Positions 1 to 64,000 of a stretch of 64,000 nt of DNA are shown piece by piece; the stretch's first letter is position 1, and each line of letters begins with the position of its first letter. The DNA is from Chitinophaga pinensis (lineage in GTDB: Bacteria > Bacteroidota > Bacteroidia > UBA4408): contig CAMAVS010000003.1 in NCBI GenBank assembly GCA_945861665.1, forward strand, positions 1 through 64,000. The letters run 5' to 3'. Position numbers and translations under genes: made by a program. Under the pieces are notes generated by a model. The model saw only the letters and a program-made list of their open reading frames with translations. It was not told the DNA's origin and did no database searches.

Positions 1-130
1 GCTAACGTTTTGCAGCTTGGCGAAGTGGCGGATTTAAAAGCACAAATGTTCAATTTATTACAAATGTTCATTAGTATTACAAATGTTCAATTTAGCACTG
101 AACCCGCCATTTTGCCAAACTGCTGTTAGC
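1..130 (-). repeat. attC-like hairpin element A (end of cassette 3)
   Basis: An imperfect inverted repeat of 130 bp. Outer arms GCTAAC (1-6) and GTTAGC (125-130) pair. Inner arms 12-31 and 104-123 pair at 17 of 20 positions. The spacer between outer and inner arm is 5 nt (GTTTT) on one side and 1 nt (T) on the other. GAAG at 22-25 faces TTTT, giving two G-T wobbles on the plus strand. The loop holds three direct copies of ACAAATGTTCA (42-52, 60-70, 80-90). It follows the VCBS-repeat gene. Elements B and C have the same design and the same length. Confidence 0.85.
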
Positions 131-1563
131 CGTTCGGTTTTTATTAATGTTTTATGAATTTTGCTGTTTTAGAATTTCCATTTTCATTTAATTTAATAAT
201 ATAAACACCGTTTGTTAAATTAGAAATGTCTATAATAAAATCATTTGAATTCATTTTTTTAGTGAACACTATCTGACCAACTGAATTGTAAATAGTTATG
301 AGGGATTCATCTTTTAAAATTAAATTAATAAAATCTTTAGCTGGATTTGGATAAAAAATGATACTATTATTATTTACTATTTGTTCAGAAATACCTAAAA
401 CAGTAGAAGTATTCCAATACACATTTGTGTCATCTGCAAATCCTTGAATAATGATATCTTTTAGTCCATCTCCATTAAAATCGGCTATGACACAATCGGC
501 AATATATTCACCTCCCAAAATTTGGGTTTGAACAAAAGTATTATTACCATCATTTCTATAAACTATATTGAAAATATTCGGCAAACCACCAGCTTGACTA
601 CCCACTATTAATAAGTCTTGGTCTCCATCGTTATCCAAATCTGCAAAGGCATTTTTTCCAGCAAAAGTTTGTTGAAGATTGGTGGAAATAGATGAAAAAA
701 GTCCTGCTCCATTATTGATGTATAATAAATTTTGAGTATTGCCATTGATAATTAAATCTAAATCTCCATCATTATCTGTATCAGCCACTTCAATACCTTC
801 AGCAGAAATTGCTGGGAATGTTGTATTTATGTTTAAAGTATATACCCCAGAACCATTATTTTGATATAATTTAATGGTATTTGAACCAGAAATAATAACA
901 TCTTGGTCTCCATCGTTTTCAATATCAATAATTTGTACAATTCCATCTACTGGAGTAAAAACGGAGTTTCCTTGTGGCGTGAAAACTGCATTTCCGTTGT
1001 TAAGGTAAATATCAGAAATTGTAGCAGTTGTAATAACCAAGTCTTGGTCACCATCATTGTCCACATCAGCAATAGCAGCTCCTTCAATAAATACAGGCAA
1101 ATTATTAGGTACTTGTGTAAAATTTCCCAAGCCATCATTTCTATAAATATTTGCAAATTTTTGGGCAAGTTCATTCTGTCCAGAGAAAAACAAGTCTAAA
1201 TCTCCATCACCATCTAAATCTTTAAAAAATGCTTGGCTATTTCCTGAACGAGGAAAATTATGAGTTACCTCTGTGAAATTTCCAGTTCCATCGTTTTTAT
1301 AAAGTTTCGTCCAAGGACCTATTCGAGTCATCAATAAGTCTAAGTCTCCGTCTCCATCTATATCTCCACTTGCAAATATTCCGCCATAACCCTCCATTAT
1401 GTTAGGCTGTGGATTTGCTAAAGTGAAATTTAATGTTTGACTGTAGCCATTTATACAAATTAGTATAATGGTCTGAATTAATAAAATTTGTCTCATATAT
1501 TTTGTATTAAATTGTTATTTTAGTTTATTAAATTCTCACACGTTTCGCCAAACTGACGGCTAA
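6..1563 (-). mobile_element. Gene cassette 3 (VCBS-repeat surface protein)
   Basis: On the minus strand the unit starts at the TT of the core site GTTAGCCGT (complement of the bases ending at 1564) and ends at the G opposite base 6, about 1.56 kb. Its head, TTAGCCG, is the exact complement of the outer arm next to its own hairpin A (125-132). The same head differs from the outer arm of hairpin B, to which it is joined. That is the pattern left by integration of a circular cassette. Boundaries are inferred from the integron rule that the crossover lies between G and TT. Confidence 0.7.
144..1496 (-). CDS. Secreted VCBS/FG-GAP repeat protein with T9SS sorting domain
   Basis: A 450-residue exported protein. 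An N-terminal signal peptide (about 1-19, ending SQT-like) is followed by at least eight repeats carrying the calcium-binding-like motif DxDxDGDxD (for example GDIDGDGDLDLLM and ADTDNDGDLDLII), typical of VCBS/FG-GAP beta-propellers. The last 75 residues are a T9SS type A sorting domain (IIFYPNPAKDFINL onward, ending FIKH), so the product is probably anchored or released at the cell surface after PorU cleavage. It is the cargo of cassette 3: its stop lies 14 bp from hairpin element A. Binding partner and function are unknown. A VCBS protein as the only gene of a cassette is unusual. Confidence 0.85.
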   Translation of the reverse strand: MRQILLIQTIILICINGYSQTLNFTLANPQPNIMEGYGGIFASGDIDGDGDLDLLMTRIGPWTKLYKNDGTGNFTEVTHNFPRSGNSQAFFKDLDGDGDLDLFFSGQNELAQKFANIYRNDGLGNFTQVPNNLPVFIEGAAIADVDNDGDQDLVITTATISDIYLNNGNAVFTPQGNSVFTPVDGIVQIIDIENDGDQDVIISGSNTIKLYQNNGSGVYTLNINTTFPAISAEGIEVADTDNDGDLDLIINGNTQNLLYINNGAGLFSSISTNLQQTFAGKNAFADLDNDGDQDLLIVGSQAGGLPNIFNIVYRNDGNNTFVQTQILGGEYIADCVIADFNGDGLKDIIIQGFADDTNVYWNTSTVLGISEQIVNNNSIIFYPNPAKDFINLILKDESLITIYNSVGQIVFTKKMNSNDFIIDISNLTNGVYIIKLNENGNSKTAKFIKH

Positions 1564-1688
1564 CGTTTTGCAGCTACCCGAAGGGCGGGACTTTTACCAC
1601 AAAACTTGATTTGAAAAACAAATGTTTGATTAACCACAAAACTGTCTTTGGAACACGAAACCCCGCCTTTTGGGTAGGTGCTGTTACC
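1559..1688 (-). repeat. attC-like hairpin element B (end of cassette 2)
   Basis: 130-bp inverted repeat of the same design as elements A and C. Outer arms GCTAAC (1559-1564) and GTTACC (1683-1688) pair only partly, because they belong to different cassettes. Inner arms 1570-1589 and 1662-1681 pair at 17 of 20 positions. GAAG at 1580-1583 faces TTTT. The TAACGTTTTGC left edge is identical in all three elements. Interior words such as ACCACAAAACT and AAATGTTTGATTAACCAC are shared with element C. Confidence 0.85.
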
Positions 1689-3734
1689 GGTTCGTGCTTC
1701 TTTTTCTAAGGTCGTTATAAAGTCTGTATTCCGCATGATTGAAAGTAATTAAATGTGCTGTCATAAAGTTCTTTTGGTCTTGTGTGGTCAAGGTCGTCAC
1801 CTTCTGGAATATAAATTATTAGTCCTTGTCTGGCTCTTGTCAACAGCACTCTATAGGCATTTTGCAAATATGTTTTGTCGTTTTCATTGTGGATATTTTG
1901 CCACTTAGTACCAGAAAAATATTGACAATTCCATTTCCCATCCTTGAAAAAATAATTGATGTCCCATGCTAAACATACCCAATCAATTTCTAAACCTTGA
2001 ATGTCAAACTCTGTTGCTATTTCTTCCAAGAAATAAGAAGAACGAATATCATCTGAATTATTTAAAAACCAATTTGGAGCTGAAATTTCATTCTTCACAT
2101 CAATTCCTAAAGGTCTTAATCTTCTACCGCCTGAACTTGCAACTAGTCCAATTCTTTCACTTCCTTTTGCTTGAGTTCTTAACCATTTTTTTGCTGTTGT
2201 CAAGTCTCTAGTAATTAAAATTGGAAAATCATTTTTGACTTCTCCTAAAATAGTATTTGCTCTTTCATGTTTTGCTTCTAAAATTTCGTGCATTAATTCG
2301 GAAATTTTCTCTGAACGAAAAGACCTTACAGAAACCGATAAATGCAATTCATGTTTTTCAGTGGCTACAGATTGAACCCAATTTCGTAATTCAATGTCTG
2401 ATAAATAATTATCGTCTGTAGAAATCAAATTTGAGTAATGAATATCCCAATGGGGGTAGTTGTTTTTCAAAGAAGAAAGCCATTCAGAAACTCCGGCCTC
2501 ACCAGTATTTATTTCTTGTCCGCCTCCGATTAAACAAATGATTGTGCACCAATCTTCGTGTCTATCCATAACACTGATTAAGAACTCTGGCTCTGACATG
2601 TCAAAATCTTCAACTCCTTTTTTTCGTTTCATAAAGGAGCTTACCTGTTCCTTTGCCCAAGCTCTCTGTGCTTCGTCAAATACTACAACCTTTTCAACTG
2701 GTGCTTTTTTAGAAATTAAATTGTCATCTCGAAAGTGATGAATATTTTGAATAAAAGCGTTAGCTTTTATTGCAGCAACTTTTTTTGTTAGTGGTTCACC
2801 ATTTTCTTTTGATGTTGCAACTTCATCTCTGGTTAAGGCTTCTCTCAAAACATCTACTAACGGCCCATTTCCAGAAAGAAAAACTGCATGTTCATCTTCA
2901 TCCGCTTTCATTCTTTCGTTAGCAATATTTAGTCCTGCTAATGTTTTCCCAGCACCAGGAACTCCAGTCAAAAAACAAATTGATTTTTTATTTTCTCTTT
3001 TTGCAGTTTCAATTATGTTATTGATGCAGTCGGTTGTCTTTGAAAGATTGATTGCTCCTGCATCGTGCCTTGAAATCTCTTTTACATTGTGTCCCTTGTA
3101 GAGAGCTTGTGCAGCTTCAATAATAGTTGGCGTGGGTTTGTAAATTGAATTTTCCCAGTCAGTAGCATTTATTTGTTTTCCGTTGCTTTGTAAAAGTGTC
3201 TTGTTTATTACGTCACTTAAATTCTGTTGATTAGCTTTTAAAGGCTCAAATAGATTGTCTTCGCTATTAAATACGTTCTCTATTGGTTCTGCTTTTGTTG
3301 AAATCAATACAGGAATTAATTTTTCATGATGGCTGCCTTCGTGAAAATTTTGCAAGTCCAAACAATAGTCAACCACTTGTTCTATTGAGTGTTTCTGATA
3401 TTGATTGTCACCAACTTTAAATTCTAAAACAAAAATGAGGTCGTTAATTATTAAAACGTTGTCAACTCGCTTGCCCATACGTGGGATTGAAAATTCAAAA
3501 TATATTTGTCCGTTGTCAATACTTTGCAGTGTGTCTTTTAGAATTGTTATTTGTTTAACCCAAGCGTTTTTTTGTAAGTCTTCAAGTGCATGATTGTGAT
3601 GCAAACTTAGTTGTCCAAGAATTCGTGTTTCATCGTCTTGCAAGAAGTCCGAAATTGTATTTGAGTAGTAACTTCTTGTCATTTAAATCTCTTAATTGTT
3701 AGTATTCGGTTTGTCGTCCCAGCATGACCGGTAA
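1564..3734 (-). mobile_element. Gene cassette 2 (nuclease/helicase fusion)
   Basis: On the minus strand it starts TTACCGGTCA and ends at the G opposite base 1564, about 2.17 kb. Head TTACCGG is exactly complementary to the outer arm of its own hairpin B (1683-1690, GTTACCGG). It differs by one base from the outer arm of hairpin C that precedes it. It carries one gene, in the usual cassette orientation (gene, then hairpin). Excision as a circle is inferred. Confidence 0.7.
1715..3682 (-). CDS. DUF2075 / Schlafen group 3-like helicase with N-terminal nuclease-like domain
   Basis: A 655-residue protein with two parts. Residues about 55-130 look like a PD-(D/E)XK nuclease fold: E63, D74 (GKRVDN) and E87-F-K89 (VLEFKV). 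Residues about 230-640 are a superfamily 1-type P-loop helicase domain of the DUF2075 (Schlafen group 3-like) family: Walker A TGVPGAGKT with K246, Walker B VVVFDEAQ with D336-E337, and a C-terminal motif VI-like NAYRVLLTRARQG. Proteins of this family are often found in bacterial defence islands. As the sole cargo of cassette 2 this is a candidate antiphage effector, which is inference. It has no signal peptide, so it is cytoplasmic. The start codon lies 52 bp inside the cassette head. Confidence 0.8.
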   Translation of the reverse strand: MTRSYYSNTISDFLQDDETRILGQLSLHHNHALEDLQKNAWVKQITILKDTLQSIDNGQIYFEFSIPRMGKRVDNVLIINDLIFVLEFKVGDNQYQKHSIEQVVDYCLDLQNFHEGSHHEKLIPVLISTKAEPIENVFNSEDNLFEPLKANQQNLSDVINKTLLQSNGKQINATDWENSIYKPTPTIIEAAQALYKGHNVKEISRHDAGAINLSKTTDCINNIIETAKRENKKSICFLTGVPGAGKTLAGLNIANERMKADEDEHAVFLSGNGPLVDVLREALTRDEVATSKENGEPLTKKVAAIKANAFIQNIHHFRDDNLISKKAPVEKVVVFDEAQRAWAKEQVSSFMKRKKGVEDFDMSEPEFLISVMDRHEDWCTIICLIGGGQEINTGEAGVSEWLSSLKNNYPHWDIHYSNLISTDDNYLSDIELRNWVQSVATEKHELHLSVSVRSFRSEKISELMHEILEAKHERANTILGEVKNDFPILITRDLTTAKKWLRTQAKGSERIGLVASSGGRRLRPLGIDVKNEISAPNWFLNNSDDIRSSYFLEEIATEFDIQGLEIDWVCLAWDINYFFKDGKWNCQYFSGTKWQNIHNENDKTYLQNAYRVLLTRARQGLIIYIPEGDDLDHTRPKELYDSTFNYFQSCGIQTL

Positions 3735-3859
3735 CGTTTTGCGGGTTTAAGAAGTTGGCGATTTCGGAGCACAAAACTGTCAAGCCACCACAAATGTTGA
3801 TGCGAGGTAGCATGTTCAATTAACCACTGAATCGCCAATTTTTTAAACCCGCTGTTAGC
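3730..3859 (-). repeat. attC-like hairpin element C (end of cassette 1)
   Basis: 130-bp inverted repeat and the best-paired of the three. Outer arms GGTAAC (3730-3735) and GTTAGC (3854-3859). Inner arms 3741-3763 and 3830-3852 pair at 21 of 23 positions, and the only two mismatches are the conserved Gs of GAAG (3751-3754) facing T. Spacers are 5 nt (GTTTT) and 1 nt (T), as in A and B. The adjoining sequence CGAACCGCTAACAGC (minus strand) is nearly identical beside elements A and B. Confidence 0.87.
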
Positions 3860-4750
3860 GGTTCGGGCTTCTTTTACTTCACTGTCAATTAGATTTTTCA
3901 ATTGTTGTCAGGTGATTTAAATTTTTGAAATTCATTTCTTTTAATTTCAACAGTGTGAAACCCATTGGTAATAAGAGATTGCTGTAAATTATATTCTTCT
4001 GATAAGAACATATAATACTGTGCATCTGTCATGCTTGGGGCAAGTATCCCCAAATAGCGATTAGATTTTGGTTCATAATGATTATGAAGGTGGTATTTAA
4101 AACTCCACCCTTGCTTCAAATCATTTTTTACTGCTTCTAAAATAACTCCTGGTTTAGGAGGCCAAGGCTGGTCGCTAGCAGCAAAATAAATCTTGACAAG
4201 TTTTAAAGAATCGTGAAACAATATAAATCCGTGAAATTCTGTAGGATGACTTAATAAAGGGTATCGGCTTATTTGATAATCTAATAATTGAGCTTCCAAA
4301 TAGTTTATAGGTCTTATTGTGCCTATGGTTTTAGTATGAACTAGTTGAGCATTAATGGAATCTCCATTCGTAGTGCTAATTGATTTATAAGAAATATCTT
4401 GGAATGATAATTTTTGTAAAATAAGTTGAAAGGTGTCCTTACCAAGTATTTTACTTATCGAATCTTTATATAATTTTAAAGCAGGTGGTTGAACAAAATT
4501 GGTGTCCCATAAAAAAGGGTCATCCTTGAACTCCCAATATTGAAAGATTTCCGCCCCACTTTTTTTAATCACAATAGGTGGAAGTGTCTTAAGTGAAACG
4601 TGTTGCCCATTTCCTTTGTCATTGCAACTTATTATAAAAATAATGACTGATAAAAATAGCCCACTCAAAAACTTAATTCTTCTATTCATATATTTTAATT
4701 TATCCTCGATTTATTTCTAAGGTTTTCAAGTCTGCCAGCCTGACCGCTAA
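3735..4750 (-). mobile_element. Gene cassette 1 (lipoprotein), next to the recombinase
   Basis: The first cassette of the array, about 1.02 kb. On the minus strand it begins TTAGCGGTCA immediately after the spacer behind the recombinase gene. Head TTAGCGG is exactly complementary to the outer arm of its own hairpin C (3854-3861, GTTAGCGG). It holds one lipoprotein gene. In an integron the cassette nearest the integrase is normally the most recently inserted one. Confidence 0.7.
3898..4689 (-). CDS. Lipoprotein of unknown function (cassette cargo)
   Basis: A 263-residue protein with a lipoprotein signal: MNRRIKFLSGLFLSVIIFIISC, with the lipobox cysteine at residue 22, so it is exported and lipid-anchored. 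The mature part is hydrophilic and holds no domain that I recognise. Visible landmarks are a tryptophan-rich stretch (DPFLWDTNF), DQPWPPKPG, and YHLHNHYEP. It is the only gene of cassette 1 and ends 39 bp before hairpin C. I do not assign a function. Confidence 0.75.
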   Translation of the reverse strand: MNRRIKFLSGLFLSVIIFIISCNDKGNGQHVSLKTLPPIVIKKSGAEIFQYWEFKDDPFLWDTNFVQPPALKLYKDSISKILGKDTFQLILQKLSFQDISYKSISTTNGDSINAQLVHTKTIGTIRPINYLEAQLLDYQISRYPLLSHPTEFHGFILFHDSLKLVKIYFAASDQPWPPKPGVILEAVKNDLKQGWSFKYHLHNHYEPKSNRYLGILAPSMTDAQYYMFLSEEYNLQQSLITNGFHTVEIKRNEFQKFKSPDNN

Positions 4751-4828
4751 CTCATTTATAGGGGAAGTTTTTTTTCTAAAAACTTCCTCAATATCTCCAA
4801 TTTGGACGTATTGAGGAAGTTTTTTTGT
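4741..4828 (-). promoter_or_regulatory. attI-like junction between recombinase and first cassette
   Basis: The core site CCGCTAAC (4744-4751; GTTAGCGG on the minus strand) is the point where the array begins. Upstream of it, towards the recombinase stop, lies a hairpin (4778-4793 with 4809-4824, 16 bp perfect arms containing CTTCCTC) plus a third partial copy of its arm (GGGGAAGTTTTTTTT, 4761-4775). No hairpin of the 130-bp type occurs on the recombinase side, as expected for attI rather than attC. Position and core site are seen; the attI role is inferred. Confidence 0.5.
4778..4824 (-). terminator. Probable terminator after the recombinase gene
   Basis: Perfect 16-bp inverted arms (4778-4793, 4809-4824) with a 15-nt loop lie 5 bp after the recombinase stop. 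On the minus strand the stem is followed by a T run. It would isolate cassette transcription from dnaE-recombinase read-through. The same stem is T-flanked on the plus strand as well. Confidence 0.6.
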
Positions 4829-5983
4829 TTATTTGTTTCCCTTTATGTTTATACTTAATTTGTCTAATGGACTCATTATTTTACTTATCGCCCTTCTACT
4901 CACGTGTGTATAAATTTCAGTTGTTTTCGATGATTTATGCCCTAACAACTCTTGAATATATCTCAAATCGGTTCCGTTTTCTAGCAAATGTGTAGCGTAA
5001 CTATGTCTTAGCATATGCAAGTTAACTTTTTTTTGTATACCAGCCAAATTACAAGCCTTTTTTAATACTAATGCTAAACTACGTTCACTGTATTGATTAC
5101 CATCTTGACCCTCAAAGAGATAATCTTTAGGATTATACTCCTTATAATAATAGTTCAGTAAAAGTAAAATAGTTTCACTTAACGGTACAATTCTGTCTTT
5201 TTTACCTTTCGCCTGATTAATATGAACAATCATTCGTTCCTTATCTATATCATTAATTCGCATACCCAATAACTCACTTCTTCTTAAACCTGCTGAATAA
5301 ATTAAACTTAACATACATTTATGTTTAATATTATCCAATGCATTTATAATTTTTGCAACTTCGTTTTCTGATATTACTTTTGGTAGCAAGGAGGAGGTTT
5401 TTGGTCTGTGTATTAGCTCGGCATTCAAACTTGTATTTTGCATCGTCTTAAAAAACAACTTAATAGCATTTACAACTTGATTTTGATAAGATGACGATAG
5501 TTTATTTGCTAAAATATACTCATTGTTGAATTCAATTACATCATCATTACTAATATCTGTAATTGTTTTTTTGTGATAATATTTTAAAAATGTTTTTAAT
5601 GCATCTAAATAAGTGTCTATTGTATTTTCACTATACCTTCGCGATTGCATCCAGTGTTTAAATTTTTCAATTTTTTCAACCGTTTCAGTATTTAATTCCT
5701 TTTTATTCCTTTTTTCTTTCTCAATTTTGTCTTTTAATGGTTGTGCATCAATTCTTGAAATGGGATCAAATATTGCCTTTATTTCATTCAGAATTGCAAT
5801 AGTATAGGGTGCATACCAGCTTTTTAGTGTTCTGCTCCAACTTGTAGATTTAATTTTTCGTACAGCATTTCCTAATTCCGTATCAATTGGAAATTTGATC
5901 ATCACAACTTCAGTTCCATTATGGATAGTTTTGTCGAGCACAATTGTTTTCAATAGTGTATTTTGGTTGGCCGCTACATTCAT
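4829..5983 (-). CDS. Xer-like tyrosine recombinase, candidate cassette integrase
   Basis: A 384-residue tyrosine recombinase. Residues 1-95 form an extra N-terminal region (SWSRTLKSWYAPYTIAILNE). Residues about 104-185 are the SAM-like core-binding domain, resembling those of integron integrases (SRRYSENTIDTYLDALKTFL). Residues about 200-370 are catalytic, with R234 (GLRRSE), K259, H323-xx-R326 (HMLRHSYA), H349 (LLGHK) and nucleophile Y358 (IYTHV), all present. The C-terminus has MSPLDKL, as in IntI. Between LFEGQ and the HxxR box the chain is short and lacks the roughly 20-residue insertion that marks IntI proteins. It lies 39 bp downstream of dnaE and points toward the cassettes, unlike class 1 integrons. 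Fold and chemistry are certain; acting on the adjacent hairpins is inferred. Confidence 0.88.
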   Translation of the reverse strand: MNVAANQNTLLKTIVLDKTIHNGTEVVMIKFPIDTELGNAVRKIKSTSWSRTLKSWYAPYTIAILNEIKAIFDPISRIDAQPLKDKIEKEKRNKKELNTETVEKIEKFKHWMQSRRYSENTIDTYLDALKTFLKYYHKKTITDISNDDVIEFNNEYILANKLSSSYQNQVVNAIKLFFKTMQNTSLNAELIHRPKTSSLLPKVISENEVAKIINALDNIKHKCMLSLIYSAGLRRSELLGMRINDIDKERMIVHINQAKGKKDRIVPLSETILLLLNYYYKEYNPKDYLFEGQDGNQYSERSLALVLKKACNLAGIQKKVNLHMLRHSYATHLLENGTDLRYIQELLGHKSSKTTEIYTHVSRRAISKIMSPLDKLSINIKGNK

Positions 5984-6022
5984 CGAAACAATTTTAAATA
6001 ATTTATATTTACGCTAAGTATC

Positions 6023-9000
6023 CTAGTTCAACTTATAAACCAAGTTTAATTTATTCAATTCAGTTATAAATTGTGCCGAAATAGCCACCTTGTGTTTGCG
6101 TGATGCCATTTGAACGCCTATTTTTTCTATGCTTTCTTCAATGTGAATATTGAGTATGCATTTGCCGGTGTGCGCTAAAATAATCTTGTTCAATTGCTCA
6201 ATCATTTTGTCATTTATATGTTCAATTTTGCAGGAGAGCGTAATGCTTTTTAGCAATTTATCTTTTGCTTCCGAAAGCAATTGCATGTGCTGTATTTTAA
6301 ATTCTAACTGCTCGGCTTGATTCCAACGGGTATCGACTTTTCCCTTTATAAATATAAATGTGCCGTTCACAATAAAATTTCTGAAGTTTCTGTAATCGCT
6401 CGAAAACAATGCAAATTGGAAGGTGTCATTATAATCCTCTACATTAAAGGTGCCAAAAAGATTTCCTTTTTTGGTTGTTTTTTCTTGTACATTAGTAATA
6501 AGTCCGGCTATAGTAATATCTCTGCCTTTTAGTTTGCTAAGGTCGCTAAGTGCTTCAATTTTGTGCGAGCTAAGATCCATTTCTATACGATACATATCCA
6601 GAGGATGTCCCGAAATATAAATGCCTACCACATCTTTTTCAAATTTTAATTTTTCCAAACTTCCCCAAGGAGCACAAAGAGGAACAAGGGGTTCGGGCAT
6701 TTCAATTTCTTCTGCATCGCCAAACAAGGATTGTTGCATGGCATCGACTCCTTCTTGAAAAATGGCTCCAAAGCGTAATAGTTTTTCTATAAAGGTCACT
6801 CCGTCTCCTTCGGTACTAAAATATTGTGCACGGTGCATATTTTCGAAAGAGTCGAAGCCTCCGGAGTAAACTAAACTTTCAAATGTTTTTTTGTTTGCTG
6901 TTCGTAAATTAATGCGTTTTACCAAATCAAAGGCATTTTTAAAAGGGCCGTTGGCATTTCGTTCGTTGATAATTGAAGCTACTGCCGCTTCGCCTAAACC
7001 TTTTACCGCACCCATTCCAAAACGGATGCCGCCTTTTTTATTTACAGTAAATTGATAATCGCTCTCATTCGCATCGGGCCCGAGCACAGGTATTCCCATA
7101 CGCTTGGCTTCTTCCATAAAGAATGTGACTTTGTCAATGTTGCTCAAATTGTGCGTAAGTAGGGATGCCATAAATTCGGCCGGATAATGTGCTTTTAAAT
7201 AGGCCGTTTGAAATGCAACAAATGCATAACAGGTGGAGTGCGATTTGTTAAAAGCATACTCAGCAAATTTTTCCCAGTCGGTCCAAATTTTTTCCAATTT
7301 ATCTGAGGGTAATCCCTTTATAGTTGCTCCTGCAACAAATTGACCCTTCATTTTATCAAGTGTATACCTGTCTTTTTTACCCATTGCTTTTCGCAACACA
7401 TCAGCATCACCTTTGGAAAAATTTGCCAATTTTTGTGAAAGCAACATAACTTGCTCTTGGTAAACAGTGATACCATAGGTGTCGGAAAGAAATTCTTCCA
7501 TCTCCGGAAGATCGTATGTGATGGCCTCTCTTCCGTGCTTCCGTGCAATAAAATTTGGAATGTATTCAATTGGACCAGGACGATACAATGCATTCATTGC
7601 AATGAGGTCGGCAAATTTATCGGGCTTTAAGGATACCAAATGTTTTTGCATACCTGGCGATTCAAACTGAAAGGTTCCGTTGGTATCGCCACGTTGGTAA
7701 AGTTCAAATGTTTTAGCATCGTCAAGCGGAACGGTGTCAATATTAATTTCTACTCCGTGAATTTGTTTAATAAGTCTTAGTGCATCGCGAATAATGGTAA
7801 GAGTTTTTAAACCCAAGAAGTCCATTTTAATTACTCCCGCATCTTCAATTACTCTTCCATCGTATTGTGTAATGTATAAATTCGTTTCTTTCGATGCTGC
7901 TATAGGAACAATGTCTGTTAAATCTTTTGGTGCAATAATAATTGCCGATGCATGAATTCCTGTGCCTCTTACTGAGCCTTCTAAAATAAAAGCCTCTTTC
8001 AACACTTTTGCCTGCAGCCCTTCACCTTCATGTATAGCACGTAATTTTTTTACGTCTTCAATATTCTCTTTGTTTAAGTTTTCTTTTTGTACCAAACTGT
8101 TTTCTCCCTTTAGCGGTGCGGTAAGTAATCTTCTTAATTCAATTCCGGGTCGGTCGGGGACTAATTTTGCCAGTGCATTGGAATCATTAAGCGGTAAGTC
8201 CATTACACGTGCTACGTCCTTTATACTCATCTTTGCAGCCATTGTACCATAGGTTACAATTTGCGCTACTTGATTTTTCCCATATTTACCAACCACATAA
8301 TCAATTACTTTCTGTCGTCCCTCATCGTCAAAATCAGTATCTATATCGGGCATACTTTTTCGGTCGGGATTTAGAAATCGCTCAAACAGTAAATTGTATT
8401 TTATGGGATCAATATTTGTGATGCCAATACAGTAGGCAACTGCCGAGCCTGCAGCCGAGCCACGTCCCGGGCCTATTAATACTCCAATATCACGTCCGTG
8501 ATTTATAAAATCGGCAACGATAAGAAAATAACCTGCAAAGCCCATTGTTCTGATGGTGAACAATTCAAAGTTTAAGCGCTCTTCAACTTCCGGTGTAATG
8601 TCTTTATAACGTGCTTTGGCACCTTTGTAGGTTAAGTCTTTTAAAAAATCATCTTGTGTATCAAAACCACTTGGAATTGTATAATGTGGCAACATAATAT
8701 CCTGCTTTAGTTTCAGCGGACTTATCTTTGCGACAATTTCATTAGTATTGTCGAGTGCTTCGGGAATATCACTAAAAATGTTCCCCATTTCGGCAGTGGT
8801 TTTAAAATAAAATTGGTCGTTATAAAATGCAAAACGCCTTCCTTTTGAAAATCCTTCCTCGTCCGAAAATTCTTTCATTGTTGGCGTACTTTGTTTTTCG
8901 CCTGTGTTTATACACAGTAAAATATCGTGTGCATTTGAATCAGGCTGGTCAACATAATGCGAATCGTTGGATGCAATAATTTTCACATTATATTTTTTTG

Positions 9001-9604
9001 CCAGCTTAAGCAAGGTTTCATTCACAATGTTTTGTTCTGGAATATCGTGACGTTGTATTTCAACATAATAATCTTCACCAAAAATATCCAACCACCATTT
9101 GAATTCTATTTCGCCCGCAGCTTCTCCATTTTTAAGAATGATACGTGGAACAGATGCTCCCAAGCAACAAGTGGTTGCAATTAATCCTTTATGGTATTTT
9201 AAAACAAGTTCTTTATCAATACGTGGGTATTTTCCATACAATCCTTCCATATATCCCAACGAACACAGTTTTATCAAGTTGCGATAGCCTTCTGCATCTT
9301 TTGCTAAAAGCAACTGATGGTATCGTATATCTTTATCTTCTTTTGTAAACTGTTGTTTGTGTCTGTTTTCTACCAAATAAAATTCGCAACCTACAATGGG
9401 TTTTATTTTATTTGGATTTTCAGGAGTATTGTGTTTTCCAGCTTCGGCAACAAATTTAAAAACGCCAAACATATTGCCATGATCGGTAATAGCAATAGCT
9501 GGCATATTATCGGCAATTGCTTTTTTATAAAGCGATGAAATATCGGCAGCGCCATCAAGCAATGAAAACTGCGTGTGTACGTGTAAGTGAGAAAAATGAG
9601 ACAT
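6023..9604 (-). CDS. dnaE: DNA polymerase III alpha subunit
   Basis: The replicative polymerase catalytic subunit, 1193 residues, of normal DnaE1 length. It starts with a PHP domain (HLHVHTQFSLLDGAA, AITDHGNMFG). The polymerase core has the GPGRGSAAGS motif and the catalytic aspartates in PDIDTDFDDEGR, then the palm segment with TYGITVYQEQVM. A helix-hairpin-helix region, an OB fold (ITIAGLITNVQEKTTKKGNLFG) and a C-terminal domain follow. The start is MSHFSHLHVHTQ. It is the only replication gene in the window and is followed by the recombinase gene on the same strand. Confidence 0.97.
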   Translation of the reverse strand: MSHFSHLHVHTQFSLLDGAADISSLYKKAIADNMPAIAITDHGNMFGVFKFVAEAGKHNTPENPNKIKPIVGCEFYLVENRHKQQFTKEDKDIRYHQLLLAKDAEGYRNLIKLCSLGYMEGLYGKYPRIDKELVLKYHKGLIATTCCLGASVPRIILKNGEAAGEIEFKWWLDIFGEDYYVEIQRHDIPEQNIVNETLLKLAKKYNVKIIASNDSHYVDQPDSNAHDILLCINTGEKQSTPTMKEFSDEEGFSKGRRFAFYNDQFYFKTTAEMGNIFSDIPEALDNTNEIVAKISPLKLKQDIMLPHYTIPSGFDTQDDFLKDLTYKGAKARYKDITPEVEERLNFELFTIRTMGFAGYFLIVADFINHGRDIGVLIGPGRGSAAGSAVAYCIGITNIDPIKYNLLFERFLNPDRKSMPDIDTDFDDEGRQKVIDYVVGKYGKNQVAQIVTYGTMAAKMSIKDVARVMDLPLNDSNALAKLVPDRPGIELRRLLTAPLKGENSLVQKENLNKENIEDVKKLRAIHEGEGLQAKVLKEAFILEGSVRGTGIHASAIIIAPKDLTDIVPIAASKETNLYITQYDGRVIEDAGVIKMDFLGLKTLTIIRDALRLIKQIHGVEINIDTVPLDDAKTFELYQRGDTNGTFQFESPGMQKHLVSLKPDKFADLIAMNALYRPGPIEYIPNFIARKHGREAITYDLPEMEEFLSDTYGITVYQEQVMLLSQKLANFSKGDADVLRKAMGKKDRYTLDKMKGQFVAGATIKGLPSDKLEKIWTDWEKFAEYAFNKSHSTCYAFVAFQTAYLKAHYPAEFMASLLTHNLSNIDKVTFFMEEAKRMGIPVLGPDANESDYQFTVNKKGGIRFGMGAVKGLGEAAVASIINERNANGPFKNAFDLVKRINLRTANKKTFESLVYSGGFDSFENMHRAQYFSTEGDGVTFIEKLLRFGAIFQEGVDAMQQSLFGDAEEIEMPEPLVPLCAPWGSLEKLKFEKDVVGIYISGHPLDMYRIEMDLSSHKIEALSDLSKLKGRDITIAGLITNVQEKTTKKGNLFGTFNVEDYNDTFQFALFSSDYRNFRNFIVNGTFIFIKGKVDTRWNQAEQLEFKIQHMQLLSEAKDKLLKSITLSCKIEHINDKMIEQLNKIILAHTGKCILNIHIEESIEKIGVQMASRKHKVAISAQFITELNKLNLVYKLN

Positions 9605-9692
9605 TCAATAAATAAATAAAATTCACCCTAAAATCAGGATTGTAAATTTACTGAAATGCCCTTACAGATTTTCGCTTGTTGAAAACTATTAA

Positions 9693-10754
9693 TTAATCCC
9701 TTACCCTCGTAAAGCGTAAGGTTGCTAACATCCAGTCGGGTAATGTCTTCATTCTATCGCGTTTTGCAACATCCAAATACCATCCTATTTTTTTAAGTAT
9801 GGGAATTCTGTAAGTTTCTACAAATTCAACCAATGTTCCATCGGGGTCTTCAATATAACTGAAATGACCGGCAGCTTCACCCATATCAAATGACGCAGAA
9901 CTATCAACTGTAAAAGGGTAGCCATGCTTGGCAAAATTCAACTCTAACTCTTTCATATTTCGAACATCAAAGCATAGGTGTATGAATCCCAAGTCGCCCC
10001 AAAAGCGGTTCTCAAATATTTTTTTCGGTGCTCTGTCTAATACTTGTATGAGCTCTATTTGACCTTTTCCCAATAGTTTGCTAAAGGCTCCTGTATTTTC
10101 TACATTTCTTTCGAGCAACACCCTTCGGCATTTTCCTTTTCCTCCAGATAGCTCAGTTAAATCATTAAATACATCTGTCTTGTCATACACCACTTTATTA
10201 AAACCAAGTAGTTCGGTATAAAATTTTAAGGATTTGTCCATATTGCTAACGCCCACCTGAGCACCACATACACCACCGGTTAATTTTTTTTCTTTTGTTC
10301 TAAACCAGTCGTTGGCTTCAACTATTTGAAATAATGAACCCCAAGGGTCGCTTACTAAAATATAAGGATTGTTATTTGGGTCTGTTTTTATGTCACCTAT
10401 TACCTTTATTTTTTGAGTTTTATAATAATCGTATACCGCTTGCACATTGGGCGATTTTATACGTGTAATGTATATTCCTAAATCTCCCAATTGCAAATCG
10501 AAAGTGGCAGGTTCCGTTTTCCTACTTGTATACTGCCATATTTCCAATCCGCTTCCTCCTAATAAATTAATTGCTAGTACCGCGCTTCTTGCGTGTACAC
10601 TTCCACCAGTATAAGGTGTCATTAATTTTGCTTCAGCACTTTCCTGAAAAATAGGAACATCCATGCCAAAATAGTGTCGATAAAATTGCCACGCTTTTTG
10701 TACATCGGGAATTCCAACGCCTACTTGCTGTATTCCTATTATGTTTTCTTTCAT
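9693..10754 (-). CDS. VOC-family protein with two glyoxalase-like domains
   Basis: A 353-residue cytoplasmic protein made of two vicinal-oxygen-chelate modules, about residues 5-150 and 160-320. Module 1 begins GIQQVGVGIPDVQKAWQFYR and ends GSLFQIVEAND. Module 2 begins GAQVGVSNMDKSLKFYTELLGF, has GFIHLCFDV (possible metal His) and ends DGTLVEFVETYRI (possible metal Glu). In module 1 the usual first histidine is replaced by glutamine, so only one module may bind metal. The size resembles 4-hydroxyphenylpyruvate dioxygenase, but the C-terminal signature of that enzyme is absent, so I do not call it Hpd. The substrate is unknown. Confidence 0.8.
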   Translation of the reverse strand: MKENIIGIQQVGVGIPDVQKAWQFYRHYFGMDVPIFQESAEAKLMTPYTGGSVHARSAVLAINLLGGSGLEIWQYTSRKTEPATFDLQLGDLGIYITRIKSPNVQAVYDYYKTQKIKVIGDIKTDPNNNPYILVSDPWGSLFQIVEANDWFRTKEKKLTGGVCGAQVGVSNMDKSLKFYTELLGFNKVVYDKTDVFNDLTELSGGKGKCRRVLLERNVENTGAFSKLLGKGQIELIQVLDRAPKKIFENRFWGDLGFIHLCFDVRNMKELELNFAKHGYPFTVDSSASFDMGEAAGHFSYIEDPDGTLVEFVETYRIPILKKIGWYLDVAKRDRMKTLPDWMLATLRFTRVRD

Positions 10755-10832
10755 TTTATTTTAAATAGAATTGTTACGAAGGTAAAAATTGGTTTTAAAT
10801 ATTGATTGCTTAAAGGGATTTATTTATAATAA

Positions 10833-10864
10833 AAAAGCCCCCTCTATACTATGAAGCGGCTTTT
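10833..10864 (-). terminator. Rho-independent terminator
   Basis: The arms AAAAGCC and GGCTTTT enclose a loop about 18 nt long. On the minus strand the stem is followed by six Ts. It lies 19 bp past the stop of the T9SS-sorted gene at 10883-12865. Confidence 0.65.
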
Positions 10865-10882
10865 AATTTTTTTTAATTAATT

Positions 10883-12865
10883 TTATTTTGATACCACAAA
10901 TTTTGTGTAATTCGATATATCATTCACCGTAAATCGACACGTATAAATGCCTTCTGATAGGGTAGTTGTATTTAAGCTAACAATATGATTTCCTTGTGAA
11001 ATATTGTTGCTAATTATCCCCTTCACTAATCTGCCGGCTAAATCAAATAAGCTGATAGTTACTTGTGATTCGGCAGCTAAATAAAATTCAATAGAAGCAT
11101 TTTCAGTTGCTGGATTCGGATATATCTTGAAACGATTATCATACTGGTATGCATTTGTAATTCCTGTAACATTAATAACAGTTGTATCAAATACACCTTG
11201 ACTTAAATTATAATATGTTCCACTGTTTGAACTCTCTAATAAAATAGATCGTACCATATAGTAGTTTCCTTTGTTATTCGGAAATGAATCAATATAACTT
11301 GTTCCATTAATAATTGCATTGTTTACTCTGCTGTAAACTCCAGTAGCAGTATCTTCACGGTATACACAATATCCTAAGACATTGTCGACCGAAGCTGTCC
11401 AATTTAAATTTATGCGTGGGAAAGTATTTGTAGCAACTACATTCGTAGGTGGAGCAACTGTATGCATTCTTAATGTAGGGTCGCCCATAAAACCAATAGT
11501 AACAAAACCAGAAGCGTAATTGAAAACATACAAAGCTCCGTTATTGCGCATAGTACTCCAAGCTGCGTATCCAATATTTTCGCCCAATGCCATGTGGTGA
11601 TATATGGAATAGGGGCGCCCCGACCAAGAGTTTGTTAATCCCCAACCTGCGGAAGCTAAGGGTGCACGCAAAAAATTATTTTGGCTATCCCAATCTCCAA
11701 AATAGCTGCCGAACAACATATTGAAAACAGATTTTGGTGCGTTGTTTACATAATCTGGTATTCCACCTACGCCATTACAACTATTATAGCTTCCGCCTCC
11801 ACAACCATATGACCAAAGAAAACTTTGGTTTATGTCATCGGCAAAAATATTACCTGTTGTTATATCAGCAGGTGGAAACATAGAGGTGAAATTTCTCCAC
11901 CCACTGCTTGCGAATGCCTCTCCTCCAAAATATCCAAAATTATCATCAATCAATCCTTTTCGTTGAGCATTCACAACTTTAAACCTAAAATTATGATCTT
12001 TATTTAAATATTGTCTTAACAACTGCTCTTCTGTTCCAGGAAAAGAAGGCATATTTGAAAGGTCAACTCGTCCAATTTGAAGTTGCACAGTAGTAGGTAT
12101 ATAATTTTGATCAAATTTTCCATCGCCTACTGCATTCTTGTTTTCTGGCCTATTTGCAACAACATTGTTTACTGAAGCATCTGTCCAGGTACCTGTCATA
12201 TCAGCATAATAACCATCAGCAGGCCAAGCTCCTTGATGATCGGGAACGTGACCGTCAGGTGCCAAATCCCCGGAATAGGGTACTGGAACGTGTCCAAAAA
12301 TAAAAATAGTTTTTACATTTTGTGGATCTGCACTGTAGTCGGCTAATATAAGTGCTTTAATATTTGGAGGGTTATCGTTTCTCATTACATCGTGACGTAT
12401 TACCTGCCATCCATCACCAATCATATCCGACTCAAGTCTTTTAAGTTCAGGAGCTAATGATACACTAAAGGTATTGTCAACCAACAAAATAATTTTACGT
12501 CTATTTTCAATTTGAGGAAATTTTATTCCGGCATATATATAAGTGTTTGCTGTTAAAGCACCTATGCTATTTATTTTATACTCATAATCATTACCCACAA
12601 CAACTGTATTGTCAGTATAAGTTGTAGCTGTTCCTGCCAAGTTTGCAATAGCAGCTCCCCAAGAATTAGCAACTTTTGTTTTACGATATAGTTTTATGCT
12701 TGTGGCACCTGTAATAGTTGCCCAGCTAAAAGTGATAGAAGGTGGGTTTGTTTGAACTGTTGTAGTAACCTGAATTGTTGCATCAACACAATTTTGTGCC
12801 AATACAGTTTCATTGATGCCTGCGCTTAAAAAAAGAAATAAAAGTGCTATGTAATTTTTTTTCAT
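10883..12865 (-). CDS. Secreted gingipain-fold (C25-like) protein with T9SS sorting domain, probably non-catalytic
   Basis: A 660-residue exported protein. A signal peptide (1-23) is followed by a fibronectin type III-like domain (about 28-115), a caspase/gingipain-like domain (about 125-470), a second FN3-like domain (475-560) and a T9SS sorting domain (FKIYPNPATENASI, ending TKFVVSK). The middle part follows the C25 pattern seen in PorU of the same window: KTIFIFGHVPV, then DGYYADMTG, IGRVDLSNMP and the closing FMGDPTLRMH. The catalytic positions look changed: the expected GHGG histidine region reads SYGCGGGS (C355) and the expected cysteine region reads LFGSYFGDWD (S387). I infer a pseudoenzyme or a highly divergent peptidase. 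Confidence 0.7.
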   Translation of the reverse strand: MKKNYIALLFLFLSAGINETVLAQNCVDATIQVTTTVQTNPPSITFSWATITGATSIKLYRKTKVANSWGAAIANLAGTATTYTDNTVVVGNDYEYKINSIGALTANTYIYAGIKFPQIENRRKIILLVDNTFSVSLAPELKRLESDMIGDGWQVIRHDVMRNDNPPNIKALILADYSADPQNVKTIFIFGHVPVPYSGDLAPDGHVPDHQGAWPADGYYADMTGTWTDASVNNVVANRPENKNAVGDGKFDQNYIPTTVQLQIGRVDLSNMPSFPGTEEQLLRQYLNKDHNFRFKVVNAQRKGLIDDNFGYFGGEAFASSGWRNFTSMFPPADITTGNIFADDINQSFLWSYGCGGGSYNSCNGVGGIPDYVNNAPKSVFNMLFGSYFGDWDSQNNFLRAPLASAGWGLTNSWSGRPYSIYHHMALGENIGYAAWSTMRNNGALYVFNYASGFVTIGFMGDPTLRMHTVAPPTNVVATNTFPRINLNWTASVDNVLGYCVYREDTATGVYSRVNNAIINGTSYIDSFPNNKGNYYMVRSILLESSNSGTYYNLSQGVFDTTVINVTGITNAYQYDNRFKIYPNPATENASIEFYLAAESQVTISLFDLAGRLVKGIISNNISQGNHIVSLNTTTLSEGIYTCRFTVNDISNYTKFVVSK

Positions 12866-12951
12866 GATTATTTATTTTTAATTTGTAGGCGAAAGATAGG
12901 AATAAAAATTATTCAAGTTAATACATTTAAGCATACTAACAATAATAATTC

Positions 12952-13704
12952 TTGAAAACATTCGGACTTATAGGGGAATCATTACAGCATTCATTTTCAA
13001 AACAATATTTCACCGACAAATTTAAACGCAACAATTGGAATGATGTTAAATATGAATTATTTGAAATTACAGAATTAGGCGAATTGAATACATTTTTGCA
13101 AAACAATGAAACTCTCTGTGGTCTAAATGTAACCATTCCATACAAGCAAAGTATACTTTCTTACTTGGATGAACTGGACGAAACAGCAAAAATTGTAAGC
13201 GCAGTGAATTGCATTAAAATAATTAGAAATAAGGGTGCTTTGTACTTAAAGGGTTATAATACAGATATACTTGGTTTTTCTTCGGCTATAAAACCATTTT
13301 TAGAATCGAGTCATCAAAAGGCACTCATACTTGGTACAGGAGGTGCATCAAAAGCTGTTTATTATGTGCTGAATCAATTGGGCATAGATTGCTATTTTGT
13401 ATCGCAAACTAAACGAGAAAAGCAAACCAATACGTTTCAATACAGTGATATAAATGAAATTATGTTGTCCAGTTTCAAATTAATTGTGAATACGACACCG
13501 CTCGGTATGTATCCGAATGTATCAACTTGTCCTGAATTGCCATTTCAATATATTAATGAAACACATTTTGTTTTCGATTTGGTATATAATCCTGAAGAAA
13601 CGTTGTTGATTAAAAAATCCAAAGAAAAAGGTGCTTTAACGCAAAATGGGTTATCTATGTTGTATCTACAGGCTGAAAAGGGTTGGGAAATTTGGAACAC
13701 TTAA
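12952..13704 (+). CDS. aroE: Shikimate dehydrogenase
   Basis: A 250-residue enzyme reducing 3-dehydroshikimate to shikimate with NADPH (aromatic amino acid pathway). The substrate-binding start FGLIGESLQHSFS, the catalytic lysine in NVTIPYKQ and the aspartate in GYNTDILGF are present, as is the nucleotide-binding GTGGASKAVYYVL and NTTPLGMYP. The start is TTG at 12952, as no ATG precedes the conserved N-terminus. It heads a plus-strand run (aroE, M42 peptidase, thiolase, NlpC/P60). Length is slightly short but within the family range. Confidence 0.94.
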   Translation: MKTFGLIGESLQHSFSKQYFTDKFKRNNWNDVKYELFEITELGELNTFLQNNETLCGLNVTIPYKQSILSYLDELDETAKIVSAVNCIKIIRNKGALYLKGYNTDILGFSSAIKPFLESSHQKALILGTGGASKAVYYVLNQLGIDCYFVSQTKREKQTNTFQYSDINEIMLSSFKLIVNTTPLGMYPNVSTCPELPFQYINETHFVFDLVYNPEETLLIKKSKEKGALTQNGLSMLYLQAEKGWEIWNT

Positions 13705-13761
13705 ATTTGTTACAATGTTTATTTTTAACGAATATTGCGCTTTGTAGTTTTGATTTTAAAA

Positions 13762-14676
13762 ATGGATTTATTAAAAAAATTGTGTCGAATTGAAGCACCC
13801 TCCGGGAATGAAGGTGCAATGACTGAATTTATTCTAAACTATATCAAGAATGAAAAGAAGCGTTGGGGAAAACAGCCACTTGTATACAGTGGTGATGGTT
13901 TTCAGGATTGCATTGTGTTAGCATTTGGTAAACCCCGTACGGCAGTTTTTGCACACATCGATTCAATTGGATTTACTGTACGATACAAAAACGAACTTAT
14001 TAAAATCGGTGGCCCCCAAATAATAAATGGATGCTTACTAGTGGGAGAGGATAGCAAAGGGAAAATAGAAACAAAGATTGTACTAGATAAAAAGAAGAAT
14101 ACCATAAAATGCGATTTTAAACGTGAAATAGACAGAGGAACAATGCTTACGTTTAAGCCAGAGTTTCGAGAAAGTAAAAATTATGTGCAGTGTTGTTATT
14201 TAGATAATCGCTTAGGTGTTTGGAATGCTTTACAACTTGCAAAAACTCTTAAAAATGGATTGATTGTTTTTTCATGCTGGGAAGAAACTGGTGGTGGAAG
14301 TGTTGCCTATTTGGCTAAATTTATATACGAAAAGTATAAAGTAAAGCAGGCCTTAATTTCTGATATCACTTGGGTTACAGACGGTGTGCCACATGGGAAA
14401 GGTGTTGCCATATCTTTGCGTGATTCGGGTTTGCCGCGTAGGTCGTATATTAATCGGATTGTAAAAATAGCTCAAAAAAGTAAAATTCCGTTTCAATTAG
14501 AAGTGGAAGGTACCGGAGGGAGTGATGGTAATGTGATACATCGCAGTCCTTATCCAATTGATTGGTGTTTTATAGGCGCTCCTGAGTCCCATGTTCATTC
14601 GCCTGATGAGAAAGTGCACAAGAAAGATATTGAAGCAATGGTGGATATGTATAAATTGCTTCTGAAAGAACTTTAA
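13762..14676 (+). CDS. M42/M20-like metallopeptidase
   Basis: About 304 residues from the ATG at 13762 ([18 protein letters not shown]); a TTG 27 bp upstream would add nine residues of no apparent value. Metal-ligand motifs of the co-catalytic zinc peptidase clan are visible: [25 protein letters not shown] (general base and ligand glutamates), an aspartate in ISDITW and ESHVHSPDE near the end. The family (glutamyl aminopeptidase/endoglucanase M42) consists of cytoplasmic aminopeptidases. It is about 40 residues shorter than typical M42 enzymes. The substrate is unknown. Confidence 0.85.
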
Positions 14677-14695
14677 TTATACAGCGATAAAATAG

Positions 14696-14703
14696 TAATT
14701 TTG
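14696..14703 (+). promoter_or_regulatory. Putative -7 promoter element for the thiolase gene
   Basis: TAATTTTG matches the Bacteroidota -7 consensus TAnnTTTG and ends 20 bp before the thiolase ATG. No clear TTTG -33 box was found. Confidence 0.4.
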
Positions 14704-14722
14704 AATCCATAAAATATAAAAA

Positions 14723-15901
14723 ATGAAAGAAGTATATATTATCTCTGCAGTGAGAACACCGATGGGAAGTTTTGGCGGATTATTGGCAGGAATGTCTGCA
14801 ACTAAATTAGGTGCAGTGGCAATACAAGGCGCACTTGTAAAAGCAGGTTTAGATGGAAAAGAAGTACAAGAAGTTTATATGGGCAGTGTATTACAAGCTA
14901 ATTTAGGTCAGGCGCCTGCACGGCAGGCTGCAATATTTGCCGGTTTGCCAAATACAGTTCAATGCACTACTATTAATAAAGTATGTGCTTCGGGAATGAA
15001 AGCAATTATGATTGGTGCTCAAAGTATTATGTGTGGTGATGCTGATGTGGTTGTCGCTGGTGGTATGGAAAATATGAGTCAAGTTCCATTTTATTCAGAG
15101 AACTTACGTTGGGGAAATAAATTTGGAAATGTTGCAATGATAGATGGTTTGATTAAAGATGGCTTGTTAGACGTTTACCATAATTATCCAATGGGCAATG
15201 CTTCAGACTTGTGTGCAAAGGAATGTAATATTTCTCGCGAAGAGCAAGATGCTTTTGCAATAGAATCGTACAGGCGTTCACAAGCTGCTTGGGCTGCTGG
15301 AAAATTCAATGACGAAATAATTCCTGTTGAAATTCCTCAACGCAAAGGCGATCCAATCATTATGAAAGAGGACGAAGAATATAAAAATGTTCGCTTTGAT
15401 AAAATTCCTGAATTAAAAGGCGCATTCTCAAAGGAAGGAACTGCGACTGCTGCAAATTCTTCAACAATGAATGATGGTGCGGCAGCGTTAGTATTAATGA
15501 GCAAAGCAAAAGCAGAAAAGTTAGGCTTGAAACCTATCGCAGTTATTCGTGGTTATGCCGATGCCGAACACGCTCCGGAATGGTTTACTACGGCACCTTC
15601 ATTAGCGGTCCCAAAAGCGGTTTCAAAAGCAGGATTAACACTTGGTGATATAAACTATTTTGAATTGAATGAAGCATTTTCAACAGTTGGTATTGTCAAT
15701 ATGCAGAAAATGAAATTGGATGCGAGCAAAGTAAATGTGAATGGTGGAGCGGTTTCTTTAGGGCATCCATTGGGTTGTTCCGGTGCAAGAATTGTAGTTA
15801 CATTAATAAATGTATTAAAACAAAATAAGGGGAAATACGGTGCTGCAGGTATTTGTAACGGTGGAGGTGGAGCAAGTGCAGTAGTCATTGAGTCGGTTTA
15901 A
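14723..15901 (+). CDS. Acetyl-CoA C-acetyltransferase (thiolase)
   Basis: A 392-residue thiolase joining or splitting two acetyl-CoA units. The catalytic residues fall at the standard places: C88 in NKVCASGM, H348 in GHPLG and C378 in GICNGGGGAS. The NEAF motif (FELNEAFS) is present. This is a biosynthetic/degradative type II thiolase for acetoacetyl-CoA metabolism, and it has its own likely promoter. Electron transfer flavoprotein genes at 54-56 kb would fit a fatty-acid or amino-acid oxidation role, but there is no operon link. Confidence 0.95.
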   Translation: MKEVYIISAVRTPMGSFGGLLAGMSATKLGAVAIQGALVKAGLDGKEVQEVYMGSVLQANLGQAPARQAAIFAGLPNTVQCTTINKVCASGMKAIMIGAQSIMCGDADVVVAGGMENMSQVPFYSENLRWGNKFGNVAMIDGLIKDGLLDVYHNYPMGNASDLCAKECNISREEQDAFAIESYRRSQAAWAAGKFNDEIIPVEIPQRKGDPIIMKEDEEYKNVRFDKIPELKGAFSKEGTATAANSSTMNDGAAALVLMSKAKAEKLGLKPIAVIRGYADAEHAPEWFTTAPSLAVPKAVSKAGLTLGDINYFELNEAFSTVGIVNMQKMKLDASKVNVNGGAVSLGHPLGCSGARIVVTLINVLKQNKGKYGAAGICNGGGGASAVVIESV

Positions 15902-15945
15902 ATTATTAGATACAACAATATTTTAAAATAAATACACCTATTTAA

Positions 15946-16731
15946 ATGCAGTTTGGAATTTGTAATTTAAGTACAGTCCCTTGCCGAAAGGAATCTTCCG
16001 ATAGAAGTGAAATGGTTACGCAATTGCTGTTTGGTGAAACATTTGAAATTATTGAACGCGATAAAAGCTGGGTAAAAATAAAAACGTATTACGAAGGATA
16101 TGAGTGTTGGGTAGACGAAAAGCAATGTGTGGTAATTGATAAAGAAATTTACAAAAAAATAAATTCATCCGACAATACACTTACTGCCGACCTCATTGGA
16201 CTTATTACAAAAAAGGAAGAGAATGTTATATTCCCCATCGTATTAGGTTCTAATTTACCCCTACTAAAAGGAAATAAATGTTTAATTGTAAATCAAGAAT
16301 ATACTTTTGACGGTAATAAAATTGCTCCTACATTTAAGAAAGAAAATTTACGCAATGCAATTGGTGAAACGGCATTTATGTATTTAAATAGTCCTTATTT
16401 ATGGGGAGGGAAATCACCTCTTGGAATAGATTGTTCTGGCTTTTCACAAATGGTATATAAGCTCAACGGATTAAAAGTAAAAAGGGATGCTCACCAACAA
16501 GCTATTCAAGGGATAGCATTGAGTTTTGTGGAAGAATCGGAACAGGGAGACTTAGCTTTTTTTGATAATGAAGAAGGTAGAATTATTCACGTAGGGGTAG
16601 TATTAAAGGACAATAAAATAATTCATTCAGCCGGAAAAGTAAGGGTAGACAAATTTGATCATTATGGTATTTACAATACAGGCACCAAAAAATATTCCCA
16701 TCGCTTAAGAATCATTAAGCGGTATTTTTAA
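15946..16731 (+). CDS. SH3 plus NlpC/P60 peptidase
   Basis: A 261-residue protein. An N-terminal bacterial SH3-like domain (about 1-65, LFGETFEIIERDKSWVKIKT) is followed by an NlpC/P60 papain-like domain (about 125-255) with catalytic C163 in GIDCSGFSQ, histidine in IIHVGVVL and a third polar residue in IIHSAGKV. Enzymes of this family cut D-gamma-glutamyl-diaminopimelate bonds in peptidoglycan or its fragments. No signal peptide is visible. Bacteroidota relatives with this layout are likely recycling peptidases, which would fit a cytoplasmic place, though this is inferred. Confidence 0.88.
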   Translation: MQFGICNLSTVPCRKESSDRSEMVTQLLFGETFEIIERDKSWVKIKTYYEGYECWVDEKQCVVIDKEIYKKINSSDNTLTADLIGLITKKEENVIFPIVLGSNLPLLKGNKCLIVNQEYTFDGNKIAPTFKKENLRNAIGETAFMYLNSPYLWGGKSPLGIDCSGFSQMVYKLNGLKVKRDAHQQAIQGIALSFVEESEQGDLAFFDNEEGRIIHVGVVLKDNKIIHSAGKVRVDKFDHYGIYNTGTKKYSHRLRIIKRYF

Positions 16732-16749
16732 TTCTATTTTTTGAAATTT

Positions 16750-17943
16750 TTATTTCAGAACTCCTAACTCTTTACCAATTTTAGTAAAAGCGGCAATCGC
16801 TTTATCTAAATGATGTTTTTCATGTGCAGCTGATATTTGTACACGTATACGCGCTAAATCTTTTGCAACAACTGGGTAAAAGAAACCAATTACGTAAATT
16901 CCTTCTTCCAATAATTTGTCGGCAAATACTTGCGATAGCTTCGCATCGTATAGCATTACCGGAACAATGGGATGTATACCTGGGCGAATATCAAAACCTG
17001 CTTTGGTTATTTCTTCTCTAAAATATAAAGCATTGCTCATTACTTTGTCTCGAAGCTCAGTAGTTTCACTCAGTAAATCCATTACTCCAATAGCTGCTCC
17101 GACAATAGAAGGAGCTAATGAGTTTGAAAATAAATAAGGCCGTGAACGTTGACGCAACATATCAATCACTTCTTTTTTTGCCGAAGTAAAACCGCCCATT
17201 GCACCACCCAATGCTTTGCCCAATGTTCCTGTAATAATATCTACACGACCCATAACATTACAATGCTCGTGTGTTCCTCTTCCTGTTTTACCTAAAAAAC
17301 CCGTTGAGTGGCTGTCGTCAACCATTACCAAAGCATTGTATTTATCTGCCAAGTCACATATTTGATCAAGCTTTGCAATGTATCCATCCATTGAAAATGA
17401 TCCATCGGTAACAATTATTTTAAAACGTTGTGCTTGTGCTTGCTTTAGCTGTTCTTCCAAGTCAGCCATATCGTTGTTCTTGTATCGATAACGTTTCGAC
17501 TTACAAAGTCTTACTCCATCAATAATTGAAGCATGGTTTAATTCATCCGATATAATGGCATCGTCTTCTCCAAAAAGTGGTTCAAACACACCGCCATTTG
17601 CATCAAAAGCTGCAGCATATAAAATGGTGTCCTCCATTCCTAAAAATTTCGAAAGTTTTTCTTCCAGTGTCTTATGAATGTTTTGGGTGCCACAAATAAA
17701 ACGTACTGATGACATTCCATAACCGTGAGTATCCAGTGTCTTTTTAGCAGCCGCAATTACTTTTAGGTTTGATGATAATCCTAAGTAATTATTGGCACAA
17801 AAGTTGACCACTTCGGCACCTGTATTCACTTTTATATTGGCTCCTTGTGGACTTACAATTATTCTTTCGCGCTTAAATAAACCTGCATTATTAATTTCGG
17901 CAAGCTCTTTTGTAAGGTGCTGTTGGAAGTCGGTATTATACAT
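16750..17943 (-). CDS. kbl: 2-amino-3-ketobutyrate CoA ligase (glycine C-acetyltransferase)
   Basis: A PLP enzyme of 397 residues converting 2-amino-3-oxobutyrate and CoA to glycine and acetyl-CoA in threonine breakdown. The start is the ATG at 17943 ([14 protein letters not shown]); the open frame runs 42 codons further upstream, but that part is a hydrophobic stretch overlapping the next gene. Seen motifs: [27 protein letters not shown] and the PLP lysine in [13 protein letters not shown]. No tdh gene is in the window. A -7 element (17986-17993) lies 43 bp upstream. Confidence 0.95.
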
Positions 17944-17985
17944 AATCTGTGTTGTTTGAGTGTTGAGTTCTAAATTTAATAAAAG

Positions 17986-17993
17986 CAAAAGTA
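17986..17993 (-). promoter_or_regulatory. Putative -7 promoter element for kbl
   Basis: TACTTTTG on the minus strand matches TAnnTTTG and lies 43 bp upstream of the kbl ATG, just inside the gap after the preceding lipoprotein gene. Confidence 0.4.
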
Positions 17994-18004
17994 AAAAAAA
18001 TGAT

Positions 18005-18577
18005 TTAAAGAAAAATAGTTGAGATTCGATACTGATTCGGTGATAGAAAATAAACGTGTTGGACACCAATTATTTCATATCCGTTTTTTAGAGAATAAAT
18101 AAGGTTTTGAGAGCTTTCATAAATAAAATTGCTTGTATTTTTTTCAATTGAAATTGATAAAATTTCTGTTTTATTTTTAATTAGAATTATTTTTTTTACT
18201 GGAATATTTTCATCTGTGCTATAGGTTACAATTGTATAGTCAGGTTTTACAATACTATCCAAAGAGTAACTGCGAACCCAAGCAGGCTTATTGATATCAC
18301 ATTCCGAAAAAATTACAAATTCTTCATTCCAGTTTTTCGGTGTCAACTTAATTTCTTCAAATTCATTTCCTTTTATTGTTATTTTTCGTACAGCGGTTTT
18401 GCTGTTGGAAAGTCGAATTGCTTCAGCATCAAAAAAATTACGGATGCTAAAGTCGTGTATTGTATTAGAGTTGCTTTCAATAGTTTTTTTACAAGCTATT
18501 TGAACTAATACGTTAAAAAGTAGTAAGGTGCTAAATGTTAGTTTTTGTAATGACACTTTTAACGATCTAGAAATCAA
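18005..18577 (-). CDS. Small lipoprotein of unknown function
   Basis: A 190-residue protein with a lipoprotein signal; the lipobox is LVQIAC with the cysteine at residue 29. The start is TTG at 18577, inside the last codons of the aldehyde dehydrogenase gene (11-bp overlap), so translation is likely coupled. The mature part is mixed alpha/beta and polar ([20 protein letters not shown]). No known domain was recognised. Confidence 0.65.
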
Positions 18578-20126
18578 ATTTTATACCTTGTGCTAAAGGC
18601 AATTGTGTACCATAATTGATAGTATTGGTTTGTCTTCGCATGTATGCTTTCCAAGCATCTGAACCCGATTCTCGTCCACCACCTGTTTCTTTTTCTCCAC
18701 CAAAGGCGCCACCAATTTCGGCTCCCGAAGTTCCAATGTTTACGTTTGCAATGCCACAATCAGAGCCTTCTTGCGAAAGAAATTTTTCAGCCTCGCGCAT
18801 ATTGTTTGTAAATATAGATGACGACAATCCTTGTGGTACACCGTTTTGTATAGTAATGGCCTCTTCTATGGTATTGTATTTTAATACATAAAGAATAGGT
18901 GCAAACGTTTCGTGCTGAACAATTTTGTAAGTGTTATTTGCTTCGGCAATGCAAGGTTTTACATAGCAACCGCTTTCATAGCCTTCACCAATTAATACAC
19001 CGCCTTCCACTAACATTTTACCTCCTTCTACTTTTACTTGCTCAATGGCGTGTGAGTAGTTTTTTACGGCATCTATATCAATTAAAGGACCAACGTGATT
19101 TTTTTCGTCCAATGGATTTCCGATTTTTAATTGTGAATAGGCTTTCTTAAGAACTTCCATGGTTTTATCATAAATGCTTGCGTGAACAATTAATCTGCGT
19201 GTAGTGGTGCATCGTTGACCTGCGGTTCCTACCGCTCCAAATACAGCACCAACAAGCACCATTGATAAATCGGCATTTTCGGTTACAATAATGGCATTGT
19301 TACCACCTAGTTCTAATAAGGATCGTCCCAATCGAGCACCAACATTAGCACATACCAGTTTGCCCATACGTGTAGAGCCTGTAGCTGATATTAAAGGGAT
19401 TCGTGTGTCATTCGACATCAATTCTCCAATTTTATAATCCCCTATAAGCAAGCAAGAAACACCTTCGGGGACATTGTTGTTTTTTAAAACACTTGTTATA
19501 ATATTTTGACAAGCAATAGCGCATAAAGGTGTTTTTTCGGATGGCTTCCAAATGCAAACATCGCCACATACCCATGCTAACATTGCATTCCAACTCCACA
19601 CTGCTACAGGAAAATTAAAGGCCGAAATAATACCTACGATACCCAATGGGTGGTACTGTTCATACATACGATGTTGTGGTCGTTCACTGTGCATGGTAAG
19701 TCCATATAATTGACGAGAAAGCCCGACTGCAAAATCACATATATCGATTATTTCTTGCACTTCACCCAATCCTTCTTGATAGCTTTTTCCCATTTCGTAC
19801 GAAACTAATTTCCCTAATGCAGACTTGTGTTTCCTGAACTCTTCGCCCATTTGTCTAACAATCTCTCCTCGTTTAGGTGCTGTAACGCTCCTCCAAATTT
19901 TGTAGGCGATTTCTGCTTTTTTAACAACTGTTTCGTAATCCTCTTTTGTTGCAGCACTTACACTGCCTATGAGTTTCCCATCCGCAGGTGAGTATGATTC
20001 TATTTTTACTCCCTTCGTTTCAAAATGATTTAGTCCGGTTGATGCACCATAATTATTTAGTTTAATTCCGAGCTGTTCTAGTGCTTCTAATATATTGTAT
20101 TGGCTTGTCAATATTGCTGTATCCAT
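18567..20126 (-). CDS. ALDH7-type aldehyde dehydrogenase (aminoadipate semialdehyde type)
   Basis: 519 residues from the ATG at 20126 (MDTAILTSQYN). It resembles the antiquitin/ALDH7 group closely over its length: EMGKSYQEGLGEVQEIIDICD, PLGIVGIISAFNFPVAVWSWN, LLELGGNNAIIV (general base glutamate), GTAGQRCTTTRR (catalytic cysteine) and the C-terminal GGGRESGSDAWKAYMRR. Known members oxidise alpha-aminoadipic semialdehyde in lysine breakdown. The substrate here is inferred from family. The stop overlaps the downstream lipoprotein start. Confidence 0.93.
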   Translation of the reverse strand: MDTAILTSQYNILEALEQLGIKLNNYGASTGLNHFETKGVKIESYSPADGKLIGSVSAATKEDYETVVKKAEIAYKIWRSVTAPKRGEIVRQMGEEFRKHKSALGKLVSYEMGKSYQEGLGEVQEIIDICDFAVGLSRQLYGLTMHSERPQHRMYEQYHPLGIVGIISAFNFPVAVWSWNAMLAWVCGDVCIWKPSEKTPLCAIACQNIITSVLKNNNVPEGVSCLLIGDYKIGELMSNDTRIPLISATGSTRMGKLVCANVGARLGRSLLELGGNNAIIVTENADLSMVLVGAVFGAVGTAGQRCTTTRRLIVHASIYDKTMEVLKKAYSQLKIGNPLDEKNHVGPLIDIDAVKNYSHAIEQVKVEGGKMLVEGGVLIGEGYESGCYVKPCIAEANNTYKIVQHETFAPILYVLKYNTIEEAITIQNGVPQGLSSSIFTNNMREAEKFLSQEGSDCGIANVNIGTSGAEIGGAFGGEKETGGGRESGSDAWKAYMRRQTNTINYGTQLPLAQGIKFDF

Positions 20127-20147
20127 CGTTTTGTTATATTTTGACCT

Positions 20148-20155
20148 CAAAATTA
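20148..20155 (-). promoter_or_regulatory. Putative -7 promoter element for the aldehyde dehydrogenase gene
   Basis: TAATTTTG (minus strand) fits TAnnTTTG and ends 22 bp before the ATG at 20126. It is divergent from the element at 20182. Confidence 0.4.
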
Positions 20156-20181
20156 CTAATTCATTTTATAGTTTTAGGTAA

Positions 20182-20189
20182 TATGTTTG
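20182..20189 (+). promoter_or_regulatory. Putative -7 promoter element for the M4 protease cluster
   Basis: TATGTTTG fits TAnnTTTG and lies 66 bp upstream of the first M4 protease ATG, within the divergent gap. No convincing -33 box. Confidence 0.35.
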
Positions 20190-20254
20190 TTATTCATCTA
20201 AAACGCTTGTTTTTAACAAATTTAAAACATATCATTGATGAAAATTAAGAATCA

Positions 20255-23146
20255 ATGAGAAATATTTTACTACTGTTATGTTTTTTTACTATTTCAATAT
20301 CCGTATTTTCTAAAAATGAAAATAGTTCTCAGAAAGAATTTAGAGGGAATGAAGCACAAGTTATTGTTAAGGGAAGCAATCATATCATTATTAATGCTCC
20401 ATCAAAGGTTGCGTCTTTTGTAAATTTTAAAGAAGAAACTATATTAAACAAAGAGCAAGCAATTGCTTTACTAATGACATCTTTTAAAGCTACAGCAAGC
20501 GATGAATTGCGTTTATATAAAACCGAAAAGGATAAATTAGGTTTTATTCATTATCGTTATCATCAGTATTATAGTGGGACGGAAGTGGCAGGTGGTCAAT
20601 ATTTTTTGCATGAAAAGGATAATCGTATACAAACCGCTAACGGTTTTTTTGTGACAGATTTAAAAGTGAGTCCGAATGCAGTTATTAATTCTAATGCAGC
20701 CATTTCATCCGCGCTTAATGAAATTGCTGCTTCGCTTTATAAGTGGCAAATTCCAGAAGAAGAAGCTCGTTTGAAAATGATAAATAAAAATAACAGCGCA
20801 ACGTATTATCCTCAACCACAGTTGGTGATTACCGCTATCAATGGAGATTTTAATTCCAAAGAAATGCGGTTGGCATATAAATTTGATGTGTATGCTCATA
20901 AGCCAATGAGCCGAAACTATGTATTTGTAGATGCTCAAACGGGTAAAGTAATTAGAAAGGATAACCGAATATGCAAAATAGATGTAGCTTCTTCGGGCGC
21001 TACTCGTTACAGCGGAAACCAAATGTTTCTTACTGATAGTTTTGCTGCCAATCAATATAGATTGAGAGAAGCATCACACGGAAATGGAATTGAAACATAC
21101 AATATGCTTACCGGAACCAATTATGGTAATGCGGTTGATTTTACAAACAACTCAGCAGTATGGAATATTGCCAATGGTGCTATGGATGAAGTTGCCTTGG
21201 ATGCGCATTGGGGAGCGGAACGAACGTATGATTATTACAAAACAATTCACAGCAGAAACAGTTATGATGGTAATGATGCTGTTATCTTATCTTATGTTCA
21301 TTATGATCAGGGTTACGATAATGCATTTTGGAATGGACAATCAATGACTTATGGAGATGGAAGCGGACAAGCAGGAGGCTTTAAACCGCTTACAGCAATG
21401 GATGTTTGTGGTCACGAAATTGCACACGGAGTAACACAATTTACTGCCAATTTGGATTATTCATACGAATCAGGCGCTTTGAACGAATCGTTTAGTGATA
21501 TTTTTGGAACAGCTATTGAATTTTACTCAAAACCCAATACTGCCGATTTTTTAATAGGAGCTGAAATTACTGTAACCCAAGGAACAGCGCTAAGAGATAT
21601 GCAGAACCCTGGAGCATATCAAAATCCGGATACTTATTTAGGTGCTTTTTGGTATGCAGGTGCAGGCGATAATGGTGGGGTACATTATAATAGTGGGGTT
21701 CAAAATTTTTGGTTTTACCTTTTATGTCAGGGTGGTACAGGAACAAATGACAATGGTAATAATTACAATGTTGTTGGTATAGGAATGCAAAAAGCAGAAG
21801 CAATTGCTTACAGATGTTTGTCAGTTTATTTAACGAATACTTCTCAATATATTGACGCTAGAACATATAGCATTCAAGCAGCCCAGGATTTATATGGTGC
21901 TTGTTCTCCTGAGGCAATGTCGGTTGCTGCTGCTTGGTATGCGGTTGGTGTTGGAGGTCAATTTAGTCCAACAGTAGTGTGTGACTTTTCGGCTCCAATT
22001 TTAAATTCTTGTAATGCACCATTTACTGTCTACTTTACGAATCTTAGTCAAAACACAACCGTTTTTGCATGGGACTTTGGTGATGGTTCAACGAGCAATC
22101 TTATAAACCCTTCACACATATATACTATTTCAGGACTTTATACAGTAAAATTAGTAGCAAGTGGTAGTTGTGGAACAGATTCAATAACTAAAATAGGGTA
22201 TATTAGTATCACATTACCAATGGCACCAGTTTCACCCGATATCACACATTGTGATCCAGATGTTTTAGTATTGAATGCAACTGGAAATGCAAATTTAAAC
22301 TGGTATAATGTGCCTCAAGGTGGTACGCCTTTGTATACAGGAACTCCATACACTACACCATTAATAAATTCAACGACTAGTTTTTATGTTGAAAGTGAAG
22401 TGCCTGCTATACCTGCATATGTTGGTCCTGTGGACAATACAATTGGAACTACAAATAATCATAACAGTGCTCAAGATAGAGGATTGGTTTTTAATGTTAC
22501 CCAACCTTGTGTACTTAAGTCTGTTTGGGTTTACGCGCAAGATACAGCCAATAGGACCATTAACTTATGGGATAGTCAAGGAACAGTTTTGCAAACAATT
22601 ACTTTAAATATTCCCGACTCTGCGAGTAGAATAAATCTTAATTTTAATTTAACTCCAGGAACCGGTTACGAAATTGGCGGAAACTCAATGGACTTGTTTA
22701 GAAATACTACAGGAATGGTTTTTCCTTATACTTTGCCCGGTTATGTTGATATTACATCGGCTACTTCAGGAAGCGACAGGTATTATTATTTTTATGATTG
22801 GGAAGTTGTAGCACAACCTTGCGTAAGTGCCAGAACAATGATGACAGCTACAATTATAAATTGTGGTGTAGGAGTTGAATCCGAAGATGGTATTGATAAT
22901 TCAATAAGTATTTATCCAAATCCTACAAGCGATAATTTTTCTTTATCGTTTAAAAATAGCATCAGGAGCGATGTGAATATTAAAATTTATACTTTTACAG
23001 GTAAACTTATTTGGGAAGACACACAAAATAATTTTGTTGGCGAGTATAAAAACAGTATCGATATGTCTGCTTTTTCAACTGGTTTATATGTAGCAAAGGT
23101 TACTACTTCTGAGGGAATAAAAATGAAAAAAATTATTAAAAATTAA
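20255..23146 (+). CDS. Secreted M4 (thermolysin-like) metalloprotease A, PKD and T9SS sorting domain
   Basis: A 963-residue secreted zinc protease. Order: signal peptide (1-19), FTP/PepSY propeptide (about 35-215), M4 catalytic domain (about 245-570) with zinc ligands H387 and H391 in HEIAHG, catalytic E388 and third ligand E411 in LNESFSD, and a substrate-site histidine in GGVHYNSGVQNFW. It continues with a PKD domain (FAWDFGDGSTSN), an Ig/lectin-like region and a T9SS type A sorting domain (ISIYPNPTSDNFSL to MKKIIKN). It is the first of three tandem paralogues, 17 bp from the next, so co-transcription is likely. Probable role: extracellular protein digestion. Confidence 0.95.
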   Translation: MRNILLLLCFFTISISVFSKNENSSQKEFRGNEAQVIVKGSNHIIINAPSKVASFVNFKEETILNKEQAIALLMTSFKATASDELRLYKTEKDKLGFIHYRYHQYYSGTEVAGGQYFLHEKDNRIQTANGFFVTDLKVSPNAVINSNAAISSALNEIAASLYKWQIPEEEARLKMINKNNSATYYPQPQLVITAINGDFNSKEMRLAYKFDVYAHKPMSRNYVFVDAQTGKVIRKDNRICKIDVASSGATRYSGNQMFLTDSFAANQYRLREASHGNGIETYNMLTGTNYGNAVDFTNNSAVWNIANGAMDEVALDAHWGAERTYDYYKTIHSRNSYDGNDAVILSYVHYDQGYDNAFWNGQSMTYGDGSGQAGGFKPLTAMDVCGHEIAHGVTQFTANLDYSYESGALNESFSDIFGTAIEFYSKPNTADFLIGAEITVTQGTALRDMQNPGAYQNPDTYLGAFWYAGAGDNGGVHYNSGVQNFWFYLLCQGGTGTNDNGNNYNVVGIGMQKAEAIAYRCLSVYLTNTSQYIDARTYSIQAAQDLYGACSPEAMSVAAAWYAVGVGGQFSPTVVCDFSAPILNSCNAPFTVYFTNLSQNTTVFAWDFGDGSTSNLINPSHIYTISGLYTVKLVASGSCGTDSITKIGYISITLPMAPVSPDITHCDPDVLVLNATGNANLNWYNVPQGGTPLYTGTPYTTPLINSTTSFYVESEVPAIPAYVGPVDNTIGTTNNHNSAQDRGLVFNVTQPCVLKSVWVYAQDTANRTINLWDSQGTVLQTITLNIPDSASRINLNFNLTPGTGYEIGGNSMDLFRNTTGMVFPYTLPGYVDITSATSGSDRYYYFYDWEVVAQPCVSARTMMTATIINCGVGVESEDGIDNSISIYPNPTSDNFSLSFKNSIRSDVNIKIYTFTGKLIWEDTQNNFVGEYKNSIDMSAFSTGLYVAKVTTSEGIKMKKIIKN

Positions 23147-23163
23147 TTACTAAAACCAAAATT

Positions 23164-26100
23164 ATGAAAAGTTCGTACTTACTACTGTCGTTGATTTTAT
23201 TTGTAGGGATTTCTGTTGGATATGCCTCAAATAATCAACAAAAAATATTAAAAGGAAAAGATGCAACTGCTTTGGTAAACCAAAGTAAATGTGTTGTAAT
23301 CAATGCTCCATCCAAAGTTCCTTCTTTTGTTGAGTTTACAGGTAGCTTAACCAAAGATAAAGCGATTGATGCACTTAAGCCATCTTTTAAATTTCGTGCG
23401 GCAGATGCTTTGGTTTTTGTAAAAGAGGAGAAAGATAATTTAGGAATGACCAATTACAAATACCAACAGTATTATAACAGTGTAAAAGTAGAGGATGGAA
23501 TCTACAATATACATATGAAAAATGCTTCTGTATTGTCAGCAAATGGTTTCTTTATAGATAATATTAAATTAAATACTCAGCATGTTTTATCGGCACAAAA
23601 TGCCATCAATGCAGCGTTAAAGGATATAGGTGCAACCCGCTACAAATGGGAAGTGCCGGAAGAGGAAGCGATGTTGAAACAAATAACAAAAAATCCGAAT
23701 GCTACGAATTACCCGCATCCCGAATTGCTAATTACAGCTACAGATGCTAATTACTTTACAGGAACAATGTGTTTAGCGTATAAGTTTGATGTGTATGCCG
23801 ATAAACCAATGAGTCGTTTTTATGTTTATGTGGATGCACATACAGGAAAAGTTATCAGAAAAGACAATAGAATTTGTTTTACAGATGCTGCCGCAACAGG
23901 AACAACTCGTTATATTGGTTCACAAGCATTTACTTCCGATGATATTGGCGGTGGTACTTTCCGATTGCGTGAAGCCGCTAGGGGTAATGGAATTGAAACA
24001 TACAATATGCAAACAGGGGTAAATTATGGTAATGCTGTTGATTTTACAAATGTTGGAAACAGTTGGGTAGGATTAAACAACCCAGCGATGGACGATGCAG
24101 CATTAGACGCGCACGTTGGTGCTGAAGCTACCTATGATTATTTTTTCGGAACTTTTGGTCGTAATAGCTATGATAATGCAGGTGCTGCAATTATTTCTTA
24201 TGTTCACTATGATGTGGCTTACGATAACGCTTATTGGAACGGTGTATGTATGACTTACGGTGACGGAAGTAACGTACCGGGAGGATTTACACCACTATCA
24301 TCACTTGATGTATGTGGACACGAGATAGCACACGCTGTAACAACCTATTCGGCAAACTTAAATTATTCAGATGAATCAGGTGGGTTGAATGAATCTTTTA
24401 GCGATATTTTTGGTACCAATGTTGAATATTTTAAAGATCCAGGGAATGCAAATTTCTTAATTGGTGATCAAGTTGTTTTTGGAGGAGGTGCATTACGAGA
24501 TATGCAGAATCCAAATGCTGGTGGTCAGCCCGATACTTATTTGGGAGTAAACTGGATTGTTCCTGTTCCTCCATATAATCAAGGAAATGATTATGGAGGG
24601 GTTCATACCAACAGTGGTGTGCAAAATTTTTGGTACTACTTAGTTTGTAATGGTGGATCCGGCACAAATGATATAGGAAGTGTTTATTCTGTTACAGGAA
24701 TTGGAATGACCGCAGCTGCAGCAATTGCTTATAGAAATTTAACGGTATACTTAACCTCTACTTCGCAGTACATAGATGCTCGTACCAATAGTATTCAGTC
24801 AGCCATTGATTTGTATGGTGCCGCTTCAGCAGAAGAAATTGCAGTTACCAATGCTTGGTATGCAGTAGGTGTTGGTGCCGCATATGTTCCACCTGGAGGT
24901 AATTATGTAACAGCAGTAGCGGGTTCGTGGGATGTTACAACAAATTGGACTCCTAATGGAAGACCAACCACAGGTGATAATGTAACTATAAATCACGCAA
25001 TGACAATTGCTACACCTGTTAACATTAATAATTTTATATTGGGTGCTGCCGGAAGTGTTTCTGTTGGAACACAAACGCTAACTTTGAACAGCACTGTTAC
25101 CGGCTTAGGAGGAACTATTACGTCTTCATCTACAGGAACTGTAACCTACAATCAAGCATCTAACGGACAAAATGTATTGGCAGGAACTTATGGTAATTTA
25201 ACATTTAGTAATTTCAATAAAGTGTTGGCTTCTTCCGGAAATATTGATATTAACAATGTGTTTACTCCTGGTACCGGACCATCACATACCATTACTGGAA
25301 GTACCATTCGTTATACAAATGTGAGTAATATTATTCAAATTGTTCAGCCATTTCATTACAATAACATTACCGCTTTAAACAGTGTTGCGCCCGGGTATAA
25401 GAATTTTGTTGGAAGTATGCAAGTTGATGGTGTATTTACACCTCCAACTAATTTGCAATATTGTACAGGTTGTACTCCTTCAACCATTGATTTTAGTGGT
25501 TCAGGTTCTCAAACCATTCCGGCATTCTATTATCAAAATTTAACTTCATCCAGCAACGGTGCACGTACTTTGGCTTCTAGTGGAACAATTAGAATATATG
25601 GTGTATTTACTCCGGGTTCAAATACTTACACTATTACCGGCAGTACAATTGCCTATTATTCTACTGGCGCACAAACAATCCAACCTTTTAGTTACAATAA
25701 TTTAACTGTTAGGGGTTGTGGTAACGGAGTGTATAAAACATTTTCAGGCGTAATTAATGTTGCAGGAACTTTCACCCCTCCTGTTAACAATTATAGGTAT
25801 AGTACTTTAGGAAATACTATCAATTTTAACAGTGCAAGTTCTCAAACAATACCGGGTGCATTTTACTATGGTACTTTGTCTTCTTCTTCAACGGGAGCAA
25901 GAGTTTTGGATCCTTTAAATATTATTGATGTTTACACGTCTTTCATTCCTGGCACCAATACATATACTATTACAGGTAGCACCATTAGATATGCCGGTTC
26001 TGTTACACAAACAATTACTGCCTTCACCTACAATAATTTAAGGTGTTCGGGTGGTTTAGCATTACGTTATTGGGATAACACAAATCCGGTTTATATAAAA

Positions 26101-27729
26101 GGTAATTTTAGTACTGGCGGAAATTTTTATAATTTTAGTAATGGGAGTACAGTTGTTTTTAATGGAACCTCCGCTCAAACAATAACGGGTACTTGTGGAT
26201 GGGTTAATTTAACCATATCTAATACAAGTGGACTGGTTTCTGTGGTTTCAGGTACTCAATTTTTATCAGGAGCATTAAGTTTAACTAATGCTGTTACATT
26301 GGCTGTAGGTAATACAATGTTCTATTTAACTTCTACTGCCACTTCTACTGCAAGGATTGCTGCGCTTCCAGCAGGCGCATCTATAACAGGTAATAATTTT
26401 GTTGTTCAACGTTATGTTTCGGCACGACTAACTAATTATGCAAATTTGTCTTCTCCGGTTCAAGTGTCTACAATTGCCGATTGGGACACTCAGCCAAATG
26501 GTACAAATGAAATTTATATGTACGGAGTAGGCGGACCTGATGCTAATATTTTTGGAATGAACAATACGGTTTTTAATTGGAGCGAACCTACTGCTGCATT
26601 AGTTCCGGTTGTTTCTCAAGCAACGGCATTAACTCCGGGCTTAGGTTTTGAAGTTTATTTAGGTACAAATGCTCAGAATTTAAATAATACAACGTTTGAT
26701 ACGCGTGGAACTCCGAATCAAGGTACTCAAGTAGTTGGTGGCTTATCTTACAATGGCAACGGTTACAATTTAATTGGAAACCCTTTTGCTTCTTATATTT
26801 CTTGGAATTCTGTATATGCTAATTCAACAAATATCGATAATTCATATAGAATTTTTGATGCAGCTGCAGGTAATTATTTAACCTACGGTGCAGGTACAGA
26901 AATTCCTTCATCGCAAGGTTTTTATGTACACGCAACGGCAACACCTACTGTAAGTATACTTGAAAGTGCAAAAACGGCTACTGTTACGAGTGTATTTCAC
27001 AAAGCAGCCGACCAAGATAATTTCTTGACTTTTAAAATTTCGAAATCGGATCAAAGTATATCTTACTATAACGTTTCCCAAATTGATTTGAGCACTGATT
27101 CGCAAGATAATTATGACAATGGCGATTTGCCTTATATGGAAAGTCCGATAAAGGAAGCTCCATACATATCTACTGTATCAGCAGATGGTATGGAGTTGTG
27201 TGTGAATAAACTTAATTCAAATCCAAGTTCGGTTACAGTTCCTGTTTATGTTGGAGTTGGTGTATCAAGTAATTATACAATTGATATTACAGGAATGGAA
27301 AATGTGAAAGATTATTCTTGTGTAATGCTTGAAGATAAAGTAGCAAGCAAGTTTGTTGATTTAAGACACAATGCAAATTATTCTTTTGATATTAATGCGA
27401 GTGATGATAAAGATAGATTTGTACTACACCTTAATAAATCGAACGATTGTGTTATGGCAATAAAGAAATCTGACACGCAAACAATTGCTCAAGAAAACAT
27501 ATTTATTACAAAAACGGTAGATGGGAATTTAGTAAATGTAGATTTTTCATTTACTCAAAATGTAACTATTAAAGTAATAAATGTACTTGGACAAGACATT
27601 GTAAGCACAATTGAAACCAGTACTAAAAAAGAAAGTATACTTGTTGCTTTGCCAAAAGAATTTGTTGGTGTTTACTATGTTACTGTAATAGCTAACAACA
27701 AGGTAATTACCAAAAAATTTATTAATTAA
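23164..27729 (+). CDS. Secreted M4 metalloprotease B with long repeat region and T9SS sorting domain
   Basis: The largest paralogue, 1521 residues. Signal peptide (1-21), propeptide and M4 domain match protease A closely (zinc site H386-E387-H390, E410 in GGLNESFSD). After residue about 575 it differs: no PKD domain, but a G-W-x-NW-type start (AGSWDVTTNWTPNGRPTTGD) and a beta-rich repeat region (about 580-1050), then a domain with GLGFEVYLG and YNLIGNPFASYI common to large T9SS-exported proteins, and a C-terminal sorting domain (VKVINVLGQDIVS to VITKKFIN) that lacks the usual YPNP. It is likely surface-attached, with the repeats acting as a stalk or adhesin. Confidence 0.92.
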   Translation: MKSSYLLLSLILFVGISVGYASNNQQKILKGKDATALVNQSKCVVINAPSKVPSFVEFTGSLTKDKAIDALKPSFKFRAADALVFVKEEKDNLGMTNYKYQQYYNSVKVEDGIYNIHMKNASVLSANGFFIDNIKLNTQHVLSAQNAINAALKDIGATRYKWEVPEEEAMLKQITKNPNATNYPHPELLITATDANYFTGTMCLAYKFDVYADKPMSRFYVYVDAHTGKVIRKDNRICFTDAAATGTTRYIGSQAFTSDDIGGGTFRLREAARGNGIETYNMQTGVNYGNAVDFTNVGNSWVGLNNPAMDDAALDAHVGAEATYDYFFGTFGRNSYDNAGAAIISYVHYDVAYDNAYWNGVCMTYGDGSNVPGGFTPLSSLDVCGHEIAHAVTTYSANLNYSDESGGLNESFSDIFGTNVEYFKDPGNANFLIGDQVVFGGGALRDMQNPNAGGQPDTYLGVNWIVPVPPYNQGNDYGGVHTNSGVQNFWYYLVCNGGSGTNDIGSVYSVTGIGMTAAAAIAYRNLTVYLTSTSQYIDARTNSIQSAIDLYGAASAEEIAVTNAWYAVGVGAAYVPPGGNYVTAVAGSWDVTTNWTPNGRPTTGDNVTINHAMTIATPVNINNFILGAAGSVSVGTQTLTLNSTVTGLGGTITSSSTGTVTYNQASNGQNVLAGTYGNLTFSNFNKVLASSGNIDINNVFTPGTGPSHTITGSTIRYTNVSNIIQIVQPFHYNNITALNSVAPGYKNFVGSMQVDGVFTPPTNLQYCTGCTPSTIDFSGSGSQTIPAFYYQNLTSSSNGARTLASSGTIRIYGVFTPGSNTYTITGSTIAYYSTGAQTIQPFSYNNLTVRGCGNGVYKTFSGVINVAGTFTPPVNNYRYSTLGNTINFNSASSQTIPGAFYYGTLSSSSTGARVLDPLNIIDVYTSFIPGTNTYTITGSTIRYAGSVTQTITAFTYNNLRCSGGLALRYWDNTNPVYIKGNFSTGGNFYNFSNGSTVVFNGTSAQTITGTCGWVNLTISNTSGLVSVVSGTQFLSGALSLTNAVTLAVGNTMFYLTSTATSTARIAALPAGASITGNNFVVQRYVSARLTNYANLSSPVQVSTIADWDTQPNGTNEIYMYGVGGPDANIFGMNNTVFNWSEPTAALVPVVSQATALTPGLGFEVYLGTNAQNLNNTTFDTRGTPNQGTQVVGGLSYNGNGYNLIGNPFASYISWNSVYANSTNIDNSYRIFDAAAGNYLTYGAGTEIPSSQGFYVHATATPTVSILESAKTATVTSVFHKAADQDNFLTFKISKSDQSISYYNVSQIDLSTDSQDNYDNGDLPYMESPIKEAPYISTVSADGMELCVNKLNSNPSSVTVPVYVGVGVSSNYTIDITGMENVKDYSCVMLEDKVASKFVDLRHNANYSFDINASDDKDRFVLHLNKSNDCVMAIKKSDTQTIAQENIFITKTVDGNLVNVDFSFTQNVTIKVINVLGQDIVSTIETSTKKESILVALPKEFVGVYYVTVIANNKVITKKFIN
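25180..26120 (+). repeat. Coding tandem repeats in protease B
   Basis: Half-units of about 57 residues (about 170 bp) recur, each starting FTPP or F(T/I)PG: near 25262, 25435, 25608, 25770 and 25943. The FTPG type continues TYTITGSTIxY, the FTPP type continues to SQTIPAFYYQNL or similar, and they alternate to give a 112-residue super-unit. Most likely a beta-sandwich or beta-solenoid stalk. Confidence 0.7.
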
Positions 27730-27777
27730 AGTACGGATAAATAGTTTAAATTCTATCACAAATAAAAAACGTACACT

Positions 27778-30700
27778 ATGAAAAAAATGTGTTCAATTAT
27801 TTCTTTAACTTTATTTGCAGGGCTAACTTTTGCCTCTACTTCAAGTAAACTGCAAAAAGAATTAAGGGGATTAGAAGCAAATGCATTGGTAAAACAAAGT
27901 AATCATATAATCATTAATACACCCTCAAAAGTGCCCTCTTTTGTTGAATTCGTTGGGGTGACTTCTAAAGAAATGGCGATAGAATTACTGAAACCCTCTT
28001 TTAATTTTCAGAAAAATGATGAATTAAAGTTGTTAAAGGACGAGAAGGATAAGTTTGGTGTTGTACACTATCAATACAATCAATTTTATAAAGGGGTAAA
28101 AGTGGAGGATGGGATATTTAATGTTCACACAAAACCGAACACTGTTTTATCTGCAAATGGTTTTTATGTTGATAATATAGTTTTGAATACCCAACCTGCT
28201 TTATCTCCTCAACAAGCTATTGATGCTGCACTTAAAAGTATTGGTGCAAAACTATACAAGTGGCAGGTGCAGGAGGAAGAGGCTTTATTAAAAAGCAGTT
28301 CAAAAAACAATAGTGCAACTTATTATCCGCAACCTGAATTAACCATAACTGCTGCAAATGCAGATTATTTTAAGAAAGAAATGTCATTGGCTTATAAGTT
28401 TGATGTATATGCCGATGAGCCAATGACTAGAGAATTTGTATATGTTGATGCACACACAGGAAAAATTATCAGAAGAGATAATAGAATTTGTGAAGCGAAT
28501 GTTTCGGCTTCTGGAAATACCCGTTATAGTGGCAATCAACCATTTATGACCGATAACTTTGGTGTCAACCAATACCGTTTACGCGAAACCGGAAGAGGCA
28601 ATGGTATTGAAACATACAATTTAAAGAAAGGCACAAACTATGGTACTGCGGTTGATTTTACAAATATTAGTACCAATTGGAATGGATTGAATAATGCAAA
28701 TATGGACGATGCTGGATTAGATGCTCATTGGGGCGCAGAAGGAACTTGGGATTATTACAGCATAATACACAATAGAAATAGTTATGATAACGCTGGTGCT
28801 ATTATAAAATCCTATGTGCATTACGGTGTTAATTATAATAATGCTTTTTGGAATGGCACAAATATGACCTATGGTGATGGTAGTAATTCTCCTGGAGGGT
28901 TTACTCCTTTAACAGCAATTGACGTTTGTGGGCACGAAATTACACACGGAGTTACTTCATACGAAGCCAATTTACAGTACTCATACGAATCAGGAGCATT
29001 GAACGAATCCTTTTCTGATATTTTTGGAACTACAATTGAATATTATAAAAAACCAAATACTGCTAATTTTCTTATTGGAGAACAAATTATGTTTGGCGGA
29101 GCAGGTGCTTTGAGAAGTATGTCAAATCCAAATGCTTATGGCGACCCCGATACTTATTTAGGAACCAATTGGTATGCAGGTGCGGGAGATAATGGTGGTG
29201 TACATAGCAACAGTGGTGTACAAAATTATTGGTATTACTTGGTTTGCCAAGGAGGTGTTGGTACAAATGATATTGGAAATTCATTTAATGTAACTTCCAT
29301 TGGAATGGCAAAAGCTGCTGATATTGCTTATAGAAGTTTGTCTATTTATTTAACAACTACATCGCAGTATATTGATGCGAGAACCTATAGTATACAAGCA
29401 GCCCGCGATTTATTTGGAATGTGTTCTCAAGAAGAAATTACAGTAACTAATGCGTGGTATGCTTGTGGTGTTGGTGCAGCGTACTCAGTATTCATTAATT
29501 CTGATTTTTCAGGTGATGTTACTTCTGCTTGCTCCCTTCCCGCTACTGTTAATTTTACAAACTTAAGCGTTAACTTAAATAACTATACTTGGGATTTTGG
29601 TGATGGAAATACAAGCAATGCTGCTAATCCTTCACATACCTATACCAATGCAGGAAATTATACTGTTAAGCTTAATTCAACAGGTGCTTGTGGATTGGAT
29701 TCTATGATTAAAACTGCTTATATCAGTATCGTTCTCCCCACGTCTGTAACTGTAGTTAATGGCAGCCGTTGCGATACTGGCTCTGTTTCTTTATCTGCAA
29801 CCGGTGGTGTTAATACGAATTGGTATACTGTTCAGCAAGGTGGCTCTCCTATTTATACAGGGCCAAATTATAATACGCCTACCTTAATAAATTCTATAAC
29901 CTATTATGCTGAGAATGAGGTTCCCGCATTACCATTACATGTTGGTCCAATTGACAATATAATAGGTACTGGAGCAAATAATAATTCGGGAACTATACAT
30001 TATCTTATTTTTAATGTATTGAAACCGTTAACCCTTAACTCTGTTTGGGTAAATGCAAGTACTGCCGGACAAAGAACAATTAATTTGTGGGATAATGCAG
30101 GGAATGTTATTCAAACACTTACTGTAAATATTCCTTTAGGTATGAGTAGAGTGAATTTGAATTTATCACTAACATCCGGTACAGGTTATAGATTAGGTGG
30201 TGTAAATATGAATTTATACCGAAACAACGGTGGTGTTACTTATCCTTATACTCAAAACGGAATGGTTAGCATTACAGGTTCTGATGCAGGTTCAGGTTTT
30301 TATTATTTCTTTTATAATTGGGAAATTCAATCGGCAAGTTGCAGAAGCTTAAGAGTGCCTGTAACTGCAACTATTTTTACCCCTCCAACTGCTGTTATTA
30401 CTGCACAAGGCAGCACGACTTTTTGTGTGGGAGATTCTGTAATATTAGATGCCGGACAAGCAAGTCGATATTTGTGGACACCCGGAGGTCAAACAACACA
30501 AACCATTACGGTTTATAATTCGGGAAATTATAGTGTTATGGTAACAGATGGTAATGGTTGTTCTTCTAAATCTTTGGAAGAAGTGATTACCGTAAACCTT
30601 TTGCCTGTTGTTTCATTGACAAACTTAAATCCGGTATGTTTAAATGATTTAGTGATAACACTTACGGGAGGGAATCCTGCCGGTGGTACATATAGTGGAG

Positions 30701-31332
30701 TAGGTGTTGAAAATGGTGCATTTGACCCTATTGTTGCGGGTGCAGGAACACATACTATTACTTATTCTTTCTCCGATCAAAATGGTTGTACCAATACAGC
30801 AAGTCAATCCATACTTGTTAACCAAGCACCCAATGTAACATTGACATTGGCAGATGATACTTTATGCGCAGGAAATGCCACCAGCTCATTAACCGGTGGA
30901 ATGCCCGCAAATGGTACTTATAGCGGAACAGGAGTAAATGGAAATAATTTCAATCCTATTTTGGCCGGTCTAGGCTCACACGTTATTACTTACATATTTA
31001 TGAATGCTGCGGGTTGTTCCGATACTGCCACACAAACCATCAACGTGGTTGAATGTGTTGGAGTAAATGAATTAGCCAACAACAATAGTTTAAGTGTATA
31101 CCCCAACCCTGCTAAGGATATGTTTACCATAACTTATGTTGCAAAAGGAACATCGGATATAACTGTTAAATTATATAATGCTGCAGGCGAAATTGTTTTC
31201 AATGAAACCAAAAAGCAAGTAAGCGGAGAGTATAAAAAGTCAATTGATTTATCAGGTAAATCAACGGGTGTATATTATTTGCAATTAGTTTCTGATAAAG
31301 AAACTGTAGTGAGAAAAGTGGTGAAGCAATAA
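27778..31332 (+). CDS. Secreted M4 metalloprotease C, PKD and Ig-like domains, T9SS sorting domain
   Basis: An 1184-residue paralogue of A and B. Signal peptide (1-19), propeptide with the shared VPSFVEFVG and DEKDKFGVVHYQYNQFY, M4 domain with H386-E387-H390 (HEITHG) and E410. The PKD domain (YTWDFGDGNTSNAANPSH) and following region match protease A, so A and C are closest in C-terminal layout. C adds two Ig-like repeats of about 75 residues (GGNPAGGTYSGVGVENGAFDP and GGMPANGTYSGTGVNGNNFNP) before the sorting domain (LSVYPNPAKDMFTI to VVRKVVKQ). It is followed by a strong terminator. Confidence 0.95.
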   Translation: MKKMCSIISLTLFAGLTFASTSSKLQKELRGLEANALVKQSNHIIINTPSKVPSFVEFVGVTSKEMAIELLKPSFNFQKNDELKLLKDEKDKFGVVHYQYNQFYKGVKVEDGIFNVHTKPNTVLSANGFYVDNIVLNTQPALSPQQAIDAALKSIGAKLYKWQVQEEEALLKSSSKNNSATYYPQPELTITAANADYFKKEMSLAYKFDVYADEPMTREFVYVDAHTGKIIRRDNRICEANVSASGNTRYSGNQPFMTDNFGVNQYRLRETGRGNGIETYNLKKGTNYGTAVDFTNISTNWNGLNNANMDDAGLDAHWGAEGTWDYYSIIHNRNSYDNAGAIIKSYVHYGVNYNNAFWNGTNMTYGDGSNSPGGFTPLTAIDVCGHEITHGVTSYEANLQYSYESGALNESFSDIFGTTIEYYKKPNTANFLIGEQIMFGGAGALRSMSNPNAYGDPDTYLGTNWYAGAGDNGGVHSNSGVQNYWYYLVCQGGVGTNDIGNSFNVTSIGMAKAADIAYRSLSIYLTTTSQYIDARTYSIQAARDLFGMCSQEEITVTNAWYACGVGAAYSVFINSDFSGDVTSACSLPATVNFTNLSVNLNNYTWDFGDGNTSNAANPSHTYTNAGNYTVKLNSTGACGLDSMIKTAYISIVLPTSVTVVNGSRCDTGSVSLSATGGVNTNWYTVQQGGSPIYTGPNYNTPTLINSITYYAENEVPALPLHVGPIDNIIGTGANNNSGTIHYLIFNVLKPLTLNSVWVNASTAGQRTINLWDNAGNVIQTLTVNIPLGMSRVNLNLSLTSGTGYRLGGVNMNLYRNNGGVTYPYTQNGMVSITGSDAGSGFYYFFYNWEIQSASCRSLRVPVTATIFTPPTAVITAQGSTTFCVGDSVILDAGQASRYLWTPGGQTTQTITVYNSGNYSVMVTDGNGCSSKSLEEVITVNLLPVVSLTNLNPVCLNDLVITLTGGNPAGGTYSGVGVENGAFDPIVAGAGTHTITYSFSDQNGCTNTASQSILVNQAPNVTLTLADDTLCAGNATSSLTGGMPANGTYSGTGVNGNNFNPILAGLGSHVITYIFMNAAGCSDTATQTINVVECVGVNELANNNSLSVYPNPAKDMFTITYVAKGTSDITVKLYNAAGEIVFNETKKQVSGEYKKSIDLSGKSTGVYYLQLVSDKETVVRKVVKQ

Positions 31333-31353
31333 TTGCTTTAACTATAGAATTGA

Positions 31354-31383
31354 AAAAGGGATCGATATTTATCGATCCCTTTT
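31354..31383. terminator. Bidirectional terminator
   Basis: A perfect 14-bp palindrome with a 2-nt loop: AAAAGGGATCGATA, TT, and its exact complement. A and T runs flank it, so it works in both directions. It separates the convergent protease C and pseudouridine synthase genes. Confidence 0.92.
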
Positions 31384-31385
31384 AT

Positions 31386-32066
31386 TTAAACCCTTTTCCC
31401 AAATTCATTCCACAACACCTCATCAGGTGGTGGTGCAATAATCACCAATTTCTCTTTACTCACAGGATGTATCAATTCTGTTTTTCTTGCGTGTAAGTGA
31501 ATGGAGGCATCTTTGTTGCTGCGGTTAAACCCATATTTTAAATCGCCTTTAATGGGGCAATTCATAGAAGCCAATTGTACACGTATTTGATGATGCCTAC
31601 CGGTAAACGGTCTTATTTCCAGTAAATGATAATTGTCGGAGCTAAACAGCAACTTATATTCTAATTCGGAATGCAAGGCACCCGGAATATCTTTCCCAAC
31701 AATTTTTGATTTATTGGTTGGCTCATTTTTTTTCAAATAATGCACCAATCTCCCTTCCGGTTCTGCTGGTTTATTTTTTACAACTGCCCAATAGGTTTTT
31801 TGTACTGTTTTTTCACGAAACAATTCGTTCAGTCGCGACAAAGCCTTACTTGTTTTTGCAAACAGAACAATTCCGCTAACAGGCCTGTCAATGCGGTGAA
31901 CAGTGCCAAGAAACACTTCACCGGGTTTGTCGTATTTTTCTTTGATAAATTGTTTCACCAATTCACTTAATGGAACATCACCCGTTTTGTCGCCTTGAAC
32001 TATTTGTGAAGGTTTTTTATTTACAGCAATAATATGATTGTCTTCGTAAAGAACATCAACTGCCAT
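31386..32066 (-). CDS. RluA-family pseudouridine synthase
   Basis: A 226-residue RNA pseudouridine synthase from the ATG at 32066 (MAVDVLYEDNHIIAVNKKPS); the longer frame would overlap panB by 44 bp. The catalytic aspartate is in VHRIDRPVSGIVLFAKT (the RLD-type motif reads RID), with GRHHQIRVQLAS further on. No S4 domain. The exact RNA target cannot be told. The gene starts 7 bp after the panB stop and is likely co-transcribed with it. Confidence 0.9.
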   Translation of the reverse strand: MAVDVLYEDNHIIAVNKKPSQIVQGDKTGDVPLSELVKQFIKEKYDKPGEVFLGTVHRIDRPVSGIVLFAKTSKALSRLNELFREKTVQKTYWAVVKNKPAEPEGRLVHYLKKNEPTNKSKIVGKDIPGALHSELEYKLLFSSDNYHLLEIRPFTGRHHQIRVQLASMNCPIKGDLKYGFNRSNKDASIHLHARKTELIHPVSKEKLVIIAPPPDEVLWNEFGKRV

Positions 32067-32073
32067 TTTATTA

Positions 32074-32889
32074 TTAATACTGCTCTCCACTGTTTGGAAA
32101 ATCATTCGACTTAACATCCTTTACATAATTGCCAACTGCCTTTGTAATGTCGTCAAAAAGATTGAGGTATCTGCGTAAAAAGCGCGGACTGAATTCATTT
32201 GTAATTCCCAACATATCGTGTAGTACCAATACTTGTCCGTCCACTCCACCACCTGCACCAATACCAATTACAGGTATGGTAAGTTGTTTCGCTACTTTTT
32301 GTGCTAAACTTGCGGGAATTTTTTCAAGTACTATTGCAAAACAACCTGATTTTTCCAATATAATTGCATCTTCTATCAATAGTTCAGCTTCGTATTCTTC
32401 TTTTGCTCTTACTGTGTAAGTACCAAATTTATATATGGATTGTGGGGTAAGCCCTAAATGTCCCATTACGGGTATTCCTGCCGTAAGTATTCTTTCGATG
32501 GATTCTTTTACTTCTCGCCCACCTTCTAGTTTTACTGCGTGAGCGCCCGATTCTTTCATGATTTTTATGGCAGAGTTAAGTGCTTCTTTGGAATTGCCTT
32601 GGTAGGAACCAAAAGGTAAATCAACCACTACCAATGCTCTATTTATTCCTCTGATAACAGATGATGCGTGGTAAATCATTTGATCGAGTGTAATAGGTAA
32701 AGTTGTTTGATGACCCGCCATAACATTGGATGCTGAATCGCCTACCAAAATAATATCAATACCTGCGTGGTCGATGATGCGCGCCATCGAAAAATCGTAT
32801 GCCGTAAGCATTGCAATTTTTTCACCTTTACGTTTCATTTCCAATAAAACGTGTGTGGTAACTCTTTTTACTTCTTTGTTTACTGACAT
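32074..32889 (-). CDS. panB: 3-methyl-2-oxobutanoate hydroxymethyltransferase
   Basis: A 271-residue enzyme of pantothenate synthesis that makes ketopantoate from 2-oxoisovalerate and methylene-tetrahydrofolate. Motifs: [26 protein letters not shown] (metal aspartate), [17 protein letters not shown], and [22 protein letters not shown]. Length is normal. A -7 element lies 23 bp upstream. Confidence 0.96.
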
Positions 32890-32911
32890 TGGTTTAACTA
32901 AAGTTGCAAGA

Positions 32912-32919
32912 CAAAGCTA
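32912..32919 (-). promoter_or_regulatory. Putative -7 promoter element for panB
   Basis: TAGCTTTG on the minus strand fits TAnnTTTG and lies 22 bp upstream of the panB ATG. Confidence 0.42.
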
Positions 32920-32964
32920 ATAATATATTTATGAAAAATATTTTAGACAATTTTATGTGTCGGT

Positions 32965-33444
32965 TTATTTTTTGAAAATCAAGGCCACTGCATAGGCGTG
33001 TACGCCTTCTTCTCGACCAACATAACCCAGTTTTTCGTTTGTGGTAGCTTTTATAGAAATATCGTCTTCAGGAATATTCATTACATCTGCCAATGCTTTT
33101 TTCATAGCAGGAACGTGCGGGTTTATTTTGGGTTTTTCCAAACAAATGGTAGAATCAATATTGCCTATTTCATAACCTTCTTTGCGAATCAATTCCATTA
33201 CTTTTGCCAATAATATTTTACTGTCAATCCCTTTGAATTCGGTTGATGTATCTGGAAAATGAAACCCAATATCGCCTAAGTTGGCAGCACCAAGTAATGC
33301 ATCGCAAATGGTGTGGATAAGCACATCGGCATCCGAATGTCCTTTAGCACCCGAATGATGTTCCAATAAAATTCCTCCCAACCAAAAAGGTGTTCCTTCA
33401 ACCAATTGGTGAACATCGTAGCCAAAGCCTATGCGTGTTTTCAT
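32965..33444 (-). CDS. ispF: 2-C-methyl-D-erythritol 2,4-cyclodiphosphate synthase
   Basis: A 159-residue enzyme of the non-mevalonate isoprenoid pathway. Zinc site GYDVHQL and HSDADVLIHTICDALLG, the phosphate-binding LGDIGFHFPDT, and the C-terminal NEKLGYVGREEGVHAYAV are all present. The ATG overlaps the porV stop (TAATG), so the two genes are probably translationally coupled on one transcript. Confidence 0.96.
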   Translation of the reverse strand: MKTRIGFGYDVHQLVEGTPFWLGGILLEHHSGAKGHSDADVLIHTICDALLGAANLGDIGFHFPDTSTEFKGIDSKILLAKVMELIRKEGYEIGNIDSTICLEKPKINPHVPAMKKALADVMNIPEDDISIKATTNEKLGYVGREEGVHAYAVALIFKK

Positions 33445-34688
33445 TATTTTGTAGGATCCGCAGTTGCCTCTTTGTTTTGTGCTTTAAAAGCATCAAAGTC
33501 GAACAACAAGGTAAAGCGTAAGGTGTTTTTTAAAGGATGATTTTGTGTAATAGGAATCAAGTAAGTAAAATCTAAGCTAAATACATTATATCTTAATCCG
33601 GCACCCAAGGTTACGTATTTACGGTTTCCTTTTGTAGGGTCTTCATAAAACATTCCTGTACGAATAGTAAAAAGTTTTTCGTACCAATATTCCATTCCTA
33701 CCGAATAGTTAACCTCTTTTAATTCTTCGCTGGCACCAAGCGGAGCATCATTAAAGGATGAAAATATTGCTTCTCCTACAGGACGATTGGGGTCTTTTCC
33801 TGCAGAAATTACATTAGTTCCATCTGCAGCTAATTTCGGACTTCCATTGTTGTCTAGCTCATAAATAGGAGGTGAGGGAACCAACAATTTATTGAAATCG
33901 GCAACAAAAGCAATTGAGTTGTAATCATCCAATAATACTGTAAGTGCATTTCCTAATCGTAAATTCATCGGTAAATAGTTTTTTACAGCGGCATCGGAAT
34001 AAGAAATTCTGGAACCTATGTTTGAAAACACAATACCGGCTGCATATTTACCTTCCTTTTCTCCAAGCTTTATTTGTTTTTTTGTGTAATAGAAACCTAC
34101 ATCGGCAGCAGCAGCCTGTCCAGCCTTTGTATTCTGGCCTTGAACATTGATGCCGCCTGTTAAATTGGAATAGATGTAACGCAATGCCAAACCACCCGAA
34201 AATTCATCGGAAAGTTTTCTGGAATAAGCTAGGTCAACAGCAAACTCATTTGGTCTAAACTGACCGGTAGTATTTCCTACCACATCCGTGAAAGTAATGT
34301 CGCCTAATGAAAAGTAGCGAAGTGAAGCTCCAATAGCTTCGCGTTTACTTATTTTTTTATAACCACTTAAATACGCTAAATTAATGTCTGGCACCAAGGC
34401 TCTTAACCAAGGAACATAGGACATTGAAAATCCTATGTTTTTATCAATAAAAGCAAGTTTTGCAGGGTTCCAATGTATGGAGTTTGCATCCGGACTGGTA
34501 GCTGCTCCGGCATCACCCAACCCTCCACCACGCGCATCGGGTGCTATCAATAGAAAAGGAACTGCAGTTGTAATGGTATTCAATCTATCTGTATCATCAA
34601 TACCTGATATCTGACCCGTGCCACTTACCTGTGCAATAGAATTTAATGATAAGAAAACTATACTTAAAAAACTCCAAAATTTCATCAT
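33444..34688 (-). CDS. porV: T9SS outer-membrane protein PorV
   Basis: A 414-residue outer-membrane beta-barrel of the type IX secretion system, which hands exported proteins to the PorU sortase. Signal peptide about 1-19 (ending SIAQ), then the family's N-terminal region TAVPFLLIAPDARGGGLGDAG and SIHWNPAKLAF. Alternating aromatic/polar strands continue to the C-terminus (FTLLFDFDAF). It lies just downstream of porU on the same strand, a conserved pairing. Confidence 0.95.
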   Translation of the reverse strand: MMKFWSFLSIVFLSLNSIAQVSGTGQISGIDDTDRLNTITTAVPFLLIAPDARGGGLGDAGAATSPDANSIHWNPAKLAFIDKNIGFSMSYVPWLRALVPDINLAYLSGYKKISKREAIGASLRYFSLGDITFTDVVGNTTGQFRPNEFAVDLAYSRKLSDEFSGGLALRYIYSNLTGGINVQGQNTKAGQAAAADVGFYYTKKQIKLGEKEGKYAAGIVFSNIGSRISYSDAAVKNYLPMNLRLGNALTVLLDDYNSIAFVADFNKLLVPSPPIYELDNNGSPKLAADGTNVISAGKDPNRPVGEAIFSSFNDAPLGASEELKEVNYSVGMEYWYEKLFTIRTGMFYEDPTKGNRKYVTLGAGLRYNVFSLDFTYLIPITQNHPLKNTLRFTLLFDFDAFKAQNKEATADPTK

Positions 34689-34741
34689 CTGTTTTTAAAA
34701 AAGAACATCAAATATACGTTATTTATGGAATTTTATTGCCC

Positions 34742-37700
34742 TTAATTTAAAATAACTAATTTTTCATACTTCTCAGCATACGTACCATCGGCAGCAGTTA
34801 CTTTCAGTTTATAAACATATACACCTCTTCCTATAAAGTCGCCAAAATCATCTTTGCCATCCCAATCCATTCCGTCGGCCCTAAAACCATCGCACCTCAC
34901 AGCTGCCCGTATTGTTTTTATTACTTTTCCAGAAACCGTAAATATTTGAATTTGCGCCTCCAAACCCGAACAAGGTTGATTGTGCTCAAACATAAATTCC
35001 GTATGTGTTGTAAATGGATTTGGATAATTTAACACGTGCTCTATGGCAAGTTTAGCTGATTTTGCAACCACAAATTCAATAGCCGATTTAGTAGAATTGT
35101 TGTATACATCCCAGGCTTTTAAACTCAGTGTGTGCCGCCCTTCCGTAAGATTATTAAACCCGTATAAAACAATCCCACTTTGGTAGCTGTTTAAGTCGGA
35201 TTGATAATAGTCATTTAATACAATTGATTTCTCTGTATTTTCATCCATTACAGCCACAATGTCGTGTCCAATACCATTTCCAACGGTGTTAATGCCATTT
35301 TCATCTTTTAATATGCCTAATAAATTAGGATGTTCATTTGTAATACTTCCTGATACAAATTTAGGGTCGTTCATAAAGAGACTTAGCTCCGGACCTGTAT
35401 TATCAATCGGAGCATTTAGATTGATTCCGCCAATTTTAAAGTTTTCGTTGTATCCACCTATATCAATAGTTCCATCGTATGCGTAATAGCTTATTCTCCC
35501 TTTTCCGATTCGGTAACTTATATCCTTTGGTACAATAAACATAAAAGAAAATTCACCGTTGGTAACACTCACTTTTCCTCGGTACACAATATTTTTTTGT
35601 GATTTAAATTTGAACTGAGGTGAGGGGTCGGGTAATCCATCATTAGCAAGTGTTGTAATGATATCGAATTTATCGAAAACTGTAGGATATATTATTCCAT
35701 TGTACGATGAACGCTTAACTCCATTTGAATCACATACATATCCTGTAATAGTAACCTTACTTAGTGCGCTTATCGTCTCGTGCAGATTGGTATCGGCAGG
35801 TAGCGGTTTGTTGTTTATGCTTGTAGTCACAACATCATCTTCAGTATAGTGTAATGTTAGGGCTGGGTCGCCCAAAAAAGTAAAGTTGCGATGATTTGGA
35901 TTAGCGTTGTTGGCACTTAAATTTTTTGTTGTGCGACATATATCACCTAAACGTGGCATTGCGCCATTAACGGGCTTAAATACATTTTTATAAAAATTGT
36001 TATTCAAATTAAAATTTTCACTTCCAAAAGTCAGTCGAGTGGTTGTGAGCAAACCGATACCTCCTCCATTGGGATGTAGAAAAACCAACTCTCCTGCCGA
36101 AGTTCTGGCGGGGTCGTCAAAGCGGCTAAATTCACAAGTTGCTGTTACAAACAAGGGCAGTCTGTCATCATTCTTCCAATTGTTTATATCGGAAATTTCT
36201 AATAGTCTTTCGTGAGCCCAACCTAATTCGCCTCCGTGCCCCGTATAATTTAAAATTAATGCCCCTTTTTCTACCCGCTGATTCAATGCATTTTTTGCAT
36301 CGGGGTAACGTTGTCCACCTGGTGAAGCTTCTTGTTTGTATGCATCGAGGTATATTTTATCAATATTGTATTTGTTGTAAGTAACATCTACATAGTTTGC
36401 TAATTGGTCCGACTCATTCATATGTGCGCCACCATCTTGGTCATCGGCAACAAAACATACCCAATGTTTCCAATCGCCATAACTGCTTGCCCCTCCTGTG
36501 TTACAAGCATAGGTTTGAGTTAGTTGTAGTGGTTTGTTTGTAGTATAATCTACTATTTTGTCTACCACAGCTTTTGCTTCATCATTATTTTTTACTGGAA
36601 AGCGCCCTATACCAATGTCAACTTTTTCCCCTAAGCCATCGCTTTCAGCTGAATCCAATAACCCAAAATAATCATCGGTAACATACGATTGAGTATAGGA
36701 ATAAGAATTAAAAGATTCGTAGGAAGGTATAAAATTGGTGTTACTTGCAACTGATCGTAAGCGATTGTTATAGGATGCATCGCCAAACAATAATAAATAT
36801 TTAGGGAATTCAGCAGGGTTAGTTGCTCTATCATAAAACATTTTAACGAAGTGCTTTATAGCGGTAATGTCTTGCACGCCTGATGAAAATTCATTGTAAA
36901 TTTGTTGTGGAGTTACCACCAAGGTCGATAGCCCATCTTTTGTTTGATGTAATGTTGCTATTCTGTTTGCTTCACCTAAAAACATAGGATGAGCAATGAT
37001 TAGAAAATCTTTAAATCCTGTTGCGTGTAAATCCTGGTTAGCAACGGCACCAAATTTGGCCGGAATTTTAAATGCATTTGTTTTATCGTTGAAAATAAAA
37101 AATTCACGTAAGGTATCTGTTGCTTGTCGGAATGAAAGAGTGCTGCCGGATAAGCTAGAAGTCTGTATTCTAACATTTAATGGGTCTGTTACTTCTAAAA
37201 TACGACTTGTAGGCAACACATCCGAAACAATAAAGTCACTTACATTTCCGGCCGCTTCCGATTTTGTATCTCGAAAAATCATTTCATTGCCGCTTAATTT
37301 TAAAAATCTGCGAACATTTACTTCTATATAATTGAGATAACCAATAGCCGAAGAGTAGGATGGACTTTTTACAAAGTTTATATTTACGTCAAATGTAGAA
37401 CTTGAAGGTGTAAAAGTAGTACATCCGACTGCAGGTGCTGCCCAATCGCAAAAGTAACACCCTGGACTTATTGCTTGGGGTTGTATGGATAAACTGGCTC
37501 CTTGGCAAGAGAGTGTAAATGTACTGGATGGAGCGGATCGTGCAGCTACATCTCCACGTAAAGATGCTGGAGTACTGGCATCTATGTTTGGAAAAGTAAA
37601 GGGGAAATTATAGCTGGTGAGTACATCAAATGTTTCACCGTACCAAATACGTCCCGATTTCACAAGGTTTTGTGACTCGCTTTCATAAAATTGAAAATCG

Positions 37701-38647
37701 TCAAAACTGGTAATAGTTTTATTCGCATTATTTGGATTTGATTCTTGAGTTGCCATCCTTTTTCCCAAACCTAAATCGATATTTATAAAGTAATAATTTG
37801 TATCGGAGTAGAGGTGTAAAATATGCCTAAATGTAGCACAATTGTTATCCTTGACCCATTTATTCGGACCTCGTCCAAAAAACCAAACGAAATCCGTTGT
37901 GTCAAATTTACCATCTAATTCTCCTTCAACTGCAATGGCATTTTCTTGAAGGTCATCGTAATAAAAATCTGAATTTTTAAATGAAAGTAATCCGCCCCCA
38001 TTTCCATATACCCTAATTTTTTTAGGGTCAACAGTTGCTACATCAATACCTAAGGACTTTAAGTAATTGTAATTCATTTTATACAATCCATCTTTTGTGA
38101 CACCAATTTTGAACCAGGCACCATTTTTTAATACTGAATTTGCTGCATAGGCATAGGTATTCGCTACTTTTTGCGCTGCTTTTTCGGTAGTACTAATTTG
38201 TACAGAGTAGGATACAACTTTTTCAATTTTCCCGGTTTTGTCATTCATCCGAATTGGTGTAAAGGAAAAAGTGGCGAAGGGTAATTTTTTTTCATAGCTC
38301 ATAAAATAATCAACAACTATTTCGTTGCTTATTTTTTGAGCAACAAGTGTTTTTATTTCATCATCATTTAAATTCAAATAAACTACATTAAACAGTTTTA
38401 CTTGAATGCTTGTTGTGCTGGCAGGCAATTGAATATCTTCATTTAAAAAGGGTAAATAATTAGTCGAAAAATTATAATTCGCACCTAAAAAATACAAATA
38501 ATTTATTTTTTGTGATTCACTTAACTGATAGTACTGCGAGGCTTTCCAAGTGACTGTTCTATGTTTTGCTATTTCGATGGAAAAGCAGAATTGTAGACTT
38601 AGCACGAATATACAAAAAAGTGAAAGTAATCTGCGTTTAGTCATCAT
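34742..38647 (-). CDS. porU: T9SS C-terminal signal peptidase PorU (C25 family)
   Basis: About 1301 residues from the ATG at 38647 (MMTKRRLLSLFCIFVLSL, a signal peptide); ATGs at 38653 and 38644 are also possible, and the longer frame adds a stretch that spoils the signal. It is the surface sortase that cuts the C-terminal sorting domain of T9SS cargo. The gingipain-like domain has the catalytic histidine in NYTGHGGELGWAHE (about residue 804) and cysteine in VTATCEFSRFDD (about 838), with GDPALTLHY closing the domain. The C-terminus carries its own FlgD-like region (NYPNPFTTHTEFMF). Followed by porV. Confidence 0.96.
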   Translation of the reverse strand: MMTKRRLLSLFCIFVLSLQFCFSIEIAKHRTVTWKASQYYQLSESQKINYLYFLGANYNFSTNYLPFLNEDIQLPASTTSIQVKLFNVVYLNLNDDEIKTLVAQKISNEIVVDYFMSYEKKLPFATFSFTPIRMNDKTGKIEKVVSYSVQISTTEKAAQKVANTYAYAANSVLKNGAWFKIGVTKDGLYKMNYNYLKSLGIDVATVDPKKIRVYGNGGGLLSFKNSDFYYDDLQENAIAVEGELDGKFDTTDFVWFFGRGPNKWVKDNNCATFRHILHLYSDTNYYFINIDLGLGKRMATQESNPNNANKTITSFDDFQFYESESQNLVKSGRIWYGETFDVLTSYNFPFTFPNIDASTPASLRGDVAARSAPSSTFTLSCQGASLSIQPQAISPGCYFCDWAAPAVGCTTFTPSSSTFDVNINFVKSPSYSSAIGYLNYIEVNVRRFLKLSGNEMIFRDTKSEAAGNVSDFIVSDVLPTSRILEVTDPLNVRIQTSSLSGSTLSFRQATDTLREFFIFNDKTNAFKIPAKFGAVANQDLHATGFKDFLIIAHPMFLGEANRIATLHQTKDGLSTLVVTPQQIYNEFSSGVQDITAIKHFVKMFYDRATNPAEFPKYLLLFGDASYNNRLRSVASNTNFIPSYESFNSYSYTQSYVTDDYFGLLDSAESDGLGEKVDIGIGRFPVKNNDEAKAVVDKIVDYTTNKPLQLTQTYACNTGGASSYGDWKHWVCFVADDQDGGAHMNESDQLANYVDVTYNKYNIDKIYLDAYKQEASPGGQRYPDAKNALNQRVEKGALILNYTGHGGELGWAHERLLEISDINNWKNDDRLPLFVTATCEFSRFDDPARTSAGELVFLHPNGGGIGLLTTTRLTFGSENFNLNNNFYKNVFKPVNGAMPRLGDICRTTKNLSANNANPNHRNFTFLGDPALTLHYTEDDVVTTSINNKPLPADTNLHETISALSKVTITGYVCDSNGVKRSSYNGIIYPTVFDKFDIITTLANDGLPDPSPQFKFKSQKNIVYRGKVSVTNGEFSFMFIVPKDISYRIGKGRISYYAYDGTIDIGGYNENFKIGGINLNAPIDNTGPELSLFMNDPKFVSGSITNEHPNLLGILKDENGINTVGNGIGHDIVAVMDENTEKSIVLNDYYQSDLNSYQSGIVLYGFNNLTEGRHTLSLKAWDVYNNSTKSAIEFVVAKSAKLAIEHVLNYPNPFTTHTEFMFEHNQPCSGLEAQIQIFTVSGKVIKTIRAAVRCDGFRADGMDWDGKDDFGDFIGRGVYVYKLKVTAADGTYAEKYEKLVILN

Positions 38648-38964
38648 TGGCATTCCGAACAATTTTACGAAAAATATTTGTTTTATATAGAATATACTTT
38701 CACCAAATTTTAGTGTTATCAAATCTCAAACGTATTTTGTAAAATATTATTGCTTCGTAAAAATTTGTCTAAGCAATAAATTGTTATTAATTAAGTATAT
38801 AATTAATAAGCTTTTTTAGCTCAAAATCGGATGTTTTTCATTTTTATAAATAATTTTTATATATTTGTGTTAATATGTAGCAAAAGTTTTTCAACAGCTA
38901 ATGTTTTAAAAGTTCTTGTTGCAATTTTTTTTTATTAAATTTTGACGTTTAAAGAAATCAACTT
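38648..38964 (+). promoter_or_regulatory. Divergent porU / porP-like intergenic region with promoter and AT hairpin
   Basis: This 317-bp gap holds TATATTTG at 38860-38867, a match to the -7 consensus about 98 bp before the porP-like ATG. It also holds an AT-only inverted repeat (TTATTAATTA at 38784-38793 and TAATTAATAA at 38800-38809) that could be an operator or simply AT-rich sequence. No gene was found in it. Confidence 0.4.
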
Positions 38965-39918
38965 ATGAATAAAATATTTGCGGTTTGCTGTATTTCGATT
39001 TTTGTTTTTATGTGCCGTCCCGCATTTGCTCAAGATCCTGCGTTTACTCAATTCTATGCCAATCCTTTATATTTGAATCCTGCTTTTGCAGGTTCTGTAA
39101 GATGCCCGAGAGTTTGTATGAATTACCGTAATGAGTGGCCTGCAATTCAAGGCACGTATGTAACAACGAGTGCATCTTACGATCAGTTTTTAGATGGTGT
39201 AGCCGGTGGAGTAGGTATAATAGCATATAATGACAGAGCCGGTAAGGGGATTTTAAATACCAATTATTTAGGTGCTATGTATGCTTACCAGTTAAATGTT
39301 TCACGTGGGTTTTCCTTAAAATTTGGTTTACAAGCGTCTTATTTTCAAAAATCAATTGCTTGGGACAAGCTTACCTTTGGCGATCAAATTGATGCAAAAG
39401 CTGGTTTCGTAAAACAAACTAATGAGATTGCTCCTCCTAGTTCTACAGTAGGAAAACCTGATTTTGCTGCCGGTATTTTAGGATTTAGTAAACGCTATTT
39501 TGTTGGCTTTGCTGCACACCATTTAACACAACCTGATGAAGGGTTTATTACATATAGTCCACTTCCGATGAAAATTACAGGCCATGCGGGAGCAGTTATA
39601 CCTATTAAAAGTGCTGAAGATATGAGTATATCTCCTAATATTTTGTTTCAAAAACAACAAGAATTTCAACAATTAAACTTAGGAGTTTATCTAGTTAAGG
39701 GTCCATTAGTAGGTGGTTTGTGGTACCGTAATCAAGATGCATTTATTTTGCTTTTAGGTTTCCAAACAGGCATTATTAAATTTGGATACAGTTATGATGT
39801 AACCATCTCAAAGTTGGCAAATGCTTCAGCAGGTTCACACGAGATATCCTTGTCAATGGTATTTCCTTGTAAACCTAAAAAGAAGAAGTTCCGTACTATT
39901 AGTTGCCCTTCTTTCTAA
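38965..39918 (+). CDS. PorP/SprF-family T9SS outer-membrane protein
   Basis: A 317-residue protein: signal peptide about 1-22 (ending AFAQ), then the family's opening DPAFTQFYANPLYLNPAFAGS and CMNYRNEWPAI, and a predicted beta-barrel. Family members work with the T9SS and gliding apparatus, some as partners of a single exported adhesin. Its place beside gldJ and opposite porU supports a T9SS role. There are usually several paralogues per genome, so I give no symbol. Confidence 0.93.
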   Translation: MNKIFAVCCISIFVFMCRPAFAQDPAFTQFYANPLYLNPAFAGSVRCPRVCMNYRNEWPAIQGTYVTTSASYDQFLDGVAGGVGIIAYNDRAGKGILNTNYLGAMYAYQLNVSRGFSLKFGLQASYFQKSIAWDKLTFGDQIDAKAGFVKQTNEIAPPSSTVGKPDFAAGILGFSKRYFVGFAAHHLTQPDEGFITYSPLPMKITGHAGAVIPIKSAEDMSISPNILFQKQQEFQQLNLGVYLVKGPLVGGLWYRNQDAFILLLGFQTGIIKFGYSYDVTISKLANASAGSHEISLSMVFPCKPKKKKFRTISCPSF

Positions 39919-39935
39919 TCAAATACAATAATTAC

Positions 39936-39943
39936 TATTTTTG
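39936..39943 (+). promoter_or_regulatory. Putative -7 promoter element for gldJ
   Basis: TATTTTTG fits TAnnTTTG and lies 35 bp before the gldJ ATG, in the 60-bp gap after the PorP-like gene. Confidence 0.4.
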
Positions 39944-39978
39944 TAACCTTTTTTTTAATATAAAGTAAAAGCATAGAT

Positions 39979-41478
39979 ATGAAACAAATAAAGAAATTTA
40001 TCAGCAAAGGGACGCTAGCTATCGTTGGTACTATTTTTATCGCATCGTGTAGCCCGAATTTTTCTAACATTACAGGTTGGAATTACAACGATCCTAAAAA
40101 TGGAGGCTTCCAGCAAATTAATAATTATGAGCAAGAAACAGGTCCGGGTTTGGTGCTTATAGAAGGTGGTACCTTTACTATGGGCAGAACCGAGCAAGAT
40201 GTAATGTATGAGTGGGCAGCTATTCCAAGAAGAGTTACTGTTTCTTCATTTTATATGGATGAAGCAGAGATAAGCAACCTAAACTACTTAGAGTATTTGT
40301 TTTGGACAAGAAACGTATACGGTGCTGATTACGATGCTGTTTACAAAAAAGCATTGCCTGATACCTTGGTTTGGAGAGATAAATTAGCTTACAATGAGCC
40401 TTACGTAGATTATTATTTGCGTCACCCTGCTTACCAAGATTATCCTGTAGTCGGTGTTAATTGGAAACAAGCTACTGACTTTTGTGCTTGGCGTACCGAC
40501 CGCGTAAATGAGTTTATTTTAGTACGTGAAGGATTAATAGAATTTGACCCTGCAAGTTGGGTGAATGAAAACAACTTTAATACTGAAGCTTATTTAGCTG
40601 GACAATATGAAGGTTTGATAATAAAAAATATTCCCGATTTAAACCCCAAAAGTAGTGGTGAAAGAAAAGTAAGAATGGAAGACGGTATACTATTGCCGCG
40701 TTACAGGCTTCCAACAGAAGCTGAGTGGGAATTTGCAGCATATTCTTTAATAGGGAACTCTGCAATGTCTTTAATTACAGAAAGGAAAATTTATCCTTGG
40801 AATGGTTCTTATGTTAGAAATTCTGACGAGAAATACTTAGGTCAGATGATGGCGAACTTTAAACGAGGAAGAGGTGATAATATGGGTGTTGCAGGTGCAT
40901 TAAATGACAATGCCGATGTTACTGCTCCTGTATATTCATATTGGCCAAACGATTATGGATTGTACAATATGGCGGGTAACATTAGTGAGTGGGTAATGGA
41001 TGTATATCGTCCTTTAACCAATGAGGATAAATCGGATTTTCGTTCATTCAGAGGTAGCGTTTATCAAACCTATGAGCGTGATGAGGAAGGTGTAATAGCG
41101 GAAAAAGATAGTTTAGGCCACCTTAAAATGCGGGATGTTCAACTTGATAAAGATAATTTGGCTGAAAGAAGAAATTACAGACGTGCAGATAATAAAAACG
41201 TATTGGATGGTGATAAAGAATCGCAAGTTGATGGATGGACAGATCCTCTTGACACAGGTGAAGGTTCTAAAGAAGAAAGTGCCTCAATGTATGACTATAG
41301 TTTAAATTCAATGGTAAACGACAGAGCACGTGTGTACAAAGGCGCTTCTTGGAAAGATCGTGCTTACTTTATGAATCCGGGTACTCGTAGATATTTGGAC
41401 GAAAAAATGTCGACTGACGCTATTGGTTTTCGTTGCGCAATGGTTCGTGTAGGTAGTCCTGTTGGTTTGGGTAAGTAA
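39979..41478 (+). CDS. gldJ: Gliding motility/T9SS lipoprotein GldJ
   Basis: A 499-residue lipoprotein (lipobox FIASC, cysteine 24) with a formylglycine-generating-enzyme/sulfatase-modifying fold: VLIEGGTFTMGRTEQDVMYEWA, SSFYMDEAEISNLNYLEYLFW, YRLPTEAEWEFAAY, MAGNISEWVMDVYRP and IGFRCAMVR. GldJ, with GldK, belongs to the periplasmic/outer-membrane ring of the T9SS. The EQDVMYEW and NYNDPKNGGF signatures separate it from GldK. It is followed by a terminator and murF. A slightly short member. Confidence 0.93.
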   Translation: MKQIKKFISKGTLAIVGTIFIASCSPNFSNITGWNYNDPKNGGFQQINNYEQETGPGLVLIEGGTFTMGRTEQDVMYEWAAIPRRVTVSSFYMDEAEISNLNYLEYLFWTRNVYGADYDAVYKKALPDTLVWRDKLAYNEPYVDYYLRHPAYQDYPVVGVNWKQATDFCAWRTDRVNEFILVREGLIEFDPASWVNENNFNTEAYLAGQYEGLIIKNIPDLNPKSSGERKVRMEDGILLPRYRLPTEAEWEFAAYSLIGNSAMSLITERKIYPWNGSYVRNSDEKYLGQMMANFKRGRGDNMGVAGALNDNADVTAPVYSYWPNDYGLYNMAGNISEWVMDVYRPLTNEDKSDFRSFRGSVYQTYERDEEGVIAEKDSLGHLKMRDVQLDKDNLAERRNYRRADNKNVLDGDKESQVDGWTDPLDTGEGSKEESASMYDYSLNSMVNDRARVYKGASWKDRAYFMNPGTRRYLDEKMSTDAIGFRCAMVRVGSPVGLGK

Positions 41479-41497
41479 TTCACTTTAAACTCTTAAT

Positions 41498-41535
41498 AAA
41501 AAAAACGGGGCTGAAATTTCAGCCCCGTTTTTTTT
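41498..41535. terminator. Strong terminator after gldJ
   Basis: The perfect palindrome ACGGGGCTGAAA/TTTCAGCCCCGT is flanked by eight As on the left and eight Ts on the right. It lies 20 bp past the gldJ stop and would work in either direction. Confidence 0.93.
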
Positions 41536-41550
41536 ATTTACTATTGTTTT

Positions 41551-42876
41551 ATGAAAAAAATAAGTACTGAAGAACTTTATTCAAAATATATTCAGCATCC
41601 CATTGTATGCACTGATACACGCTCCATTAAAAAGGACTCCCTGTTCTTTGCCTTGAAAGGCGATAGTTTCAATGGAAATACTTTTGCAGGAAAAGCCATT
41701 GAATTAGGTAGTAGTTACGCTATTATTGATGAAGAGAAATATTGTGTAAGCGATAAGTTTCTTTTGGTGGATGATGTATTAACTGCATTACAAGAACTAT
41801 CAAAATATTATAGAAAGCAATTGTCTATACCTATTATAGGCATAACTGGGTCAAATGGTAAAACCACCACAAAAGAATTAGTTAGCAGTGTACTCAGTAA
41901 AAAATATAAAACCTATTACACGCAAGGAAATCTGAATAATCACATTGGTGTTTCACTTACATTGTTATCTATACCCAATGATTGCGAAATAGCTGTAGTT
42001 GAAATGGGTGCAAATCATCAAAATGAAATTGAATTTTTATGCTCGCTTTCACGGCCTAATTATGTTATTATAACAAACATTGGAAGGGCTCATTTAGAAG
42101 GATTTGGCGGAATTAAAGGTGTTATTAAGGGGAAAAATGAATTATATCAGTATGCTGCAAAAAATGGTTCGTTGGCTTTTGTGAATAATAATAACGACTT
42201 ATTATCTGCTCTATCCAACAAGCTGCAAAAAATAACTTATGGAACACGTATCGACAGTAATTGTTACGGTAAGCTATTAGAAGCGAATCCTGTAATGAAA
42301 TTTAGCTATTTATACAATAAAGAAGACGTAGACTTTACATCTGCTCCCATAATTACTTCTCATTTGATGGGTGAATATAACTTTGAAAATATTTTATGCG
42401 CTGTGTGTGTTGGGAATTATTTTAACGTTGCTGCCGAAAAAATAATTGAAGGCATTGAAAGTTATGTTCCATCCAACAATAGATCGCAACTAATACAGAA
42501 AGGAACAAATACTGTTTTAATGGATGCATATAATGCAAACCCTTCGAGTATGAAAGCAGCATTGGAAAATTTTTGGTTGATTGATACGCCTAATAAAATT
42601 CTTGTATTAGGTGATATGCTTGAATTAGGTGAAGATAGTCACAAAGAACACAAACACATTATTGAGTTAATTCAACAAAAAGGATTTGCTAATTTTATAT
42701 TAGTTGGTAAGGAGTTTATAGATGCCGGTGATGGCAAAATTGACAACACAACTTTTGAAGATTCAAAAAAAGCTGCTAAGTATGTTATGAAAAAGAAATT
42801 CACAAACGCTTATATACTTATTAAAGGTTCACGTGGAATAAAAATGGAAAAGGTGCTTGAAGCCCTGCCCGATTAA
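41551..42876 (+). CDS. murF: UDP-N-acetylmuramoyl-tripeptide--D-Ala-D-Ala ligase
   Basis: A 441-residue cytoplasmic ligase adding D-Ala-D-Ala to the peptidoglycan precursor. The N-terminal substrate domain (ICTDTRSIKKDSLFFALKG) is followed by the ATP-binding loop GITGSNGKTTTKE, VEMGANHQNEIEFL, and the C-terminal domain with DAYNANPSSMKAALENF and LGDMLELGEDSHKEH. It starts only 15 bp after the terminator stem and stops in a TTAA shared with the convergent gene's stop. Confidence 0.96.
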   Translation: MKKISTEELYSKYIQHPIVCTDTRSIKKDSLFFALKGDSFNGNTFAGKAIELGSSYAIIDEEKYCVSDKFLLVDDVLTALQELSKYYRKQLSIPIIGITGSNGKTTTKELVSSVLSKKYKTYYTQGNLNNHIGVSLTLLSIPNDCEIAVVEMGANHQNEIEFLCSLSRPNYVIITNIGRAHLEGFGGIKGVIKGKNELYQYAAKNGSLAFVNNNNDLLSALSNKLQKITYGTRIDSNCYGKLLEANPVMKFSYLYNKEDVDFTSAPIITSHLMGEYNFENILCAVCVGNYFNVAAEKIIEGIESYVPSNNRSQLIQKGTNTVLMDAYNANPSSMKAALENFWLIDTPNKILVLGDMLELGEDSHKEHKHIIELIQQKGFANFILVGKEFIDAGDGKIDNTTFEDSKKAAKYVMKKKFTNAYILIKGSRGIKMEKVLEALPD

Positions 42877-44333
42877 TTTCTAATGTCAACAAAATAAGGG
42901 TCTACAGAAACTTCTATTTTTTTATTCGTTAACGTTAGTGTATTTAAATCAATTACACTTACAGTTCCGTTTCTTCCTCCACAAAGACTAGTGTGGTGGG
43001 GTGCTGGGCCTTTTGTTGTGGCATTTCTATTGGCAACATACACCAGTTTTTTTGCATCGTCCACTGCAATTCCGTGTGGTTGCGTGCCGGTGTAAATTGA
43101 TTTTACTAGGGTATTTGTTTTGTAGTTTATTACTGCAACACTTCCTACTTTTCCGGCAAAAGTTGTTTCGTCTTCCATACAGGTAATAAAAAGATAATCT
43201 GTTGTTGTAGAAAAACTCAATTCCTGAGGATAGCCACCAACAGGTATGGTAGCAATTAATAAATCGTTGAACCTACTGTATACCCTAACTTCGTTTGTTT
43301 TTTGACAGGTTATATAATAGCTGTTTCCATCAGGAGAAAATTTAATATCGTGTGCTTCTAAACTTGCAATTGCTCCATTAAAATTGATGGGTAAGCTAAA
43401 ATCAGGATTGTTTAAGGGGTCTGCAATATCCAACTTGTAAAACAAATTGTTTTTTTGTGAAAGGAGGTATAAAGTATCCTGGTTTTTATTGTAGGCTTGT
43501 CCGTGAGGAAAATCAAAGTTTGCACCTAAATAGGATTTAAGCATTACAAGATTTTCTAAATCGAGATACACAATATTTCCGTTGCTTGAAAAATCAACTG
43601 CAAATGCGTGTTTGTTGTCGTCTTTTAACAATAGCGTGTTCCAGTTTCCAAAACCAATATTAATTTGTCCTACATAAGTATCGTCACTGCACCTGTATTT
43701 TTGTACACTTTGTCCGTTAATGAAAATCACATACCAGTATTTTCCGTCTGCCGAAACCCTTACTTGGTGTGGCGATTCAACGGCTAAGCTATTTCCTACT
43801 TTAATAGCACGCATCGGTAATCCACTTTCTGCATCGAAAACAAAAACCAAGTCGCAACCCTGATTGGGTACATAAAATTTTTTACGTTTTGGATTGTCAG
43901 AAAACTTTACAAAACCCTCCTTGTTGGGTGCTCCTTTGTCTATCCAATCGCGCAACAAAATAACTTCATCTTTTGTTAATGGTTCATCCCCAATGGGCAT
44001 ATTGGGTTTATTGCTGATACCCAATTCAATAAAATGGTTAGTATAGAGAAAAAGTGTACTTAATTCATGATTGTATGGGATAACTGCTGCTCCATTTCGA
44101 GTGCCTTTAAATAAATCGTCCCAAGTTTCAAGTGAAAGTCCCGAAGCTCCATCTTTACTAATATTATTATGACAACCGGGTGTTGCACATTTTGTAAGCA
44201 GCAATTTACCAACCTCTGTAGGGAATTTACTTCCCTCCAAGTTTATTATCTGGTCATCTGTTTTACAGGTTGACAATAAGAATACCAGTAAAATAATACC
44301 GAAACTAGCAATTAATTTTAAGTAATTCATCAA
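42873..44333 (-). CDS. Lipoprotein with CX4CH haem-type motif and YncE-like beta-propeller
   Basis: A 486-residue lipoprotein (lipobox FLLSTC, cysteine 23). Residues about 37-130 resemble a cytochrome c domain of the kind seen in many Bacteroidota and Planctomycetes: C49-ATPG-C54-H55, then a candidate axial methionine in NKPNMPIGDEP and the helix VILLRDWIDKGAPN. The motif is CX4CH, not CXXCH. The rest is a beta-propeller (YVPNQGCDLVFVFDAESG, FSPDGNSYYITCQ, AVDDAKKLVYVANR), close to YncE/SMP-30-like repeats. Haem binding is inferred. It probably works at the outer or inner membrane facing the periplasm. Confidence 0.8.
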   Translation of the reverse strand: MMNYLKLIASFGIILLVFLLSTCKTDDQIINLEGSKFPTEVGKLLLTKCATPGCHNNISKDGASGLSLETWDDLFKGTRNGAAVIPYNHELSTLFLYTNHFIELGISNKPNMPIGDEPLTKDEVILLRDWIDKGAPNKEGFVKFSDNPKRKKFYVPNQGCDLVFVFDAESGLPMRAIKVGNSLAVESPHQVRVSADGKYWYVIFINGQSVQKYRCSDDTYVGQINIGFGNWNTLLLKDDNKHAFAVDFSSNGNIVYLDLENLVMLKSYLGANFDFPHGQAYNKNQDTLYLLSQKNNLFYKLDIADPLNNPDFSLPINFNGAIASLEAHDIKFSPDGNSYYITCQKTNEVRVYSRFNDLLIATIPVGGYPQELSFSTTTDYLFITCMEDETTFAGKVGSVAVINYKTNTLVKSIYTGTQPHGIAVDDAKKLVYVANRNATTKGPAPHHTSLCGGRNGTVSVIDLNTLTLTNKKIEVSVDPYFVDIRN

Positions 44334-44372
44334 TACAATGGTACAAAAAGGGTCTGAAATAAAATTAAGCTA

Positions 44373-44389
44373 TAATTTTGGTACTTTTG
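44373..44389 (+). promoter_or_regulatory. Putative promoter -7 element(s) for fahA
   Basis: Two overlapping-scale matches to TAnnTTTG occur: TAATTTTG (44373-44380) and TACTTTTG (44382-44389), 20-36 bp before the fahA ATG. Which one is used cannot be told. Confidence 0.38.
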
Positions 44390-44409
44390 CCGTACATTGA
44401 AGTAAAATT

Positions 44410-45678
44410 ATGAACAACGTGAATGACCCTTCCAACAAAAGTTGGATAACAATAAACCCCGATTCTGATTTTTCAATTCAGAACATACCTTTTGGTATTG
44501 CCTTTGTGAATGATGAATACAAAGTGGTTTCTGCTATTGGAGATAGGTTGATAGACGTAAGCAGTTTGAATAAATTGGGCTATTTAAAAAGTATTGAAAT
44601 ACCACAGAATACACTAGAGAATAAATTCCTGAACGATTTAATTGCACTAGGGAAAAGTAAAACAAATGCATTGCGTGAGAGAATTGCATCCTTAATGAAT
44701 GTTAGCAATGTTGAGCTACAAAACAACGATTTACATAAAAATACTGTTCTATTAGAGATTAAAAAAGTGCAAATGTGCTTGCCTGTAAGAATTGAAAATT
44801 ACACCGATTTTTATTCCAGTATTGAGCACGCAACCAATGTAGGTACAATGTTTCGTGACCCGGCAAATGCATTACTTCCTAATTGGAAACACATTCCGAT
44901 TGGCTATCACGGAAGAGCCTCTTCTATCATAGTTTCGGGTACAAATTTTCACCGACCTAAAGGACAAACGAAAGGACCGAACGATGAGATTCCAAAATTC
45001 GGTGCGACACAACAATTGGATTTTGAATTGGAGATGGGTTTTATTGTAGGCAAGGAAACAAACCTAGGCGATAGCGTTACAACGGATAAAGCCGATGAAT
45101 ATATTTTTGGGATGGTGGTGTTTAACGATTGGAGTGCACGCGATATTCAAAGTTGGGAATATGTACCATTGGGTCCGTTTTTAGCAAAAAACTTTGCCTC
45201 ATCAGTTTCTCCTTGGGTGGTTACGTTGGAAGCACTTGAACCATTTCGCACTGAAGGATATGTGCAAGAACCAAAGGTGTTGCCTTATTTAGAATACAAA
45301 GGAAACAATAACATCGACATCAATTTACAAGTATTCATTCAGGATGAAAAACAGGATGAAACACTGGTGAGTACTTCCAATTATAAGTATATGTATTGGA
45401 ATATGAACCAGCAATTAGCGCATCATACTGTTAATGGTTGCAATATTAAAGTGGGCGATTTGTACGCATCAGGAACCATCAGTGGTAAGTCGGAAGATTC
45501 ATACGGATCAATGCTTGAACTTACTTGGAGAGGAACCAAGCCCTTAAAGTTGAATAATGGAACGGAACGTAAATTTATTAACGATAATGACACAGTTGTT
45601 ATGCGCGGATATTGCGAAAAAAATGGTGTAAGAGTTGGTTTTGGAGAAGTAAAAGGAAAAGTGTTAGCAGCAAATTAA
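44410..45678 (+). CDS. fahA: Fumarylacetoacetase
   Basis: A 422-residue enzyme for the last step of tyrosine/phenylalanine breakdown, giving fumarate and acetoacetate. The N-terminal SH3-like domain (IPFGIAFVNDEYKVVSAIG) precedes the catalytic domain: DFYSSIEHATNVGTMFRDP, WKHIPIGYHGRASSI, metal ligands in QLDFELEMGFIVG and NDWSARDIQSWEYVPLGPF, and DSYGSMLELTWRG. No homogentisate or 4-hydroxyphenylpyruvate dioxygenase is in the window. ribBA starts 12 bp downstream. Confidence 0.96.
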   Translation: MNNVNDPSNKSWITINPDSDFSIQNIPFGIAFVNDEYKVVSAIGDRLIDVSSLNKLGYLKSIEIPQNTLENKFLNDLIALGKSKTNALRERIASLMNVSNVELQNNDLHKNTVLLEIKKVQMCLPVRIENYTDFYSSIEHATNVGTMFRDPANALLPNWKHIPIGYHGRASSIIVSGTNFHRPKGQTKGPNDEIPKFGATQQLDFELEMGFIVGKETNLGDSVTTDKADEYIFGMVVFNDWSARDIQSWEYVPLGPFLAKNFASSVSPWVVTLEALEPFRTEGYVQEPKVLPYLEYKGNNNIDINLQVFIQDEKQDETLVSTSNYKYMYWNMNQQLAHHTVNGCNIKVGDLYASGTISGKSEDSYGSMLELTWRGTKPLKLNNGTERKFINDNDTVVMRGYCEKNGVRVGFGEVKGKVLAAN

Positions 45679-45690
45679 TTTTTTTTAAAA

Positions 45691-46905
45691 ATGTCACAAC
45701 TTAATACAATAGAAGAGGCAATAAAGGATATAAAAGTCGGAAAGGTTCTTATAGTGGTGGACGATGAAGACCGCGAAAACGAGGGCGATTTTTTGTGTGC
45801 AGCACGTTGCATTACGCCCGAAATTGTAAATTTTATGGCCACACATGGCAGAGGTTTAATCTGTGCGCCACTTGTTGAGGATCGTTGCGAAGAGCTAGGA
45901 CTTAACCTTATGGTAAGTTCAAATAATGCGGTGTATGAAACACCTTTTACTGTTTCCGTTGACTTAATTGGACACGGTTGTACAACAGGTATTTCAGCTT
46001 CTGATAGAGCAAAAACAATTTTAGCATTGATTAATCCTGAAACCCGAGCTGACGAATTAGCGAAGCCCGGACATATATTTCCATTGAAAGCGAAACGAGA
46101 AGGGGTGCTTAGAAGAGCGGGGCATACTGAAGCTGCAATTGATTTGTCGCGTTTAGCAGGATTTGAACCCGCTGGTGTTATTGTAGAAATAATGAACGAA
46201 GATGGTACTATGGCACGATTACAGGATTTACTCATCATTGCAAAAAAATTCGGATTAAAAATAATTTCAATAAAAGACCTAATTGCTTACCGTATAAAAA
46301 ATGAAACATTGGTGGAGCGTGAAGTTGTAGTTGAGATGCCTACTCAATGGGGTGAATTTAAATTGGCTGCTTACAAGCAAATTAATTCCGACCAAGAACA
46401 TCTAGCATTGATAAAGGGAACGTGGGAAAAGGATGAAGCAATTATGGTACGTGTACATTCCTCTTGTTTAACAGGTGATATATTTGGTTCCTGCCGTTGC
46501 GACTGTGGACCACAATTACAAAAAGCGATGGAGATGGTTGAGAAAGAAGGAAAGGGTGTTGTATTGTATATGAACCAGGAGGGTAGAGGAATAGGTTTGT
46601 TGAATAAATTAAAAGCCTATAAATTGCAAGAACAAGGTTTGGATACAGTAGAAGCAAACTTGGAATTGGGTTTTAAAATGGATGAGCGTGATTACGGTGT
46701 AGGAGCACAAATTCTTCGAGACCTGGGTGTGAGTAAAATAAAATTATTGAGCAACAATCCGAAAAAGCGTGCCGGACTAATCGGGTACGGACTAGAAATA
46801 GTAGATAACATTGCCATTGAAATTGCATCGAACAAACACAACCGTTTTTACCTAGAAACAAAACGAGATAAAATGGGACATAATTTAAAATTGGATAAGG
46901 AGTAA
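45691..46905 (+). CDS. ribBA: Bifunctional DHBP synthase / GTP cyclohydrolase II
   Basis: A 404-residue riboflavin enzyme. The N-terminal half (1-205) is 3,4-dihydroxy-2-butanone 4-phosphate synthase ([35 protein letters not shown]). The C-terminal half (about 206-404) is GTP cyclohydrolase II with the zinc cysteines in [18 protein letters not shown] and [14 protein letters not shown]. No FMN riboswitch is present: the gene begins 12 bp after fahA and is likely co-transcribed with it and with the Ppx gene. Confidence 0.97.
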
Positions 46906-46924
46906 ATAATTTTACAATTCAATT

Positions 46925-47857
46925 ATGCGCCTAGCTATAATCGATCTCGGAACAAACACGTTTAATTTACTCATTGCCGATTTGTTGAAGGATGGAACCT
47001 ACAAAAGAGTATACAAAACCAAGATAGCTGTTAAGTTGGGTGAGGGAGGTATTAATAACAATCACATTGAAGCTGTTTCTTTTAAGCGTGGAATAAAAGC
47101 CTTAAAAAAACATAAGAAAACCATTGATGATTACAAAGTAAATAAAATTATTGCCTTTGCCACATCAGGAATTCGCAGTGCAATCAATGGAAATGATTTT
47201 GTACAAAAGGCAAAGAAAAATGCTGGGGTGGACATTCAGGTTATTTCAGGGGAAAGGGAAGCCGAACTAATATACTACGGTATACGGCAGGCGGTGAAGC
47301 TAAGCGATGCTACTTCCTTAATAATTGACATTGGAGGTGGTAGCACAGAATTCATTATTGCAAACAAGAATACCATTTTTTGGAAACACAGTTTTTTATT
47401 GGGCGCAGCCCGTTTGTTGGAACGTTTTCACCCTTCTGATCCTATGACAGAAAATGAGGAAGATACGCTGAATAATTATTTGATTGCTGAATTAGCCTTA
47501 TTGTTTGAAGCTGTAAAAAAATATCCGATTACTGAAATGATTGGCTCCTCGGGTTCATTTGATTCCTTGGCTGAGATGGTTGCAAATAAATATTATAGCA
47601 TAGATGTTTTGAAAGGCGTAACGGAGTATACTTTTAATTTAGATGACTGTTACCAAATATATTTACAATTACTTAAGTCTACTAAGGCAGAGCGTATGCA
47701 AATGCCTGGACTTGCCAAAATGCGAGTAGATATGATGGTCATTTCGGCCATATTTGTACATTTAATTATTACACAATTAGGCATTAAAAAAATGAAATTA
47801 TCACGTTACTCATTGAAAGAAGGTGTTTTAGCTCAGGCAGCAAAGGGTTTTATTTAA
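46925..47857 (+). CDS. Ppx/GppA-family phosphatase
   Basis: A 310-residue protein of the exopolyphosphatase / guanosine pentaphosphatase family. ASKHA-fold motifs: AIIDLGTNTFNLLIAD at the N-terminus, ATSGIRSAING, SGEREAELIYYGIRQ and IIDIGGGSTEFII. It ends after the second actin-like domain and lacks the C-terminal HD-like domain of long Ppx, as in other short members. The substrate (polyphosphate or pppGpp) is not decidable from sequence. Confidence 0.92.
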   Translation: MRLAIIDLGTNTFNLLIADLLKDGTYKRVYKTKIAVKLGEGGINNNHIEAVSFKRGIKALKKHKKTIDDYKVNKIIAFATSGIRSAINGNDFVQKAKKNAGVDIQVISGEREAELIYYGIRQAVKLSDATSLIIDIGGGSTEFIIANKNTIFWKHSFLLGAARLLERFHPSDPMTENEEDTLNNYLIAELALLFEAVKKYPITEMIGSSGSFDSLAEMVANKYYSIDVLKGVTEYTFNLDDCYQIYLQLLKSTKAERMQMPGLAKMRVDMMVISAIFVHLIITQLGIKKMKLSRYSLKEGVLAQAAKGFI

Positions 47858-47990
47858 TGGGTATATATAAACTATAGCTTCAACATTCTTTCACCTGTTT
47901 TTCAATAAACTGTGTTTTAATTTTACTCTTTTTATAAATAGCAATATTCCTGAAACGATAATTCCTTGACCGATAAAAAATGCCCACCAT

Positions 47991-49946
47991 TTATAATTTG
48001 TTGGAATAATCAGCTGCCGTTATAATTTCTGTCGCCTCAATTTTTACATTAGGAAAAGAGTGCTTTAGTATTTCCAAATCTACTTTGTTTGTTGCACCTA
48101 TTCGTAAATATTTTAATTTTTTCAAAGAGAATAAAGGAGTGTAACTTTCAATTTCCCCTGCGTTAGTAAGATCAAGTTTTTCAATATTTGAACATTTTGA
48201 AATAAATTCAATGGTGTAGAGCTTATTTTCTGACAGGTCAAGCTCTTTCAAATTATACAAAGAAGGAAGTTTTTTGAGCGTATTCAATTGAGAGTTTCTT
48301 AATTTCAGTACTTCCAATTTAGGAAAAAATTTCAGTTCAGAAAGGTTAAATATAGTGCTGTTTTCTATCTCCAGTTTTGTGAGTTTGTTAAATATCTCAA
48401 GTGGCTTTAGGCTTGCTAAAGTATGATTTTCAAATTTAAGTTCACGGATATTTCCTTTTTCATTCTCGAGTTCTTTATAAACCCTCTCTCTTTCTTTGTT
48501 GGTAGAAGGCCAGTCCATTTTTAAATATTCCTCCAAGAAGTTATACAATTTTAAACTCAATCCAGATTTGAATTTATAATATTCAGTTCCTCTCAAACTG
48601 TTATAGTAATCACGGGCTTCAAAATCATCTTTAGATGCAAGTGAATCAGGGAGAGATAGCAGTTGTGGGAGGTTTTTAAAACTCAAATCCAGCAATAAAT
48701 ACTTTTCCAGTTTTTTATGCTCAACATCGTGTTGTTTAATATTGAAATCGGTAATGATTGTATCCCAGTTAAATGTACAAGAGAGGATAAGTATATAAAA
48801 GTAAACTGCCGCATTCACCCTAAACAGATACCAATTTGTTTTTAGTTTAAAAACTTTTATGAATGTTGTTGTTAAGCCTATCAGGGTAAGAATTAAGTAA
48901 ACATACACGCCAATCTTTTTATACGACAAGCCTGATTCCTGAATATACATATTGTTCCTATAAGCTGTTGAGAATATCATAAAGGCATTCTGAGCTATCC
49001 AAGCATAAGCCAATATTATAAGCCATTTATTTTGTTTATAATAATTTAATTCTCCCCTGAAGTAGAAAAGAAGAATGACGATTGCAACGATAATGGAGGT
49101 GATGAGTGTTCCTATTCCATCGTGTACAAAGGCTTTGTGATTAATTCCTTTGGGTAAATTTCCATCAAACCATAAGTAATTTAAATCAAGAGTGTTTACA
49201 AGTAGAAGTAAAAGATTGAGCATAGCGAATAAAACTATTCCCGAGATATTTTCAGTGTCGGTTCTCATCAATTCGCTGAAAAAATTATTTCTAGAGGCAA
49301 TTTCAGGACTAAGTTCAAGTAAAATATTTTGATCTTTTTCAACAATAAATGGAAGAATGCCATTGTGGAAAAATCCGTACAAAAGCAGTAAGCCGCTATA
49401 AGTAAAGAATGTCCACCCTATGGAAATAAAATTAAGGTTAATGTCCTTTGTGAAATCGTAAAACAAGGGATTGGCATTTTGATAAAAGAGAAAGAATACA
49501 ATAGCTATTAATAAGGGAATAATAAACAAGAACACTTTTACATAAATTGGTCTGTTATAGTTTTCCGTAATCGGAACTGATTTTCTTTTTATCCAGTCGA
49601 TGAACATTCGTACAAATGAAGACCCTACTGAGCATATGCTTAGAAAGAGCGCTGTAAGAAATGAAGTGCGCACATTCATACTAAGAGCAGAAAGAATAAA
49701 CAAGGAAAAGAGGTTAGTAACAATTGCTAATGAACTCCCGTAAACATATATAAAGTAGGAAGATACAAGGGAACTTAAAGCTAGTGATACCCAAATCTTG
49801 CTTTTTAACAATCGGGTATTTATGTGAATTAATAGTACTAATAGTACTGTATTAAACAGTAGGAAGTTTATTCCTGCAGTTTGCTTATAGAACAGAATAC
49901 TGTAAAGAAATACAGAGATGATTAATGCCCAGTCGTTTTTTTTCAT
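47991..49946 (-). CDS. DUF4173 polytopic membrane protein with C-terminal leucine-rich repeats
   Basis: A 651-residue protein. Residues about 1-400 contain roughly ten to eleven hydrophobic helices and match the DUF4173 type (MNVRTSFLTALFLSICSVGSSF; VRMFIDWIKRK; FHNGILPFI). A soluble segment follows (about 405-500), and then about five leucine-rich repeats (505-640): LEIFNKLTKLEIENSTIF, LEVLKLRNSQLNTL, LKELDLSENKLYTIEF. The LRR part should face one side of the membrane as a binding surface. Function unknown. The nearest known role is not established for this family. Confidence 0.82.
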   Translation of the reverse strand: MKKNDWALIISVFLYSILFYKQTAGINFLLFNTVLLVLLIHINTRLLKSKIWVSLALSSLVSSYFIYVYGSSLAIVTNLFSLFILSALSMNVRTSFLTALFLSICSVGSSFVRMFIDWIKRKSVPITENYNRPIYVKVFLFIIPLLIAIVFFLFYQNANPLFYDFTKDINLNFISIGWTFFTYSGLLLLYGFFHNGILPFIVEKDQNILLELSPEIASRNNFFSELMRTDTENISGIVLFAMLNLLLLLVNTLDLNYLWFDGNLPKGINHKAFVHDGIGTLITSIIVAIVILLFYFRGELNYYKQNKWLIILAYAWIAQNAFMIFSTAYRNNMYIQESGLSYKKIGVYVYLILTLIGLTTTFIKVFKLKTNWYLFRVNAAVYFYILILSCTFNWDTIITDFNIKQHDVEHKKLEKYLLLDLSFKNLPQLLSLPDSLASKDDFEARDYYNSLRGTEYYKFKSGLSLKLYNFLEEYLKMDWPSTNKERERVYKELENEKGNIRELKFENHTLASLKPLEIFNKLTKLEIENSTIFNLSELKFFPKLEVLKLRNSQLNTLKKLPSLYNLKELDLSENKLYTIEFISKCSNIEKLDLTNAGEIESYTPLFSLKKLKYLRIGATNKVDLEILKHSFPNVKIEATEIITAADYSNKL

Positions 49947-50156
49947 AGAAAAATTTGGCTGTTTTATTTATGCCAAAGATTTAACGCAGGCAAATCTTTT
50001 TTATTTTGTTATGTGAGAATAAAGATGGGAATTGGCAATATTCCAAAAAGCACTACAGTTGTAATTGTTGTAGTAGTAAATGAAGAAATACAATATAATT
50101 TATGTCATTGACATTATTTAAGATTTAATGAATCCTTTTTATAGCAATTTAAAAAC

Positions 50157-52352
50157 TCATTTTATTTCTTCTCCGGGATGATACGTTTGCTCGGCATTTT
50201 TTTGCACATCCACTTTATAGAACACTACATCTTTAAATTGCCCATTCCGGTACATCTCAGCTTGGTCGCCAAAATGTTTTGAATCAAACGCTCCGCTTTC
50301 TCCTCCTGCCAATAAGGTTTTTGCTTTTATTGTTTTTCCGAATTCCACAGCACAAATAAAACTATTACCATTTGTGCCATATCTTTTTTTTGTTTCCGGG
50401 TAGATATCACTTCCAAAGGAAGGTAACATTCCCCATGTGGCAGATGCAAAGCCGATTGGAATGCTTGGTTTATTGTCATCAAATTTTAGATCGATATCGC
50501 TTGATAACCTTTGGTAACGATTCACATCAGCCCAAGGCATTTTCCAGCTTCCATATTTTTTTTGCAAATCGCGGACAGTTAAAGCAAATGCTTGTACTAA
50601 TTCATTCGGACTAGCAGTAAGCAAATAGAGTTTTGTTTTTTCAACGCGGTCCATATTGTATACATCTGCTGTTTTTTTATTTGATATAGAATGAGATATA
50701 CGCTCTGCCCATTCAATAGCGAGTGTAGCTGCAACAGATTGTTCGTTGATATAATAATCCCAGTCTTTTAATAAGCTGATAGGCTCCGACAATTCTTTAT
50801 AAAGCGGATCAGAGAGTTTAGTGTTCTTTTCAAATGCCTGAATGAGTACTGGCAACATTAATTCAAAAGCAGAAAGATACTTGTCGTATCCTGCAGCAAT
50901 TACTTTGTCAAGTGTATACTTACTTGGTTTTGATAATACTCTTACTGCGTTTACTCCACGAAAATTTTCTCCATCGGGAGCCATATACGTAGGATATTGT
51001 TCTTTTTTAGGGCTATTGTTTCCTGCGGCAGTAAAAGGGGAGGAGTTGCAATTTTGTATCCAGCCATTGGCTGGGTTGTAAAGGTGTACCGATTCTTCGA
51101 TTGGGTGTAATCCTTTCCACTCTGTTTTGGAAGTACTCCCATCTACAGGTTTCGACCAATCGTAAGCAATGTCTCGTACAGGTAAAAAGTTGCCATGCCA
51201 GTAGGCTATGTTTCCTTCCGCATCGGCATAAATGGTATTGTTGGAAGTGTTTGCTAAAAGTCCCATTACTTCTTTGTATTCAGCAAAACTGTTTGCCTTA
51301 GTACGTTTCCAACTTTGAATCAATCCTTTCATTGAACGGTTGTTGGCTTTCATACTCAGGTATTGTCCATTGCGCTTTGCCATAACAGGTCCGTGTCCCG
51401 TATAAAAAGCATTTACAGTTTTTGATTCAATTTTGTTTCCTTTTAAATAATGTAGTTCAATCTTTTTTTGCATGATTAATTTTTGTTCTTGGTCGTATTC
51501 AAAGAACCATTTTTTATCTTTCTCGCTAAGCTTTTCAATGTACGTATCGGCAATATCAGTATAATTGGAAGTATGCATCCAACCACAATGTTCGTTGAAT
51601 CCTTGGTATACAAATAATTGTCCCCAGGTAACCGCTCCGTATACGTTCAATCCTTCTTCGCTTACCATATGTACTTCGGGACGAAAATAAAAGGTAACAT
51701 GCGGATTAATATATAAAATAGCATTTTTCGATTCGGTAATGGAAGGTGCAAAAGCAAAACCGTTGGAGCCTGTAGGATACGATTCTTCCGATTTTTCAGA
51801 GATAGCACCAATACCCATATTATCGAGGTACAATTCTTTTATTTCATTTGCATTTATATCAGAGGTGTTGATTGCACCAATGCTTCCATCAGTCCACAAT
51901 AAATGAAACCAAGGTTGGAAGCGTTTTAGTAAAAGTGGTTTTACTTTCGGATGCTTGTATAAATAATAATTGATGCCATCAGAATGTGCATCGAGTAATT
52001 TTTTCAGCCAAGGTTCTGCCGCGGCATAATCTGCTCTTGCATCTGTTGAATCAATTATAAGACGAATGAGTAAATCATTGGCAAGCTCTGCCTCACCTTT
52101 TACTTCAGCCATACGACCCAATTTTTCAATGTAGTTCATCTCCACACGTTTAAAATCGTCTTCGCATTGTGCATACAACAAACCGAACACAGCATCAGCA
52201 TCTTCTTTGCCATAAATATGTGGAATACCCCAGTTGTCGCGAATAATAGTTACCCTAGCGGCTTGTTGTTCCCATTTGCTTATTTCCTCTTTGGTTTGAG
52301 CAAAGCAGTTTAGCGATAAAGTAATTAGTATAATAGAAATTAATTCTTTCAT
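50157..52352 (-). CDS. Penicillin-acylase-family (Ntn) hydrolase
   Basis: A 731-residue secreted Ntn hydrolase. Signal peptide 1-18 (ending CFAQ), alpha chain about 19-195 (VTIIRDNWGIPHIYGKEDADAVFGLLYAQCEDDF), and autoprocessing site TG-S196-NGFAFAP, whose serine becomes the N-terminal nucleophile of the beta chain. The beta chain carries the family's VTWGQLFVYQGFNEHCGWMHT and TGHGPVMAKRNGQYLS. Members cleave amide-linked acyl chains of beta-lactams or acyl-homoserine lactones. The substrate is unknown, and the family name does not imply penicillin. Confidence 0.92.
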   Translation of the reverse strand: MKELISIILITLSLNCFAQTKEEISKWEQQAARVTIIRDNWGIPHIYGKEDADAVFGLLYAQCEDDFKRVEMNYIEKLGRMAEVKGEAELANDLLIRLIIDSTDARADYAAAEPWLKKLLDAHSDGINYYLYKHPKVKPLLLKRFQPWFHLLWTDGSIGAINTSDINANEIKELYLDNMGIGAISEKSEESYPTGSNGFAFAPSITESKNAILYINPHVTFYFRPEVHMVSEEGLNVYGAVTWGQLFVYQGFNEHCGWMHTSNYTDIADTYIEKLSEKDKKWFFEYDQEQKLIMQKKIELHYLKGNKIESKTVNAFYTGHGPVMAKRNGQYLSMKANNRSMKGLIQSWKRTKANSFAEYKEVMGLLANTSNNTIYADAEGNIAYWHGNFLPVRDIAYDWSKPVDGSTSKTEWKGLHPIEESVHLYNPANGWIQNCNSSPFTAAGNNSPKKEQYPTYMAPDGENFRGVNAVRVLSKPSKYTLDKVIAAGYDKYLSAFELMLPVLIQAFEKNTKLSDPLYKELSEPISLLKDWDYYINEQSVAATLAIEWAERISHSISNKKTADVYNMDRVEKTKLYLLTASPNELVQAFALTVRDLQKKYGSWKMPWADVNRYQRLSSDIDLKFDDNKPSIPIGFASATWGMLPSFGSDIYPETKKRYGTNGNSFICAVEFGKTIKAKTLLAGGESGAFDSKHFGDQAEMYRNGQFKDVVFYKVDVQKNAEQTYHPGEEIK

Positions 52353-52551
52353 TGTTTTTTATTTTTATTAATACTTTTTATTTCGCTCAATAGGGTGTTA
52401 CTGGTTTTGAGAACAACGCATATACGCTAATCTTTTCGTAAATATTAAGATGTCATTTTATTCGATTTTGTATGGGAAAGATAAGAAATTATTTAAAATA
52501 AAAATGGTTGGTGAAACACCAACCATTATAGAAAGAAGAAAACTTTATACC

Positions 52552-52947
52552 TTAAAAGAAATCAAAAAAGAACATAACAGCAGCCTCTGCTTTATTTACA
52601 CCGCTTGCCGATCCAACAATACTCCCATTTTTTCTAACATCTCCATTACTTTCAATTTTACCTACAATGCTTCCGTTCATACGAACATCTCCATTGCTTT
52701 CAACCTTACCTACAATGGATCCATTTTTACGAATATCTCCATTGCTTTCAATTTTACCTATAATACTTCCGTTTACACGAACATCTCCATTCGATTCAAA
52801 TTTACCTTTGATACTTCCGTTGATACGAACATCTCCATTGGATTCAATCTTACCGTAAGAGGAACCATTTTTTCTTAAGTCCTGAGAACTTGCTGCATTT
52901 ATAAACAAACAAACTGCCGAAACTATTAATACCAGTTTTAATTTCAT
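52552..52947 (-). CDS. Small secreted five-repeat protein (beta-flower type)
   Basis: A 131-residue protein: signal peptide about 1-21 (ending ASSQ), then five near-identical 16-residue repeats of the form GKxESNGDVRxNGSIx, and a hydrophobic end (AAVMFFFDFF). The pattern resembles the small Bacteroidota proteins named five-fold beta-flower, with one blade per repeat. Function unknown. The repeats give a 48-bp DNA periodicity, which also opens a long but meaningless frame on the other strand. A -7 element lies 35 bp upstream. Confidence 0.8.
   Translation of the reverse strand: MKLKLVLIVSAVCLFINAASSQDLRKNGSSYGKIESNGDVRINGSIKGKFESNGDVRVNGSIIGKIESNGDIRKNGSIVGKVESNGDVRMNGSIVGKIESNGDVRKNGSIVGSASGVNKAEAAVMFFFDFF
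52596..52860 (-). repeat. 48-bp coding tandem repeat (about five units)
   Basis: Units of 48 bp encode GKIESNGDVRxNGSIV-like 16-mers within the small secreted protein. The recurring DNA word is ACATCTCCATT (plus strand), near 52638, 52686, 52734, 52782 and 52830. Confidence 0.8.
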
Positions 52948-52981
52948 TTTTTTTAGTTTTTTAATTGTAAGTTATTGTATC

Positions 52982-52989
52982 CAAAGGTA
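52982..52989 (-). promoter_or_regulatory. Putative -7 promoter element for the five-repeat protein
   Basis: TACCTTTG (minus strand) matches TAnnTTTG and lies 34 bp upstream of the ATG at 52947. Confidence 0.42.
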
Positions 52990-53084
52990 AGAAGTTTTTA
53001 GAAATAAAGTGCCTGGTGATAACACCAATCAGGGGGACTAATTAAAAATTAAACTTTGATGATTTAAAATGCTTAATAAAATAC

Positions 53085-54068
53085 CTACTTACTCACATAC
53101 ATCACTTCCTTCACCGCCTTAATCACTCGGGCAGCATTGGGTAATGATGCTTCAATAAGGGTAGGAGCATAGGGCAATGGAACATCGGCACAAGTAACGC
53201 GTGTTACAGGAGCATCCAAATAATCAAAAGCATTTTTTTGCACATTAAAAGCTATCTCTGATGAGATAGATGCCAATGGCCAAGCTTCTTCTACTACCAC
53301 CAAACGATTGGTCTTTTTAACGGACTCAATGATGCATTTATAATCAATGGGACGTACAGTGCGCAAGTCAATTATTTCACAGGAAATTCCTTCCTTTTGT
53401 AATTCTTCTGCAGCAGCAAAAGCTGTTTTAATTATTTTCCCAAAGGAAACAATGGTAACATCGGTACCGGCTCTTTTAATATCAGCTACGCCAATGGGAA
53501 TTAGGTATTCGCCTTCGGGTATTTCTCCTTTCTCACCATACATTTGCTCGCTTTCCATAAAAATAACGGGGTCGTTATCGCGTATAGCCGATTTCAATAA
53601 ACCTTTTGCATCGTATGGGTTGGATGGTACTACTACTTTTAATCCTGGGCAGTTGGCATACCAATTTTCGAATGCTTGTGAATGCTGTGAACTTAGCATA
53701 CCTGCAGAGCCTGTTGGTCCGCGAAATACAATGGGAACAGTAAATTGTCCGCCACTCATACTCATCATTTTTGCTGCCGAATTAATTACTTGGTCAATAG
53801 CAACCAGCGAGAAGTTAAAGGTCATAAATTCTACCACCGGGCGTAGGCCGTTCATTGCTGCACCAACAGCAATTCCAGCAAAACCAAGTTCGGCAATGGG
53901 TGTATCTATTACTCTTTTGGGGCCAAATTCGGCCAACATACCTTGACTCACCTTATAGGCTCCGTTATATTCTGCTACTTCTTCACCCATTAAAAAAATA
54001 CTCTCATCTCTTCTCATCTCCTCGTTAAGTGCTTCGCGCAGGGCTTCTCTAAATTGTACTGTTTTCAT
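53085..54068 (-). CDS. pdhB: Pyruvate dehydrogenase E1 component beta subunit
   Basis: A 327-residue transketolase-type protein forming alpha2-beta2 E1 with PdhA. Motifs: LREALNEEMRRDESIFLMGEEV, IDTPIAELGFAGIAVGAA, FMTFNFSLVAIDQVINSAAK, and GMLSSQHSQAFENWYANCPGL (the QHS segment), ending LPYAPTLIEASLPN. The alpha subunit gene is not adjacent. A -7 element (54088-54095) lies 20 bp upstream. Confidence 0.95.
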   Translation of the reverse strand: MKTVQFREALREALNEEMRRDESIFLMGEEVAEYNGAYKVSQGMLAEFGPKRVIDTPIAELGFAGIAVGAAMNGLRPVVEFMTFNFSLVAIDQVINSAAKMMSMSGGQFTVPIVFRGPTGSAGMLSSQHSQAFENWYANCPGLKVVVPSNPYDAKGLLKSAIRDNDPVIFMESEQMYGEKGEIPEGEYLIPIGVADIKRAGTDVTIVSFGKIIKTAFAAAEELQKEGISCEIIDLRTVRPIDYKCIIESVKKTNRLVVVEEAWPLASISSEIAFNVQKNAFDYLDAPVTRVTCADVPLPYAPTLIEASLPNAARVIKAVKEVMYVSK

Positions 54069-54087
54069 TTATTATCTTGTTTTAACG

Positions 54088-54095
54088 CAAAAATA
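54088..54095 (-). promoter_or_regulatory. Putative -7 promoter element for pdhB
   Basis: TATTTTTG on the minus strand fits TAnnTTTG, 20 bp before the pdhB ATG. Confidence 0.38.
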
Positions 54096-54176
54096 AGGTA
54101 ATTTTTGAATACATTGTTTTATATAATGAGTTTTAGCTGTTTTGACCATTTCATAGGCGAAATTTTTCTGCACTCT

Positions 54177-54210
54177 TTTGACAAAAAAACGTTTCTTTTC
54201 ACTAAATTTG
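54177..54210 (+). promoter_or_regulatory. Bacteroidota-type promoter for etfBA
   Basis: TTTG (54177-54180) and TAAATTTG (54203-54210) with a 22-bp spacer match the -33/-7 consensus. The -7 box ends 25 bp before the etfB ATG. It is the best two-box match seen in the window. Confidence 0.6.
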
Positions 54211-54235
54211 CGATACTTAAAAAAAATCGACAAAA

Positions 54236-54976
54236 ATGAAGATATTAGTTTGTATCAGTAAGTCGCCCGACACAACTACCAAAATTGCCTTTAAGGAAAA
54301 TAATTCACAGTTTGACGATGCGATGGTACAGTACATTGTAAATCCTTACGATGAATGGTATGCTTTGGTACGTGCTTTGGAATTGAAAGAAACATTTGGA
54401 GGAAACGTAACCATTATAAATGTTGGATTGGCAGAAAACGATGCCATTATTCGTAAAGCCTTAGCAATTGGTGCCGATGATGCGGTGAGAATTGATGCTG
54501 ACCCGAGTGATGCTTTGTATACTGCTGAGCAAATTTCGGCCTACGCAAAAGTACAGAATTTTGATTTGATATTAACAGGTAAAGAAACCATCAATTACAA
54601 TGGTTCAGCCATTGGAGGTATGGTAGCCGAACTGCTAGGATTACCTTATGTTTCCTTGGCTACAAAATTGGTGATAGCAGTTAACACTGCAACAATTGAA
54701 CAAGATATTGACGGTGGCACACAGGTAGTAGAATGTGACTTACCTTTGGTAATTAGTGCTGCAAAAGGAATGGCAGAACAACGTATTCCGAATATGCGAG
54801 GTATTATGGCAGCAAGAACAAAGTCATTAACTGTAGTTTCTGCTATTGATTCGCCAAAATTAACGGCTGTTAAATCTTATACTTTGGCAGAAGGTCGTAT
54901 AGATTGTAAATACATTAACTCCTCCGAGCCTGAAAAATTAATTGAGTTGTTGCACACCGAAGCAAAGGTTATTTAA
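54236..54976 (+). CDS. etfB: Electron transfer flavoprotein beta subunit
   Basis: A 246-residue subunit (AMP-binding) of the ETF heterodimer that carries electrons from acyl-CoA dehydrogenases to the quinone pool. Motifs: MKILVCISKSPDTTTKI, VNPYDEWYALVRALELKE, ADDAVRID, DLILTGKETINYNGSAIGG and the family signature at VISAAKGMAEQRIPNMRGI. It pairs with etfA, 37 bp downstream. Confidence 0.96.
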   Translation: MKILVCISKSPDTTTKIAFKENNSQFDDAMVQYIVNPYDEWYALVRALELKETFGGNVTIINVGLAENDAIIRKALAIGADDAVRIDADPSDALYTAEQISAYAKVQNFDLILTGKETINYNGSAIGGMVAELLGLPYVSLATKLVIAVNTATIEQDIDGGTQVVECDLPLVISAAKGMAEQRIPNMRGIMAARTKSLTVVSAIDSPKLTAVKSYTLAEGRIDCKYINSSEPEKLIELLHTEAKVI

Positions 54977-55013
54977 TTGTCGGGATTGAAAAATTAAATT
55001 TAAAATTAAAAAA

Positions 55014-55991
55014 ATGGCTGTTCTAATTTATACCGAAACTGCAAAAGGGAAAATAAAAAAATCTTCCTTGGAAGCGGTGAATTACGGGAATCATATTGCT
55101 GCACTAACCAACACAACTGCTACTGCTTTAATTATTGGTGAAGCTAGTAATGATGATATTGTTGCATTGGGAAACGCAGGAGCAAAAAAAATATTGCATT
55201 TAAAGAATGATAAACTTGCTTCTCAAGATCCACAATTATTAGTGATTGCTACTGAGCAAGCAGCTGCAGCCGAAAATGCCGAAGTAATTATTTTTTTGCA
55301 CGACTTTACCGGCAAAGCAGTTGCACCGCGATTGTCGGCTAGCATAAAAGCAGGTTTGATTGCAGGTGCTGTTTCTTATCCTGTTTTAGAAGGTGGGTTT
55401 TCGATAAAAAAGAATGTTTTTTCCGGTAAAGCTATTGCAGATTATTCCATCACTTCAGCAAAAAAAATAATATCCTTATTGCCAAATTCATTTCCTGTTA
55501 CGCTAAGTGAAAATACAGCAGAACTTGTAAATTTTAGTGTCAACTTGGATGGGATTGAATCGAGAATAAAAGTAAAAGAGGTAAAGAAACAAACGGCAGA
55601 ACTGTCATTGCCAGATGCTGATTTAGTTGTTTCGGCAGGCAGAGGGATGAGAGGACCTGAAAATTGGGGAATGATTGAAGACCTTGCAAAAGCTTTGGGG
55701 GCAGCGACAGCTTGTTCTCGTCCGGTTGCCGATATTGGTTGGCGTCCACACCACGAACATGTTGGGCAAACGGGTGTTGCCATTCGTCCAAACTTGTACA
55801 TTGCCATTGGCATATCGGGAGCAATACAACATTTAGCAGGTGTGAATGGAAGTAAAACAATTGTAGTAATAAACAAGGATCCAGAAGCGCCTTTCTTTAA
55901 ATCGGCCGATTATGGTATAATAGGAGATGCTTTTGAAATTGTTCCTAAATTAGTAGAAGCAGCAAAAAAATTTAAATCGCATCAAAACTAA
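55014..55991 (+). CDS. etfA: Electron transfer flavoprotein alpha subunit
   Basis: A 325-residue FAD-binding subunit. N-terminal domain 1-190 is followed by the FAD domain: VVSAGRGMRGPENWGMIEDL, ACSRPVADIGWRPHHEHVGQTG, IAIGISGAIQHLAGVNGSKT and NKDPEAPFFKSADYGI. Lies in an operon with etfB and probably the DUF151 gene 25 bp downstream. Confidence 0.97.
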   Translation: MAVLIYTETAKGKIKKSSLEAVNYGNHIAALTNTTATALIIGEASNDDIVALGNAGAKKILHLKNDKLASQDPQLLVIATEQAAAAENAEVIIFLHDFTGKAVAPRLSASIKAGLIAGAVSYPVLEGGFSIKKNVFSGKAIADYSITSAKKIISLLPNSFPVTLSENTAELVNFSVNLDGIESRIKVKEVKKQTAELSLPDADLVVSAGRGMRGPENWGMIEDLAKALGAATACSRPVADIGWRPHHEHVGQTGVAIRPNLYIAIGISGAIQHLAGVNGSKTIVVINKDPEAPFFKSADYGIIGDAFEIVPKLVEAAKKFKSHQN

Positions 55992-56016
55992 ATAACAAAG
56001 CGTCAGTACCACTTCA

Positions 56017-56619
56017 ATGAAAAAGATTAAACTAGAAATAGTAGGACTTTCATCCAGCCAAAAACAATCGGGTGCTTATGCATTGGTATTGGGCGAAGCA
56101 AAAGGTAAGCGCAGACTGCCTATTATTATTGGTGGTTTTGAGGCACAAGCCATTGCGATTGAATTAGAAAAAATGGCCCCCACTCGTCCATTAACCCACG
56201 ACTTATTTAAAACCTTTTCAGATAATTTTAACATCAGCATCAATGAAGTAATTATTTATAATTTGGTGGAGGGTGTATTTTTTGCCAAGCTAATTGCCAC
56301 TAATGGTGAAAAGGAAATAGAAATAGATGCCCGCACATCCGATGCGATTGCCTTGGCTTTGCGTTTTGATTGCCCTGTTTATACCTTTGAATTTATTCTT
56401 TCCACGGCCGGTATTATTTTAGACGATGATTCCAAATCTGCTATGCGTAATCCTGTGGGTGATGACGATGAACAAACTGAACCAAAGAAACAAGGAGGGG
56501 AATTTTTAACTTTAACATTGGAAGATTTACAGCAACAAATGAATGAAGCATTGGGACATGAGGATTATGAAAAAGCTAGTCGCATACGCGATGAAATAAC
56601 TAAACGAATCGATAATTAA
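56017..56619 (+). CDS. Bifunctional nuclease family protein (DUF151) with UVR motif
   Basis: A 200-residue protein. The DUF151 domain covers about 5-140 (LPIIIGGFEAQAIAIELEKM, PTRPLTHDLF, ARTSDAIALALRFDCPVYT). A UVR-type helical motif ends it (LQQQMNEALGHEDYEKASRIRDEI, residues about 170-195). Some members have shown nuclease activity, but the role in bacteria is unsettled. It sits between etfA and the transporter gene, with short gaps (25 and 9 bp). Confidence 0.93.
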   Translation: MKKIKLEIVGLSSSQKQSGAYALVLGEAKGKRRLPIIIGGFEAQAIAIELEKMAPTRPLTHDLFKTFSDNFNISINEVIIYNLVEGVFFAKLIATNGEKEIEIDARTSDAIALALRFDCPVYTFEFILSTAGIILDDDSKSAMRNPVGDDDEQTEPKKQGGEFLTLTLEDLQQQMNEALGHEDYEKASRIRDEITKRIDN

Positions 56620-56628
56620 AGTATTAAA

Positions 56629-57912
56629 ATGGATAGATTCACCGGATTAATAGGCATTGTTGTAATATTGGCAATTGCCTTCCTAATGTCGAATAACAAA
56701 AAACTCATTAACAAACGACTTGTTTTTACGGGCATCGCTATACAAATTTTGCTTGCAATTTTTATTTTAAAAATACCTGTTGGTCAAATTATTTTTGCAA
56801 AAGCAGGATATATTATCACACGCATTTTAGATTTCTCAAACAAAGGTGCCGACTTTGTTTTTGGGATATTAGTAAACGGAAAAAAATTAGACGATGTTTT
56901 TGGTGTTGGCAGTGGATTTATTTTTATTTTTAAAATATTGCCTACAATTATTTTCGTTTCGGTGTTGGTAAGTATTTCGTATCATATAGGACTTATGCAA
57001 CGTGTGGTTGCAGCCGTTGCGAAAGTGGTTTATAAACTATTGAGGGTAAGTGGAAGTGAGGCACTTTCGAATGTTGCTAGTGCATTTGTAGGACAAGTGG
57101 AAGCACAAATTTTAATCAAACCCTATATTTCTACTATGACAATGAGCGAATTGCTTGCTTCTATGACAGGTAGCATGGCGTGTATTGCAGGGGGTATTAT
57201 GGCTGTTTATATTTCAATGGGTGTACCAGCTCCGTATTTATTAGCTGCAAGCTTAATGGCTGCTCCCGGTGCATTGGTTATTGCAAAAATTGTGTATCCA
57301 GAAACGGTTGAATCGCCCACCAAAGGGAAAGTACAATTGGAAGTGAAGCAAACGCACTCCAATTTAGTGGATGCTATTTCGCACGGTGCATCCGATGGTT
57401 TGCGTATTGCATTAAATGTTATGGCAATGCTCATCGGATTTATTGCTTTGATTGCGATGGTGGATGCCGGACTTGGATACATTGGCAGACAACTAGCTCA
57501 CATTGGTGTTTCGCTAAGTGGAATTGGTATAGATATGACACACTTGAGTTTAAAAGAATTGTTAGGTTCTGTATTTTCTTTGTTTGCTTGGGTTATGGGT
57601 GTTCCTTTAAAAGATATTCACGCGGCAGGTGGATTGTTGGGAACAAAAATAGTAATCAATGAATTTGTTGCTTACAGCGATCTTTCGACAATGATAAAAA
57701 GTGGTGCTTTGAGTGCAAAAGCTGTTACCATTTTAAGTTTTGCACTCTGTGGTTTTGCAAATTTTAGTTCAGTTGCCATTCAAGTGGGAGGCATTGGCGA
57801 ACTTGCTCCCGAAAGAAGAAAAGATTTAGCCAAGTTGGGTTTTAAAGCACTTATATGCGGAACGCTGGCATCGTATATGTCGGCAACCATTGCGGGAATT
57901 ATAATTGGATGA
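56629..57912 (+). CDS. Concentrative nucleoside transporter (NupC/CNT family)
   Basis: A 427-residue polytopic inner-membrane protein taking up nucleosides with Na+ or H+. Family motifs: NKKLINKRLVFTGIAIQILLA, SNVASAFVGQVEAQILIKPYI, MTGSMACIAGGIMAVYISMG, GASDGLRIALNVMAMLIGF and ALCGFANFSSVAIQVGGIG. The stop overlaps the next gene's start in ATGA, so translation is coupled. Confidence 0.94.
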   Translation: MDRFTGLIGIVVILAIAFLMSNNKKLINKRLVFTGIAIQILLAIFILKIPVGQIIFAKAGYIITRILDFSNKGADFVFGILVNGKKLDDVFGVGSGFIFIFKILPTIIFVSVLVSISYHIGLMQRVVAAVAKVVYKLLRVSGSEALSNVASAFVGQVEAQILIKPYISTMTMSELLASMTGSMACIAGGIMAVYISMGVPAPYLLAASLMAAPGALVIAKIVYPETVESPTKGKVQLEVKQTHSNLVDAISHGASDGLRIALNVMAMLIGFIALIAMVDAGLGYIGRQLAHIGVSLSGIGIDMTHLSLKELLGSVFSLFAWVMGVPLKDIHAAGGLLGTKIVINEFVAYSDLSTMIKSGALSAKAVTILSFALCGFANFSSVAIQVGGIGELAPERRKDLAKLGFKALICGTLASYMSATIAGIIIG

Positions 57913-58805
57913 GGGTAAGCGGCTTTTCATACGTTCGAAATGGATTTACATATGGTTATCCGTTCATAGAATCAATCCTATCTGTATTGCCACTCTGCGA
58001 TGAATTTATTATGGTGGTGGGCGATTCAAGGGATGGCACACGTGAGGCGGTAGAAAGAATAAATTCACCCAAAATAAAAATTATCGATACTGTTTGGGAT
58101 GAAACAATGCGCGAAGGAGGGAAATTATTTGCGCAACAGGCAAACATAGGATTGGATGCTGTTACAGGCGATTGGGCATTTCACATTCAAGCCGATGAAG
58201 TAATTCACGAGAAAGACATTGAGTCAATAAAACAAGCAATGACTGCCAATTTTAGTAATGCTGAATTAGAAGGTTTGCTTTTCGATTTTTATAATTTTTA
58301 TGGTGGATACCATCATATAGGTTCTACGCGAAAATGGCACAGTAAAGAAATTCGTATCGTGCGTAATTTGAAGAACATACGCTCGTATAGGGATTCTCAA
58401 GGCTTTCGACTGTACCCATCGTTAAACGATTATTACAATGGACACAAAGGACGTTCATTAAAAGTAAAGAAAGCCAACGCTGCAGTTTACCATTACAGTT
58501 ATGCACGTGACCCTAAAACGATGCGTAAAAAAAGTAATTACTTTAATACATTTTGGCATAACGATGCTTGGATAAAAGAACACAGCTCTTCTGCAGGTGA
58601 TTATGATTATTCTATTGTAGACGAGGTTACAGATTTTACAGGGACGCATCCAGCATTAATGAAGGAGAAAGTAGCCGCACAGAATTGGGATTTTACCTAC
58701 GATGCATCGAAAGCAAAATTCACGCTCAAGAATAAAATACTACACTTTATTGAGAAGAAAACGGGATGGAGAATAGGGGAGTATAAAAATTACAAGCTCA
58801 TATAA
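57909..58805 (+). CDS. GT2-like glycosyltransferase
   Basis: About 298 residues from the ATG at 57909 (MRVSGFSYVRNGFTYGYP), which overlaps the transporter stop (ATGA); the frame continues 54 bp upstream inside the transporter gene. A GT-A fold is suggested by EFIMVVGDSRDGTREAVE, VWDETMREGGKLFAQQANIGL and WAFHIQADEVIHEKD, the last holding the probable metal-binding acidic site. The acceptor is unknown. It does not sit in a polysaccharide cluster. Confidence 0.85.
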   Translation: MRVSGFSYVRNGFTYGYPFIESILSVLPLCDEFIMVVGDSRDGTREAVERINSPKIKIIDTVWDETMREGGKLFAQQANIGLDAVTGDWAFHIQADEVIHEKDIESIKQAMTANFSNAELEGLLFDFYNFYGGYHHIGSTRKWHSKEIRIVRNLKNIRSYRDSQGFRLYPSLNDYYNGHKGRSLKVKKANAAVYHYSYARDPKTMRKKSNYFNTFWHNDAWIKEHSSSAGDYDYSIVDEVTDFTGTHPALMKEKVAAQNWDFTYDASKAKFTLKNKILHFIEKKTGWRIGEYKNYKLI

Positions 58806-58810
58806 ATCAT

Positions 58811-60649
58811 TTATACAAATGATTGCAGCTGGTGCAACTTTTTATAATGACTGTTGTTTTCTAGTAATTGTTGGTGTGTACCACGTTCCAGTATTTCACC
58901 TTTGCCCATAACAATAATTTCGTCAGCATGTTGAATGGTAGACAGTCTGTGTGCAATTACCAAGGATGTTCTGTTCTTCATTAATTTACTCAAAGCATCT
59001 TGTACCAAACGTTCCGATTCGGTATCGAGGGCAGAGGTAGCTTCGTCCAAAATCATAATGGGTGGGTTTTTAAGAACTGCACGTGCAATGCTTAATCGTT
59101 GCCGTTGACCACCTGAAAGTTTCACTCCTCTATCACCAATATTTGCTTGGTAGCCATTTTCCATTTGTACAATAAACTCATCGGCATTGGCAATTTTTGC
59201 GGCTGTTATCACTTGCTCTTCGGTAACATTTTCTATACCGAAAGCAATGTTATTAAACACAGTATCATTAAATAAAATAGATTCTTGTGTTACTATGCCC
59301 ATTAAATTCCGAACGGAATGTTTCCGAATGTTCTTTAAGGATATATCATCAATGCATACTTCTCCTTCGGTGGGGTCGTAAAAGCGAGGCAGTAAGTCGG
59401 CCAAGGTTGATTTTCCAGATCCTGATTGCCCTACCAATGCAACGGTTTTTCCTTTTTCTATGCTTAGGTTGATGTTTTTTAATGCCCACCCTACATCACC
59501 TTTTTGATAGGCGAAGCTTACATTTTTAAATTCCACATTGTTTTTGAGTGAATCAATTTCAATTGCATTTTCTACTTCTTTAATGTTTGATTCTTCATCC
59601 AATATTTGAAATATTCTATCACCTGCCACAATACCTCTTTGAATGTTGGATACCGCATTTGAAATATTTTTGGCTGGTACCAACACCTGAGAGAACAAGG
59701 CTAAATAGGTAATGAATGAACTTCCCGTAAGCTCAGAATCAGCCTCAGTTAAAACCAATTTTCCACCGTAATAAATAATAACGCACAATACCGAAACAGC
59801 TAAAAATTCACTGAGTGGTGATGCCATTTCACGTTTGTTAATGACGGATTTAAGTGTACGTGAATACTGATGGTTTTGCACATCAAATTTACTTTGCATA
59901 AACTTTTGGGCATTGAATGCTTTGATGATACGAATGCCGGAAATGGTTTCTTCAATCACGCTTAAAATAGTGCCAAGTAGTTGTTGCCCTTGTGCAGCTT
60001 GTCTTTTTAAACGTTTCGTAATTTCGGCTATAAGCCCGAATGAAATGGGTAATAAAATAAGGGTAAAAACTGTAAGCTTAAAGGAGATGATGCAAAGCAG
60101 TACAAAAAAACCAATAAGCATAATGGGTTCTCTAAATAGTACCTGTACGGAGCTGATAACTGAGTTTTCTATTTCCTGCAGGTCGTTTGAAAGTACCGAC
60201 ATTAAATCACCTTTGCGTTTATTATGAAAATAGCTTAAGTGTAAATCAGTTATTTTATTAAAGATGGTTTGGCGAATGTTTTTAAGCAAGTGAACACGCA
60301 TTGCTGTTAGCACTTTTTGTGAAAGGTATTTGAATACATTTGCGATGAGTACTGATGCAAAGATGGCCCAGCATACAAACTTCAAGGCCCCTAATTTTCC
60401 GCTTTCATTGATATAGGTATGGAAGTAGTAATTGAAATAATCTTTCAAGTAGTTGATTGAAAGTGAAAAATAAGGAATTGTAGGTGTTTTATCTTCTGTT
60501 ACCGTTCCAAACAAAACATTTAATAAGGGAGTTAAAAAGGTGAAAAGTGTTAAACTGAAAATGGCGCCAAAGAGTGCAAAAATAAAATAAGGAGGTATAA
60601 ATCTTTTGTAAGGTCTTGCAAAACTTAAAATCCTAAAAAAGGTTTTCAT
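58811..60649 (-). CDS. MsbA-like ABC exporter (fused permease and ATPase)
   Basis: A 612-residue half-transporter. Six membrane helices (about 15-325) precede an ATPase domain (about 365-605) with Walker A VGQSGSGKSTL, signature VKLSGGQRQRLSIARA, Walker B IMILDEATSALD and the H-loop IAHRLST. Family members export lipids, lipid A or drugs. It is the kind of homodimer called MsbA, but no lipid gene is next to it. Confidence 0.94.
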   Translation of the reverse strand: MKTFFRILSFARPYKRFIPPYFIFALFGAIFSLTLFTFLTPLLNVLFGTVTEDKTPTIPYFSLSINYLKDYFNYYFHTYINESGKLGALKFVCWAIFASVLIANVFKYLSQKVLTAMRVHLLKNIRQTIFNKITDLHLSYFHNKRKGDLMSVLSNDLQEIENSVISSVQVLFREPIMLIGFFVLLCIISFKLTVFTLILLPISFGLIAEITKRLKRQAAQGQQLLGTILSVIEETISGIRIIKAFNAQKFMQSKFDVQNHQYSRTLKSVINKREMASPLSEFLAVSVLCVIIYYGGKLVLTEADSELTGSSFITYLALFSQVLVPAKNISNAVSNIQRGIVAGDRIFQILDEESNIKEVENAIEIDSLKNNVEFKNVSFAYQKGDVGWALKNINLSIEKGKTVALVGQSGSGKSTLADLLPRFYDPTEGEVCIDDISLKNIRKHSVRNLMGIVTQESILFNDTVFNNIAFGIENVTEEQVITAAKIANADEFIVQMENGYQANIGDRGVKLSGGQRQRLSIARAVLKNPPIMILDEATSALDTESERLVQDALSKLMKNRTSLVIAHRLSTIQHADEIIVMGKGEILERGTHQQLLENNSHYKKLHQLQSFV

Positions 60650-60733
60650 ACTTTGTAAATGTAAAAAAAATATTGTGTTCGTTCGGAATTTAAAATATTG
60701 TGTAGGTATTACTTTCTTTTATATTGAATTATA

Positions 60734-61966
60734 TTATTTACCCAATTTCGCTTTCAAATTGGTATCCAAAGCTGTTAAAAATTCTTCAGTGTATAAGTAA
60801 TGCTCGCCGTGATTTACTTTGTTACCGTGAATACACACTGCTAAATCCTTTGTCATTTTACCTGACTCAACTGTTTCAACACATACTTGTTCCAAGGCGT
60901 GACAGAAGTTTATTAGTTCTTGATTGCCATCCAATTTGCCACGAAATTCCAATCCTCTTGTCCAAGCAAAAATAGATGCAATTGGATTTGTAGAAGTAGG
61001 TTTTCCTGCTTGGTGGTCGCGGTAATGGCGGGTAACTGTACCGTGTGCTGCTTCTGCTTCCATTGTTTTTCCATCTGGAGTAACAAGTACCGATGTCATT
61101 AAACCCAATGAGCCAAACCCTTGTGCAACAGTGTCTGACTGAACATCACCATCGTAATTTTTACAAGCCCACACAAAATTACCGTTCCATTTTAATGCAG
61201 AAGCAACCATATCGTCAATTAAGCGGTGCTCATACACAATACCTGCAGCGGTGAATTTTGCTTTGTAATCTGATTGATAAATTTCTTCGAAAATATCTTT
61301 GAAACGACCATCGTATTTTTTTAGAATGGTATTTTTTGTAGATAAATACAATGGCCATTTCTTAGCCAATGCTGTATTGAAACAAGAATGAGCAAACCCT
61401 TTGATAGACTCGTCAGTATTGTACATTGTTAATGCAACACCATCTCCTTTAAAGTTAAATACTTCAAACGATTGAGGGGTACTTCCATCTTCGGGAGTAA
61501 AGCTTACGGTTAATTTACCTTTTCCTTTTGTAACGAAATCGGTAGCACGGTATTGGTCACCAAATGCGTGACGACCGATACAAATAGGTGCAGTCCAGTT
61601 TGGAACTAAACGTGGAACATTTTTACAAACAATGGGTTCACGAAAAACAGTTCCATCTAAAATGTTGCGGATGGTTCCGTTAGGCGATTTCCACATTTGC
61701 TTTAAATTAAACTCTTTTACGCGTTCTTCATCGGGAGTAATGGTAGCGCATTTAATACCCACATTGTATCTTTTAATTGCCTCGGCAGAGTCAATTGTTA
61801 CTTGATCGTTTGTTTGATTGCGGTATTCTACTCCTAAATCAAAATATTTTATATCTAAATCAAGGTAAGGAAGAATAAGTTTATCCTTAATAAATTTCCA
61901 AATGATGCGAGTCATTTCATCGCCATCTAATTCAACTACAGGGTTTGCTACTTTAATTTTGCTCAT
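60734..61966 (-). CDS. icd: NADP-dependent isocitrate dehydrogenase (eukaryotic-like type)
   Basis: A 410-residue TCA-cycle enzyme giving 2-oxoglutarate, CO2 and NADPH. Motifs: [16 protein letters not shown] at the start, [56 protein letters not shown] and [14 protein letters not shown]. The length and the motif set place it in the mitochondrial-like type II class, common in Bacteroidota. A -7 element lies 40 bp upstream. Confidence 0.96.
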
Positions 61967-62005
61967 AATGCTTGATTTATCTATTTAGTTTATTTTTTGG
62001 TGGTA

Positions 62006-62013
62006 CAAAGATA
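62006..62013 (-). promoter_or_regulatory. Putative -7 promoter element for icd
   Basis: TATCTTTG on the minus strand fits TAnnTTTG, 39 bp upstream of the icd ATG, at the edge of the decayed phosphatase fragment. Confidence 0.42.
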
Positions 62014-62045
62014 ATTGTATTGGTAAATTATTGAGGTATAATTCA

Positions 62046-62386
62046 CTATTTTATTTTTATTCCTACTACACAAATGCCATCTACCTGTTCTAAATTTACT
62101 TCGCCAAGCTTCAAAGGTCTCGTCCAACATTTAACTTGTTGCTAAATGTTTTTGCTTTTGTTTTTTAATAATATGTATTTAAAATTTTTGCACCTTGATT
62201 TTCATCAAACTGGTCGCTATAGCCATCAGAAGAAATATATATACGGAGTTCACGTTCAATGAAATTCGGAAAAGCAATCTGCTCAATTTTGGGATTGTGT
62301 ATACCAAGTTTTGATCGTTTAATCGGGTCGATTATTGCACCAAGTTCTTGTTGGTACTTCGTTTCTATTATTTCTAAAGACGTAAT
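62046..62386 (-). pseudogene. Remnant of a SpoIIE/PP2C-type phosphatase C-terminus
   Basis: This stretch has no intact gene, but its minus strand keeps pieces of one. From 62386 to 62165 one frame reads ETKYQQELGAIIDP, then ERELRIYISSDGYSDQF, the metal-site SDGxxDQF signature of SpoIIE-family phosphatases, and then a stop. Further on, a different frame gives MLDETFEAWR and a third gives EVNLEQVDGICVVGIKIK before a stop at 62046; these match the usual C-terminal ending of the family (WRG-NLEQVDDxxVxGxKI). So about 100 C-terminal residues survive with stops and frameshifts, and the large N-terminal part is gone. Recognition is by motif only. Confidence 0.65.
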
Positions 62387-63697
62387 TTACTTTTTTACTA
62401 CTGATGCAGTTAAGGCAATTTCAGTAATAGCTTTTACTAATAAATCGAGATCTTTTATGGTGGTATAAACATTTGGTGTAACCCTTACTCCGTGAACATT
62501 TTCCCAATTAATACCAACAGTGTGTATTCTGTATTTATCGTAAAGTTGAGTGTCAATATCTTCAGGCTTCATTCCTTCGATGGAAAAGTTTGCTATAGCA
62601 CAAGAAAATTCGGTCTTTAAAGAAGTATTGAGTCTTACACCTGAAATTTTGATTGCTTTTTCTGCCCAATAATTTTTTAAATAACGCAAACGTGCTTCTT
62701 TACGTTTTATACCAATGGCTAAATGAAAATTGATAGCGTTTCCAATAGCTTGTTCAGTTGGAAATGATCGCGTACCTAATGTTTCGAATTTGCGAATATC
62801 CTCGCTTTGTGGATTATCATTTCCCATCAATGGCCATACATTTTTTATTTTATCTTTTTTTATATACAGCATTCCTGTTCCAAAGGGTGCGCATAACCAC
62901 TTATGAAGTGATGTTCCGAAATAATCACAATCTAAATCCGATAATTTATAATCAATGTGTGCAAAGGTATGTGCTCCATCCACGATTACTTCAATGCCTT
63001 TTTTGTGAGCAACTGCAGCAATTGCCTTTACGGGCATCAATTGTCCAGTCCAGTTAATCATATGCGTAATGTGAGCTATTTTTGTTTTGTCGGTGAAGGC
63101 TTTTTCATATTGACTCACAATTGATTCTTCATCTTCAATAGGAAGTTTGAAGTCGAGCCATACCAATTTAATACCATCTCTTTTTTCGCGCTGCTTCCAA
63201 GCATTAATCATATTCGGGTAATCGTATTTTGTAAGTACCACCTCATCACCTGCCTTTAAATTTAATCCAAAAATAACGCTGTTAAGTGCTTCAGTTGAAT
63301 TTCTATTAATGGCTAATTCTTCCGGTGAGCAACCTGCTAAATCAGCTAGTTTGTTTCGTAAAGGTTCTCTCCCTTTGTCTAATATTCTCCACATATAAAA
63401 GGAGGGGGCTTCGTTGCATAATTCATTGTACTTTATAAAGGCGTCTTGCACCACTTTTGGTTGCGGACTAACTCCTCCATTGTTAAAGTTTATCATAGAA
63501 GAAGATACTGTGTAAGATTGCTGAACCCAATACCAAAAGTCTTCGTCAGATGCTAACTCGGAAGGGGCTAGAGTTTCAACTCTTTTAAAAGCTTCCTTTA
63601 GTTCGATTCCAAATGAATTGTTTATAAAGGATGAAATAGAAAATACTCCTGCAGTTAAACCAACTTTTTTCATAAACGATCTGCGATTTGTTTCCAT
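62387..63697 (-). CDS. Tat-exported class V aminotransferase-fold protein
   Basis: 436 residues from the ATG at 63697 (METNRRSFMKKVG). The N-terminus has a twin-arginine signal (NRRSFMKK followed by a hydrophobic stretch), suggesting a folded, cofactor-loaded periplasmic enzyme. The rest is a PLP-dependent class V fold: NNGGVSPQPKVV, AINRNSTEALNSVI, VDGAHTFAHIDY and the PLP lysine K266 in FGTSLHKWLCAPFGTG. The closest named group is isopenicillin-N-epimerase/cysteine-desulfurase-like. The substrate is unknown. Confidence 0.88.
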   Translation of the reverse strand: METNRRSFMKKVGLTAGVFSISSFINNSFGIELKEAFKRVETLAPSELASDEDFWYWVQQSYTVSSSMINFNNGGVSPQPKVVQDAFIKYNELCNEAPSFYMWRILDKGREPLRNKLADLAGCSPEELAINRNSTEALNSVIFGLNLKAGDEVVLTKYDYPNMINAWKQREKRDGIKLVWLDFKLPIEDEESIVSQYEKAFTDKTKIAHITHMINWTGQLMPVKAIAAVAHKKGIEVIVDGAHTFAHIDYKLSDLDCDYFGTSLHKWLCAPFGTGMLYIKKDKIKNVWPLMGNDNPQSEDIRKFETLGTRSFPTEQAIGNAINFHLAIGIKRKEARLRYLKNYWAEKAIKISGVRLNTSLKTEFSCAIANFSIEGMKPEDIDTQLYDKYRIHTVGINWENVHGVRVTPNVYTTIKDLDLLVKAITEIALTASVVKK

Positions 63698-63754
63698 AGT
63701 AAGGTTTATTTTCCTCAAATATTGCTATATTTTTAATGAATAGCAATAGTTTTT

Positions 63755-63762
63755 TACTTTTG
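63755..63762 (+). promoter_or_regulatory. Putative -7 promoter element for the phosphatase gene
   Basis: TACTTTTG fits TAnnTTTG, 22 bp before the GTG at 63785. Confidence 0.38.
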
Positions 63763-63784
63763 ATTTTAAATTAATTCAACAAAA

Positions 63785-64000
63785 GTGAAAATATTGATGG
63801 TTTGTTTGGGCAATATTTGTCGTTCACCGATGGCAGAAGGCATTATGCGTTTAAAAATAAAAAAATACAAATTGGCTGCTACTGTTGATTCAGCAGGGAC
63901 ATCAAGTTGTCATCAAGGGGAACATCCCGATAAAAGAAGTATATTGAGTGGTGCAAAACACGGTGTAGATATATCTAACTTGGTTTCTAGACCGTTTATT
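63785..64000 (+). CDS. Low-molecular-weight protein tyrosine phosphatase (partial)
   Basis: The first 72 codons of a gene cut by the window end. Starting at GTG 63785 it reads VKILMVCLGNICRSPMAEG, with the P-loop CLGNICRSP (CX5R) typical of low-molecular-weight tyrosine phosphatases, then VDSAGTSSCHQGEHPDKRS. The catalytic aspartate region lies outside the window. In bacteria such enzymes often dephosphorylate tyrosine kinases of capsule synthesis, but no such kinase is visible. Confidence 0.9.
   Translation, partial: MKILMVCLGNICRSPMAEGIMRLKIKKYKLAATVDSAGTSSCHQGEHPDKRSILSGAKHGVDISNLVSRPFI

Follow-up and report, generated by a model that had tools for sequence, protein, structure and literature searches.

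A tyrosine recombinase lacking the I2 insertion of IntI borders a putative integron-like hairpin cassette array in Chitinophaga pinensis

The gene at positions 4829-5983 (minus strand) of the analyzed window, a 64,000-nt stretch of DNA from Chitinophaga pinensis, very probably encodes the integrase of an integron-like, single-stranded DNA (ssDNA) cassette-capture system that is typical of Bacteroidia, lacks the I2 insertion and would integrate cassettes beside the 3′ end of the integrase gene. This reading is carried by the anatomy of the array, the position of the attI-like site, the matching of cassette ends, stem covariation, strand polarity and the linkage between integrase and sites, all of which were demonstrated at the level of sequence.

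The open reading frame spans exactly these positions and encodes a tyrosine recombinase of 384 aa. It contains a core-binding (SAM-like) domain (aa 103-184; 5432-5677, minus strand; PF13495 and PF02899) and a catalytic domain (aa 203-376; 4856-5377, minus strand; PF00589) without I2 between aa 272 and 299. Among relatives, the catalytic residues R234, K259, H323, R326 and H349 were invariant and Y358 was nearly so. The IntI model TIGR02249 matched the protein in two separate stretches; its score of 206 bits fell short of the cut-off (265). The AlphaFold2 model had a mean pLDDT of 89 and its best fold match in the PDB was VchIntI bound to VCR DNA. The kinship to integron integrases put forward in the original prediction was supported. 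The IntI-like tail that it had also pointed out is real in that the protein carries SPLDKL, but S-P-[LF]-D-x-L was the usual C-terminal tail throughout the family to which this integrase belongs. A dnaE-like gene, identified by its sequence, lies upstream (6023-9604).

Downstream of the integrase lie three genes that share its strand, and a 134-nt inverted-repeat site follows each of them. A terminator-like hairpin (4778-4824, minus strand), consisting of an inverted repeat followed by a T run, separates the integrase from an attI-like crossover site, G^TTAGCGG (4744-4751, minus strand; GTTAGCGG at 4751-4744, left flank TATAAATGAG), which reads GAG^TTAGCGG with its neighboring bases. This site is found 78 nt past the integrase stop, a position kept in relatives, and the 3′ end of the gene faces the array; the expectation that the end of the gene and not its start borders the recombination site was thus borne out. 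With putative limits at G^TT, cassette 1 would span 3735-4750 (minus strand; own ends pairing GTTAGCGG / CCGCTAAC), and it holds a gene for a protein of 263 aa without family match (3898-4689, minus strand). It ends in attC-like hairpin 1 (3726-3863, 119 bits), annotated on the plus strand, which is the folding bottom strand. Cassette 2 (1564-3734, minus strand; same placement of limits; own ends pairing GTTACCGG / CCGGTAAC) ends in attC-like hairpin 2 (1555-1692, plus strand; 121 bits in the model match). Its gene (1715-3682, minus strand) encodes a 655-aa protein with an SLFN-g3 helicase domain that matched the PADLOC candidate defence family PDC-S41 with 985 bits, so that by sequence similarity the array likely carries anti-phage cargo. 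Cassette 3 (putative limits 6-1563, minus strand; own ends pairing GTTAGCCG / CGGCTAAC) contains a gene with FG-GAP repeats and a type IX secretion tail (144-1496, minus strand). The start of the window is a contig end and falls within attC-like hairpin 3 (1-134, plus strand; 113 bits), which is cut there. Scanning the window with the hairpin model gave no site beyond these three.

The association of integrase and sites was also present in relatives, as the proposed link to hairpin cassettes implies. Around the integrases of 80 relatives, the covariance model found 127 hairpins in 272 kb of downstream sequence versus 2 in 648 kb of upstream sequence, and a hairpin site was present in 31 of the 38 loci whose downstream sequence reached 1.5 kb or more. 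An independent, simple detector found 53 sites downstream and none upstream of the integrase. Contig edges were close to the 3′ end of the integrase in 51/74 cases versus 6/62 for the 5′ end (p = 6e-13), and within 5 kb the loci (n = 80) were broken off 57 times at the 3′ side versus 18 times at the 5′ side. As negative controls, the surroundings of Xer and IntI genes, of other recombinases and of unrelated loci in the same genome (133 kb) gave no hits of the hairpin model. Sites were present in 263 of 395 Bacteroidia genomes, namely in 164/180 genomes with an integrase and in 99/215 without a detected one (p = 7e-23, relatedness ignored). An integron-like cassette system appears to be common across Bacteroidia.

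The boundaries of the cassettes could be examined through the matching of their ends, defined as complementarity between the four variable bases of the right-hand box and the cassette's own left end. A cassette's own two ends matched in 29 of 39 neighboring pairs, compared with 5 of 68 for the two boxes within one hairpin and 3% for random pairs. The ends would match because a crossover at G^TT leaves such a trace. The R boxes within one hairpin need not match, the right one being part of the following cassette; an attC detector that demanded such a match missed two of the three window sites and was dropped. In 29 of 32 loci the first attC had its partner ahead of it. In the 27 usable loci this attI position lay 66-178 nt past the integrase stop (66-119 nt in all but one) and had the consensus caTATAaA.aAG^TTA.

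Elsewhere in the C. pinensis genome 21 further sites were detected at E ≤ 0.001. Most of them lie by contig ends, on C6, C8 and C11, which is what a larger array that interrupted the assembly would produce. On these other contigs the script found matching cassette ends in 2 of 6 cases, and the printed ends of locus L221 added three pairs; the script count is low partly because its motif was overly stringent. The pattern GCAAAACGTTRSC was too narrow for this genome. Between two hairpin sites of L221 on C8 (6652-7304) lies a toxin-antitoxin-like pair, of the HigB/HigA type by eye. Lone hairpin sites distant from the detected arrays were seen on contigs C1, C2 and C10 and are perhaps stray cassette insertions. 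No whole cassette was found to be common to the window and the relatives. What recurred were hairpins, 98% identical over 127 nt, that were joined to other genes in other genera.

Stem covariation was measured on sites that had initially been picked for complementary arms: 96.7% of the cells were paired compared with 69.6% after shuffling, and 164 double changes were counted versus 49. Strand polarity was more telling, because the detector could not favor a strand. G.T pairs on the bottom versus the top strand amounted to 77:0 in 27 aligned sites and to 81:10 in 56 raw sites (p = 6e-15), and two G.T pairs occurred without exception across the 28 sites of alignment A3. The attC consensus contained a 4-nt one-sided bulge after the R box and one frequent mismatch. 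The three window sites had computed folding energies of -29.6, -25.1 and -24.8 kcal/mol for the bottom strand versus -21.3, -17.6 and -20.7 kcal/mol for the top strand. The hairpin sites fell into length classes of ∼88, 134 and 180 nt (L052, L068, L070-L149), spaced by ∼45 nt.

In the proposed mechanism, a circular cassette or an array would expose the single-stranded bottom strand at a cassette end, and this strand would form a long hairpin whose R-box duplex (NNNNTAACG / TGTTANNNN) holds the crossover point G^TTA. The bulge beside it together with the G.T wobbles of the stem would single out the bottom strand as the one to be recombined. The integrase would recombine this hairpin with the double-stranded attI just past its own stop codon, and new cassettes would be added beside the integrase 3′ end and in the integrase direction. 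By analogy with integrons, recombination of the folded bottom strand would presumably be resolved by replication. We consider it unlikely that the system is integron-like but acts on ordinary double-stranded sites, with the hairpin arms being inverted recombinase-binding sites, terminators or RNA structures. Double-stranded sites are used by most I2-less tyrosine recombinases, and a terminator-like hairpin is indeed present near attI in the window. However, the arm sequence is free to vary while the pairing is kept, the arms are ∼75 nt apart (loop), and the G.T wobbles are confined to the bottom strand, for which a double-stranded site gives no reason. A role as RNA is also unlikely, because RNA in the cassette direction bears the poorly paired (A.C) version.

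The absence of the IntI insertion, which had been predicted, was evident from the spacing between the GLRxxE and HxLRH motifs. This was 91-93 aa in 68 relatives, 129-135 aa in 19 IntI and 93-98 aa in Xer/XerA. In the alignment to VchIntI4 (2a3v), residues 272-299 stand opposite IntI residues 173-243 and ∼43 residues are absent. The insertion was found in 0 of 68 family members. Because IntI is held to need I2 for recombining ssDNA (PMC7790495), extending hairpin use to an integrase that lacks I2 is an extrapolation. I2 is also seen as the innovation that gave integron integrases the use of ssDNA hairpins, and the missing intermediates have been named as a gap (PMC7790495).

In a first tree the family was placed beside IntI and outside XerA/C/D, with IntI as its own clade (100/100). 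When recombinases associated with IS91 were added in a second tree, the family (98/89) and IntI (99/96) stayed separate, and the nearest sampled kin of IntI were IS91-associated recombinases of Alphaproteobacteria (Rhizobium and Sulfitobacter; 97/85). The sister relationship to IntI alone suggested by the first tree was lost here and was discarded. The family, IntI and the IS91-associated recombinases were all apart from XerA, XerC and XerD (100/99). A tyrosine recombinase directly beside an IS91-family transposase was seen at L157 (13990-15932) and L212 (3944-6073); the L212 recombinase is among the nearest kin of IntI in the second tree, and the Sulfitobacter recombinase is followed by an IS91 transposase. 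The trees thus give a separate clade instead of the chimera of IntI-like ends and a Xer-like middle that had been proposed.

The phylogeny bears on two further readings. The integrase could be a true IntI that lost I2 secondarily, hence a divergent member of the canonical integrons; its architecture, fold and crossover logic are as in IntI, and VchIntI is its top structural match. We regard this as quite improbable, because the family and IntI form separate clades in both trees, the I2-less IS91-associated recombinases are nearer to IntI, and not a single one of the 68 family members has the insertion. A housekeeping Xer protein or mobile-element integrase that merely sits beside repeats would accord with the NCBIfam name of the window protein, XerA/integron-type recombinase, and with the many relatives annotated only as site-specific integrase. 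But XerC/XerD-like genes are present elsewhere in the same genome, and linkage, orientation and end matching hold over many genera, which makes this reading very remote, barring a strong sampling bias. XerA, XerC and XerD share the catalytic spacing without I2; they lack the N-terminal domain and the arrays and form a separate clade. Both outcomes that would have spoken against the original prediction, a position among housekeeping XerC/D and relatives without nearby hairpin arrays, were checked: the family falls outside Xer and its members carry arrays downstream.

About 95 extra N-terminal residues had been noted, and ∼100 were found ahead of the core-binding domain. Of these, residues 12-74 (5762-5950, minus strand) form a HARP/DUF5710-like domain, assigned by a profile, by HARP in a relative and by the AlphaFold2 model, in which it has a beta-beta-alpha-beta-beta-alpha fold. 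A profile of 42 rows, most of them from among the 70 relatives that were then searched, found the domain in 65 of these 70 as one, two or three tandem copies; it scored the window copy, which was included in it, with 70 bits. Three copies were seen in L134, L139 and L144, and two in L142, L143 and L209. Pfam HARP was recognized in four members, in L140 above the curated cut-off (26.2 vs 25 bits) and in the other three below it, and did not match the window copy; DUF5710 weakly matched twelve members. In a fold search the HARP domain of SMARCAL1 ranked second with an E-value of 0.78, no match being significant, and a search of the profile against PDB sequences yielded only a chance match. The sequence of the domain diverges fast among relatives.

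Fork and junction DNA are targets of HARP domains, so that hairpin binding by the N-terminal domain is at best a reasonable guess. The domain may bind the hairpin or the bulge and partly fill the role of the I2 helix, and by this analogy it is plausible that it stands in for I2 in hairpin recognition. For this step alone, there is nearly an even chance that the domain serves multimerization or general or arm-site DNA contacts instead. In integrases of the lambda type an N-terminal domain binds arm sites, the domain of the present family diverges fast, and at least one recombinase with a hairpin array (L208, see below) has no recognizable copy, so that the wider clade does not strictly need it. 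Against this stand the HARP similarity, the weak fold match to SMARCAL1 and the tandem repeats in some members, which favor hairpin recognition.

With integrons that carry IntI, both mobile and chromosomal (including those of Vibrio), the window system has in common a putative attI adjoining the integrase gene, co-oriented cassettes each with an imperfect inverted repeat that forms a hairpin at its end, cassette boundaries with ends matching around G^TT, in silico folding of attC in the bottom strand, and a related catalytic core and fold. It differs from them in that its integrase lacks the IntI-specific I2 domain, has the HARP-like N-terminal domain and lies outside the IntI clade. Its stem polarity consists of G.T wobbles and a 4-nt one-sided bulge, its attI follows the integrase 3′ end, and its attC measure ∼88, 134 or 180 nt. 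In Treponema integrons the integrase 3′ end likewise faces the cassettes; their integrase is a canonical IntI, unlike that of the window. These are chromosomal integrons with an inverted intI (PMC3607928). Among 247 Bacteroidia genomes, one had a match to the canonical IntI model at or above the cut-off. A Rufibacter plasmid carried arrays with ∼65-nt hairpins.

The trees placed the recombinase of the recombinase-associated acquired interbacterial defence (rAID) arrays of gut Bacteroidales (Parabacteroides and Bacteroides) inside the integrase family. The intergenic motifs of these arrays have been described as conserved (PMC12247911), and they correspond to TAAC-hairpin-ATTA sites whose ends matched in 5/5 cases in L208 and 3/4 in L210. 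The arrays of immunity genes with short hairpins were seen at 5810-10798 in L208 and 9810-18786 in L210. The window shares with rAID arrays a recombinase of this clade, a co-oriented gene array and a conserved intergenic motif in the form of end-matched hairpin sites. It differs in cargo, which consists of orphan immunity genes in rAID and not in the window, and rAID hairpins measure ∼53 nt.

Traces of the system were also found beside resistance genes. The blaVEB loci (L154, 6142-6864; L161, 5985-7078; L160, 3940-4078) displayed an integrase remnant, a family-type attI and a Bacteroidota-type attC. On a Klebsiella plasmid a truncated family integrase lies 111 nt upstream of blaVEB-3 with GAG^TTAGCGG in between, and on a plasmid from Aliarcobacter the blaVEB-3 gene is preceded by GTATGACAAAGTCATACATATAAACTAG^TTAGCGG, a near fit to the family attI. 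The blaVEB attC matched the hairpin model with 48-53 bits (E about 1e-9), while the remaining class 1 cassettes of these loci did not fit. This 133-bp attC has been described as long, off the IntI1 consensus and poorly recombined by IntI1 (PMC3518468). The blaVEB cassette is now carried by IntI1 in class 1 integrons and may have originated in the Bacteroidota hairpin-cassette system. Upstream of tet(X3), TnpF is a truncated family integrase, and an apparent left half of a hairpin follows tet(X3) (L153, 6019-8260; L155); this case is weaker than that of blaVEB because the tet(X3) ends do not match. On a Flagellimonas plasmid a gene of the dihydrofolate reductase family lies between two hairpin sites beside erm(F) (L158, 5889-6736).

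Integrons have been reported as rare in Bacteroidetes, with isolated integrases only, plus Salinibacter (PMC9024848), yet sites of the present type were detected in most of the Bacteroidia genomes sampled. Searches that rely on the IntI insertion may miss an I2-less integrase. In the literature searched, mostly without subscription papers, Bacteroidota integrons of this I2-less hairpin type were not found described, which does not prove their novelty. A broader reading, possible but held with somewhat less than even confidence, is that the family constitutes a second integron lineage, of Bacteroidota, whose integrase never had I2. Recombination of ssDNA hairpins would then predate I2 or have arisen twice, with strand choice set by the G.T wobbles and the bulge and the fold read by the HARP-like domain; the lineage would include rAID, would be the source of blaVEB and may have provided a first step in the mobilization of tet(X). 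A large I2-less clade tied to bottom-strand hairpin arrays makes the question of the origin of I2 testable. The system would also tie the rAID arrays of the gut to environmental Flavobacteriia and to the clinical resistance cassettes of blaVEB and tet(X3), all within one framework.
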